This document shows positions 1 through 42,125 of a stretch of 42,125 nucleotides of DNA, in pieces. The position numbers were made by a program, and so were the translations under genes. Each line of letters starts with the position of its first letter. Within the stretch, counting starts at the first letter, position 1. Location of the stretch: positions 1 through 42,125 of the forward strand of contig CANQXG010000020.1 of assembly GCA_947627735.1 (NCBI GenBank), in the 5' to 3' direction. This DNA comes from an uncultured Oscillospiraceae bacterium (lineage in GTDB: Bacteria > Bacillota > Clostridia > Oscillospirales > Oscillospiraceae). Below the pieces are notes generated by a model. It ran no database searches. It saw only the letters and a program-made list of their open reading frames with translations, and was not told the DNA's origin.

Positions 1-115
1 CATCACGGACGAGAGCGTCCTCCGGGCCACGGCGGACACCTGCAACCTCACGGCGGGCTGCTGCAAGAAGTTCGACCAGGAGGAGATATTCCAGCTTTTG
101 AAGGAGTGCCTGTGA
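1..115 (+). CDS. C-terminal fragment of a protein entering from the left edge, possibly iron-type alcohol dehydrogenase
   Basis: An open frame runs in from the window edge (codons start at base 2) and stops at TGA 113-115. The 37 visible residues end in CCKKFDQEEIFQLLKECL. A tail of the form 'small, Gly/Cys, KK, acidic, EEI, LLKECL' resembles the extreme C-terminus of iron-containing alcohol dehydrogenases of Clostridia, but the piece is too short to prove this. Codon use is normal for the window, and the LysR gene promoter starts directly after it. The existence of the reading frame is fairly sure; the function is a guess. Confidence 0.5.
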   Translation, partial: ITDESVLRATADTCNLTAGCCKKFDQEEIFQLLKECL

Positions 116-126
116 AAACAGGAAGA

Positions 127-155
127 TTGCATCATCTACTGTGTTCAGATATAAT
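127..155 (+). promoter_or_regulatory. Promoter of the LysR gene
   Basis: A -35 TTGCAT (127-132) and a perfect -10 TATAAT (150-155) are separated by 17 bp. Transcription would start near 162, leaving a very short leader before the ATG at 177. Confidence 0.75.
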
Positions 156-176
156 GGCGTTGTGGGAGGTGGTGCT

Positions 177-1064
177 ATGCTCAAACAGATCCGGTATTTT
201 CAGGCTGTGGTGCGGCTGGGCAGTTTCAGCAAGGCGGCAGAGGAGTGCTACATCTCCCAATCCGCCATCTCTCAGCAGATCCAGGCGCTGGAGCGAGAGT
301 TGGGCGTCGAGCTTCTGCGCCGGGAGAACCGCCGGTTTTCTCTTACGCCTGCCGGAGAGTATTTTTACAAGAAGAGCCTCCTCCTGACGGCTGATTATGA
401 CCGGCTGTGCCGGGATACAGTACGCCTGGCCAGGGGACAGGATGCCGCACTGCGGGTAGGACGGCTGCGGAGCTATGGTGGCGCGGAGTTCCAGCGCTCG
501 GTGGCGGCGTTCACAACAGGATACCCAACTGTATCCGTGGAAGTGCGAACCGGCAACCACGAGGAACTCTATGAGCTTCTTCGGGACGGAGAAATCGACC
601 TTGCGCTGAACGACCAGCGGCGGGCTTTTTCCGACGAGTATGGCAACGTGATCCTCTCCACGACCGCGTGTCAGATCGAGGTCTCGGCCCACAGTCCCAT
701 CGCACGGCTGGACCGGGTCAATGTGGACGAGCTGGCCAACACGCCCTGCATCCTGGTGGCGTCCAGTTCCCAGCGGCAGACGGAGCAGGTCCATTACCGG
801 GAGGTCTATGGCATCCGGAGCGAGATGCTGTTCGCGGAGGGATTGGAGGAGGCACGGCTCATGGTCGTCGGCGGTCAGGGGTTTCTGCCCGTTGACGGCG
901 GGCAGCGCCCGGAGGAATATGCCGATTTGATAGTGAGCCTGCCTCTGTGTCGGAACGGCGAGCCCTTTCGTGTGAATACCTGCGCCTTTTGGAAAAAGCA
1001 AAACACCAACCGTTTCATAGAGCCATTCATAGCACTTTTGAAGGAACAGTTTGAACAGGAATAA
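177..1064 (+). CDS. LysR-family transcriptional regulator
   Basis: A 295-residue protein with the standard LysR layout: winged helix-turn-helix at about residues 1-60 (KQIRYFQAVVRLGSFSKAA, then QSAISQQIQALERELGVELL) and a periplasmic-binding-protein-like effector domain from about 90 to the end. The start chosen is ATG 177, with GGGAGGTGG seven bases upstream; an in-frame ATG at 141 would begin inside the promoter and adds residues that do not match the family. It precedes, on the same strand, a ferredoxin-type aldo/keto reductase operon and is the obvious candidate regulator for it, as LysR proteins commonly control adjacent genes, though usually divergent ones. The effector cannot be told from sequence. 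Confidence 0.93.
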   Translation: MLKQIRYFQAVVRLGSFSKAAEECYISQSAISQQIQALERELGVELLRRENRRFSLTPAGEYFYKKSLLLTADYDRLCRDTVRLARGQDAALRVGRLRSYGGAEFQRSVAAFTTGYPTVSVEVRTGNHEELYELLRDGEIDLALNDQRRAFSDEYGNVILSTTACQIEVSAHSPIARLDRVNVDELANTPCILVASSSQRQTEQVHYREVYGIRSEMLFAEGLEEARLMVVGGQGFLPVDGGQRPEEYADLIVSLPLCRNGEPFRVNTCAFWKKQNTNRFIEPFIALLKEQFEQE

Positions 1065-1070
1065 ATAACA

Positions 1071-1100
1071 ACGCATCCTTGTCGTGTGGCAGGGGTGCGT
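1071..1100 (+). terminator. Weak hairpin after the LysR gene
   Basis: ACGCATCC (1071-1078) pairs with GGGTGCGT (1093-1100), with one G-T wobble, around a 14-base loop. Only a short T-rich stretch follows, so it may be a weak terminator. Confidence 0.4.
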
Positions 1101-1141
1101 TTCATATCAGTTATACTTATTGAAGATTGCGGAAAGCGGAA

Positions 1142-1170
1142 TTGTTTGAATAAGAAACACTTGCTATAAT
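1142..1170 (+). promoter_or_regulatory. Promoter of the aldo/keto reductase-flavodoxin-SDR operon
   Basis: TTGTTT (1142-1147), a 17-bp spacer and a perfect TATAAT (1165-1170), followed by AAGGAGG (1186-1192) before the ATG at 1201. Confidence 0.75.
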
Positions 1171-1200
1171 TACATCAATAGAATTAAGGAGGACCTGCGG

Positions 1201-2319
1201 ATGGACCGCTTTTATCCCGAGATCAAAAAGAACTTCGGCTTTGGTTGTATGCGCCTGCCCTTGAAGGACGGCGTTGTGGACACAGGGCTGTTCAGCCAGA
1301 TGGTGGACGCCTTTCTGGACGCGGGCTTCAACTATTTCGACACAGCTCATGGCTATGTGAATCAACTGAGTGAGCCTGCGCTGAAGACCTGCCTCACCAG
1401 CCGCTATCCACGGGACCGGTACATACTGACCGACAAGCTGACCAACTTCTTCTTCAAAAAGCAGGAGGACATCCGGCCACTGTTTGAAAGCCAGCTGGCC
1501 GCCTGCGGGGTGGACTATTTCGATTTCTACCTGATGCACGCCCAAAACGCGGCGAATTTTGCCTTTTTCAAGAGTTGCAGGGCATACGAAACGGCGCTGG
1601 AGCTGAAGGCGGAGGGGAAATTCCGGCATTTCGGCATCTCCTTCCACGACACGGCGGACGTACTGGAACAGATATTGACCGAGTACCCCCAGATCGAGGT
1701 GGTGCAGATGCAGCTGAACTACGCCGACTGGGAGGACCCGGCGGTACAGAGCCGCAAATGCTATGAGGTCTGCGAAAAGCACGGCAAGCCCGTGATCGTC
1801 ATGGAGCCGGTAAAGGGCGGCAACCTGGCCCAGCTTCCCGACGACGCCAGAGCCGTGCTGGACGCGCTCCACGGCGGGAGCCCGGCCAGCTACGCCATCC
1901 GCTTTGCCGCCAGCCAACCCAATGTGATGATGGCGCTCTCCGGCATGGGCGATATGGACATGGCTCGGGACAACATCTCCACCATGAAGGACTTTAAGTC
2001 CCTGGACGAAAAAGAACTGGCCGCAGTCATGGCGGTGCGGGACATCTTCCGCAGCAAGCACCTGATCGAATGCACCGCCTGCCGGTACTGCACCGCTGGC
2101 TGCCCCAAGCATATCTCCATTCCGGACCTGTTCGCCTGCCTGAACGCCAAGCGGGTGTTCAACAACTGGAACACGGATTATTACTACAACAACGTCTATA
2201 CCACTGCCAACGGAAAAGCCTCGGACTGCGTCAAATGCGGGAAGTGCGAGAAAGCCTGCCCCCAGCATTTGCCCATCCGGGAGCTGCTGCAGGACGTGGC
2301 GGCGGCGTTTGAAAAGTGA
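1201..2319 (+). CDS. Aldo/keto reductase with C-terminal 2[4Fe-4S] ferredoxin domain
   Basis: A 372-residue fusion. Residues 1-275 form an aldo/keto reductase barrel with the catalytic Asp47 and Tyr52 (FDTAHGY), a Lys in TDK and a His in LMHAQN. The last 85 residues carry two four-cysteine clusters, CTACRYCTAGCP from residue 291 and CVKCGKCEKACP from residue 343. This architecture is common in anaerobes and suggests electrons from ferredoxin-like clusters rather than, or as well as, NADPH; the substrate is unknown. AAGGAGG lies nine bases before the ATG. The flavodoxin gene begins eight bases after its stop, so the two are probably made together and may exchange electrons. Confidence 0.93.
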   Translation: MDRFYPEIKKNFGFGCMRLPLKDGVVDTGLFSQMVDAFLDAGFNYFDTAHGYVNQLSEPALKTCLTSRYPRDRYILTDKLTNFFFKKQEDIRPLFESQLAACGVDYFDFYLMHAQNAANFAFFKSCRAYETALELKAEGKFRHFGISFHDTADVLEQILTEYPQIEVVQMQLNYADWEDPAVQSRKCYEVCEKHGKPVIVMEPVKGGNLAQLPDDARAVLDALHGGSPASYAIRFAASQPNVMMALSGMGDMDMARDNISTMKDFKSLDEKELAAVMAVRDIFRSKHLIECTACRYCTAGCPKHISIPDLFACLNAKRVFNNWNTDYYYNNVYTTANGKASDCVKCGKCEKACPQHLPIRELLQDVAAAFEK

Positions 2320-2327
2320 GGGAGAGT

Positions 2328-2846
2328 ATGGGTAAGAATTTGATCATCTATTATTCCCGCAAGGGAGAAAACTACTTCAACGGCTCCATCTGCTCCATCC
2401 CCAAGGGCAACACGGAGATCGTGGCCGAATACATCCAGAAGGCCGTGGGCGGCGATCTCTTTGAGATAGAGACCGTGCGGGAATACAGCGCCGATTACAC
2501 GGAATGCACCCGCGAGGCCCAGGACGAACTGCGCGCCCACGCAAGGCCGGAGCTGAAACGGTATCTGGACAGCCTGGACGGATATGACAACGTGTTTGTC
2601 TGCGGCCCCTGCTGGTGGGGCACCTTCCCCATGGCGGTGTTCACCCAGCTTGAGCGGCTGGATTGGACGGGCAAGCACGTTATGCCGGTTATGACCCATG
2701 AGGGCAGCGGGCTGGGAAGCTGTGAGCGGGACCTGAAAAAGACCTGTGCCGGGGCTTCCTTTGGCAAGGGTCTGGCCGTTCACGGTGCGGACGCCGCCCG
2801 GTCCGAGGCCGCCGTGGCGGCATGGGCAAAGAAAGCGGTACACTGA
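2328..2846 (+). CDS. Cytoplasmic flavodoxin-like protein
   Basis: A 172-residue flavodoxin fold. The first strand (NLIIYYS) leads into the FMN phosphate region, but the usual short TxTGxT loop is replaced by about 14 extra residues before GNTEIVAEYI, a feature of the Flavodoxin_4-type group. CGPCWWGTFP at about residues 92-101 is the typical ring-stacking segment. There is no signal peptide, so it works in the cytoplasm, unlike its relative at 5796. The chosen start is ATG 2328, preceded by GAGGGAGAG; an upstream GTG at 2316 would overlap the previous stop and lacks a ribosome site. It is the middle gene of a three-gene redox operon and may carry electrons for the neighbouring reductase. Confidence 0.88.
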   Translation: MGKNLIIYYSRKGENYFNGSICSIPKGNTEIVAEYIQKAVGGDLFEIETVREYSADYTECTREAQDELRAHARPELKRYLDSLDGYDNVFVCGPCWWGTFPMAVFTQLERLDWTGKHVMPVMTHEGSGLGSCERDLKKTCAGASFGKGLAVHGADAARSEAAVAAWAKKAVH

Positions 2847-2861
2847 AAGGAAACGAACACA

Positions 2862-3689
2862 ATGAAAAAAGAAGTCCTTATTGTAGCTGGCGCGGGACAG
2901 ATCAGCTTGGCTATTGCCCGGCGGGTGGGCTTTGGGAAAAAGATCATCCTGGGCAACCGCAGTCTGGACAAGGGTGAGGCCATGGCGAAGCTGATGAACG
3001 AGGCAGGCTTCGACGTGACTGCCGTGAAAATGGACCTGGGCAAAAAAGAGGATATCCTCCATCTGGTGGAGGAAGCCCAGAAGTACGGTGAGATTACCGG
3101 GCTTGTGAATGGAGCAGGCGTGTCCCCCAGCCAGGCCCCCATTGAAGCGATCCTGCAGGTGGACCTATACGGCACCGCAGTGCTGCTGGAGGAAGTGGGC
3201 AAGGTCATCGCGGAAGGCGGCAGCGGCGTCACCATCTCCAGCCAGAGCGGTCATCGTATGCCCGCCCTTACCCCGGAGCAGGACGAACTGCTGGCCACCA
3301 CGCCGGTGGACGAGCTGCTCTCATTGGAGATGCTCCAGCCTGAGAATATCCGGGACACCCTTCATGCCTACCAGATGGCCAAGCGGTGCAACGAAAAGCG
3401 CACCATGGCCGAGGCGGTAAAGTGGGGCAAACGTGGAGCAAGGATCAACGACATCGCCCCCGGCATCATCGTGACGCCTCTGGCCATCGACGAGTTCAAC
3501 GGTCCTCGCGGGGACTTTTACAAAAATATGTTCGCCAACTGCCCTGCTGGCCGGCCCGGTACGGCGGACGAGGTTGCAAACGTGGCGGAACTTCTGATGG
3601 GGCCTGCTGGCGCGTTCATCACCGGCTCTACGATCCTCATCGACGGCGGCGCGACCGCAAGCTATTACTATGGCCCGCTGAAACCTTGA
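2862..3689 (+). CDS. Short-chain dehydrogenase/reductase
   Basis: A 275-residue SDR. The N-terminal cofactor loop reads AGAGQIS at residues 9-15 rather than the standard TGxxxGIG, then come LVNGAG, the catalytic Ser region TISSQSG, and Tyr170/Lys174 in YQMAK. The C-terminal ITGSTILIDGGA is typical of the classical family. The altered glycine loop resembles a group of 'SDR family' proteins of Clostridia whose substrate is not established. GAAAGGAAACG precedes the ATG. It is the last gene of the operon from 1201, and its stop overlaps a TTGACT (3686-3691) that may help the next promoter. Confidence 0.9.
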   Translation: MKKEVLIVAGAGQISLAIARRVGFGKKIILGNRSLDKGEAMAKLMNEAGFDVTAVKMDLGKKEDILHLVEEAQKYGEITGLVNGAGVSPSQAPIEAILQVDLYGTAVLLEEVGKVIAEGGSGVTISSQSGHRMPALTPEQDELLATTPVDELLSLEMLQPENIRDTLHAYQMAKRCNEKRTMAEAVKWGKRGARINDIAPGIIVTPLAIDEFNGPRGDFYKNMFANCPAGRPGTADEVANVAELLMGPAGAFITGSTILIDGGATASYYYGPLKP

Positions 3690-3701
3690 CTGCACACCTG
3701 G

Positions 3702-3758
3702 AGGTATAAACCTTATAACATTTCGAGACTTCTGTTTTCCGCGACTTGCCGGTACAAT
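3702..3758 (+). promoter_or_regulatory. Promoter and putative operator of the second aldo/keto reductase (repeat copy A)
   Basis: A 33-bp sequence (3702-3734), starting AGGTATAAACC and ending TCGAGACTTCTG, recurs before the cupin operon at 4670-4702 with 28 of 33 positions identical. In both copies the last bases form a poor -35 (TTCTGT, 3730-3735) exactly 17 bp from a good -10 (TACAAT, 3753-3758). A weak -35 beside a conserved upstream block is the usual look of an activator-dependent promoter. AGGTATAAACCT is itself a near-palindrome. Confidence 0.6.
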
Positions 3759-3793
3759 GGGACCATCAAATAACGACAAAGGAGCGCGGAACA

Positions 3794-4648
3794 ATGAGCG
3801 AGAAAAAGACCATCACCCTTAATAACGGCGTGGAGATGCCCCTGGTGGGTATCGGCACCTTTATGATGAGCCCGAACGACGCGGAGGCCGCGGCCCTGAG
3901 CGCCCTCACCAGCGGCTATCAGCTCATCGACACGGCCAACGCCTACATGAACGAGAAGGCCGTGGGCCGGGCCATGAAACGCTCCGGCCTGCCTCGGAAG
4001 GACATCTTCCTGGAAACCAAGCTCTGGCCCGCTTTCTATGAGCAGGCGGACGCCGTGGAAAAGACCCTGGCCCGGCTGGACACGGACTACATCGACCTTC
4101 TGCTGATCCACCAGCCCGCGGGCAACTATGTGGCCGGCTACCGGCTCATGGAGAAGGCGTACAAGGAGGGCAAGGTCCGGGCCATCGGTCTTTCCAACTT
4201 CACCGTTGAGCAGATCAAGGAGATCTTGGCGGTGTGCGAGATCAAGCCCGCTATCCTCCAGACCGAGGTCCACCCCTACTCCCAGGAGAAGGAGCTGAAG
4301 GCGTTTCTGGCCAAAGAGGGCATCGTCATCCAGGCGTGGTATCCCCTGGGCCACGGGGACAAGGCGCTGCAGGCCGAGCCGGTGTTCACGGACCTGGCCC
4401 AGAAGTACGGCAAGTCCACCGCCCAGATCATCCTGCGCTGGCACGTCCAGTCCGGGAACATCGTCATCCCCGGCTCCCGGAACCCGGACCACATCCGGGC
4501 CAACGCGGACCTGTTCGACTTCGCCCTGACGGACGGGGAGATGGCCGCCATTGAGCTGGTGAACAGGGACAAGCGGTACTACCACAGCACCCCGGAGATG
4601 CTGGCGGGCTACGCATCCATGGTCCCGCCCGTGGACGAGCAGAAATAA
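3794..4648 (+). CDS. Aldo/keto reductase (2,5-diketo-gluconate reductase type)
   Basis: A 284-residue single-domain AKR with the complete catalytic tetrad: Asp46 and Tyr51 (IDTANAY), Lys76 (LETKLWP) and His106 (LLIHQP). The signatures MPLVGIGT, GLSNF and the C-terminal NADPH motif IPGSRNPDHI are present. It reduces a carbonyl compound with NAD(P)H; the substrate is unknown. The start is ATG 3794, with AAAGGAG ten bases upstream; an upstream in-frame ATG at 3746 lies inside the promoter. The gene has its own promoter and shares a 33-bp upstream element with the surface operon that follows, so the two probably answer the same signal. Confidence 0.94.
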   Translation: MSEKKTITLNNGVEMPLVGIGTFMMSPNDAEAAALSALTSGYQLIDTANAYMNEKAVGRAMKRSGLPRKDIFLETKLWPAFYEQADAVEKTLARLDTDYIDLLLIHQPAGNYVAGYRLMEKAYKEGKVRAIGLSNFTVEQIKEILAVCEIKPAILQTEVHPYSQEKELKAFLAKEGIVIQAWYPLGHGDKALQAEPVFTDLAQKYGKSTAQIILRWHVQSGNIVIPGSRNPDHIRANADLFDFALTDGEMAAIELVNRDKRYYHSTPEMLAGYASMVPPVDEQK

Positions 4649-4669
4649 ACAAAGCGAGTATAAACCCAA

Positions 4670-4726
4670 AGGTATAAACCCACTAACAGATCGAGACTTC
4701 TGATGAGGTCTCGATCATTTTATAAT
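4670..4726 (+). promoter_or_regulatory. Putative operator and upstream promoter of the cupin operon (repeat copy B)
   Basis: Second copy of the 33-bp element (4670-4702), again followed by TTCTGA, 17 bp and TATAAT (4721-4726). Here the right part also forms a perfect 9-bp inverted repeat, GATCGAGAC (4689-4697) with GTCTCGATC (4708-4716) and ATTTTAT after it, so it could also end transcription of the reductase gene. Confidence 0.55.
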
Positions 4727-4747
4727 AGCGGTAGAACCGCTATTATA
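4721..4747. promoter_or_regulatory. Perfect 12-bp palindrome over the -10 region
   Basis: TATAATAGCGGT (4721-4732) and ACCGCTATTATA (4736-4747) are perfect inverted arms around AGA. The left arm contains the putative -10 TATAAT, so a protein bound here would block it. It may instead form a hairpin in RNA. Confidence 0.5.
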
Positions 4748-4760
4748 CATCAAGATACCG

Positions 4761-4794
4761 GTCGCGCTCCCGGCTGACGCCGGAACCGCGCGAC
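4761..4794. repeat. Nested GC-rich hairpin upstream of the cupin gene
   Basis: Outer arms GTCGCGC (4761-4767) and GCGCGAC (4788-4794) enclose inner arms CCGGC (4770-4774) and GCCGG (4779-4783) with loop TGAC. The inner 14 bases are the reverse complement of part of the palindrome mosaic at 18996-19009. A second TATAAT (4799-4804) lies just after it. Confidence 0.5.
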
Positions 4795-4804
4795 ATGGTA
4801 TAAT
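4774..4804 (+). promoter_or_regulatory. Possible proximal promoter of the cupin operon with 19-bp spacer
   Basis: TATAAT at 4799-4804 is perfect. The best -35 is CTGACG (4774-4779), 19 bp away, a spacing normally poor without an activator of MerR type. The hairpin overlaps this -35. Confidence 0.4.
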
Positions 4805-4835
4805 ATGCTTAGGATCAGGAATGGAGGGAAATGGA

Positions 4836-5774
4836 ATGCTCAGACCACACCGGGTGTTGGCTGCCGTTCTTGCAGCCGTGCTGGTCTTTATAAGCTGCGG
4901 GAGCGCCGCAGCCGCAGCCAGCGGCGTGGAGACGGGGAAAGACGACCTCACATTCCCCATCGGAATGGCGATGGGAAGCGGCTTTACCGGAACAGCTTAT
5001 CTTGCACAAATGATCCCCTACGATCAGATATATCATTTCCCCCAGACCAACAACGTGGCCTTTGAGTCCGGCGCACGGAGCGGCTGGCATACCCACGGCG
5101 GCATGGTCATTCTCGTCACCGGCGGCGTGGGCTATTACCAGGAGGAAGGTAAGCCGGCCCAAATCATCCGGGAGGGCGACGTGATCCAATGCCGGGAAGG
5201 CGTGAAACACTGGCACGGGGCCACGCCGGACAGCTGGTTTTCCCAGATGGTCATTTATGACGCCACATACCAGGGCGGCGGGAACGATGAGCCGGTGACG
5301 GACGAGTATTACAACGCCCTGGAAGCCGTGGAGTATGAGAGCCGCGCGGAGAACGACGGCTCATTCATGTTCCCCAAGGCGGAGACCGCTATGAACTCGC
5401 CGACCTTCAGCGGCCCGGCCTATGTGTCCACGCTTTTGGGCTCTGACAATGTGGCCGGCGCGCCCAGCCTGCACTATGTCGTGTTTGAGCCCGGCGTGGT
5501 CAATAACTGGCACACCCATGAGGGCGGCCAGATCCTGATCGCCACAGATGGGATCGGTTATCACCAGATCGAGGGAGAGCCGGTGGAGGTCCTCTATCCT
5601 GGGGATGTGGCTTTCTGCCCGCCCGGCGTGAAACACTGGCATGGCGGCAGCGCAGACACGTCCTTTGCACATATCACAGTCAACACGAACCCGGAGATGA
5701 CGGGCCTGGAATGGTTCGACCGCATCTCTGACGAGGAATACGCACAGCTCCCGGCAGAAAAGCCGGAAGCGTGA
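4836..5774 (+). CDS. Exported double-cupin protein
   Basis: A 312-residue protein with an N-terminal export signal (basic LRPHR, hydrophobic stretch, then a Cys and an Ala-rich cleavage region; FISC is a poor lipobox, so either a lipoprotein or a secreted protein). Two tandem cupin domains follow. Each has the metal motif WHTH (His85/His87 and His226/His228) and a closing GVKHWHG, so both metal sites look intact. Similar double cupins accompany carboxymuconolactone-decarboxylase-type enzymes; the reaction is unknown. The start is ATG 4836, with GGAGGG seven bases upstream; an ATG at 4821 has no ribosome site. It is the first gene of a five-gene surface operon. Confidence 0.88.
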   Translation: MLRPHRVLAAVLAAVLVFISCGSAAAAASGVETGKDDLTFPIGMAMGSGFTGTAYLAQMIPYDQIYHFPQTNNVAFESGARSGWHTHGGMVILVTGGVGYYQEEGKPAQIIREGDVIQCREGVKHWHGATPDSWFSQMVIYDATYQGGGNDEPVTDEYYNALEAVEYESRAENDGSFMFPKAETAMNSPTFSGPAYVSTLLGSDNVAGAPSLHYVVFEPGVVNNWHTHEGGQILIATDGIGYHQIEGEPVEVLYPGDVAFCPPGVKHWHGGSADTSFAHITVNTNPEMTGLEWFDRISDEEYAQLPAEKPEA

Positions 5775-5795
5775 GAACAACAGGAGGGCACCAAA

Positions 5796-6512
5796 ATGCA
5801 AATGCAGAAAACACGTTTTATCGCCGGGCTTTTGGCGCTGGTGATGGTACTGGCCCTGACGGCCTGCGGGAAAGCTGCCGCCGCGGAGAATGCGCCCACC
5901 GCCGCGCCCCAGAGCACTGAAGCGGCGCAGGCGGCGGACGGGACAGCGGAGGAGAATAGCGCGACCGACGGAGGCAATATCCTGGTCGCCTATTTCACCG
6001 CGGCTGAAAACAGCGGCGTGGACGCCGTGTCCTCCGCCAGCGTGGTCACAGTGGACGATACCGCCAAGGGCGTGTCCCAGGCCGTGGCGGACATGATCGC
6101 GGAGCGGACAGGCGGCGAGCTTTTCTCCATCCAGACCAGCGTGGTGTACCCCGCCGATATGGGCGAGCTGATCGACTATGTGGCCGAGGAGCAGGACGCC
6201 GGCGTGCTTCCCGAACTGACGACCCACATCGAGGACCTGGACGCCTACGACACGGTGTTCGTGGGCTTCCCCATCTGGTGGTACGATATGCCCCAGGTGA
6301 TGTATTCCTTCTTTGAGGAGTACGACTTTGCGGGCAAGACCATCATCCCCTTCACCGTTCACAATGGCAGCCGTCTTTCCGGCACACCGGCCACCATCCA
6401 GGAGCTGGAGCCGGAGGCCACGGTGATCCAGGACGGCTTTACCGTCAGCCATCAGAACGCTGCAGAAGCGGCGGAGGACGTGGCCGCGTGGCTGGACGGC
6501 CTGGGCTACTGA
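5796..6512 (+). CDS. Flavodoxin-like lipoprotein, outer face of the membrane
   Basis: A 238-residue protein. Residues 1-23 are a lipoprotein signal with lipobox LTAC (Cys24), followed by an Ala/Glu-rich linker to about residue 60 and a flavodoxin fold (ILVAYFT, ELIDYVAEEQDA, VFVGFPIWWYDMP, IIPFTVHNGS). As in the cytoplasmic relative at 2328, the FMN phosphate loop is interrupted by an insertion, here about 24 residues (ENSG to DTAKG). A flavodoxin anchored outside the cell cannot meet cytoplasmic reductases, so it needs an electron donor in the membrane or envelope; the DUF4405 protein encoded in the same operon is one candidate. GGAGGG precedes the ATG. Other family members are widespread in gut Clostridia without a known role. 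Confidence 0.88.
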   Translation: MQMQKTRFIAGLLALVMVLALTACGKAAAAENAPTAAPQSTEAAQAADGTAEENSATDGGNILVAYFTAAENSGVDAVSSASVVTVDDTAKGVSQAVADMIAERTGGELFSIQTSVVYPADMGELIDYVAEEQDAGVLPELTTHIEDLDAYDTVFVGFPIWWYDMPQVMYSFFEEYDFAGKTIIPFTVHNGSRLSGTPATIQELEPEATVIQDGFTVSHQNAAEAAEDVAAWLDGLGY

Positions 6513-6514
6513 CG

Positions 6515-7312
6515 ATGGTGCGGAGGCTCATATCCGCCGTGCTGGCTGCGGGGCTTCTCTGCGCCTGTGGACCTGTCGACATTGCCGCCACAGAGGACTA
6601 TACCACCGGCCAGTTCATCCGTGGAAACTTGCTGGAGAGCACCGAGGGCGAGATACATTACAGCTATTGGCTGCCAGACGGCTACGACGGAGAGAGGGAA
6701 TATCCTCTGATGATGACCCTGCCCGGCTACGGCGGGATGTGGTTCGGAGAGGATTCAGAGGGGACCAACCTGCGGGAGAGGGGCGTATCTGTCTGGACAG
6801 AGATCGACGAACCCATGATCGTGGTCTCGCCCCAGGTCACGGACTGGCACGACACCTCCGCCCGGCAGACCATCGAGCTGACGGAGTATTTTCTTGAAAA
6901 CTTCGCCGTGGACAGGACCCGCGTGTACGGCGCGGGCTATTCGGCGGGCGGCGAAACCATGTCCAGGGTCATGGGGATGCGCCCGGACCTGTTCGCGGCA
7001 TATCTGCACGGAGCCTCCCAATGGGACGGAGAATTTGCCCCGGCTGCCCAGAGCAAAACGGCAGTTTACATCTTCATGGGTGAGCATGACGAATACTACG
7101 GCTCGGACAGAGCGCGGGAGGCATACGACGGGCTGCTGGAGGCATACCGTCAGACCGGCCTTGACGATGAGGAAATAGACGAGCTCCTGCGGCTATGGAT
7201 ACCGGACGACGCATGGTTCGCTGACCGAGGCATCACGAATCAACACGGCGGCGGGAACATGCTGTTTGAGGAAGAACGCATCCAGGAGTGGCTCCTGGAA
7301 CAGAGCCGATAA
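6515..7312 (+). CDS. Lipoprotein alpha/beta hydrolase (esterase)
   Basis: A 265-residue protein with a lipobox LCAC (Cys18) and an alpha/beta hydrolase fold of the feruloyl-esterase/polyhydroxybutyrate-depolymerase style: LPGYGG oxyanion region, GYSAGG with nucleophile Ser143, an acidic residue near GEHDEYYG, and a likely His in NQHGGG near the end. It hydrolyses an ester or peptide bond at the cell surface; the substrate is unknown. The start is ATG 6515, two bases after the stop of the flavodoxin gene, so translation is probably coupled; a GTG at 6488 would overlap that gene. The ribosome site is weak, in keeping with coupling. Confidence 0.85.
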   Translation: MVRRLISAVLAAGLLCACGPVDIAATEDYTTGQFIRGNLLESTEGEIHYSYWLPDGYDGEREYPLMMTLPGYGGMWFGEDSEGTNLRERGVSVWTEIDEPMIVVSPQVTDWHDTSARQTIELTEYFLENFAVDRTRVYGAGYSAGGETMSRVMGMRPDLFAAYLHGASQWDGEFAPAAQSKTAVYIFMGEHDEYYGSDRAREAYDGLLEAYRQTGLDDEEIDELLRLWIPDDAWFADRGITNQHGGGNMLFEEERIQEWLLEQSR

Positions 7313-7334
7313 AACAAATCTTAAAGGAGGATCT

Positions 7335-8429
7335 ATGAACATGAAAAAGCAGAGACGGTTTGCAGCGGCCATGGCGGCCGTGCTGATGCTGACGCTCGCC
7401 ATGGGCGCAGGCGCATGGGCGGCAGAGGAACCGGAAGGCGCCCTCGTAATCGCGGACCAAGGGATGTTCTCCGCTGGCGGCACGGTGATCACATCGGACG
7501 GGACCTTCGATGTGTCCAACTACTATATGTCCAGGGAGGGTTCCACCTCTCATGTGGACCACGCCAATGTGTTTTATCAGCTCCCGGCGGATCAGACCGG
7601 CTTGCCGATGGTGTTCCTGCACGGGTACGGCCAGTCCCGCATGGGCTGGATGACCACGCCTGACGGGCGGGATGGCTGGTCCGATATGTTCCTGAAAAAG
7701 GGCCACGGCGTTTTCCTGATCGACGAACCCCGCCGCGGCGAAGCCGGCCAGACCTCCGTCGCCGGTACGATCAGCACCACGCCCTCTGACCAGACCTGGT
7801 ATACCCAATTCCGTATCGGTACTTATATCGACGGCGCGTTTACTTACAACGAAAACTCCCAATTCCCCCAAGGAGAGGATGTGCTGGACCAGTTCTTCCG
7901 GCAGATGACCCCGGACACGGGCATGGATTCCGCCAACGGCGATCAGAATATCGACAACCTTGTTGTGGCGCAGGCGGTGGCGGCCACCATCGACAAGGTA
8001 TATGAGATGACCGGCAAGGATTCCGTCCTTGTGACCCACTCTCAGGGCGGCATCCCCGGCTGGGATGTGCCTCAGTACACGGACCATGTGGCGGCGATCA
8101 TCGCCATCGAGCCGGGCATGGCGCCCATGCCGGACAGCGACGGCTATAACACGCTTCTGGAGAAGAATATCCCCGTGGCGTTCTATTATGGGGATTACAT
8201 CGGCCAGGAATACACGGATGTTCCTGCTGCGGGTATGTGGGCCATGATGAAGTCCTCTGCCGATGCTTTCGGACAGGCTTATACGGAGGCGGGCGGCGTC
8301 TGCACGGTGGTCAGTCTGCCGGATGAGGGCATCTATGGCAACGACCACATGATGTTCCAGGACCTGAACAACGATGTGATCGCGGACCACATTGAAAACT
8401 GGCTCCAGGAAAACGTGGCCATGGAGTAA
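7335..8429 (+). CDS. Secreted alpha/beta hydrolase
   Basis: A 364-residue protein with a cleavable signal peptide (KKQRR, Ala/Leu/Met-rich core, AWA-AEE). An alpha/beta hydrolase domain follows, with VFLHGYGQS oxyanion loop, THSQGG nucleophile Ser236, and His338 in NDHMMF near the C-terminus. It resembles the 'alpha/beta hydrolase, Bacteroides/Clostridia esterase' group that often sits beside secreted cupins and flavodoxins. AAAGGAGG stands four bases before ATG 7335; the frame is open further upstream, but that part overlaps the previous gene. It is the second hydrolase in the same operon, so the system probably handles an esterified extracellular compound. Confidence 0.87.
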   Translation: MNMKKQRRFAAAMAAVLMLTLAMGAGAWAAEEPEGALVIADQGMFSAGGTVITSDGTFDVSNYYMSREGSTSHVDHANVFYQLPADQTGLPMVFLHGYGQSRMGWMTTPDGRDGWSDMFLKKGHGVFLIDEPRRGEAGQTSVAGTISTTPSDQTWYTQFRIGTYIDGAFTYNENSQFPQGEDVLDQFFRQMTPDTGMDSANGDQNIDNLVVAQAVAATIDKVYEMTGKDSVLVTHSQGGIPGWDVPQYTDHVAAIIAIEPGMAPMPDSDGYNTLLEKNIPVAFYYGDYIGQEYTDVPAAGMWAMMKSSADAFGQAYTEAGGVCTVVSLPDEGIYGNDHMMFQDLNNDVIADHIENWLQENVAME

Positions 8430-8482
8430 GGCGGAGCCGTCAGGCTAAACGCCAAATCATAGGGCGAAGGGCTGGGTATGTC

Positions 8483-9139
8483 ATGAAACGAATGATCGTA
8501 GACATCCTGATGACTGCCGCGCTGGTGCTGCTCATGAGCTACAGCCTGCTGGGGGAGGCGGCCCACGAATGGATCGGCATCGCCATGTTGGTCCTTTTCG
8601 TCACCCATCATGTGCTCAATAGGCGGTGGTTCCGGGGATTTTTCAAGGGCAAATACACGCCCTTTCGCATATTTCAGACCGCGCTGGTGCTGCTGATCTT
8701 TGCGGGCATGGTCGGCTCGGCGGTGAGCGGCGCGGTGCTGAGCCGCTACGCGCTGGACTTTCTGCCCATTCGGGGCGGACGGGCCTGGGCCAGAGTGGTC
8801 CATATGCTCTGCGCCTATTGGGGCTTCGTGCTGATGAGCCTGCACCTGGGCCTTCACTGGAATATGATGCTGGCCAAGATGCGTAAAACGACCTCAGAAA
8901 CGCGGACATGGCTTCTGCGGTTTGTGGCGTTGGCGGTGGCCTTGTACGGCATTTACGCCTTCGCCAAACAGGACATTCTGAACTACCTGCTGCTGCGAAA
9001 TCATTTTGTGTTCTTCGACTTTGACGCGCCCAGGATCGTGTTTTACCTGGACTATATCGCCATCATGGGCCTGTTCATTTTCATCGGGCACTATCTGGCC
9101 CGCTGGCTGCGGAGAGGGAAAAAGAGTATGCAATGCTGA
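8483..9139 (+). CDS. DUF4405 integral membrane protein (cytochrome b-like)
   Basis: A 218-residue protein with about five membrane spans. It has several conserved histidines in or next to spans (EAAHEW, VTHHVLNRRWF, VVHMLCAYWGF, SLHLGLHW). This pattern is that of DUF4405 proteins, thought by their histidines to resemble the heme-binding core of b-type cytochromes; heme binding is inference. A span-rich protein with possible heme next to an external flavodoxin would make a route for electrons across the membrane. The start follows GGGCTGGGT, a weak ribosome site. It is the last gene of the operon, and hairpins follow. Confidence 0.8.
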   Translation: MKRMIVDILMTAALVLLMSYSLLGEAAHEWIGIAMLVLFVTHHVLNRRWFRGFFKGKYTPFRIFQTALVLLIFAGMVGSAVSGAVLSRYALDFLPIRGGRAWARVVHMLCAYWGFVLMSLHLGLHWNMMLAKMRKTTSETRTWLLRFVALAVALYGIYAFAKQDILNYLLLRNHFVFFDFDAPRIVFYLDYIAIMGLFIFIGHYLARWLRRGKKSMQC

Positions 9140-9430
9140 CACTACAAATGCAACGCTAATACGACAAGTGCAACGCTCCGGCTTCGAGCGTTGCATTGTA
9201 TCAAATAGCGCAATCTTTGCCAAACGAAAGGACACGCGAAAGCGTGTCCTTTCGTTTGGACTTCGGCCCGGCGGAGCGGGCCTCGTACCGATTCAGTTCT
9301 TAACGGCGGGAGTGAATCCCGCCTAAACCAATTCTCCGCTTTGCTCCGAATGACGCGCGACTTCGCGCGAACATTAGAATGAGCAGGCGTGCCGCGCGGG
9401 GACCCCGGGGGGAGAGAGTAACGCCCCTCC
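9140..9430. repeat. Gene-free stretch with five strong hairpins
   Basis: No protein is credible here. In order there are perfect stems: TGCAACGCTC/GAGCGTTGCA (9169-9195); an 18-bp stem with GAAA loop (9220-9259); GGCCCG/CGGGCC (9265-9282); GGCGGGA/TCCCGCC (9305-9323); CGCGCG/CGCGCG with loop ACTT (9354-9369). TGCAACGCT also occurs once more as a direct repeat just before the first stem. The first two could end the operon, but neither has a good T-run. The block marks the border between the less GC-rich left part and the rest of the window. Confidence 0.7.
9220..9259. repeat. Perfect 18-bp hairpin with GAAA tetraloop
   Basis: Arms 9220-9237 and 9242-9259 match at all 18 positions; the loop GAAA is of the very stable GNRA type. 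No T-run follows on the plus strand. It is a candidate RNA-processing or stability element of the upstream operon, or part of a dispersed repeat. Confidence 0.7.
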
Positions 9431-9435
9431 CTTTA

Positions 9436-9465
9436 TTGACAGCGCCGCGGGGCACATCGTATAAT
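9436..9465 (+). promoter_or_regulatory. Promoter of the leader ORF and radical SAM gene
   Basis: Both boxes are perfect: TTGACA (9436-9441) and TATAAT (9460-9465), with 18 bp between. Confidence 0.85.
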
Positions 9466-9499
9466 CGTGACATGAACCCCCACAAAGGAGGCGCGCCCT

Positions 9500-9556
9500 A
9501 TGAAAACGTCCCCCACGGTCCCGGCGTCCGTCCCCGTCCCGACGCGGGTGCGCTGA
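9500..9556 (+). CDS. 18-codon leader ORF before the radical SAM gene
   Basis: ATG 9500 follows an excellent ribosome site, AAAGGAGG (9484-9491), eight bases away, and the frame reads MKTSPTVPASVPVPTRVR before TGA 9554-9556. The radical SAM start lies one base after this stop (TGACATG) and has no ribosome site of its own. The likely role is to load ribosomes for the next gene by coupling. The peptide has four prolines and no residue bias that clearly suggests amino-acid attenuation. Confidence 0.6.
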   Translation: MKTSPTVPASVPVPTRVR

Positions 9557-9557
9557 C

Positions 9558-10430
9558 ATGGCCGGACCCACACGGGAGGAGCTGTACCGCTCCATCTATA
9601 CTCACGACACCATCTATATCCCGCCTCACGAGGAAACCAGCGGGGCGCTGGAGGCGGCGCTGGGCTGCTCCTGGCACCGGTGCGCCTTTTGCGACTTCGC
9701 CAAGGACCCCTTCCGCCTCATCCCCCTGGAGGAGGTGGAGCGGCGGGTACAGGTGCTGGCCCGGCTCCAGCCGGAGCAGACCCGGCTGTTCCTGCTGGGG
9801 GAGAATCCCTTCTGCATGGACACGGACCGGCTTCTAGCCATCCGGGCGCTGATCGGCCGGCACATGCCCAAGGTGAACGCCCTGGCCATGTACGCCCGGG
9901 CGGACGACGTGCTGGCCAAGTCCGACGACGAGCTGGCGGTGCTGGCCGCCGCCGGGGTCCGGGCGCTGCACATCGGGGTGGAGAGCGGCTGCGACAGCAT
10001 CCTGCACCGGTGCGAAAAGGGCGTCACCGCCGCCCAGACGGTGGAGGCCCTGCTGCGGCTGGACCGGGCGGGGATCGACTACTTCGTCACCGTCATCCCC
10101 GGGCTGGGAGGCCGGGAATACTCCCGCCTGCACGCGGTGGAGACCGCCCGGATGCTCAACCGCACCCACCCGCGGAACATATGGTGTCTGAAGCTGCACC
10201 TGTACCCGGACACGCCCCTCTACCGGCAGGCCCGGGCCGGGCACTTCACCCAGATGACGCCGGCGGAGGTGCTGGCGGAGGAGCGGCTGATGCTCCGGGA
10301 GCTGACGGTGACGGACTGTCTGTTCGAGGACACCACCGTCCTGGATCAGTACACCATCCGGGGGATGCTCCCGGCGCAGAAGGAGCAGCTGTTGGGCGCC
10401 ATCGACGCCCTTTTGCAGCTGCACGGCTGA
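9558..10430 (+). CDS. Radical SAM protein
   Basis: A 290-residue protein with the Fe-S motif C37-SWHR-C42-AF-C45, the CX4CX2C form seen in a clostridial radical SAM group related to HemN/MiaB-like barrels. The glycine-rich SAM loop and barrel strands follow (LFLLGENPF, ALHIGVESGCDSIL, YFVTVIPGLGGREY), so the enzyme should bind SAM and a [4Fe-4S] cluster. No B12 or extra cluster domain is visible, and the substrate is unknown. ATG 9558 is chosen because the leader ORF stops one base earlier and 36 residues before the first Cys suit the family. The gene has a strong promoter and is not in an evident operon with the antiporter, which has its own promoter. Confidence 0.9.
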   Translation: MAGPTREELYRSIYTHDTIYIPPHEETSGALEAALGCSWHRCAFCDFAKDPFRLIPLEEVERRVQVLARLQPEQTRLFLLGENPFCMDTDRLLAIRALIGRHMPKVNALAMYARADDVLAKSDDELAVLAAAGVRALHIGVESGCDSILHRCEKGVTAAQTVEALLRLDRAGIDYFVTVIPGLGGREYSRLHAVETARMLNRTHPRNIWCLKLHLYPDTPLYRQARAGHFTQMTPAEVLAEERLMLRELTVTDCLFEDTTVLDQYTIRGMLPAQKEQLLGAIDALLQLHG

Positions 10431-10459
10431 ATCGCCTCCCCCGCTCCGGCAGAAATCAC

Positions 10460-10487
10460 TTGACGGCGGCCCCCGGGGCGATATAAT
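10460..10487 (+). promoter_or_regulatory. Promoter of the Ca2+/Na+ antiporter gene
   Basis: TTGACG (10460-10465), 16 bp, TATAAT (10482-10487). Confidence 0.7.
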
Positions 10488-10533
10488 AGGGGGTGCCCGT
10501 TTGCTTTACGGCGGGGAGATAAGGAGAGAGCCT

Positions 10534-11502
10534 ATGCTTGTACCTGTATTGCTGTTCATCGTGGGGCTGCTGTGCCTCATAAAAGGCGGGGATTGGTTCG
10601 TGGACGGCGCCACGGACATCGCCCGGCGGTTCCATCTGCCGGAGCTGCTCATCGGCGCCACCGTGGTGTCCATCGGCACCACCCTGCCGGAGGTCATGGT
10701 CTCCACCACCTCGGCCCTCGGCGGCCACGGGGAGATCGCCTACGGCAACGCCATCGGCTCGGTGATCTGCAACACCGCCCTCATCGCCGCCATCACCATC
10801 GCCGTCCGGCCCGGTCCCGTGGACCGGAAGGCCCTGCGCACGCCGGTGATCTTCTTCTTCACCGCCGCGCTGTTCTACGCCGGGGTGGCCTACACCACCG
10901 GCTATTTCAGCCGGTTCACGGGCATCGTGCTGCTGGCGTTGTTCGTGGCCTATATGATCCTCACCGTCCGGCAGATGACCCGCAAGGACCCCGCCGCACC
11001 GGCGGAGGAGGAGGCCCAGGAGGAGGTCCCGCCCCTGGGAAAGAGCCTGCTGTCGCTGGTAGTGGGCGCGGCGCTGATCGCCGTGGGCGCGGACCTGCTG
11101 GTGGACAACGGCACCCTCATCGCCCAGGCCCTGGGCGTGCCCGAGTCGGTCATCGCCCTGACCTTCGTGGCCCTGGGCACGTCCCTGCCCGAGCTGGTCA
11201 CCGCCATCACCTCCCTGGCCAAGGGCCACGGCGCCCTGAGCCTGGGCAACGTGATCGGCGCGAACCTGTTCAACCTGGTGCTGGTCAGCGGCGTGTCCGT
11301 GACGCTGGCGCCCTTCAGCATCCCCCAGGGGTCCATGATCGCCGGGCGGAACGCCTCGCTGGTGATGGACTTCCCGGTGATGTTCGCGGTGATGCTGCTG
11401 CTGACGGTGCCCTCCCTGATGAAGGGGAAGCTGTACCGGGCCCAGGGCATTGCCCTGCTGGCCATATACGCGGCCTTCTGCGTGCTCCAGTTCACCATGT
11501 GA
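10534..11502 (+). CDS. Calcium/sodium antiporter (CaCA family)
   Basis: A 322-residue membrane protein of two homologous halves, each with five spans and the ion-binding alpha repeat: TTLPEVMVSTTSA and YGNAIGS in the first half, GTSLPELVTAITSLAKG and LGNVIGANLFNL in the second. The acidic and polar residues expected for Ca2+ and Na+ binding (Glu in LPE, Asn in GN) are intact. The halves are joined by an acidic cytoplasmic loop (PAEEEAQEE). It exports Ca2+ in exchange for Na+ or H+; sodium coupling would fit the sodium gradient Rnf may build, an inference. The start is ATG 10534 after AAGGAGAGAG; an ATG at 10501 lies too near the promoter. Confidence 0.93.
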   Translation: MLVPVLLFIVGLLCLIKGGDWFVDGATDIARRFHLPELLIGATVVSIGTTLPEVMVSTTSALGGHGEIAYGNAIGSVICNTALIAAITIAVRPGPVDRKALRTPVIFFFTAALFYAGVAYTTGYFSRFTGIVLLALFVAYMILTVRQMTRKDPAAPAEEEAQEEVPPLGKSLLSLVVGAALIAVGADLLVDNGTLIAQALGVPESVIALTFVALGTSLPELVTAITSLAKGHGALSLGNVIGANLFNLVLVSGVSVTLAPFSIPQGSMIAGRNASLVMDFPVMFAVMLLLTVPSLMKGKLYRAQGIALLAIYAAFCVLQFTM

Positions 11503-11514
11503 ACGCATATGAAG

Positions 11515-11544
11515 CGCCCCCGGTCATACGTCCGGGGGCGTTTT
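11515..11544. terminator. Terminator between converging antiporter and uvrB genes
   Basis: CGCCCCCGG (11515-11523) and CCGGGGGCG (11532-11540) pair perfectly around eight bases, followed by TTTTCT on the plus strand. It serves the antiporter, and perhaps uvrB from the other side. Confidence 0.85.
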
Positions 11545-11548
11545 CTGT

Positions 11549-13525
<1,977 letters not shown>

Positions 13526-13557
13526 GACCGGCCTCCTTGGATATGCATTGAACTAAT

Positions 13558-13585
13558 ATTATAGCATACTTTCGGGAAAGTACAA
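13558..13585 (-). promoter_or_regulatory. Promoter of uvrB
   Basis: Read on the minus strand: TTGTAC (13585-13580), 16 bp, TATAAT (13563-13558). Confidence 0.75.
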
Positions 13586-13600
13586 GCGACGCGCCCCACC

Positions 13601-13629
13601 TTGACGGACCGGGCCGGGCCGTGTACAAT
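13601..13629 (+). promoter_or_regulatory. Promoter of the rRNA methyltransferase gene
   Basis: TTGACG (13601-13606), 17 bp, TACAAT (13624-13629), divergent from the uvrB promoter 16 bases away. Confidence 0.75.
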
Positions 13630-13652
13630 ACGCTCAGAAAGGCTGGGATGAT

Positions 13653-14855
13653 ATGGAAAACGGGATCGTCACCCTGAAGGAGGGGGCGGGCCGGGCGCTG
13701 AAGGCCGGCGGCCCCTGGGTATACGACAACGAGGCCGCCTCCGTCCGGGGGGAGCCAGCCGACGGGGACATCGTCGCCGTCCGGGACTGGAAGGACCGGT
13801 TTTTGTGCTGGGGCTTCATCAACCGCAGGAGCAAGCTGCTGGTGCGGGTGATGAGCCGGGACGAGGACGCGGTCATCGACCGGGATTTCCTCGCCCGGCG
13901 GGTCCGTGCCGCCTGGGAGTACCGCAAGGCCACGGTGGACACCTCCAGCTGCCGGATCATCTTCGGGGAGGCGGATTTCCTGCCCGGGCTGGTGGTGGAC
14001 AAGTTCGCCGACGTGCTGGTGGTCCAGTCCCTGGCCCTGGGCATCGACCGGATGAAGGACACCATCCTTGCGCTGCTGGTGGACACCCTGGCGGCGGACG
14101 GGGTGACCGTCCGGGGCATATATGAGCGCAGCGACGCCCCCGTCCGGGAGCGGGAGGGCCTGCCCCTGGTCACCGGCTTCATCGGCGAGAGCTTCGACAC
14201 CAAGGTGGAGATCACGGAAAACGGCGTGCGGTACATGGTGGACGTGGCCGAGGGGCAAAAGACCGGCTTTTTCCTGGACCAGAAATATAACCGCCGGGCC
14301 ATATGGCCCCTGTGCCGGGGCGCGAAGGTGCTGGACTGCTTCACCCACACCGGCTCCTTCGCCCTGAACGCGGGCCTGGCCGGGGCGCGGAGCGTGCTGG
14401 GCGTGGACGCCTCGCCTCTGGCGGTGGCCCAGGCCCGGGAGAACGCGGCCCTCAACGGCATGGCCGACCGGGTCCGGTTCCAGTGCGCGGACGTGTTCGA
14501 GTTTCTGCCGGAGCTGATCAAAAAGCGCGAGCAGTATGACGTGGTCATCCTGGACCCGCCGGCCTTCGCCAAGAGCCGGGGCGCGGTGAAAAACGCGGTG
14601 AAGGGCTACCGCCAGATCAACCTGCGGGGCCTGCAGCTGGTGCGGGACGGGGGGTATCTGGTCACCTGCTCCTGCTCCCACTTCGTGGACGCGGCCCTGC
14701 TGGGCGAAACGGTGCATCAGGCGGCCAACAACGTCCGCCGGCGGCTGCGGCAGGTGGAGGCACGCACCCAGTCCCCGGACCACCCCATCCTCTGGGGCGC
14801 GGAGGACTCGGATTACCTGAAGTTCTTCATCTTCCAGGTCTGCCGGGAGGGCTGA
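13653..14855 (+). CDS. Class I SAM-dependent 23S rRNA cytosine methyltransferase, RlmI/RlmK-like
   Basis: A 400-residue protein with the RlmI architecture: N-terminal PUA domain (about residues 1-75, GHPWVYDNE-type GGPWVYDNEA), a linking strand domain, and a Rossmann methyltransferase from about 215 (VLDCFTHTGSFAL as SAM motif I, VLGVDAS as motif II, VVILDPPAFAKS as motif IV). A C-terminal CSCSHF motif carries cysteines as in m5C-type enzymes. The expected role is 5-methylcytosine formation in 23S rRNA; the exact base cannot be read from sequence. The ribosome site (AGGCTGGGATG) is poor. The gene is monocistronic, as the next one has its own promoter. Confidence 0.9.
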   Translation: MENGIVTLKEGAGRALKAGGPWVYDNEAASVRGEPADGDIVAVRDWKDRFLCWGFINRRSKLLVRVMSRDEDAVIDRDFLARRVRAAWEYRKATVDTSSCRIIFGEADFLPGLVVDKFADVLVVQSLALGIDRMKDTILALLVDTLAADGVTVRGIYERSDAPVREREGLPLVTGFIGESFDTKVEITENGVRYMVDVAEGQKTGFFLDQKYNRRAIWPLCRGAKVLDCFTHTGSFALNAGLAGARSVLGVDASPLAVAQARENAALNGMADRVRFQCADVFEFLPELIKKREQYDVVILDPPAFAKSRGAVKNAVKGYRQINLRGLQLVRDGGYLVTCSCSHFVDAALLGETVHQAANNVRRRLRQVEARTQSPDHPILWGAEDSDYLKFFIFQVCREG

Positions 14856-14869
14856 GCCGGTCGGGCCGA

Positions 14870-14899
14870 TTGACAGCCGCGGACGCGGGGTGATATGAT
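14870..14899 (+). promoter_or_regulatory. Promoter of the 561-residue secreted protein gene
   Basis: TTGACA (14870-14875), 18 bp, TATGAT (14894-14899); AAGGAGG (14924-14930) precedes the ATG. Confidence 0.75.
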
Positions 14900-14939
14900 T
14901 GACCCATCTATTCCTTGGTGATGAAGGAGGCGCCGGAAC

Positions 14940-16625
14940 ATGACGATGCGCAGACGGATCTTTTCCCTGGCGCTGGCGGCAATGATGCTCGCCGCCATGG
15001 CGCTGGGCAGCGGCTATGCCCTTCCCGCGGACAGGGGAGCGCTCCCCTCCCTCCGCGCCGGAGATGACGGCTATGAGCAGTACGAAAACGACACGGTGCT
15101 TTTCGCCATGGACGTGCCGGCGGGGTACGACGTGACGGAACCCTACGTAAACGGTGTCTTCATCTCCGACGGCGACGACTTCCGGGTGGCCGCGGAGTAC
15201 ACCTTCACCACCGCCGACAACGCCCGGTTCATCCAGAGCGCGGACGACTTCGCCGCCTTCATCGAGGCCGACGACGCCGTGCTGGCCGACTGGACCAGCG
15301 TGCCGGAGCTGACGGTAGAGGATTCCGGCTGGGGCGCGGTGGACGGCACGCGCTGCTACGTGTGCGCCTACACCACCCAGCTCGGCGGCGACGCCTTCTC
15401 CGGCGCGGTATACCTCTTCGACGGCCAGGGGGACTTCGGCTGCTACTGCCTGCAGGTCCTGATGCGGGACGACGCGGCGGACGCGGAGACGTACGTCCAG
15501 CAGATGGAGCACATGGTCCGCAGCTTCACCGTCACCGGCCCCTACCAGGCGGAGGGCTATGTCCTCTACGACATGGAGTGCGAGGGCATGCCGGTGCAGC
15601 TCTTCGCCCGGGACACCGCCCTTGTCCAGGAGCGCACCAGCAGCGTCGGCGTCTACCCCGTTGACGGGATCTACGTGGAGGCCAGCGTTTCCATCCGCCG
15701 GACCGCCTGGGAGTCCACCTATGACCTGGAAACGGTCATGGACAGCTGCGGCGATTATTACTTCAAATACGAGGACGACGCCCGGTCCACGGCCCAGCCC
15801 TCCCACTTCGACCTGGGCCGGTACAGCTACGACATGCTCTCCCTGGAGTACTACGACGGCGGCGAGCACTACACGGCATACCTCGCCCTGTTCGTCTCCG
15901 GCGGCTTTTACTGGGAGGTGGCCGCCGAGGCCACGGACGAGTACGCCGACCAGGTGGCCGCCGCCTTCAGCGACACCCTGTTCTCCCTGCGGGTGAACAA
16001 CGACGGCCTGTCCGCCGCCTCCGGCGGGGCCGGGGAGATCATCCGCGGCGGCGTGGATGCGGTGCTGGACGCCACCGAGGACCTGCCCGGCTTCAACCCC
16101 GGCGACGACGGCTGGATGGAGCCGCTGGGCTTTGTGGCGGATATCGACGGCGGGCGGCTGCTGCTGACGGAGTACGAAACGGTGGCGGACAACGACTACG
16201 CCGTGATGACCGACGTCTGGCTCATCCGGGACGGCGAGGCGGCGCTGCTGGCCCGCAACCGGCTCTTCACCGAGGTGGGCGGCAACAGCGGCAGCGTTTC
16301 CCTGGTCCGCCGGGACGGCACGGTCTATATGCTTCTGGAGTGCCACCTCTGGGACGGGGACGAGTTCAACGACTATTACGCCTACTTCCCCCTGGACGAG
16401 CCGGCGGGCGCCTTCGGCCAGGCCCTCACCATGGAGGCCCATGGCCAGGTGGGCCGGGAGGACGACGGCAAATATGTGGCGGACGGCGGCCCCGTGTCCC
16501 CCTCCGCCTTTGAAAAAGCCCGGGACGCCTTCTCCCTGTGGATCGGCCCCATGGACATCCTCCAGGGCCACGGCAACGGCGATGTGATGGACTTCGAGGC
16601 CCTGCGCATCTTCAATCCGGACTGA
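14940..16625 (+). CDS. Large secreted protein of unknown function
   Basis: A 561-residue protein with a signal peptide (MRRR, Ala/Leu/Met core, cleavage near GYA-LPA) and no membrane anchor or lipobox. It is very acidic, rich in Asp, Tyr and Gly. Two segments look like copies of one domain: about residues 40-200, ending in FGCYCLQVLMRDDAADAE and then MVRSFTV, and about 205-360, ending in FYWEVAAEATDEYADQ and then LFSLRV. A different C-terminal part (about 385-561) follows. The shape recalls the small beta-sheet folds of PsbP/Mog1-like secreted proteins of Firmicutes, but I do not recognise the family. The MBL gene follows after 21 bases and is probably cotranscribed. Confidence 0.85.
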   Translation: MTMRRRIFSLALAAMMLAAMALGSGYALPADRGALPSLRAGDDGYEQYENDTVLFAMDVPAGYDVTEPYVNGVFISDGDDFRVAAEYTFTTADNARFIQSADDFAAFIEADDAVLADWTSVPELTVEDSGWGAVDGTRCYVCAYTTQLGGDAFSGAVYLFDGQGDFGCYCLQVLMRDDAADAETYVQQMEHMVRSFTVTGPYQAEGYVLYDMECEGMPVQLFARDTALVQERTSSVGVYPVDGIYVEASVSIRRTAWESTYDLETVMDSCGDYYFKYEDDARSTAQPSHFDLGRYSYDMLSLEYYDGGEHYTAYLALFVSGGFYWEVAAEATDEYADQVAAAFSDTLFSLRVNNDGLSAASGGAGEIIRGGVDAVLDATEDLPGFNPGDDGWMEPLGFVADIDGGRLLLTEYETVADNDYAVMTDVWLIRDGEAALLARNRLFTEVGGNSGSVSLVRRDGTVYMLLECHLWDGDEFNDYYAYFPLDEPAGAFGQALTMEAHGQVGREDDGKYVADGGPVSPSAFEKARDAFSLWIGPMDILQGHGNGDVMDFEALRIFNPD

Positions 16626-16646
16626 TTTGCGGGAAAGGAGCGCACT

Positions 16647-17525
16647 ATGTACGAACTGATACAGCTGACCGACCGCTGCTATTATATCCAGAGCCCCGCC
16701 AGGATGGGCCTGGTACGGCTGGATGACGAGCGGGTGTGCCTCATCGACAGCGGCAACGACAAGGACGCCGGCCGGAAGGTCCGCCAGCTCCTGGACAGCC
16801 GCGGCTGGCGCCTGGACGCCATATACAACACCCACTCCAACGCCGACCACATCGGCGGCAACCAGTATCTGCAAAAGCAGACCGGCTGCCGCGTATACGC
16901 CCCCGGCATCGAGTGCTGCTTCACCCGCCACCCCCTGCTGGAGCCCTCGTTCCTCTACGGCGGCTATCCCTGCCGGGACCTGCGGCACAAATTCCTCCTG
17001 GCCCAGCCCAGCGACGCCCTGCCCCTGACGGCGGAGGTGCTGCCGGAGGGCATGACCGCCATCGGCCTGCCCGGCCACTTCTTCGACATGGTGGGCTTCC
17101 GCACGGCGGACGGGGTGGTGTATCTGGCCGACTGCCTGTCCAGCCGGGAGACCCTGGACAAGTACAAGATCGGCTTTATCTACGACGTGGCCGCTTATCT
17201 GGCCACCCTGGAGAAGGTCAAGACCATGGAGGGGGCCATGTTCGTGCCCGCCCACGCCCCCGCGGCGGAGAGCGTGGCGGAACTGGCCCAGTACAACATC
17301 GACGCGGTGCTGGCGGTGGCGGAGACCATATTGGACCTGTGCGCGGAGCCGGTGTGCTTCGAGCAGCTGCTGGGACAGCTCTTCCGGCGCTATGGGCTGA
17401 CCATGAACTTCGAGCAGTACGCCCTGGTGGGCAGCACGGTCCGCTCCTATCTCAGCTGGCTGAAGGACGCGGGCCGCCTGGACGCAACGTTTGACGACGG
17501 CATGCTCCTGTGGCGCCGGGCGTAA
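16647..17525 (+). CDS. Metallo-beta-lactamase-fold hydrolase with altered metal motif
   Basis: A 292-residue protein with the MBL fold: LIDSGNDKDAG, the metal motif THSNADHIGG (His63, Asn65, Asp67, His68), then LPGHFFDMVGF, YLADC, and PAHAP near residue 205. In the usual HxHxDH motif the second position is His; here it is Asn, so one of the zinc ligands is replaced, though the rest of the site looks intact. A C-terminal helical part of about 80 residues resembles a winged-helix lid. Function unknown. AAAGGAG lies before ATG 16647. It is the last gene before a strong terminator. Confidence 0.88.
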   Translation: MYELIQLTDRCYYIQSPARMGLVRLDDERVCLIDSGNDKDAGRKVRQLLDSRGWRLDAIYNTHSNADHIGGNQYLQKQTGCRVYAPGIECCFTRHPLLEPSFLYGGYPCRDLRHKFLLAQPSDALPLTAEVLPEGMTAIGLPGHFFDMVGFRTADGVVYLADCLSSRETLDKYKIGFIYDVAAYLATLEKVKTMEGAMFVPAHAPAAESVAELAQYNIDAVLAVAETILDLCAEPVCFEQLLGQLFRRYGLTMNFEQYALVGSTVRSYLSWLKDAGRLDATFDDGMLLWRRA

Positions 17526-17542
17526 AAAGATTTCAACAACAG

Positions 17543-17580
17543 ACGGACGGTATGGCCAATGCCATACCGTCCGTTTCATT
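17543..17580 (+). terminator. Terminator after the MBL gene
   Basis: ACGGACGGTATGGC (17543-17556) and GCCATACCGTCCGT (17561-17574) pair perfectly, loop CAAT, then TTCATTTTT. It lies between converging genes and may serve both. Confidence 0.9.
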
Positions 17581-17592
17581 TTTCGCGTTCCG

Positions 17593-18840
17593 TCACGCCT
17601 CCGGGTCGATGCCGTGGCCGGACAGGACCTGGGTGCGCCGCCGGCGGAGGATGGAACAGGGCGGCGCGGGGACCGGCAGGATCATGCGCAGGGCCATTTT
17701 GGGGTGGCTGGCGGCGGCGACGGGCGCGCCCTCGCCGTCCAGTATCTCCCCGGCGGTGAAGGCGATCGGCTCCCGCCCGGGCATGAGCAGCTCCAGCTCG
17801 TCCCCGGGGAAGAACCGGTTGCGCTGGGTCAGCCGGGCGTTGCCGCCGCCGTCGCAGGCCTCCACCACCGCCGCCACGTCATAGCGGGAAAAATAGGCCG
17901 CGTCGGCGGTATACTGGTCCGGCCTGCCGAAATAAAACCCCGTGCAGTAGGGCCGGTGGCTGACGGCCAGCACCTCGTCCCGCCACACCGGGTCCAGGGG
18001 CCGCCCCGCCAGGGCCGCGTCTGCGGCGTGGCGGTAGGCGTTGGTCACCGCGGCGGCGTAGTAGGCGGACTTGGTCCGGCCCTCGATCTTGAGGCTGCTC
18101 ACCCCCGCCGCCAGCAGCGCGGGGATGTGGTCGATCATGCACATGTCCCGGGCGTTGAAGAGATACGTCCCCCCGTCCTCGGTGATCTCCATGTACTCCC
18201 CGGGCCGCTTTTCCTCCACCACGTGGTACTTCCACCGGCAGGGCTGGGCGCACTCGCCCCGGTTGGCGTCCCGGCCTGTCAGGTAGTTGGACAGCACGCA
18301 CCGGCCGGAGAAGGACACGCACATGGCCCCGTGGACGAAGGCCTCCAGCTCCATCTCCGCCGGCGCCCGGGCGCGCAGCTCGGCGATGGCGTCCAGGCTC
18401 ATCTCCCGGGCCAGCACCGCCCGCTTCGCTCCCAGGTCATAGAACATCCGGGCCGCGGCGGCGTTCATCACCCCCGCCTGGGTGCTGATGTGGACAGCCG
18501 CCCGGGGCGCGTATTTTTTCGCCAGGGACAGCACCCCCAAGTCGGAGACGATCAGCCCGTCCGCCCCGGCCTCGTCCAGCTGCTCCAGGTACGCCGGCAG
18601 CCTGTCCATCTCCCGGTCCGTGGGGATGGTGTTCACCGTCACATACACCTTCACGCCCCGCTCGTGGCAGTATGCCGCGGCCCAGGCCATGTCCTCCCGG
18701 CCAAAGGCGCCGGCGGCCGCCCGCATGCCGTAGCCCGGCCCGGCCAGATACACCGCGTCCGCGCCATAGGCTACCGCCATGACCAGCTTTTCCCGGTCCC
18801 CCGCCGGAGAGAGCACCTCCAGCCGTCTTTTGTCGTCCAT
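17593..18840 (-). CDS. Peptidase U32-family protein, TrhP/YrrO-like tRNA hydroxylation factor
   Basis: A 415-residue member of family U32. The N-terminal barrel begins EVLSPAGDREKL and the signature EAFVHGAMCVSFSGRCVLS is complete, with CAQPC about 20 residues on giving the four cysteines of the Fe-S site. A C-terminal beta domain (GDELELLMPG) follows. In Bacillus and E. coli, members of this group (TrhP, RlhA) are RNA hydroxylation factors; TrhP acts on uridine 34 of tRNA and depends on prephenate. The length fits TrhP better than RlhA; the assignment is inference. GAGGAG precedes ATG 18840 on the minus strand. The gene stands alone, converging with the MBL gene. Confidence 0.85.
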   Translation of the reverse strand: MDDKRRLEVLSPAGDREKLVMAVAYGADAVYLAGPGYGMRAAAGAFGREDMAWAAAYCHERGVKVYVTVNTIPTDREMDRLPAYLEQLDEAGADGLIVSDLGVLSLAKKYAPRAAVHISTQAGVMNAAAARMFYDLGAKRAVLAREMSLDAIAELRARAPAEMELEAFVHGAMCVSFSGRCVLSNYLTGRDANRGECAQPCRWKYHVVEEKRPGEYMEITEDGGTYLFNARDMCMIDHIPALLAAGVSSLKIEGRTKSAYYAAAVTNAYRHAADAALAGRPLDPVWRDEVLAVSHRPYCTGFYFGRPDQYTADAAYFSRYDVAAVVEACDGGGNARLTQRNRFFPGDELELLMPGREPIAFTAGEILDGEGAPVAAASHPKMALRMILPVPAPPCSILRRRRTQVLSGHGIDPEA

Positions 18841-18890
18841 GAAAAAATCTCCTCAGCCCATACGCATCATACTGCCGCCACACGGGTCGT

Positions 18891-19025
18891 ATCTCTCCCT
18901 CCGTCGCGGCTATGCCGCGCCACCTCCCTCGTCAGAGGGAGGCGTATTCCCCGCTGCGCCCCGGAATCAGGCCCCCTCTGACGAGGGGGCTGGCCCCGGC
19001 GTCAGCCGGGGTCTGGGGGAGAGAT
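18891..19025. repeat. Palindrome mosaic with 9-bp terminal inverted repeats
   Basis: A 135-bp element bounded by ATCTCTCCC (18891-18899) and GGGAGAGAT (19017-19025). Inside are CCTCCCTC-gtca-GAGGGAGG (18923-18942), CCCCCTC-tgac-GAGGGGG (18972-18989) and CCCCGGC-gtca-GCCGGGG (18994-19011), plus CGCGGC/GCCGCG near 18905-18919. Three hairpins have GTCA or its reverse complement TGAC in the loop, as in repeat families dispersed in genomes of this group. There is no coding capacity, so it would depend on an outside transposase if mobile. Confidence 0.75.
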
Positions 19026-19041
19026 ATCAAACCATAAGGAG

Positions 19042-19069
19042 AACGCCGCAGGCGAATGCCTGCGGCGTT
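19042..19069 (-). terminator. Terminator of the nucleoside ABC operon
   Basis: AACGCCGCAGGC (19042-19053) and GCCTGCGGCGTT (19058-19069) pair perfectly, loop GAAT. It lies 14 bases after the stop of the last permease gene. The T-run is short on either strand, so termination efficiency is uncertain. Confidence 0.65.
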
Positions 19070-19082
19070 GCCTTTCAAACGA

Positions 19083-20114
19083 CTATCTCTGTCCCTTGTC
19101 GTAGGGGATGCCCTCGGCCTTGGGGGCGCGGGAACTCTTGGAGGTGAACGCCAGCACCAGCAGCGTCACCAGATAGGGCAGCAGCCGGTAGAAGTTGGCG
19201 TTCAGGCCCAGCTGCGCCAGCATGAACACCCCGTCGCCGTTGATGTCCAGACTGGCATAGGCCGCGGCGATGCACTTGAACAGGCCGAACAGCATGGCCG
19301 CGCAGGCGATGTTCAGCGGCTTCCAGTTGCCGAAGATCATCACGGCCAGGGCCAGGAAGCCGAAGCCGGCCACGTCGCCGGTGGAGGCGCAGTTGGCGGT
19401 GGTGAGGGCGTATACGAATCCGCCCATGCCCGCCAGGGCGCCGGAGATGGTCACGCCGGCGTAGCGCATCTTCACCACGTTGATGCCCAGGGAGTCGGCG
19501 GCCTGGGGATTCTCGCCGCAGGAGCGCAGCCGCAGGCCGAACCGGGTCTTGTAGAGGATGACGGACAGGATCACGAACACCAGGATACACACATAGGTGG
19601 TGAGGTAGACCTTGTCCAGGAAGGTGCTGGCAAAGAAGCCCAGGTCGGCGTTTTTATCGTAGCCGAACATGGTCTTTTTCAGCATGAACCAGCTGGCCGC
19701 GTCGCCGGTGGCCATCTGCAGGGTGTTCTGGTTGGCGATGAGCCGGATGAGGAACAGCACCAGGGCCGGGGCCATCAGGTTCAGGGCCGTGCCGCCGATG
19801 GTCTGGTCCGCCCGCAGGTTGATGGCCGCGAAGGCCAGCAGCAGCGAGAACACCGCGCCCAATAGGGCGGCCACCGCCATGGTCATCAGCACGAAGCCCT
19901 GCAGCGCGACCCAGTTGTCCATCTGCTTGGCCGCGTCGAACCAGCCCCACTGCTGGACCAGGCGCACGAACAGCACGCCCACGAAGGCGCCGAAGATCAT
20001 GATGCCTTCCAGCGCCAGGTTGATGATACCGCTGCGCTCGGCGAACACGCCGGCCAGCGCCACCACCATCAGCGGCACCGCATAGATCAGGGTCTGCCGG
20101 ATCAGAAACGACAT
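19083..20114 (-). CDS. Nucleoside ABC transporter permease (NupQ type)
   Basis: A 343-residue membrane protein with about eight spans and the BPD_transp_2 signature (FAERSGIINLALEGIMIFGAFVG; SLGINVVKMRYAGVTISGALAGMGG). It is one of the two permeases of a BMP-type importer. The start is ATG 20114, whose A is the last base of the previous stop (TAATG), so translation is coupled; the frame is open further upstream only as overlap with the neighbour. The order lipoprotein, ATPase, permease, permease is that of nupNOPQ of Bacillus, a guanosine importer, though other members take other nucleosides. Confidence 0.93.
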   Translation of the reverse strand: MSFLIRQTLIYAVPLMVVALAGVFAERSGIINLALEGIMIFGAFVGVLFVRLVQQWGWFDAAKQMDNWVALQGFVLMTMAVAALLGAVFSLLLAFAAINLRADQTIGGTALNLMAPALVLFLIRLIANQNTLQMATGDAASWFMLKKTMFGYDKNADLGFFASTFLDKVYLTTYVCILVFVILSVILYKTRFGLRLRSCGENPQAADSLGINVVKMRYAGVTISGALAGMGGFVYALTTANCASTGDVAGFGFLALAVMIFGNWKPLNIACAAMLFGLFKCIAAAYASLDINGDGVFMLAQLGLNANFYRLLPYLVTLLVLAFTSKSSRAPKAEGIPYDKGQR

Positions 20115-21361
20115 TACTTCCCGGCCTCCTTTCCTTCCGCCGCCGCATCCGGGGCGGGAACAGGCTGTTTTTCCGCGTTGGCGTCCGGCTCTGCCGGACC
20201 CTTCTTCTTCGCCTTGCCGCCCAGCCACAGCTTGATCACCAGGGAGAAGGCGGACAGGTACACGATCACGGAGATGATCACGTCGGTGATGTACTCGTTA
20301 TAGGCCGTCAGCGCCGTGAGCTGCTGGCCGGCGATGTCCAGCATGGACATGAACATGCCGGTGAAGATGACGGCGATGGGGTTGCACACCGCCAGCAGCG
20401 CCACCGGGATGCCGTTGAAGCCGGTGGCCGGCAGGGACTGGTAGGTGCTCCAGTAAAACTCCGTGTTGCCGGCCAGGTAGTACAGCGCCGCGCCCGCGCC
20501 GGACATGGCGCCGGCGATGGCCATGCTCAGCACGATGCTCCGCCGGTCCTTGATGCCCGCGTACTTGGCCGCGTGGCGGTTGGCGCCGCAGGCCTTCAGC
20601 TCATAGCCGAAGGTGGTCTTGGTGAAGATGATGTACATCAGCACCGCCAGCAGGATGGCGATGAGGATGCCGCCGTTGACCTGGGAGCCGGGGAAGAGCT
20701 TGTCCAGAAACAGCTTGGGGGTCTGCACGCCGTTGAAGCTGGTCTTGTAGATATAGGCGGTCTTGGTGTTCTCCACGGTGTTTTTCAGGTTCGACACGTC
20801 GAACGCCCAGGTGGTCAGGTTGGCGGCGATCCAGTTGGTCATGATGCAGGCCAGCACCTCGTTGATGTTGAGGAAGGCCTTCATCATGCCGGGGATGGCG
20901 CCCCAGAGGGCGCCGGCGGCCATGCCGCCCAGCAGGGCCAGCACCCACACCAGCCACGCGGGCACCACGGTGGTGGGGATCTCCAGGGCGATGAACAGCG
21001 TGGCGGTGGTGCCGGCCAGGTACTGGCCGGGGGCGCCGATGTTGAACAGGCCCGTCTTGTAGGCCACGGCCACGGACAGACCCGTGAGGATCAGGGGGGT
21101 GGCCCGGAACAGCATGTTGCCGAAGGTCACCGGGTTGAAGCCGAAGCTCAGCTCGCCGGCGGCGTCGCGGCCGGTGCTGACGATGCCCAGGAATATAAGG
21201 CGGATGCCCTCCCAGGCGGTCTTGAGGTTCAGACTCTTGTTGAACAGACTGGCCAGCAGCACCACCAGCGCGCCGGCGGCCAGGCCGATGAGGATGGAGA
21301 TCAGGGAGGCCAGCACGGAGCGCGTGCCGTCCCGCTTCATCAGGGGAGTCTTCTCTTTCAT
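20114..21361 (-). CDS. Nucleoside ABC transporter permease (NupP type)
   Basis: A 415-residue membrane protein, longer than its partner, with about nine spans, the family segment VAYKTGLFNIGAPGQYLAG and INEVLACIMTNWIA, and a coupling-helix region ELKACGANRHAAKYAGI. The C-terminal tail of about 40 residues is Lys/Ala/Pro/Glu-rich and cytoplasmic, without a clear domain. Its ATG overlaps the stop of the ATPase gene (ATGA), and its own stop overlaps the next start. It forms the translocation channel with the shorter permease. Confidence 0.93.
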   Translation of the reverse strand: MKEKTPLMKRDGTRSVLASLISILIGLAAGALVVLLASLFNKSLNLKTAWEGIRLIFLGIVSTGRDAAGELSFGFNPVTFGNMLFRATPLILTGLSVAVAYKTGLFNIGAPGQYLAGTTATLFIALEIPTTVVPAWLVWVLALLGGMAAGALWGAIPGMMKAFLNINEVLACIMTNWIAANLTTWAFDVSNLKNTVENTKTAYIYKTSFNGVQTPKLFLDKLFPGSQVNGGILIAILLAVLMYIIFTKTTFGYELKACGANRHAAKYAGIKDRRSIVLSMAIAGAMSGAGAALYYLAGNTEFYWSTYQSLPATGFNGIPVALLAVCNPIAVIFTGMFMSMLDIAGQQLTALTAYNEYITDVIISVIVYLSAFSLVIKLWLGGKAKKKGPAEPDANAEKQPVPAPDAAAEGKEAGK

Positions 21362-22908
21362 GCGCTCTCACGCTCCTTTCCCTGGCGCTTGGCGCCGGCC
21401 ATGTAAAGGCCCAGCTCCTCCACGGTGGTCTTTTTCGGGTCCAGCTCGCCCACGATCTCGCCCTCGTACATCACCAGGATGCGGTCGGACAGGTTCATCA
21501 CCTCGTCCAGCTCCAGGCTCACCAGCAGCACGGCCTTGCCCGCGTCCCGCTGGGCCACCAGCTGGCTGTGGATGTACTCGATGGCGCCCACGTCCAGGCC
21601 GCGGGTGGGCTGCACCGCCACGATCAGGGGCAGGTCCCGGTCGATCTCCCGGGCCACGATGGCCTTCTGCTGGTTGCCGCCGGACATGCTCCGGGCCACG
21701 GTGACGGGGCCCTGTCCGGAGCGGACGTCGTACTGCTCGATCAGCTTCTCGGCGTAGGAGCGGACCTCGCCGAAGCGGATGAAGCCGTGGTTCTGGAACT
21801 GGGACTCATAGTAGCGCTGGAGCACCATGTTCTGCTCCAGGGTGAAGTCCAGCACCAGGCCGTGCTTGTGCCGGTCCTCGGGGATGTGGCTCATGCCGGT
21901 CTGGCTGCGGGCGCGGATGGAGGCGTGGGAGATGTCGTGGCCGCACAGGGTGATCTTGCCGGCGCTGGCCTTCTCCAGGCCGGTCAGGGCCTGGACGAAC
22001 TCGGTCTGGCCGTTGCCGTCGATGCCGGCGATGCACACGATCTCCCCGGCGCGGGCGGTGAAGGAGACATTCTTCACCGCGTCGTTTTTGTGGACCTTGG
22101 AGGGCACGGACAGCCCCTCCACGGTGAGGACCGCCTCGCCGGGCTTGGCCTCGTCCTTGTCCACCACCAGCTGCACCGGCCGGCCCACCATCATCCGGCT
22201 CAGCTCCTCCTTGGTGGTGCCGGCGGTGTCGATGGTGCCCACATACTTGCCCTTGCGCAGCACCGTCACCCGGTCGGACACCTCCATGATCTCGTTGAGC
22301 TTGTGGGAGATGAAGAGGATGCTCTTGCCCTCGGCGGCCAGGTTCTTCATGATCTGCATCAGCTCCTCGATCTCCTGGGGGGTGAGCACCGCGGTGGGCT
22401 CGTCGAAGATCAGGATCTCGTTGTCCCGGTAGAGCATCTTCAGGATCTCCGTGCGCTGCTGCATGCCCACGGTGATGTCCTCCACCTTGGCGTCCAGGTT
22501 CACGTGCAGGCCGTACTGCTCGGACAGGGCCTCCACCTTTTTCCGGGCGTCCTTTTTCTGCAGGAAGCCCATCTTCGTGTCCTCGGCGCCCAGGATGATG
22601 TTGTCCAGGACGGTGAACACGTCCACCAGCTTGAAGTGCTGGTGCACCATGCCGATGTGCAGGGCGGTGGCGTCGTTGGGACTCTCGATCTTCACCGGCT
22701 GACCATTCTTGCGGATCTCGCCCTGCTCCGGCTGATAAAGACCGAACAGCACGCTCATCAGCGTGCTCTTGCCGGCGCCGTTCTCTCCCAGCAGGGCGTG
22801 GATCTCACCCTTGCGCAGCTGGAGGGTGATGTCGTCGTTGGCCTTGATGCCGGGAAATTCCTTGGTGATGTGAAGCATTTCGATGACATATTCCGGGTTC
22901 TGCTCCAT
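21358..22908 (-). CDS. Nucleoside ABC transporter ATP-binding protein (NupO type, two nucleotide domains)
   Basis: A 516-residue protein with two ABC domains in tandem. The first has Walker [10 protein letters not shown] (residues 41-49), a divergent signature TVGMQQR and Walker [11 protein letters not shown]. The second lacks a proper Walker A ([12 protein letters not shown]) but has MSGGNQQK as signature, the normal arrangement in the sugar/nucleoside ABC family. The start is ATG 22908 after AGGAGGAGGAAGC on the minus strand; the frame is open upstream across the intergenic terminator. It powers nucleoside uptake with the two permeases and the BMP lipoprotein. Confidence 0.95.
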
Positions 22909-22957
22909 GCTTCCTCCTCCTTCTTGTGGATTTGCCGGAATTTTAACTAAGTGCTTT

Positions 22958-22993
22958 GACAAAGAAAGGGAAGAGGAGCGCTCTTCCCTTTCT
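22958..22993 (-). terminator. Hairpin between the BMP gene and the ATPase gene
   Basis: AGAAAGGGAAGAG (22963-22975) and CTCTTCCCTTTCT (22981-22993) pair perfectly around GAGCG; the minus strand then reads TTTG. It probably stops part of the transcripts, giving more binding protein than transporter. Confidence 0.75.
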
Positions 22994-23009
22994 CTTATGT
23001 ACCGGGATA

Positions 23010-24179
23010 TCAGCCGACGTAGTTGATGGTCACGTGGTCGGTCGCGGCCTGGGCGATGTCGCCGCCGGCCAGGACGCTGTTGTCCACCACCAGGGTGCCG
23101 TCCTTCAGGGAGGACACCAGGGTGTTGTACTCGTCAATGGAGAAGTTCTCCAGGCTCCAGGTAGCGGTGGGCAGGCCCACGGAGTCGTCGTTGATGCCGC
23201 GGACGGTGTTGGCGCCGCCGATGTCGGCCCACTCGTCGCTGTAGAACTTGCCGATGGCCCAGGTGGTGGCCGCGGTCAGGCCCTTCAGAGCGGAGGTGAC
23301 GACGGTGTCGGACTCAAAGGACTGGTCCACGTCCACGCCGATGACGTCGCCGTCATTCTCGGCGGCCGCAGCGGTGATGGACTGGAAGATGGAGCCGCCG
23401 CAGGAGAACACGATCTCGGTGCCGTTCTCATACCAGCCGCTGATCATGGTCTGCAGCTCGGGGGAGGCGGAGAAGGTGTCGCCGTACTGCCAGGTGTAGT
23501 TGATGGTCACGTCCACGCCCATCTCATCGGCAGCCGCCGCGGCGCCCTGGACGTAGCCGTAGCCGTAACGGCAGCAGGCCGGGTTGGTGCCGCCGCCGCC
23601 GCCGGCGAAGCCGAGCTGGGTGTAGCCTTCCTTCACGACGGCATAGCCGGCCAGATAGCCGCTCTGCTCCTCCTGGAAGGAGATGGCAGCCACGTTGTCA
23701 AGCACCGCGCCGCTGGCGTCGGCCACGGGGTGGTCGCAGTCGATGAACACGAACTTCACGTCCGGGTTGGCGGCAGCCACGCTCATCATAGCGGTCTCCT
23801 GCATGAAGCCGGCGGCCACGATGATCTCCGCGCCGCCGTCCACGGCGTCCTGCATGGCCTTGACGCGGTCGTCGTCGGTGGCCTGATCGCCGTTGGCGGG
23901 CTGATAGTACTTGTAATCCTTGCCGTTGGCGGCGGCGTACAGCTTCACGCCGTCATAGGTGCCCTGGTTGAAGCTCTTGTCCTTCAGCTGGCCCACGTCG
24001 GTGATGAAAGCCACCTCGTAGGTGTTGTCGGACGCGGTGACGGAATCCTCGATGGAGTCGGGATCGGACGCGTCGGTGGTCTTGTCGCCCTCAGCGGGGG
24101 CGGAGCTGCTGCCGCCGCCGCAGGCGGCCAGGGACAGCACCATCACGAGAGCCAGAAGCAGTGCCAGAAACTTTTTCAT
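23010..24179 (-). CDS. BMP-family nucleoside-binding lipoprotein
   Basis: A 389-residue lipoprotein with lipobox LAAC (Cys20) and a Gly/Ser/Asp linker. The binding domain starts YEVAFITDVGQLKDKSFNQG, the typical start of Bmp/Med proteins, and continues FVFIDCDHPV, AISFQEEQSGYLAGY and FSCGGSIFQS. It captures purine or pyrimidine nucleosides for the ABC importer. Unusual is a run of five glycines and a Cys-Cys pair (GGGGGTNPACCRYGYGY) where the family normally has GG-P-x-x-x-FxxGF. AAGGAGG precedes ATG 24179. It is the first gene of the transporter operon, followed by an attenuating terminator. Confidence 0.94.
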   Translation of the reverse strand: MKKFLALLLALVMVLSLAACGGGSSSAPAEGDKTTDASDPDSIEDSVTASDNTYEVAFITDVGQLKDKSFNQGTYDGVKLYAAANGKDYKYYQPANGDQATDDDRVKAMQDAVDGGAEIIVAAGFMQETAMMSVAAANPDVKFVFIDCDHPVADASGAVLDNVAAISFQEEQSGYLAGYAVVKEGYTQLGFAGGGGGTNPACCRYGYGYVQGAAAAADEMGVDVTINYTWQYGDTFSASPELQTMISGWYENGTEIVFSCGGSIFQSITAAAAENDGDVIGVDVDQSFESDTVVTSALKGLTAATTWAIGKFYSDEWADIGGANTVRGINDDSVGLPTATWSLENFSIDEYNTLVSSLKDGTLVVDNSVLAGGDIAQAATDHVTINYVG

Positions 24180-24241
24180 GTTGTCCTCCTTAAAAATTTT
24201 CGTGGATGATCGACAGAATTTGTCTTGTTCCGAACAGTAAA

Positions 24242-24270
24242 ATTATAGCATGTCCCGACCGCATATTCAA
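24242..24270 (-). promoter_or_regulatory. Promoter of the nucleoside transporter operon
   Basis: On the minus strand: TTGAAT (24270-24265), 17 bp, TATAAT (24247-24242). The leader is about 60 bases with no room for a riboswitch. Confidence 0.75.
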
Positions 24271-24340
24271 TGGACAGGTCCGTAAAAAAACGGAAACAGA
24301 AATCACAATTTAGTTGCAGTCTGCCCAGCGGGCGCAACTC

Positions 24341-24369
24341 TTGCAACCGGGGCTTATTTATGATATCAT
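24341..24369 (+). promoter_or_regulatory. Promoter of udk-tdk
   Basis: TTGCAA (24341-24346), 17 bp, TATCAT (24364-24369), divergent from the transporter promoter. TACAAT at 24374-24379 is an alternative -10. Confidence 0.65.
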
Positions 24370-24409
24370 ATTTTACAATAAGTGACCGAACCCGAAGGGA
24401 GGCTCGCCC

Positions 24410-25033
24410 ATGGGCAGGATACTCACCATCGGCATCGCCGGCGGCACCGGCAGCGGCAAGACCACCATCACCCGCCGGCTCCAGCGCCAGTTTGAAAACC
24501 GGGTCTGCACCCTCTATCACGACAACTATTACCGTGCCCATGACGGCCTGACCATGGAGGAGCGGGCCAGGCTCAACTATGACGAGCCGGCCGCCTTTGA
24601 AACGGATCTGCTGGTGCGGCATCTGGCGGCCCTGCGCCGGGGGGAGAGCGTGGACGGGCCGATCTACGACTACACCGTCCACAACCGCTCCGCCCGGACC
24701 CAGCGCATCGACCCGGCGGCGGTGGTGCTGGTGGAGGGCATCCTGATCCTGGCGGACCAGCGGCTGTGCGACAGTCTGGACATCAAGGTGTTCGTGGACG
24801 CGGACGCGGACGTGCGCATCCTGCGGCGGATCGTCCGGGACGTGCGGGACCGGGGCCGGAGCCTGGAGAGCGTGGTGAACCAGTATCTCACCACCGTCAA
24901 GCCCATGCATGAGCTGTATGTGGAGCCGTCCCGGCGGAGGGCGGATGTCATCATCCCCGAGGGGGGCCAGAACGACGTGGCCGTGGAGCTGCTGATCCGG
25001 CGCATCCAGGCCCATTTGCAGGAGGAAGGATAA
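24410..25033 (+). CDS. udk: Uridine kinase
   Basis: A 207-residue uridine/cytidine kinase of the phosphoribulokinase group. Walker A GGTGSGKTT at residues 11-19, YHDNYYRAHDGL for nucleoside binding, NYDEPAAFETDLL, YDYTVHNR and VLVEGILIL are all in place, and the family length is matched. It phosphorylates uridine and cytidine in salvage. AGGGAGG precedes ATG 24410. Its stop is one base before the thymidine kinase start, so the two are one operon, and the divergent operon imports nucleosides. Confidence 0.95.
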   Translation: MGRILTIGIAGGTGSGKTTITRRLQRQFENRVCTLYHDNYYRAHDGLTMEERARLNYDEPAAFETDLLVRHLAALRRGESVDGPIYDYTVHNRSARTQRIDPAAVVLVEGILILADQRLCDSLDIKVFVDADADVRILRRIVRDVRDRGRSLESVVNQYLTTVKPMHELYVEPSRRRADVIIPEGGQNDVAVELLIRRIQAHLQEEG

Positions 25034-25034
25034 T

Positions 25035-25631
25035 ATGGCCAAGCTGTACTTCAAATACGGAGCCATGGGCTCGTCCAAGTCCGCCCAGGCGCTGATCGCC
25101 AAGTTCAACTACGAGGAGCAGGGGATGCGCTGCTGGCTCATCAAGCCCTCCACCGACACCCGGGACGGGGTGGACGCGGTCCGCTCCCGGATCGGGCTGG
25201 AGGCCGCCGGGGACGTGATCGCCCCGGAGGACAACATCGGCGACCTGTACCAGGCCGCGGGCTGGTGCGACGTTATCATCGCCGACGAGGCCCAGTTCTT
25301 CACCCCCGCCCAGATCGACCAGCTGCGGGACATCGTGGACCGGGCGGACGTGCCGGTGATGTGCTTCGGCCTGCGCACCGACTTCCAGACCCACCTGTTC
25401 CCCGGTGCCCGGCGGCTGATGGAGGTGGCCGACTCCATCACGGAGATCAAGACCATCTGCGCCTGCGGCCGCAAGGCGGTGGTGAATGCCCGTCTGGATG
25501 CCGACGGCAACGTGGTCACCCAGGGCCAGCAGGTCCTCCTGGGCGGCAACGACACCTATACCGCCATGTGCCACCGCTGCTGGAAGAAGAAGATCCGGGA
25601 GCAGGAAGAGGCGAGAAAAGTCGCCCGCTGA
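25035..25631 (+). CDS. tdk: Thymidine kinase (type II, TK1-like)
   Basis: A 198-residue enzyme with Walker A GAMGSSKSA (residues 9-17), DEAQFF with the catalytic Glu85, the lasso loop, and two zinc-binding pairs (CACGRKA, CHRCW). It phosphorylates thymidine, completing pyrimidine salvage with udk. AGGAGGA lies in the end of udk just before ATG 25035, as expected in a tight pair. A terminator-like hairpin follows at 25677-25700. Confidence 0.96.
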   Translation: MAKLYFKYGAMGSSKSAQALIAKFNYEEQGMRCWLIKPSTDTRDGVDAVRSRIGLEAAGDVIAPEDNIGDLYQAAGWCDVIIADEAQFFTPAQIDQLRDIVDRADVPVMCFGLRTDFQTHLFPGARRLMEVADSITEIKTICACGRKAVVNARLDADGNVVTQGQQVLLGGNDTYTAMCHRCWKKKIREQEEARKVAR

Positions 25632-25641
25632 GGGACGCAAA

Positions 25642-25664
25642 GCCTCCCCTTGCACAGGGGAGGC
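25642..25664. repeat. Short hairpin after tdk
   Basis: GCCTCCCCT (25642-25650) and AGGGGAGGC (25656-25664) pair perfectly around TGCAC. No T-run follows. It resembles the small palindromes of dispersed repeats in this group. Confidence 0.55.
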
Positions 25665-25676
25665 CTTCCATAACGT

Positions 25677-25712
25677 GGGGCGCGGCGAGAGCCGCGCCCC
25701 TTTCCTTTTCAC
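25677..25712 (+). terminator. Terminator of udk-tdk, between converging genes
   Basis: GGGGCGCGGC (25677-25686) and GCCGCGCCCC (25691-25700) pair perfectly, loop GAGA, then TTTCCTTTTC. It runs up to the end of the XRE gene. Confidence 0.85.
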
Positions 25713-26674
25713 TTTTTCCTTCTGTGCACCAGGTGAAGGGCGGCGGAGACCGCCCCGAACAACACCCCCGCCACCGGCCAGACGATCCAGGTATCGTCCC
25801 ACCGCCGGGTATAAAAGCTCCAGCCCAGGTACACCGCCGTGACCGTGCACCAGTATATGGCCCAGACCGTCCGGAGCAGGGGCGACTTCTCCTCAGGTGC
25901 GTAGTCCCCCTCCTGCAGCAGCATCTGGCAGGCGTCCCAGGGGATGGACGCGCTGACGATGAGGTACACCCCCACCGCCACCAGGATCAGCAGCAGCCCC
26001 ACGCCGCAGGTGAGCAAAAACTCGTGCTCCGGGGCCGCGACGCACACCAGCAGGGGCACCGCCGACCCCACGCACAGGCATATGCCCGCCACCATCCGGC
26101 GGCTGTGGCTCTCCCGGAACCGGTCCATGGCCTCCCGGGCCAGAGCCGTCACCCCTGGGGCGGCGGAAAATATCTCCTTCTCAAGGTATTCATATCTGCT
26201 CAGCCGCCCGCTCCAGGTCACGAACAGGGCCACCGCCGGCACCACGAAGGCGAACAGGATCACCAGCCCCGCCGCCACGGCGATCTGCGCCCGGACCGGG
26301 CGGATCGCGCTCAGCCCGCTCAACAGGATCAGGCACACCGGGGACAGGATGCACAGCGCCACCGCCAGGGCGGTGGGCTTGGCGGACGCCTGCTTCAGAG
26401 AAAGAAACGCCTCCGCCTCCTCCCGGGACACCTGCCGCGGGGCGGGCTCCTCCGGCGCCGCCGGCTCCAGGGCCTCCAGCTCGTCCCGCAATAAATAGTC
26501 CGTGCTCACGCCGAACAGCCGGCTCAGCTCCAGCAGCTTGTCCACCGTGGGGACGGCCAGGCCGCCCTCCCATTTGGAGATGGACTGGCGGGACACGTCC
26601 AGCTTCTCCGACAGCTCCTCCTGGCTCCAGCCCGCCTTTTTGCGCAGCTCCACCAGCTTATCTGCCATTGTCAT
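25709..26674 (-). CDS. XRE-family DNA-binding protein with membrane domain
   Basis: A 321-residue fusion. Residues 5-62 form a Cro/C1-type helix-turn-helix (LVELRKKAGWSQEELSEKL, VSRQSISKWEGG) followed by a STDYLL helix. A Pro/Glu-rich linker (about 68-90) leads to about six membrane spans in the remaining 230 residues, with a cytoplasmic helix between (YLEKEIFSAAPGVTALAREAMDR). Such membrane-tethered XRE proteins occur in many Clostridia; the signal and targets are unknown. AAGGAG is ten bases from ATG 26674; ATG 26668 is an alternative start. The gene is alone, facing the udk-tdk terminator. Confidence 0.88.
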   Translation of the reverse strand: MTMADKLVELRKKAGWSQEELSEKLDVSRQSISKWEGGLAVPTVDKLLELSRLFGVSTDYLLRDELEALEPAAPEEPAPRQVSREEAEAFLSLKQASAKPTALAVALCILSPVCLILLSGLSAIRPVRAQIAVAAGLVILFAFVVPAVALFVTWSGRLSRYEYLEKEIFSAAPGVTALAREAMDRFRESHSRRMVAGICLCVGSAVPLLVCVAAPEHEFLLTCGVGLLLILVAVGVYLIVSASIPWDACQMLLQEGDYAPEEKSPLLRTVWAIYWCTVTAVYLGWSFYTRRWDDTWIVWPVAGVLFGAVSAALHLVHRRKK

Positions 26675-26787
26675 AAGCGCTCAGCTCCTTTCTGATCTGC
26701 CGTCAGCATAGCCGTTTTTCCCGTTGCAGACAAGAAAGTTCCCTTGAAAAAGCCGCAACCAGCGGTTGCAAAGACAAAAAACGCCGC

Positions 26788-28416
26788 TCAAACCCCGGCG
26801 ATGATCTTTTTCACCTGGTCCGGCAGCAGCTTGACCACCTTCCGGTCGTAGGTGACGAAGCCGTTCAGCTCGTCCTCCACGTCGGTCAGCTGGGTGTAGA
26901 TGGCGGCGGACAGGCCCTTCTCCCGGGCGGGGGCGATCTGGGTCCTATAGAGCTTTTCCAGCTTGTCCATGAGCTGGCCCGCGTCCCGGCAGCGGCTGTA
27001 GCCGAAGTCCCGGTCGTTGAAGGTGTGGCCCTCCACCCGCAGGTTGTACCCACCGAACTCGCTCAGCAGCACCGCCCGGCCCTCCCGGTCCGGCTTATAG
27101 TGATAGGGCCGGAAGTACACATGCAGGCTCTTCGTCTCCCCGCCGCCCTGGTCCTGCCAGCCGCTGGCGTGGTCCACGGTGCGGGTGGGGTCCAGCTGCT
27201 TCACATGCTCCCGTATCCTGGCCGCGTCGAACTGGCCCCAGCCCTCGTTGAAGGGCACCCACATGGCGATGCAGGGGCAGTTGTACAGCGTGTCGATCAT
27301 CTCGTCCAGCTCCCGGACGAACTGCTCCCGGCCGGCGGCGTCGGCCCGGGCGAAGCGGGCGTACCGGTCGTCCCGCAGCCGGCCTCCGATACCTACCACG
27401 GGGGCCTGGATCACCAGGGGGTCATACCGGGCGCCGCCGCCGTTGGGCATGTCCTGCCACACCAGCATCCCCAGCCGGTCGCAGTGATAGTACCAGCGCA
27501 GCGGCTCCACCTTGATATGCTTGCGGATGGTGTTGAAGCCCAGGGCCTTGGCCAGCTTGATGTCCCGGACCATGGCCCTGTCGTCGGGCCAGGTGTACAG
27601 CCCCTGGGGGTTGTATCCCTGGTCCAGCACCCCGTTGTGGAAATAGGGTTTGCCGTTCAGGCACAGCCGGCCACCCTCCACGGAGAACTTCCGCATGGCG
27701 AAGTAGCTTTTCACCTCGTCCTCCCCCAGGGTGACGGTGAAGTCATAAAGCTTCGGCTCCTCCGGGGTCCAGGGCTCGAAGTCCGGCACGGGGATGCGGG
27801 CGGGGCAGTCATAGTCCGCGCCGCGAAAATGCACCGTGCCCGCCGGGTCCGCGTCCACGGTCACCGCCCCGGCGTCGAAGTCCGGGGTGACGCGCAGGGC
27901 GCGGATGTACCTCGCCGGCACCGCCTCGGCCCAAACCGGCTGCCATATCCCGCTCTGGGGGGTGTACCATATGCCGCCCCGGGCGGTCTTTTGCTTGCCC
28001 CGGGCCATGCCGTTCGTATCCGTGCCGTCCCGGCACAGGACCAGGATCTCCGCCTGCCGGTCAGGCCCCAGGGCGTCGGTGACGTCCAGGGTGAAGGGGG
28101 TATAGCCCCCCGCGTGGCCGCCCATGTCCTGCCCGTTGACCCAGACCCGGGCGGTCTGGTCCACGGCGCCGAAGTGGAGCAGCACCCGGCCCGGCGCATC
28201 GGAAAAGTCCGCCTGCCGCCGGTACCACAGCCGGTCCTCCGGCCCCACCGTCCGCCCCACGCCGGAGGCGGGCGCCTCCGGGGAGAAGGGCACGGCGATG
28301 CCGCCGTCCCAGGCCGCCGGGACGGCGTCCGAGCCGGTGATGGCGTACTGCCACGTCCCGCACAGGTCCCACCACTGGCGCCGCTCCATCTGGGGGCGGG
28401 GATATTCATCGAACAT
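26788..28416 (-). CDS. Glycoside hydrolase family 2 enzyme (beta-galactosidase/glucuronidase-like)
   Basis: A 542-residue GH2 protein: sugar-binding jelly roll (YPRPQMERRQWWDLCGTWQYAI to about residue 160), immunoglobulin-like domain, and a TIM barrel with the acid/base Glu in FNEGWGQF and the nucleophile Glu in LLSEFGGYN. There is no signal peptide, so it acts inside the cell on imported oligosaccharides or glycosides. The C-terminal domains of long beta-galactosidases are absent. The start is ATG 28416, with GGAGGTG nine bases upstream and a promoter at 28483-28512; a start at 28512 would lie inside the promoter. Confidence 0.9.
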   Translation of the reverse strand: MFDEYPRPQMERRQWWDLCGTWQYAITGSDAVPAAWDGGIAVPFSPEAPASGVGRTVGPEDRLWYRRQADFSDAPGRVLLHFGAVDQTARVWVNGQDMGGHAGGYTPFTLDVTDALGPDRQAEILVLCRDGTDTNGMARGKQKTARGGIWYTPQSGIWQPVWAEAVPARYIRALRVTPDFDAGAVTVDADPAGTVHFRGADYDCPARIPVPDFEPWTPEEPKLYDFTVTLGEDEVKSYFAMRKFSVEGGRLCLNGKPYFHNGVLDQGYNPQGLYTWPDDRAMVRDIKLAKALGFNTIRKHIKVEPLRWYYHCDRLGMLVWQDMPNGGGARYDPLVIQAPVVGIGGRLRDDRYARFARADAAGREQFVRELDEMIDTLYNCPCIAMWVPFNEGWGQFDAARIREHVKQLDPTRTVDHASGWQDQGGGETKSLHVYFRPYHYKPDREGRAVLLSEFGGYNLRVEGHTFNDRDFGYSRCRDAGQLMDKLEKLYRTQIAPAREKGLSAAIYTQLTDVEDELNGFVTYDRKVVKLLPDQVKKIIAGV

Positions 28417-28482
28417 GGATGAAAACACCTCCACAAAGGAAAAACGCTCCGGTCCCATCTCTATCCTCTCAGGTATGTTCAT

Positions 28483-28512
28483 ATTATAGTACATCCCGGC
28501 CCGCCGCCGCAA
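28483..28512 (-). promoter_or_regulatory. Promoter of the GH2 gene
   Basis: On the minus strand: TTGCGG (28512-28507), 18 bp, TATAAT (28488-28483). It places the RNA start inside the upstream open frame and supports ATG 28416. Confidence 0.65.
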
Positions 28513-28573
28513 CGTCCGGCGAAAAATTTACCGGGATTTTTTGCGGCAAGTTTGCATGATTTGGCGAATTAAG

Positions 28574-28605
28574 TTGTAGACAGCCGAAGGGAGTTGTGCT
28601 ATTAT
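28574..28605 (+). promoter_or_regulatory. Possible promoter of the rnf operon
   Basis: TATTAT (28600-28605) is a fair -10 but the best -35, TTGTAG (28574-28579), is 20 bp away. AGAGGTG precedes the rnfC ATG at 28640. Confidence 0.4.
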
Positions 28606-28639
28606 ATCAAAGTATAAAACTAAGCAAGAGGTGATGCTC

Positions 28640-30016
28640 ATGCTCTTTAAGTCCCATGGCGGCGTGCATCCCAACGACAAGAAAGCGCCCGCCAACGAAG
28701 CGGCGATAACCACCATACCGCAGCCGGCACAGGTGGTCATCCCCATGTCCCAGCACATCGGCGCTCCCTGTTCGCCTCTGGTGGCGGTGGGCGACGAGGT
28801 GAAGCTGGGCCAGAAGATCGGCGAGGCCAGCGCGCCTGTTTCCGCGCCCGTCCACGCCTCCGTGTCCGGCAAGGTGGTGGCCATCGCGCCCCATCTGAAC
28901 AGTCTCGGCAACATGGTGAACTCCGTGGTCATCGAGAACGACTTCAAGGACACCCCCGCCGACACCATGGTCCCCGCTCCCGCGGAGGCCCTGGAAAGCC
29001 CGGAGCAGATCGCGGCCATCGTCCGCGAGGCCGGCATCGTCGGTATGGGCGGCGCCACGTTCCCCACCGCGTTCAAGATCACCAGCGGCTGGGGCAAGGT
29101 GGATACCGTCATCATCAACGGCGCCGAGTGCGAGCCGTACATAAACAGCGACTACCGCACCATGGTGGAGCACCCCGAGGAGCTTCTCAAGGGCATCCAG
29201 CTCATTATGAAGGCGTGCAAGGTGGACAAGGCCTATTTCGGCATCGAGCTGAACAAGAAATTCGCCATCGACCTGCTGAACTTCAAGGGCGCCAAGGAGA
29301 TGGGCATCGAGATCGTGCCCCTGAAGTGCCAGTACCCCCAGGGCGCTGAGAAGACCCTCATCAAGACCGTCACCGACCGCGAGGTGCCTCCCGGAGGCCT
29401 GCCGGCGGCGGTGGGCTGCAACGTGTTCAACACCTTCACCGCCTACAGCGTCTACCGCGCCTGCTACGAGGGCTGGCCCGCCATCGAGCGGGTGGTCACC
29501 GTTTCCGGCTCCGCCATCGCCGAGCCGAAGAACGTGAAGGTCCGCGTGGGCACCAGCATGGAGTGGGTGTTCGAACAGACCGGCGGCTTCGCCAAGGAAC
29601 CCTGGAAGATCATCATGGGCGGCCCGATGATGGGCATGGCCCAGTACGATATGACCGTCCCCTGCGCCAAGGGCACCGCGTCCCTGCTGGCCTTCGCCGA
29701 GGACGAGGACCGGACCGTGGCCGACCCCGTGTGCATCCGCTGCGGCCAGTGCATCGACGCCTGCCCCATGAACCTGCAGCCCATCTACATGTACATGTAT
29801 CAGCAGAAGGGCGACGTGGATATGCTCCAGAAGCTGAACATTCTCGACTGCGTGGAGTGCGGCTCCTGCTCTTACATCTGCCCGGGCCGGCTGCACCTGA
29901 CCCACGCGTTCAAGACCGGCAAGGCCATGGTCCAGGCCCGTCAGGCCGAGCTGAAGGCGAAGGCCGAGGCGGAGAAGGCCAAGGCCGAGGCCGCCGAGAA
30001 GAAGGAGGACAAATAA
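28640..30016 (+). CDS. rnfC: Rnf complex subunit C (NADH-interacting, 2[4Fe-4S])
   Basis: A 458-residue RnfC. The N-terminal sandwich domain (HIGAPCSPLVAVGDEV) precedes the FMN/NADH-type domain (GGATFPTAFKI, INGAECEPYI, GGLPAAVGCNV). Two cluster motifs follow: CIRCGQCIDACP from residue 365 and CVECGSCSYICP from residue 404. The last 25 residues are an Ala/Lys/Glu-rich helix. RnfC is the peripheral subunit that passes electrons to NAD+. ATG 28640 is chosen over GTG 28631 and ATG 28634 because AGAGGTG stands seven bases before it. It leads the operon in the order found in Acetobacterium and other Clostridia. Confidence 0.97.
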   Translation: MLFKSHGGVHPNDKKAPANEAAITTIPQPAQVVIPMSQHIGAPCSPLVAVGDEVKLGQKIGEASAPVSAPVHASVSGKVVAIAPHLNSLGNMVNSVVIENDFKDTPADTMVPAPAEALESPEQIAAIVREAGIVGMGGATFPTAFKITSGWGKVDTVIINGAECEPYINSDYRTMVEHPEELLKGIQLIMKACKVDKAYFGIELNKKFAIDLLNFKGAKEMGIEIVPLKCQYPQGAEKTLIKTVTDREVPPGGLPAAVGCNVFNTFTAYSVYRACYEGWPAIERVVTVSGSAIAEPKNVKVRVGTSMEWVFEQTGGFAKEPWKIIMGGPMMGMAQYDMTVPCAKGTASLLAFAEDEDRTVADPVCIRCGQCIDACPMNLQPIYMYMYQQKGDVDMLQKLNILDCVECGSCSYICPGRLHLTHAFKTGKAMVQARQAELKAKAEAEKAKAEAAEKKEDK

Positions 30017-30017
30017 G

Positions 30018-30992
30018 ATGAACGAAGAACGGAAACTTATCGTATCCTCCTCCCCCCATATCCGCACGCCCCGGGGCACCCAGCAGATCATGCTGGACGT
30101 GATCATCGCTCTGCTGCCCGCCCTGGTCGCTGCCGTGATCTTCTTCGGCATCAAGCCCCTGATCGTCACCGCCGTGTCCGTGGTCAGCTGCGAGGTGTTT
30201 GAGATCGGATACCGGAAGCTGCTGAAAAAGGGCGACTCCTACACCGACCTGTCCGCGGTGGTGACCGGCATGCTGCTGGCCTACTGCCTGCCCTACACCT
30301 TCCCCTGGTGGGCGGTGATCATCGGCGCGTTCTTCTCCATCGTGCTGGTCAAGCAGCTGTTCGGCGGACTGGGCAAGAACATCTGGAACCCCGCTCTGGC
30401 GGGCCGTGCGTTTCTGCTGATCAGCTACGCCGTGCTGATGACCACCTGGATCGAGGCCGACGCCCCCGACGCGGCCACCTTCGCCACCCCCCTGGCCAGC
30501 CTTCACGCCGGCAACCTCGCCCCCGACAGCATCTGGAACATGTTCATCGGCAACATCGGCGGCAGCTTCGGCGAAGTCAGCGCTCTGGCGCTGCTGCTGG
30601 GCGGGGCATGGCTGGTGTACCGCAAGGTCATCTCCCTGCGCATCCCCGTGGCCTACATCGGCACGGTGGCCGTGCTGACCCTCATCTTCTCCCGGGGCAA
30701 CAACCACTTTATGTGGATGCTCCAGAACGTGCTGTCCGGCGGCCTGCTGCTGGGCGCCATCTTCATGGCGACCGACTACTGCACCAGCCCCGTGACGCCC
30801 AACGGCCAGCTGATCTTCGGCGTGGGCTGCGGCCTGCTGACCGTGCTGATCCGCTACTTCGGCGGCTATCCTGAAGGCGTCAGCTTCGCCATCCTGATCA
30901 TGAACTGCTGCACCTGGCTCATCGATCAGCACACCGCCCCCCGCCGCTTCGGCGTCGTAGGCAAGAGATCCAAGAAGGAGGGCGCAAAGTAA
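30018..30992 (+). CDS. rnfD: Rnf complex subunit D
   Basis: A 324-residue membrane subunit with about nine spans. MATDYCTSPVTPNGQ, in the second half, is the site at which the family attaches FMN to a threonine, and FGGLGKNIWNPALAGRAFLL is a conserved loop. It carries electrons and takes part in ion movement. The gene starts one base after the rnfC stop and its stop overlaps the rnfG start (TAATG). Confidence 0.97.
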   Translation: MNEERKLIVSSSPHIRTPRGTQQIMLDVIIALLPALVAAVIFFGIKPLIVTAVSVVSCEVFEIGYRKLLKKGDSYTDLSAVVTGMLLAYCLPYTFPWWAVIIGAFFSIVLVKQLFGGLGKNIWNPALAGRAFLLISYAVLMTTWIEADAPDAATFATPLASLHAGNLAPDSIWNMFIGNIGGSFGEVSALALLLGGAWLVYRKVISLRIPVAYIGTVAVLTLIFSRGNNHFMWMLQNVLSGGLLLGAIFMATDYCTSPVTPNGQLIFGVGCGLLTVLIRYFGGYPEGVSFAILIMNCCTWLIDQHTAPRRFGVVGKRSKKEGAK

Positions 30993-31540
30993 TGAAGAAA
31001 GTCATCGATTTCGTCAAGCCCGCCGCGATCCTTCTGCTTGTGGCCGCCGTGGTAGCTCTGGTCCTGGGCATGGTGGACTCCGTGACCCGCGACCGCATCG
31101 CGGAGATCGCCGAGCAGACCAAGACCAACGCCATGCAGGCGGTGCTCCCCGCCGCGTCCTATGAGCAGATCGAGCTGGGCGCGGAGACTCCCGCCGATAT
31201 CAACGAGGCTTACGCCGCCGAGGGCGGCGGCTGGGTCGTCCAGGTCACCGAAACCGGCTCCCAGGGCGCCGTCACCCTGATGGTGGGCGTGGACGCGGAT
31301 CTTGCCTGCACCGGCATCTCCGTCACCAAGTCCAGCGAGACCGCGGGCCTGGGCGCCATCGCCTCCCAGCAGAGCGACGCGGGCGAGGCCTTCCGCAGCC
31401 AGTTCGTGGGCCAGACCGGTACCGTGGCCGTCACCAAGGACGGCGGCATCATCAACGCCCTCACCGGCGCCACCATCACCTCCAGGGCCATTTCCACCGG
31501 CGTCACCAGCGCCATCGCCCTGTGCGAGACTTTAGGTTAA
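30992..31540 (+). CDS. rnfG: Rnf complex subunit G (covalent FMN)
   Basis: A 182-residue protein with one N-terminal membrane anchor (AAILLLVAAVVALVLGMV) and an FMN-binding domain outside. SSETAGLGA and LTGATITSRA contain the FMN attachment motif (Thr of GAT-x-T/S). It moves electrons between the other flavins of the complex. Its FMN would have to be attached by ApbE, not encoded here. GGAGGG is in the end of rnfD. Lengths match the family. Confidence 0.97.
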   Translation: MKKVIDFVKPAAILLLVAAVVALVLGMVDSVTRDRIAEIAEQTKTNAMQAVLPAASYEQIELGAETPADINEAYAAEGGGWVVQVTETGSQGAVTLMVGVDADLACTGISVTKSSETAGLGAIASQQSDAGEAFRSQFVGQTGTVAVTKDGGIINALTGATITSRAISTGVTSAIALCETLG

Positions 31541-31553
31541 GGAGGGTACGGGT

Positions 31554-32234
31554 ATGAACGCAAAGAAACAGCTCACCGAGGGCCTTATCACCAACAACCC
31601 CGTACTGGTACAGCAGATCGGCCTGTGCGCGACCATGGCCATCTCCACGTCCCTGTTCAACGGCATCGGCATGGGCCTGTCCGTGCTGATTATCCTCACC
31701 TGCTGCAACGTGGTGATCTCCGCCATCCGCAAGATCATCCCCGGCCAGGTCCGTCTGGCCATCTTCGTGGTGGTCATCGCCGGCTTCGTCACCATCGTGG
31801 ACCTGCTGCTGCAGGCCTTCATCCCCGCCCTTTCCTCCGCGCTGGGCGTGTTCATCCCGCTGATCGTGGTCAACTGCATCATCATCGGCCGGGCCGAGGC
31901 CTTCTCCTCCAAGGAGGGCGTGTTCCTGTCCTTCCGGGACGGCGTGTTCCAGGGCCTGGGCTATACCTGCGTGCTGGTGCTGATGTGCCTGGTCCGCGAG
32001 CTGCTGGGCTCCGGCACCATCGGCGGCGGCCTGCTCAACGGCGCCTCCTCCTTCATCACCCTGGACGGCACCGGCGCCGGCTTCCGCATCATCCCCGAGG
32101 GCTTCGGCGCGGGCGCGCTGGTCCTCCCCTTCGGCGGCTTCCTCACTCTGGGCTGCCTCATGGCCGTGATGCAGTATGCGCTGCGCAAGAGCAATGAGAA
32201 GAAGGCCCGGAAAGAAAAGGAGGTTAAAGAATAA
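31554..32234 (+). CDS. rnfE: Rnf complex subunit E
   Basis: A 226-residue membrane subunit with six spans, homologous to NqrD. Characteristic pieces are LTEGLITNNPVLVQQIGLC, VIVNCIIIGRAEAF and LVRELLGSGTI. The basic tail (KKARKEKEVKE) lies in the cytoplasm. AAGGAGGG precedes the ATG, and the stop overlaps the start of rnfA (TAATG). It is part of the ion-translocating core. Confidence 0.97.
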   Translation: MNAKKQLTEGLITNNPVLVQQIGLCATMAISTSLFNGIGMGLSVLIILTCCNVVISAIRKIIPGQVRLAIFVVVIAGFVTIVDLLLQAFIPALSSALGVFIPLIVVNCIIIGRAEAFSSKEGVFLSFRDGVFQGLGYTCVLVLMCLVRELLGSGTIGGGLLNGASSFITLDGTGAGFRIIPEGFGAGALVLPFGGFLTLGCLMAVMQYALRKSNEKKARKEKEVKE

Positions 32235-32824
32235 TGTTCGCTTCTATAGTCACCATCTCCCTGGCGGCGATCCTGACGAACAACTTCATCTTCTCCCAGT
32301 TTTTGGGCATCTGCCCGTTCCTGGGCGTGTCCAACAAGATGAGCACCGCCACCGGCATGAGCGTGGCCGTCATCTTCGTTATGACCATGGCCTCCGCCAT
32401 CTGCTGGGTCATCAATGAGTTCCTTCTGATCCCCTTCGGCGTGGCCGGCTTCATGCAGACGGTGGCCTACATCCTGGTCATCGCGGTGCTGGTGCAGTTC
32501 GTGGAGATGTTCCTGAAAAAGGCCATCCCGGCCCTGTATTCCGCCATGGGCATCTTCCTGCCCCTTATCACCACCAACTGCGCGGTGCTGGGCGTGGTGC
32601 TGCTGAACACCCAGAACAGCTACGGCTTCCTGGAGAGCGTCATTGACGGCTTCACCGGCGGCATCGGCTTCACGGTGGCCATCGTCCTGTTCGCCAGCGT
32701 GCGGGAGCGGCTGGAGTTCGCCGATTATCCCAAGGCCTTCGAGGGCTTCGCCATCTGCCTCGTGACCGCGGCTCTGTTCGCTCTGGCGTTCATGGGCTTC
32801 TCCGGCATGAAGATCCCTGTATAA
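32234..32824 (+). CDS. rnfA: Rnf complex subunit A
   Basis: A 196-residue membrane subunit with six spans, homologous to NqrE and RnfE. AAILTNNFIFSQFLGICPFLGVS and LITTNCAVLGVVLLN carry the conserved Cys residues that, with RnfE, hold an iron centre in the membrane. The gene overlaps rnfE by one base, and AGGAGG lies at its end before rnfB. Confidence 0.97.
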   Translation: MFASIVTISLAAILTNNFIFSQFLGICPFLGVSNKMSTATGMSVAVIFVMTMASAICWVINEFLLIPFGVAGFMQTVAYILVIAVLVQFVEMFLKKAIPALYSAMGIFLPLITTNCAVLGVVLLNTQNSYGFLESVIDGFTGGIGFTVAIVLFASVRERLEFADYPKAFEGFAICLVTAALFALAFMGFSGMKIPV

Positions 32825-32839
32825 GGAGGGCTGAGAGAT

Positions 32840-33637
32840 ATGACGACTGTTATTTCGGCTATCGTGATCTTGGGCGCGCTGGGCCTGGTGTTCGGTGTGC
32901 TGCTGGTCATCGCCGGCAAGGTTTTTTATGTGGAGAAGGACCCCAAGGAAGAGGCGGTCCGCGCCTGTCTGGCCGGCGCCAACTGCGGCGCCTGCGGCTA
33001 TCCCGGCTGTGACGGCTATGCCGCCGCGGTGGCCAAGGGCGAGGCGCCCGTCAACGGCTGCGTGCCCGGCGGCGCCAAGACCGCCGCGGCCATCGGCGAG
33101 ATCATGGGCGTCGCCGCCGACGCGGGGGAGGCCAGCGTGGCCTTCGTCCGCTGCTCCGGCACCTGCGGCCACACCAAGAAGAAATTCGAGTACGAGGGCA
33201 TCAACTCCTGCCTGGCCGCCACCCGCGTGCCCGGCAGCAACGGCGCCAACGTCTGCCCGGCCAGCTGCCTGGGCTTCGGCGACTGCGCCGCCGCCTGCCC
33301 CTTCGACGCCATGCACATCGTGGACGGCATCGCCCAGGTGGACCGCTCCAAGTGCGTCGGCTGCATGAAGTGCGCCAGCGTCTGCCCCAAGAAGCTGATT
33401 ACCAAGGTCCCCGCCGCCTCCACCAACGCCGTGGGCTGCAACTCCAACGACAAGGGCGCGGCCGTCACCAAGTACTGCGACTTCGGCTGCATCGGCTGCA
33501 TGAAGTGCAAGAAGGAGTGCCCCGCCGACGCCATCACCATCGAAAACTTCCTGGCGAAGATCGACCAGGACAAGTGCGTCCACTGCGGCCACTGCGCGGA
33601 GATCTGCCCCCGGAAGGTCATCCGCACCTTCGACTGA
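32840..33637 (+). CDS. rnfB: Rnf complex subunit B (polyferredoxin)
   Basis: A 265-residue protein with one N-terminal membrane helix followed by Fe-S domains. The first cluster site is CLAGANCGACGYPGC; four ferredoxin-type motifs follow (CLGFGDCAAACP, CVGCMKCASVCP, CIGCMKCKKECP, CVHCGHCAEICP). RnfB accepts electrons from reduced ferredoxin and feeds the complex. Clostridial RnfB proteins vary in cluster number; this is a moderately short one. It closes the operon before a strong terminator. The whole complex would drive Na+ or H+ export while reducing NAD+. Confidence 0.97.
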   Translation: MTTVISAIVILGALGLVFGVLLVIAGKVFYVEKDPKEEAVRACLAGANCGACGYPGCDGYAAAVAKGEAPVNGCVPGGAKTAAAIGEIMGVAADAGEASVAFVRCSGTCGHTKKKFEYEGINSCLAATRVPGSNGANVCPASCLGFGDCAAACPFDAMHIVDGIAQVDRSKCVGCMKCASVCPKKLITKVPAASTNAVGCNSNDKGAAVTKYCDFGCIGCMKCKKECPADAITIENFLAKIDQDKCVHCGHCAEICPRKVIRTFD

Positions 33638-33652
33638 TCCCAAGCATGGACC

Positions 33653-33686
33653 AAAGCGCCCGGTCATCCCGGGCGCTTTTCTTTTT
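33653..33686 (+). terminator. Terminator of the rnf operon
   Basis: AAAGCGCCCGG (33653-33663) and CCGGGCGCTTT (33669-33679), loop TCATC, followed by TTCTTTTTG. Confidence 0.93.
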
Positions 33687-33735
33687 GCCGGACATGTGCT
33701 ATACTTATGCTACACCGAGGAAAGGAGAGCGCGCC

Positions 33736-34551
33736 ATGGATCTATTGCAGCGGCTGCAGGCCCTTGCCGACGTCCACGTGGGAGGCATCCAGCTGGGGAA
33801 CATCCCCGCCGCACTGCTGGCGCTGGCCGTATGCCTGCTGGCGGGGCGGCTGCTGAGCGGCGCGGTCCGCCGGGTGCTGGACCGGGCCAAGAAGCTGGAC
33901 CCCACCCTCCGGGGCTTTCTCCAGTCCGCGGTGCGCATCCTGCTGTGGGTGCTGACGGCCATCATCGTGGCGGACGCCCTGGGCCTGTCCACCTCCTCCC
34001 TGGTGGCGGTGGTCAGCGTGATCGGCCTGGCCCTGAGCCTGTCCATCCAGAACGTGATGGGCAACGTGTTCTCCGGCATCACCCTGCTGGTGACCAAGCC
34101 CTTCGAGGCCGGGGACTATGTGGACATCTCCGGGAAGGTGGGCACGGTGAAAAAGGTGGGGCTATTCTACACCGTGCTGGACACCTTCGAGAACATGCGG
34201 GTGAGCGTGCCCAACGCAGACGTGACCGCGGCGGCGGTGATCAACTACTCCGCCGAGCCGGTGCGCCGGCTGGATATGACCTTCTCCGCGTCCTATGACG
34301 ACGATACCGACGCCGTCCGCGCCGCCCTGCTGGCGGCGGCAGCCGGGGAACCCAAGGTGCTGACAGACCCCGCCCCCCTGGCGGCCATCCGGGAGTTCGG
34401 CCCCAGCGCCGTGAGCTATGCCCTGCGGGTGTGGTGCCGGCAGGAGGATTACTGGGACGTGCGCTTTCACCTCAACGAGCTGGTCTGGGACGCTTTCCGG
34501 GACCGGGGCGTGAAGATGACCTACGAGCACCTGAACGTGCACATTCAGTAA
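33736..34551 (+). CDS. Small-conductance mechanosensitive channel (MscS family)
   Basis: A 271-residue MscS-type protein: three membrane helices, the third being the pore helix rich in Gly and Ala (SIQNVMGNVFSGITLLV), then the beta domain (FEAGDYVDISGKVGTVKKVGLFYT) and the alpha/beta C-terminal domain. It opens under membrane tension to relieve osmotic shock. AAAGGAGA stands eight bases before ATG 33736; the frame is open for 380 bases upstream as a shadow of rnfB. It probably has its own weak promoter just after the rnf terminator (TATACT at 33700-33705), and is followed by the phenylalanine leader. Confidence 0.94.
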   Translation: MDLLQRLQALADVHVGGIQLGNIPAALLALAVCLLAGRLLSGAVRRVLDRAKKLDPTLRGFLQSAVRILLWVLTAIIVADALGLSTSSLVAVVSVIGLALSLSIQNVMGNVFSGITLLVTKPFEAGDYVDISGKVGTVKKVGLFYTVLDTFENMRVSVPNADVTAAAVINYSAEPVRRLDMTFSASYDDDTDAVRAALLAAAAGEPKVLTDPAPLAAIREFGPSAVSYALRVWCRQEDYWDVRFHLNELVWDAFRDRGVKMTYEHLNVHIQ

Positions 34552-34558
34552 TTGTCTG

Positions 34559-34587
34559 TTGACAAGCGTCCGAAAAAACGGTATCAT
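34559..34587 (+). promoter_or_regulatory. Promoter of the phe leader and pheA
   Basis: TTGACA (34559-34564), 17 bp, TATCAT (34582-34587); transcription would begin near 34594, 24 bases before the leader ATG. Confidence 0.85.
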
Positions 34588-34617
34588 TAGGCAACGACGT
34601 TCGGGAGGCGCAAAAGC

Positions 34618-34674
34618 ATGCGTTTCGGCTTTACCGCGGGTTTTAGCTTCTTTACCTTTGCCTGGCAAAAGTAA
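34618..34674 (+). CDS. Phenylalanine-rich leader peptide of pheA
   Basis: ATG 34618, preceded by GGGAGGCG, opens an 18-codon frame MRFGFTAGFSFFTFAWQK ending at TAA 34672-34674. Six of 18 residues are Phe, plus one Trp, just as leader peptides of phenylalanine operons in Enterobacteria are Phe-rich. It lies between a strong promoter and a terminator directly before pheA. Ribosome pausing at the Phe codons when charged tRNA-Phe is scarce would free the downstream RNA to form the antiterminator. The frame is too short for automatic gene callers. It serves as a sensor, and the peptide itself need have no function. Confidence 0.85.
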   Translation: MRFGFTAGFSFFTFAWQK

Positions 34675-34755
34675 AGCCGATCTTCACTGCGGTAAAATAA
34701 ACGGCATTTGGGCTGTGCGGTGAGATCACCGCACGGCTTTTTGTTTTATTTCTTT
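34626..34755 (+). promoter_or_regulatory. Transcription attenuator of pheA: competing hairpins and terminator
   Basis: Three alternative pairings can be read. Segment 1:2: CGGCTTTAC (34626-34634, in the leader ORF) with GTAAAGCCG (34671-34679, over the stop); also TTTACCGC (34630-34637) with GCGGTAAA (34689-34696). Segment 2:3, antiterminator: GATCTTCACTGC (34679-34690) with GCGGTGAGATC (34717-34727), 11 pairs with one bulge and one wobble. Segment 3:4, terminator: 34712-34722 with 34727-34737, loop AGAT, then TTTTTGTTTTATTT. The 2:3 and 3:4 stems share 34717-34727 and cannot coexist. A ribosome waiting at the leader stop would cover 34679-34685 and favour termination. Confidence 0.85.
34712..34750 (+). 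terminator. Leader terminator before pheA
   Basis: GCTGTGCGGTG (34712-34722) pairs with CACCGCACGGC (34727-34737), one U-G wobble, loop AGAT, then a T-run 34738-34750 broken by one G. It is an intrinsic terminator placed upstream of its gene. Confidence 0.93.
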
Positions 34756-34767
34756 CAGAAAGGCAGA

Positions 34768-35916
34768 ATGACGATGGATCTTGGATCGCTGAAGCAGCAG
34801 ATGGACGAGCTGGACGAGCAGATGGGCAAGCTGTTCGCCCGGCGGATGGAGCTGTCCGCCCAGACGGCACGGACCCGCCGGGACATGGGGCTGGTGCCCG
34901 TGGACCTGGCCGGCCAGCGGGAGGCGAAGGACCGGTTCCAGGCCGTGGCAGGCCCGGAGCTGAGCGGCTATGCCGGGGTGGTGTATTCCACGCTCCAGGA
35001 CGTGTGCCAGAGCTATCTGGCCACCCTGCTGCGGGAACCCAGCGCCCTGTGCGCCCGGATCGCCCGGAGCGTGCAGACCACCAAGCCCCTGTTCCCCGAG
35101 TCGGCCACCGTGGCCTGCCAGGGGGTGGAGGGGGCCTATGCCCAGATCGCCGCGGACAAGCTGTTCCACGACGCCCACATCTCCTATGTGAAGAGCTTCG
35201 AGGGCGTGTTCGCCGCCATCGCCAGCGGCTTCTGCCGCTACGGGGTGCTGCCGCTGGAGAACAGCACCGCCGGGTCCGTGAACCGGATCTACGACCTGAT
35301 GATGGAGTACAACTTCAGCATCGTCCGCTCCGTGCGGGTGAAGGTGGACCACAACCTGCTGGTCCGGCCCGGGACAAAGCGGGAGGACATCCGGGAGATA
35401 TTCTCCCACGAGCAGGCCATCGCCCAGTGCGGCGAGTTCATCAAGACCATGCCCGGCGTGCGGGTGACGGTGTGCGAGAACACCGCCGTGGCCGCCAAGC
35501 GGGTGGCCGAGTCAGGCCGGAACGACGTGGCCGCCCTGTCCAGCCACGCCTGCGGCGCTCTGTACGGCCTGGAGACCCTGGCGGCGGACGTGCAGGACAA
35601 GGGCAACAACTACACCCGCTTCATCTGCATCGGCAAGGACCCGGAGATCTTCCCCGGCGCGGACCGGACCAGCATCATGCTCACGGTGAGCCACCGGCCC
35701 GGCTCCCTGTACCGGCTGATGAGCCGGATCACCGCCCTGGGCATCAACCTGACCAAGCTGGAGAGCCGGCCCCTGCCCGACCGGGACTTCGAGTTCATGT
35801 TCTACTTCGACCTGGAGACCAGCGTCTACTCCCCCCGGTTCATCCAGCTGATGGCGGACCTGGAGGAGATGTGCGAGACGTTCCGGTATCTGGGCAGCTA
35901 TTCCGAGATCGTTTGA
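34768..35916 (+). CDS. pheA: Bifunctional chorismate mutase/prephenate dehydratase with ACT domain
   Basis: A 382-residue P-protein. Residues 1-90 form an AroQ-type chorismate mutase helix bundle (QQMDELDEQMGKLFARRMEL, LVPVDLAGQREAK). Residues about 113-287 are prephenate dehydratase, beginning TVACQGVEGAYAQIAA and containing LPLENSTAGSV and the catalytic TRF motif (283-285). The ACT domain (about 297-375) carries ESRP (332-335) for phenylalanine feedback. It turns chorismate into phenylpyruvate. ATG 34768 follows AAAGG closely; ATG 34774 is an equally possible start. Regulation is by the Phe leader and probably by feedback. The membrane protein gene follows after 34 bases. Confidence 0.96.
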   Translation: MTMDLGSLKQQMDELDEQMGKLFARRMELSAQTARTRRDMGLVPVDLAGQREAKDRFQAVAGPELSGYAGVVYSTLQDVCQSYLATLLREPSALCARIARSVQTTKPLFPESATVACQGVEGAYAQIAADKLFHDAHISYVKSFEGVFAAIASGFCRYGVLPLENSTAGSVNRIYDLMMEYNFSIVRSVRVKVDHNLLVRPGTKREDIREIFSHEQAIAQCGEFIKTMPGVRVTVCENTAVAAKRVAESGRNDVAALSSHACGALYGLETLAADVQDKGNNYTRFICIGKDPEIFPGADRTSIMLTVSHRPGSLYRLMSRITALGINLTKLESRPLPDRDFEFMFYFDLETSVYSPRFIQLMADLEEMCETFRYLGSYSEIV

Positions 35917-35950
35917 CCGGCGGCCGGCGGCCGCCCATGGAGGGCGAACC

Positions 35951-37438
35951 ATGTCAAAGCCTCTCTCCCCCCGGGGGAAGGACATCCTGTGCCTGGCGGG
36001 CCTGTTGGCCGGGACGGCGGCGTTCATGCTGGCGTTCACCTGGTCCACCAGCCCTCTGACCCCCACCGTCTATGGCCGGGACGCCGCCTTCTTCACCATG
36101 TGCGGCCAGGCGGTGGCCCGTGGCCGGGTCCCCTACCTGGACTTTTTCGACATCAAGGGTCCCCTGATCTTCTTCGCGGAGGCCCTGGGGCAGCGTCTGG
36201 CCTGGGGCCGGACGGGGGCGTTTTTCATCCAGTTCCCCTTCACCTTCGCCGCGGCGGTGTGCCTGTTTCTGGCCGCCCGGCAGTTTTTGAGCCGGCCCGG
36301 GGCCATGGCCGCCGTGGTCTGCGCGGGGCTGTACCTGGCCGCCACGGAGGAGGGGGGCAACCTGACGGAGGACTTCTGCCTGCCCCTGGCGGCGCTGTGT
36401 CTGCTCCTGGCCCTGCGCCGGGCGGAGGATGAGGAGTATACAGACTGGCGCCTGCCCGTTTTCGCCCTGGTCTGCGGGGCGTGCAGCGGGTGCGCCGCGT
36501 GGGTGAAGATCACCCACGGTGCGCTGATCTTCGGGGCGGTGGCCTATTTCGTGTGCGCACTGGTGCGGCAGAAAAATTGGAAATGTCTGGCACTTTGCGC
36601 CCTGGCCTATCTGGGGGGCCTGGCAGCCGTGTCCGCGCCGCTGGTGACCTGGTTCGCCTCCAAGGGCGCCCTGGGCGAGCTGCTGCGGGGCACCTTCATC
36701 GCCCCGCTGACCTACGCCGGCGGCGGGCTGGCGGCCCGGGACGCCTCCCAGTGGCTGACCCTGGCCAAGGGCATGGCCCCCATCGCCGGGGCCGTGGGGC
36801 TGGTGCTGCTGACCCGGCTGCACCGGCAGCCGTTGGGCCGGATGATCCTGTGCTGCTGCGCCGTGTCCGCGGCGGCTCTGGTGCCCGGCTACGCCTACAC
36901 CCACTACTTCATCATGGTCTGCCCCTATGTGCTGCTGGACGCGGCCCTGCTGGGCACTCTGCTCCGATCCGCCGACGGTCGGCGGCTGGCCTGGCTGCTG
37001 GCGGGATTGGGCACGGCGACGCTGCTGATCGGGGCGCTGGTCCCCGCCGGCGAGGCGGCGGGCTATATCCGCCGGGGCATGACCCAGCCGGTGAGCGAGC
37101 GCACCGCCTCCTATCGGGAGCAGGCCGCGCTGATCCCCCCGGAGGAGCGGGACCAGGTCCTGGCCTATGAAACTCCCCCGGCCTGGTACGTGATCTGCGA
37201 CATCCTGCCCTGCTACCGGTACTGCGCCTTCGACCTGTCCACCTGGCAGGCGCAGGTGACGGAGGAGTACATAGAGATGCTCCGCACCGATCCGCCCGTC
37301 TGGTATGCGGTGTCCTCCGACGCCCTGGGGCGGGGAAAGCCCCTGGACCTGGCGGTGGCGGAGGTGCTGGCCCGGCGCTATGAGCCGGTGCACGGGGCCT
37401 CCGACGGGACGGTGCTGTACCGCCTGCGGGCGGAGTGA
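35951..37438 (+). CDS. Polytopic membrane protein, GT39/PMT-like glycosyltransferase
   Basis: A 495-residue protein with about ten membrane spans and a C-terminal extracytoplasmic part. After span 1, VYGRDAAFFTMCGQAVARGRVPYLDFFDIKG has the first-loop pattern of PMT-type GT-C glycosyltransferases (Asp in YGRD and DFFDIKGP), which use lipid-linked sugars. The C-terminal 110 residues (PEERDQVLAYE, YRYCAFDL) resemble the soluble domain of that family. The acceptor is unknown. GGAGGG precedes ATG 35951. It lies in the same transcript as pheA, so a link to Phe supply is possible but may be incidental. Confidence 0.85.
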   Translation: MSKPLSPRGKDILCLAGLLAGTAAFMLAFTWSTSPLTPTVYGRDAAFFTMCGQAVARGRVPYLDFFDIKGPLIFFAEALGQRLAWGRTGAFFIQFPFTFAAAVCLFLAARQFLSRPGAMAAVVCAGLYLAATEEGGNLTEDFCLPLAALCLLLALRRAEDEEYTDWRLPVFALVCGACSGCAAWVKITHGALIFGAVAYFVCALVRQKNWKCLALCALAYLGGLAAVSAPLVTWFASKGALGELLRGTFIAPLTYAGGGLAARDASQWLTLAKGMAPIAGAVGLVLLTRLHRQPLGRMILCCCAVSAAALVPGYAYTHYFIMVCPYVLLDAALLGTLLRSADGRRLAWLLAGLGTATLLIGALVPAGEAAGYIRRGMTQPVSERTASYREQAALIPPEERDQVLAYETPPAWYVICDILPCYRYCAFDLSTWQAQVTEEYIEMLRTDPPVWYAVSSDALGRGKPLDLAVAEVLARRYEPVHGASDGTVLYRLRAE

Positions 37439-37458
37439 TCCGCGCAAAACATATCAAG

Positions 37459-37500
37459 AAGGACGGTGTGGCCGAAGCCGCACCGTCCTTTGTTTTTCCT
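37459..37500 (+). terminator. Terminator after the glycosyltransferase-like gene
   Basis: AAGGACGGTGTGGC (37459-37472) pairs with GCCGCACCGTCCTT (37477-37490), one wobble, loop CGAA, then TGTTTTTCC. It lies between converging genes. Confidence 0.9.
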
Positions 37501-37503
37501 TTT

Positions 37504-38679
37504 TTATTTTTCCCGGCGGGGCCGGTCGGCGTACAGCAGCACCGTGTCCCCCGGCGCCAGGACCAGCTCCTCCCCGGGCGTCACCAGCCCATCCCCCCGG
37601 CGGACCATCACGATCCGCGCCCGGCGGGAGATGTCCAGCTGGCCGATGGGCAGGCCCGCCCAGGGGTGGCCGGGCCGGAGGGTGACCTCCCGGAGGGTGA
37701 TGCCGGCCTCGTCCCGGGAACCCAGGGCGCCCAGCACCAGCCCGTCCCCGGGCGCGAGGGCCGTGTCGGCGCGGGGCACGATCACCTCCGCCCCCCGCTG
37801 GATCACCGCCGGGATCAGCTCCGGGGGCAGGGGCAGCTGCCCCACCGGCCTGCCCGTCCAGGGGTGGTCCGGCCCCAGGGCCAGGCGCACGAAGCGGATG
37901 TCCGTGACCCCGTCGTCATCCCCCTGGTCCTTCAGGCGGGTGTACTGCTCCACGAAGCCGGCGGAGAGGATGCCGGTGGGGATGGCCACCATGCCCACCC
38001 CCAGGAACGTCAGCACCGTGCCGAAGGCCCGGCCTGCGGCGGTGATGGGGTAGATGTCCCCGTAGCCCACCGTCAGAAGGGTGGACACCGCCCACCAGAA
38101 CCCGGAGAAGGCGTTGCGGAACACCTCCGGCTGGGCCTCATGCTCCAGGCTGTACATGCACAGCGACGCGGCCACCATCAGCACCAGGATGATGAAGATG
38201 GAGCTGATGAGCTGGTCTTTCTTGCTGCGGACCACGTCGGCGATCACGTTCAGGGCGTCGTAGTAGGCGTTCACCCGGAACAGCCGCAGTATCCGCACCA
38301 CCCGGAACATCCGGAACACCACCACTCCCGACGGGAAGAACACCGGCAGGAAATAGGGCAGGAAGGACAGCAGGTCCACGACTCCGCTGAAGGAGGTCAT
38401 GTACCGCACCGTGGCCCGCCCACGGGTCAGCTTTGGATAGAGATACTCCGCCGTCCACACCCGCAGGGCGTACTCCGCCGCGAAGCACACCACCGTCACC
38501 AGCTCCACCGCCGCCATCGTATCCCGGTAGGGGACGGAGCTGTCGAAGGTGGAGAACACGGCGATGAACAGGTTGGCCAGAATCATGGCGATCAGGCCCA
38601 CGTCGAAAAGCCGGCTGGGCAGGTCCTGCCGGTTGCCGATCTGGATGATGTCGAATATCCGCTTTTTCCGCGCCTCCAT
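37504..38679 (-). CDS. Voltage-gated-type potassium channel with two TrkA-C domains
   Basis: A 391-residue channel. Six membrane segments include an S4-like helix with regularly spaced Arg (FRMFRVVRILRLFRV), and the selectivity filter is TVGYGD. After S6 come two TrkA-C-like domains (LGPDHPWTGRPVGQLPLP and LRPGHPWAGLPIGQLDI), which bind nucleotides or ions in other channels; cyclic dinucleotides bind such domains in Firmicutes, but this is inference. ATG 38679 is chosen, with GGAGG eleven bases upstream; ATG 38709 overlaps the previous stop and has a crowded ribosome site. It is the last gene of the minus-strand operon. Confidence 0.88.
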   Translation of the reverse strand: MEARKKRIFDIIQIGNRQDLPSRLFDVGLIAMILANLFIAVFSTFDSSVPYRDTMAAVELVTVVCFAAEYALRVWTAEYLYPKLTRGRATVRYMTSFSGVVDLLSFLPYFLPVFFPSGVVVFRMFRVVRILRLFRVNAYYDALNVIADVVRSKKDQLISSIFIILVLMVAASLCMYSLEHEAQPEVFRNAFSGFWWAVSTLLTVGYGDIYPITAAGRAFGTVLTFLGVGMVAIPTGILSAGFVEQYTRLKDQGDDDGVTDIRFVRLALGPDHPWTGRPVGQLPLPPELIPAVIQRGAEVIVPRADTALAPGDGLVLGALGSRDEAGITLREVTLRPGHPWAGLPIGQLDISRRARIVMVRRGDGLVTPGEELVLAPGDTVLLYADRPRREK

Positions 38680-38705
38680 GGTCCCGTGCCCCTCCTCGCC
38701 CGATG

Positions 38706-39365
38706 TCATTTCTCCTCTGTCAGCATCTCATAGAGCGCCTGGGTGTCCGCCGCCGTCCGCCTCGGCCCGTAGGGGGCCAGCTCCTCCGCCGTGCGAAAGC
38801 CCCAGGCGACGATGATCTCGTCCATGCCGGCGTTCCGGGCGGTCTGCACGTCCACCTCCGAGTCGCCGATATACACCGCCCGCGCCCGGTCGGCGCCGGT
38901 CTGGGCCAGGGCCTCGTTGACCATGTCTGGGGCGGGCTTCTTCCCCACACCCGGTCGCTCGCCGATGGCCACGTCGAAGGCCCCGGGGAAGAACCGGCCG
39001 CACAGGTCCTTCACCCCGTAGTCCACCTTGTTGGACACCACCGCCAGGCGCAGCCCCGCCGCCCGCAGCCGCTCCAGCAGCGACGCGATGCCCTCATAGG
39101 GCCGGGTGTTGTCCAGATCGTGCTGCTTATAGTGGACGTGGAAGGTTTCATAGAGCCGGTCCAGCTCCGCCGGGTCCGTATCCGCCGGGGCGCCCCGCTC
39201 CACCAGCTTGCGCACCCCGTTTCCCACGAACCGGCGCACCTCCTCCAGCGTCCGCGCCGGATAGCCGTGGCTGGTCAGGGCGTAGTTCAGGCTGTTTTTC
39301 AGATCCTCCAGCGTGTAGAGGATCGTCCCGTCCAGGTCGAATATGACCAGGTCATATTTTCTCAT
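38706..39365 (-). CDS. HAD-family phosphatase, phosphoglycolate phosphatase-like
   Basis: A 219-residue HAD hydrolase of subfamily IA with FDLDGT (Asp10, Asp12), a helical cap of about 65 residues, VVSNK for motif II, the Lys in GVGKKPAPD for motif III, and GDSEVD as motif IV. The closest recognisable role is phosphoglycolate or a related phosphate ester. Its start overlaps the stop of the kinase-like gene (ATGA), so the pair is translationally coupled. Confidence 0.92.
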   Translation of the reverse strand: MRKYDLVIFDLDGTILYTLEDLKNSLNYALTSHGYPARTLEEVRRFVGNGVRKLVERGAPADTDPAELDRLYETFHVHYKQHDLDNTRPYEGIASLLERLRAAGLRLAVVSNKVDYGVKDLCGRFFPGAFDVAIGERPGVGKKPAPDMVNEALAQTGADRARAVYIGDSEVDVQTARNAGMDEIIVAWGFRTAEELAPYGPRRTAADTQALYEMLTEEK

Positions 39366-39889
39366 ATGCTCTCCTCCCTCCGGCAGGCGGCCAGGGCCTG
39401 CTCTGCCAGTTCCGCCACGGTCCTGCCGGCGGTGTTGATCCGTATCACGTCATGGAAGGCCCGCTGGCTGGCCTGGCACAGGCCGATGTGCTGAGCACAC
39501 CAGCAGTCCGCCTCCTCGCCCCGGGCCAGGATGCGCCTGCGGATGGTGTCGTCGTCCGCCTCCAGCAGGATGTGCAGGACATGCACGCCCTTTTCCCGCA
39601 GCGGCCGGGCGACCGCCTCGAAGGACCCGGGCCGCACCAGCGTCATGGGCACGTATACGTCCCCGCCGAAGCCCTCCGCGATATCCCCCAGCAGCGCCGC
39701 GCACATCTCCGGCCACCGGGGATAGTCCTCGTATATGGCGCCGCGGTTCAGCGCCGGCGGCAGGTTGTCCCGCACCGCGTCCCCCACCGCCTCCGCGTCG
39801 AAGACGAAGCTATCGGGCCGCCGCTGATGGAGTGCCAGGGCCAGCGTGCTCTTGCCCACCCCGTAGGGGCCGTCGATCCAGACGATCAC
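39362..39889 (-). CDS. P-loop kinase-like protein with GTG start
   Basis: A 175-residue P-loop NTPase: Walker A GPYGVGKST at residues 7-15, FDAEAVGDAVRD, and VLHILLEADDDTIRRRILARGEE, with the Arg-rich lid of nucleoside or small-molecule kinases (chloramphenicol-phosphotransferase or TmrB-like group). The substrate is unknown. I choose GTG 39889 because GGGAGGAGAG precedes it and GTGA overlaps the stop of the upstream gene; the ATG at 39931 has no ribosome site. Its own stop overlaps the HAD start. Confidence 0.85.
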   Translation of the reverse strand: MIVWIDGPYGVGKSTLALALHQRRPDSFVFDAEAVGDAVRDNLPPALNRGAIYEDYPRWPEMCAALLGDIAEGFGGDVYVPMTLVRPGSFEAVARPLREKGVHVLHILLEADDDTIRRRILARGEEADCWCAQHIGLCQASQRAFHDVIRINTAGRTVAELAEQALAACRREESI

Positions 39890-40494
39890 GGCTCTCCTCC
39901 CGCGCCGGCGGCCCCGTCCGGCATGTACCACCAGGAGTTAAAGCCGTAGAGATAGGTCCGGGCGCCCCGGGGCATCTGGGTGGCGGCGTTGAACACGTTG
40001 TAATAGTCCCCCGCCCCCATGCCGATGCACAGCGTGCCCATGGCCAGGCAGAACACCAGCCGGGGCCATATCATCCCGATGACGTAGGGGACCAGCCCGA
40101 ACACCAGGTTCGGCAGCAGGGACATGAATATGAACCGGCCCTTGCTCATGGTCTCCGGACCCACCACGAACAGCAGCCCCTGGGCCAGGTTGGTGTAAAG
40201 ATATGCATCCTCCCGGAAGCACACCGCGTGCAGCAGCTCGTGGGGGAACAGCGTCAGCAGCGACGCGACGCACCCCAGCGGCAGCTGCCAGCGGCTTTCC
40301 ACGAACCAGGGCCGGCACCGCGCCGCCGCCCCGATCCCCAGCAGCACCGTCAGCACCAGGCACAGGCCGTTGGCCAGCAGGCTCATCTGTTTGGTGTCCT
40401 TCACCTCTTTGAAGGGCACCGCCCCGGGCATGTGCTCCCCCCGGGGGAGGCTGTTCGGGTCCAGATTGTATTTTCCCATGTAATGCAGCTTCAT
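39886..40494 (-). CDS. DUF3267 membrane protein with HExxH motif
   Basis: A 202-residue protein with four or five spans and HELLH (residues 85-89) in FPHELLHAVCF, the metal-binding pattern of DUF3267 putative zincin-type proteases. The second half has GRFIFMSLLPNLVFGLVPYVIGMIWP and GAGDYYN. It may be an intramembrane metalloprotease, as the motif suggests, without known target. ATG 40494 follows GAGGAGAG eight bases upstream; the frame extends to 40521 without a ribosome site. It starts 11 bases after the MGMT-like gene. Confidence 0.88.
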   Translation of the reverse strand: MKLHYMGKYNLDPNSLPRGEHMPGAVPFKEVKDTKQMSLLANGLCLVLTVLLGIGAAARCRPWFVESRWQLPLGCVASLLTLFPHELLHAVCFREDAYLYTNLAQGLLFVVGPETMSKGRFIFMSLLPNLVFGLVPYVIGMIWPRLVFCLAMGTLCIGMGAGDYYNVFNAATQMPRGARTYLYGFNSWWYMPDGAAGAGGEP

Positions 40495-40505
40495 CGGCTC
40501 TCTCC

Positions 40506-40814
40506 TCATTCCGGCCGCCACAGACAGCGGTCCATATCCACCGTGCCGTCCGGGCGGAAGACAACGCCCTCCGCCTCCAGCAAAAACCGCTGGCCGTCCG
40601 GCATATGCGCGTCAAAGGCCTTTTTCGTGCCCCCGGCCCGGTCCACCACCCGGTGGCAGGGCACGCCGCTGCCCTCCGGGCAGGAGGCCATGGCCCAGCC
40701 CACCAGCCGGGCGCCCCGGGGCCGGCCCGTCATGCGGGCGATCTGCCCATAGGTGGCCACCTTCCCGGCGGGAATCTGCCGCACGATGTTCCAGATGTCC
40801 TCAAAGGTGTTCAT
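40506..40814 (-). CDS. Short MGMT-family protein with intact active-site Cys
   Basis: A 102-residue protein matching the DNA-binding domain of O6-alkylguanine-DNA methyltransferases: VRQIPAGKVATYGQIA, VGWAMA, and PCHRVV with Cys53. The N-terminal half of full-length Ogt is missing, as in the MGMT-like (Ybaz/ATL) group; those have Trp in place of Cys, but here Cys remains. It could therefore still remove alkyl groups or only bind damage. GGAG precedes the ATG by eight bases. It lies 30 bases after the DUF1835 gene and is probably cotranscribed. Confidence 0.9.
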   Translation of the reverse strand: MNTFEDIWNIVRQIPAGKVATYGQIARMTGRPRGARLVGWAMASCPEGSGVPCHRVVDRAGGTKKAFDAHMPDGQRFLLEAEGVVFRPDGTVDMDRCLWRPE

Positions 40815-40844
40815 GGTCTTTTCTCCACAACGGGGAAGTGATTT

Positions 40845-41795
40845 TTACTGCGCAAGACGCATCTCGTTCTGGTAGAAGCCGTCGCCCCTGGACACCGTGA
40901 TCAGCTCTCCCCGGTTTTCCATGGCCTGGATACGCTTGGCGATCCACCAGTCGCCGATCCCCAGCTGGCACCGCACCATCACATCAGCAATAAGCTGGGC
41001 CACCCGGAAGGTCCCGTCAGGGATATGGGCGCGGATGAATGGGTCGTAAAAGTCCTCCGCCACACTGTGCAGCCGCCCGTTCACGACCGCGCGCAGGGGG
41101 GCATTCTCCTCCCGGAGCCGGGACCACTCCATGGCGGCAGCCCTGCGGACATTTGGGGGGATCTCCCGTTCCAGCGGCAGATACGCTGCCCAGTCCCCCG
41201 GGGACAGCTCCCCCCAGTTCATACAGGACAGCGCCGTGCCGTCCCCCAATGGCATCCACCGGGGCATCTCCACAGCCGTCACGGGACAGCCGCTGTCCCG
41301 CAGCAGCCAGAGCACGTCGTAAAACCCGCACAGGGAATAGGGGGCGCCGCTGTACCAGATGCGCACCGCTTCCCCCTGCTCGCCGCCCTCCAAAAGGCGC
41401 TTCCTGTCCCGCCGGCGTGCTTCCCAGAGCATATCCCGCTGGGTGTGATCCTCCGGGTCACAGCCCGGGAGAGGAAAGTCCCCGCCCAGCCAGGCGGTGA
41501 GCAGGTCAAACCGGGCTTTCTCCGCGTCCGGACCGCTGAGCGGGCCGATGTCCAGCCCCATGCTGGGGCACAGCACATCGCCCGGGTCGCCGCCCACGGG
41601 CCGCGCCCGGCGGCTTTCCCTCTCCCGCCGGGCCTTCAGCCGGGCCATGGCCTGCTCCTTCTCCTCCCGGGTGGGTTCCTGTTCCCCGTCACCGAGAATA
41701 AAGGCGATCGGACCGTCGGCCCCATCGGATGGACCGCAGCGTGTGGCCAGCTTCAGCGCGCCGCACTCACTGTCGGAAAAAACGATCTGCAGCAT
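40845..41795 (-). CDS. DUF1835/DUF3658-type protein
   Basis: A 316-residue cytoplasmic protein. MLQIVFSDSECGALKLA is the usual start of DUF1835 proteins, and the C-terminal IAKRIQAMENRGELITV and YQNEMRL resemble DUF3658. A charged helical stretch (TREEKEQAMARLKARRERESRRA) lies between. No catalytic residues are known and the role is unknown. ATG 41795 is chosen: it gives the family N-terminus and lies 40 bases after the -10 at 41835-41840; no good ribosome site is seen (CGGAG is near). The gene starts the minus-strand operon just after the rRNA terminator. Confidence 0.85.
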   Translation of the reverse strand: MLQIVFSDSECGALKLATRCGPSDGADGPIAFILGDGEQEPTREEKEQAMARLKARRERESRRARPVGGDPGDVLCPSMGLDIGPLSGPDAEKARFDLLTAWLGGDFPLPGCDPEDHTQRDMLWEARRRDRKRLLEGGEQGEAVRIWYSGAPYSLCGFYDVLWLLRDSGCPVTAVEMPRWMPLGDGTALSCMNWGELSPGDWAAYLPLEREIPPNVRRAAAMEWSRLREENAPLRAVVNGRLHSVAEDFYDPFIRAHIPDGTFRVAQLIADVMVRCQLGIGDWWIAKRIQAMENRGELITVSRGDGFYQNEMRLAQ

Positions 41796-41834
41796 GGTAA
41801 AACTCCGTTTCAGATCCCGATCTGTCTTGCAGTC

Positions 41835-41863
41835 AGTATACCACATTTCCTGGCATAAAGAAA
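41835..41863 (-). promoter_or_regulatory. Possible promoter of the DUF1835 operon
   Basis: On the minus strand TATACT (41840-41835) with weak TTTCTT (41863-41858) 17 bp away; the latter lies in the T-run of the rRNA terminator. Read-through from the rRNA operon is an alternative. Confidence 0.45.
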
Positions 41864-41889
41864 TCCCCTGGAGCAACGCTCCAGGGGAT
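41854..41889 (-). terminator. Terminator of the rRNA operon
   Basis: ATCCCCTGGAGC (41863-41874) and GCTCCAGGGGAT (41878-41889) pair perfectly, loop of three; on the minus strand TTCTTTATG follows. Confidence 0.92.
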
Positions 41890-41892
41890 GAT

Positions 41893-42008
41893 GTTGGCAG
41901 CGACCTATTTTTCCGGTCCGTCTCCAGACAAGTATCGTCGGCACAGTCGGGCTTAACTGCCGTGTTCGGAATGGGAACGGGTGGACCCCCGCTGTAATAG
42001 CCACCAAC
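41893..42008 (-). rRNA. rrf: 5S ribosomal RNA
   Basis: About 116 bases. On the minus strand it begins GTTGGTGGCTATTACAGC and ends CGCTGCCAAC; the ends pair. The conserved core CCCGTTCCCATTCCGAACAC and GTTAAGCCCGA are present. The ends are set by the terminal stem and could be off by a base or two. Confidence 0.96.
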
Positions 42009-42078
42009 TTTTCAAGGCCTGCGCCCTGAAGACTGAACAATGGAAGGGGGAGTTGTCAAGGCCTGAGTCTGCCAAATA
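42009..42078 (-). other. 23S-5S spacer
   Basis: A spacer of about 70 bases without a tRNA. TCAAGGCCTG occurs twice (42012-42021 and 42056-42065). Confidence 0.75.
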
Positions 42079-42125
42079 GGTCAAGCCCTCGGGTTATTAG
42101 TACCGGTCGGCTGAACACGTTACCG
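42079..42125 (-). rRNA. rrl: 23S ribosomal RNA, 3' end, running off the window
   Basis: On the minus strand the last bases read GGTACTAATAACCCGAGGGC and then TTGACC, the typical end of clostridial 23S rRNA. Only the final 47 bases are in the window; the order on the minus strand is 23S then 5S. Confidence 0.93.

Follow-up and report, generated by a model that had tools for sequence, protein, structure and literature searches.

Leader-peptide attenuation is usually tied to Proteobacteria, and T-boxes to Firmicutes. The classic case for phenylalanine is the pheL-pheA attenuator of E. coli, whose RNA bears the Rfam name Phe_leader. The locus analysed here lies in a 42,125-nucleotide stretch of DNA from an uncultured Oscillospiraceae bacterium (the window) and, like pheL-pheA as outlined in PMC11802643, combines a Phe-rich peptide with alternative antiterminator and terminator structures in front of the same target gene. 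It differs in belonging to another phylum, in matching no Rfam Phe leader in the leader region at gathering score or at E up to 10, and in having Tyr/Phe relatives before other aromatic genes. The attenuation mechanism is classic and known; what is new is the lineage, an RNA family absent from Rfam and the matching of codons to genes.

Several described leaders come close in peptide, lineage or name. The aroR leader before aroF of Corynebacterium glutamicum encodes a Phe-Tyr-Phe peptide and, in the accounts given in PMC4046766 and PMC11802643, responds to limitation of Phe and not of Tyr. It shares with the clostridial leaders described below a leader peptide of Phe and Tyr codons before a DAHP synthase; it differs in belonging to Actinobacteria and in its three consecutive aromatic residues, and is likened here by peptide, not by RNA. 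Stav et al. 2019, a study of five genomes including that of C. novyi, mention in a figure legend two Phe- and Tyr-containing uORFs associated with shikimate metabolism genes (PMC6429828); in that account neither leaders of pheA, tyrS or transporters nor an attenuation model for the uORFs appear, and these uORFs, known by that description, may be the same RNA family. In Acholeplasma, aroF is preceded by uORFC-13-1, which has one or more Phe codons, and by a terminator (PMC8632094). As described there, it resembles the clostridial leaders in placing a Phe uORF and a terminator before DAHP synthase, and differs in its 24 representatives coming from Acholeplasma and environmental sequences. The 'pheA' motif of Actinobacteria and the Leu/phe leader RF01743 of Lactococcus lactis (PMC2864571) are alike in being named for pheA or Leu/Phe leaders but come from other lineages; RF01743 has no match in the window, and the 'pheA' motif, without an Rfam number in the table of that paper, is set beside our locus by name. 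The first-pass annotation of the window had set the locus against Firmicutes amino acid operons that mostly use T-boxes or proteins. The implied rarity has to be refined, as the excerpts of PMC2965389, PMC9413887 and PMC5794164 report His leader attenuators in bacilli, Peptostreptococcaceae and Erysipelotrichales and a Leu leader before S. aureus ilv-leu, which share leader-peptide attenuation with our locus and serve other amino acids and operons. Within the open-licence literature, outside which most subscription journals lie, we found no account of a clostridial pheA preceded by a Phe leader.

On the forward strand of the window, a sigma-70-type promoter, TTGACA-N17-TATCAT (34559..34587; TTGACA at 34559-34564, TATCAT at 34582-34587), agrees with the consensus at 11/12 positions and is the sole such site in 34300-35000, where shuffled sequences lead one to expect 0.2. 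TTGACA-like and TATCAT/TATGAT hexamers also lie upstream of the leader in aligned relatives with enough sequence. Downstream follow a Shine-Dalgarno GGGAGG (34603..34608), read on the sequence, and the leader peptide ORF MRFGFTAGFSFFTFAWQK (34618..34674), with Phe at codons 3, 5, 9, 11, 12 and 14 of its 18 codons. To gauge chance, we counted the window's ORFs of 10-40 codons on both strands, with all ATG, GTG and TTG starts included; of the 916, no other reaches 25% Phe or 30% Phe+Tyr. The gene behind it, pheA (34774..35916, 380 aa), matches the NCBIfam prephenate dehydratase and PRK10622 models (best match E 7.6e-64, every match below curated cut-offs), in agreement with a chorismate mutase/prephenate dehydratase. 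A second in-frame ATG of pheA is found at 34768.

The antiterminator 5' arm (segment 2, 34679..34690) starts just past the leader stop codon and can form 11 bp with 34717-34727, one U being bulged, in competition for the 5' arm of the terminator. Segment 3 (34712..34727) holds both the antiterminator 3' arm and the terminator 5' arm. The intrinsic terminator (34712..34742) has an 11-bp stem of 34712-34722 with 34727-34737 and ends in TTTTT. The first-pass annotation had proposed the promoter, the 18-codon ORF with six Phe codons and a ribosome site, both of these stems and pheA; all were recovered, and its coordinates for the elements of 34559-34774 were right. It had also suggested folding the leader: the fold of strand 34595-34746 lies 3.7 sd below those of shuffled sequences (z = -3.7), and the minimum-energy fold contains two nested 1:2 helices. 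The outer one, the candidate protector, joins 34630..34639 to 34687..34696, its 3' arm overlapping segment 2, around a hairpin (34650..34676) in which the last Phe codons pair with the region of the stop codon.

We sought pheA in 35 same-genus genomes and obtained 33 long matches, the weak matches in G015 and G031 covering the chorismate-mutase part only; as the upstream region of G003 ends at a contig end, 32 pheA upstream regions were readable. The first-pass annotation had named relatives that keep pheA without the leader as evidence against its reading. Such relatives account for 10/32 (G024, G032, G020, G017, G018, G011, G023, G019, G010 and G008), whereas the other 22/32 have the leader and keep Phe codons, frame, antiterminator and terminator together; G005, whose leader (L023) misses its first codons at a contig end, is counted among the 22. 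A similar promoter stands immediately before pheA in the leaderless G024, G032, G020 and G011, and TTGACA..TATCAT does so in the leaderless L008, L009 and L012, also in L113 (the same place as L007). Those genomes have lost the attenuator or did not acquire it in the first place. With G003 counted as lacking the leader, the leader label needs 8 changes on a 36-row pheA tree, a number as low in 23/500 shuffles, and leader presence on this tree requires several gains or losses. A Phe leader also precedes pheA in G139, of another genus; its sister on the pheA tree is L048, at which we saw no such leader. By eye, no leader like MRFGFTAGFSFFTFAWQK was present at the 63 pheA loci from outside the genus that remained among the 80 best matches listed in the scan (L048-L110). 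The screen covered ORFs of 8-45 codons with at least 3 Phe in the 500 bases upstream and flagged some ORF in 15/63 loci; L078 has no upstream sequence, nor does L039, a near relative.

Codons 5, 9, 12 and 14 are TTT in 22/22 aligned leaders, and codon 11 is Phe in 21/22. The ORF contains 8 gap cells vs 118 in the linker; L023 accounts for 5 of the 8 through its contig end, and L029 for 3 through one in-frame codon. Minor cells numbered 58 at third codon positions vs 82 and 72 at first and second; with third positions not freer, this evidence covers the frame and the codons, not the peptide as such. That third positions vary no more than the others could be due to the need of these bases to pair; codons 5, 12 and 14 also lie within pairing arms, codon 9 outside them.

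Compensatory changes in the antiterminator and the terminator, for which the first-pass annotation had said to look, were found among the 22 aligned leaders. The antiterminator is paired in 87% of cells, the best of all slides, and 3 pairs (2/500 shuffles as high) and 11 cells (0/500) changed on both sides, row L002 being misaligned by one base and scored as broken. In the same genus set the terminator is 97% paired. Changes on both sides affect 14 of its cells (0/500 shuffles as high) and 3 of its pairs, the latter count being reached by 228/500 shuffles. In a 19-row set from several genera, such two-sided changes affect 8 terminator pairs (15/500 shuffles) and 43 cells (0/500), with a pair-type count no higher than chance (reached by 268/500 shuffles). 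For the hairpin of the codons and stop in that set, the numbers were 5 pairs (2/500) and 12 cells (0/500), and its versions in Phe- and Tyr-type leaders read CUUUUAC:GUAAAAG, CUAUUAC:GUAAUAG and CUUUACC:GGUAAAG. An alignment-free swap test on 47/48 leaders (L029, with no stem detected, was dropped) gave a mean of -20.1 kcal/mol for a leader's own segments 2 and 3 vs -15.3 kcal/mol for foreign ones, a difference reached by 0/20000 permutations; relatedness among leaders is not removed in the shuffles or in the swap test. Stem 1:2 fared differently. The 9-bp stem of the first-pass annotation (34626-34634 with 34671-34679) is perfect in the window and in only some of the 22 aligned leaders, its own included, and was rejected as a conserved element. 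Most relatives lack at least one of its outer pairs; 2 pairs (489/500 shuffles) and 9 cells (30/500) changed on both sides. The nested helices are therefore preferred and, as a predicted 1:2 arrangement (34630-34639 with 34687-34696 around the hairpin 34650-34676), fit better; in the outer one 2 pairs and 5 cells changed, its covariation score being reached by 66/500 shuffles.

An E. coli ribosome covers about 15 nt ahead of its P site. With this footprint assumed, we calculated the cost of freeing segment 3 for 20/22 pheA leaders (L023 and L029 left out) and for 17 leaders of the aro type described below. For the pheA leaders it was 12.6 kcal/mol with a stalled ribosome, 7.6 with the ribosome at the stop and 7.4 without a ribosome; for the aro leaders the values were 9.1, 5.3 and 5.3. 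Stalling on Phe/Tyr codons gave a higher cost than the stop in 20/20 pheA and 17/17 aro leaders, and the mean difference of 4.47 kcal/mol compares with -0.06 (sd 2.1) in 222 shuffles of leader body and linker. The model thus supports, in 37/37 leaders and with an effect that vanishes in shuffles, the logic put forward by the first-pass annotation, in which a starved ribosome would favour pairing 2:3 and a fed one 3:4. An equilibrium pairing-probability model, which counts any upstream pairing of segment 3, separated the states poorly for the 20 pheA leaders (0.84 stalled, 0.65 at the stop, 0.69 without a ribosome) and better for the 17 aro leaders (0.66, 0.36 and 0.37); for the window's own leader on a truncated transcript it gave 0.84 stalled, 0.81 without a ribosome and 0.63 at the stop. 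For the protector 1:2, the fold and the energy model agree, covariation of the outer helix is weak, and the probability model is weak for pheA leaders.

A Phe-rich ORF before pheA, an intrinsic terminator and a covarying, mutually exclusive antiterminator are features of a leader-peptide attenuator. For the pheA leader we directly observe the parts, their joint conservation, the covarying exclusive stems and, in related leaders, a codon content that matches the target; from these we infer a transcription start, stalling, read-through and a response to Phe. Sequence and modelling together make it very probable that the window element is a phenylalanine-specific, ribosome-mediated transcription attenuator of pheA, and the leader and RNA switch probably turn pheA on only under phenylalanine shortage. 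RNA polymerase would start at about 34594, followed by a ribosome translating the leader. When charged tRNA-Phe is scarce, the ribosome would wait on the Phe codons and open the 34630-34639 helix and the 34650-34676 hairpin; segment 2 (34679-34690), then free, would pair with 34717-34727, no terminator would form, and pheA would be transcribed. When Phe is plentiful, the ribosome would reach the stop at 34672-34674 and mask the first part of segment 2. Once it leaves, 1:2 would re-form, segment 3 would pair with segment 4, and transcription would end near 34742.

The window's own genome carries a second leader, MEHIFFGGYYYYYFFAK (G000:C5:78888-79019, minus strand), with five Tyr and four Phe followed by a terminator. 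The operon behind it encodes DAHP synthase (aroF), prephenate dehydrogenase (tyrA), AroB, AroA, AroC, chorismate mutase, AroE-AroK and type II dehydroquinase (aroQ), several of these model matches being below curated cut-offs. A Tyr/Phe-rich leader was present in 17/17 fetched same-genus loci of this aro type. With a Phe leader at pheA and a Tyr+Phe leader at the aro operon, the codons match the Phe branch on the one hand and the common trunk with the Tyr branch on the other. We found no trpE match in the own genome (86% complete), which may be why the leaders have no Trp codons; among 9 genus genomes searched, trpE was found in 2. Around other genes of these 9 genomes, pheS was found in 8/9, and none of the 8 upstream regions had by eye a Phe leader like that of pheA, and 6/8 loci scanned had no Rfam match; ilvB gave one match over cut-off, with no leader before it by eye.

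A first covariance model (R1), built from the 22 pheA leaders and searched in the genus, gave further matches that were weaker, MEHIFFGGYYYYYFFAK in the own genome among them; it was set aside, as 4/13 inspected loci (L129, L135, L136 and L138) were plain terminators with no aromatic leader. A second model (R2), built from 19 leaders of several genera, matched 166/400 family genomes in 57/106 genera and 32/391 class genomes in 22/223 genera (E up to 0.001), as well as 5/398 phylum genomes (E up to 0.0001), the own genome included each time. Since the leaders used to train R2 have aromatic codons, finding aromatic leaders among its matches is in part a product of the model; which gene comes next is independent of it. 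All 35/35 class matches outside the own genome were inspected: 24 precede DAHP synthase (L196 by eye), 4 pheA, 1 tyrS and 1 phenylacetate-CoA ligase, and the remaining 5 (L210, L214, L216, L221 and L223) have no aromatic leader or gene and were rejected. In the family, for which target counts refer to inspected loci, a minority of the matches, 22 loci comprised 18 before DAHP synthase and 1 before pheA (BLAST), the own operon (L167), DAHP synthase at L175 and an unassigned downstream gene at L168. Another 40 loci were picked because they were second hits or added diversity; 6 of them already figure among the class matches above, and L222 repeats L210. Of these 40, 25 precede DAHP synthase (L241 and L251 by eye), 2 pheA (in L231 judged from the first residues alone), 7 a TrpX-like substrate-binding protein, 1 a sodium/solute symporter and 2 a phenylacetate-CoA ligase, and 3 have nothing relevant. 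Three of the four phylum loci have an aromatic leader before DAHP synthase; L281 does not. NCBIfam searches with five proteins placed tyrS over the cut-off, and G732 PheA (prephenate dehydratase models), the phenylacetate-CoA ligase of L220, the symporter and TrpX of L237 below the cut-offs of their best models; for the remaining TrpX-like proteins and L224 the assignment was made by eye. At the phenylacetate-CoA ligase loci, the leader is clear in L220 and unclear in L224.

These comparisons bear on other readings of the pheA leader. If it were a general translation-coupled attenuator, any slow ribosome, be it through an antibiotic or another starvation, would cause read-through, and the Phe codons would stem mainly from UUU/UUC-rich RNA in the stems. 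Phe codons 5, 12 and 14 in pairing arms and third codon positions no freer than others agree with this. It does not account for codon 9, TTT in 22/22 and outside the helices, nor for DAHP synthase leaders that build the same hairpin with Tyr codons, partners changing too, nor for a Tyr/Phe ratio that tracks the downstream gene, and we regard a general attenuator as improbable.

Even less likely is a riboswitch sensing tRNA, a metabolite or a protein, such as a T-box, in place of a translated leader. T-boxes do exist in the own genome (3 matches, 1 over cut-off), and two genus-mates have by eye a T-box-like GGTGGCATCGCGG stretch before trpE; before pheA, however, T-box RF00230 has no match, the three in the own genome lying elsewhere. 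Rfam gave nothing at gathering score around the leader, and at E up to 10 the leader region had only five chance-like matches, to models of microRNAs, sRNAs and lncRNAs whose gathering scores they missed by a wide margin. None of ten related loci scanned matches an Rfam family at the leader element, and the scarcity of gaps in the ORF (8 cells vs 118 in the linker) likewise speaks for translation. We give a similarly minute chance to an ordinary terminator of the upstream gene next to a fortuitous short ORF, with pheA read from another promoter. The promoter directly before pheA in some leaderless relatives lends itself to this and indicates that the attenuator is dispensable; in the window, however, the promoter sits upstream of both ORF and terminator, and ORF, antiterminator and terminator are retained jointly and covary. 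The phenylalanine-specific attenuator is thus the reading that we keep.

The window leader is one member of a Phe/Tyr leader attenuator family in Clostridia. On balance, we favour the view that this family is widespread and homologous, belongs to no Rfam family, has its Phe:Tyr mix tuned to the product of the controlled gene (Phe for pheA, Phe+Tyr for DAHP synthase or the aro operon, mostly Tyr for tyrS and for TrpX-like or sodium-symporter transporters), was moved, gained and lost many times, and replaces the T-boxes of other Firmicutes. With codon content following the target, the amino-acid specificity of genes and transporters could be read from short peptides. Phe-only, mixed and Tyr-rich leaders would form a natural series in which to follow sensor codons as they evolve and to ask what makes a lineage exchange T-boxes for stalled ribosomes, and the family suggests how gut Oscillospiraceae react to dietary aromatic amino acids.

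We compared 121 typed leaders by Tyr/(Phe+Tyr). The median was 0.00 for pheA leaders (n=27, 5 genera), 0.45 for DAHP synthase leaders (n=85, 35 genera) and 0.67 for TrpX-like leaders (n=7, 4 genera), and the single tyrS and symporter leaders had 0.60 and 0.83. Genus means differed between pheA and DAHP synthase leaders (p = 0.0014) and between TrpX-like and DAHP synthase leaders (p = 0.015). Leader codon content follows the target, with Phe for pheA, Tyr+Phe for DAHP synthase and more Tyr for TrpX-like transporters and the one tyrS. The split recurred in 3/3 genera that have both pheA and DAHP synthase leaders (g1, g32 and g169, the last from another family of the class). The pheA leader of G732 is mixed in Phe and Tyr, with a value of 0.40.

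The genome from which the window comes carries a Tyr/Phe leader, MEHIFFGGYYYYYFFAK, with a terminator on the minus strand at its aro operon locus (L146:9989-10120; L146 = G000:C5:68900-79500). Downstream of these elements lies the aroF-tyrA-aroB-aroA-aroC-CM-aroEK-aroQ operon; past its end, on the opposite strand, there is a TPP riboswitch (L146:2141-2252, plus strand). In genome G778, a Tyr-containing leader, MTTFLRNRSHKQAYYYLFS, and a terminator precede a tyrosyl-tRNA synthetase gene, identified as tyrS by NCBIfam. Scanning this locus (L203) against Rfam gave zero matches at the gathering score.

Tyr-rich leaders also preceded genes for TrpX-like ABC substrate-binding proteins at L227, L228, L233, L235, L237, L250 and L254 (L237 assigned by NCBIfam below cut-off, the others by eye), which suggests that these transporters carry tyrosine. 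A similar-looking ABC substrate-binding protein ORF in the window's own genome (L116) lies downstream of a below-cut-off T-box match. In G095, a sodium/solute symporter gene (L225) is preceded by the Tyr-rich leader MACEYYYSYYFRNNKSDL. Matches of the covariance model built from Phe/Tyr leaders were further found upstream of phenylacetate-CoA ligase at two loci, L220 in G532 (NCBIfam, below cut-off), where the leader is Phe-rich, and L224 in G095 (assigned by eye). Such an arrangement could tie arylacetate assimilation to Phe supply.

Searching the window's own genome (86% complete) for trpE returned no match, and all ilvB matches were below cut-off, which points to a possible auxotrophy of the lineage for Trp as well as for branched-chain amino acids. 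In two genomes of the same genus, G005 (L257) and G002 (L258), trpE is preceded by a T-box-like stretch, GGTGGCATCGCGG, and a terminator; an Rfam scan of L257 returned nothing at the gathering score. Judged from sequence, these two members of the genus would sense Trp by another system. The window also contains a 5S rRNA gene close to its end (41892-42008, minus strand).
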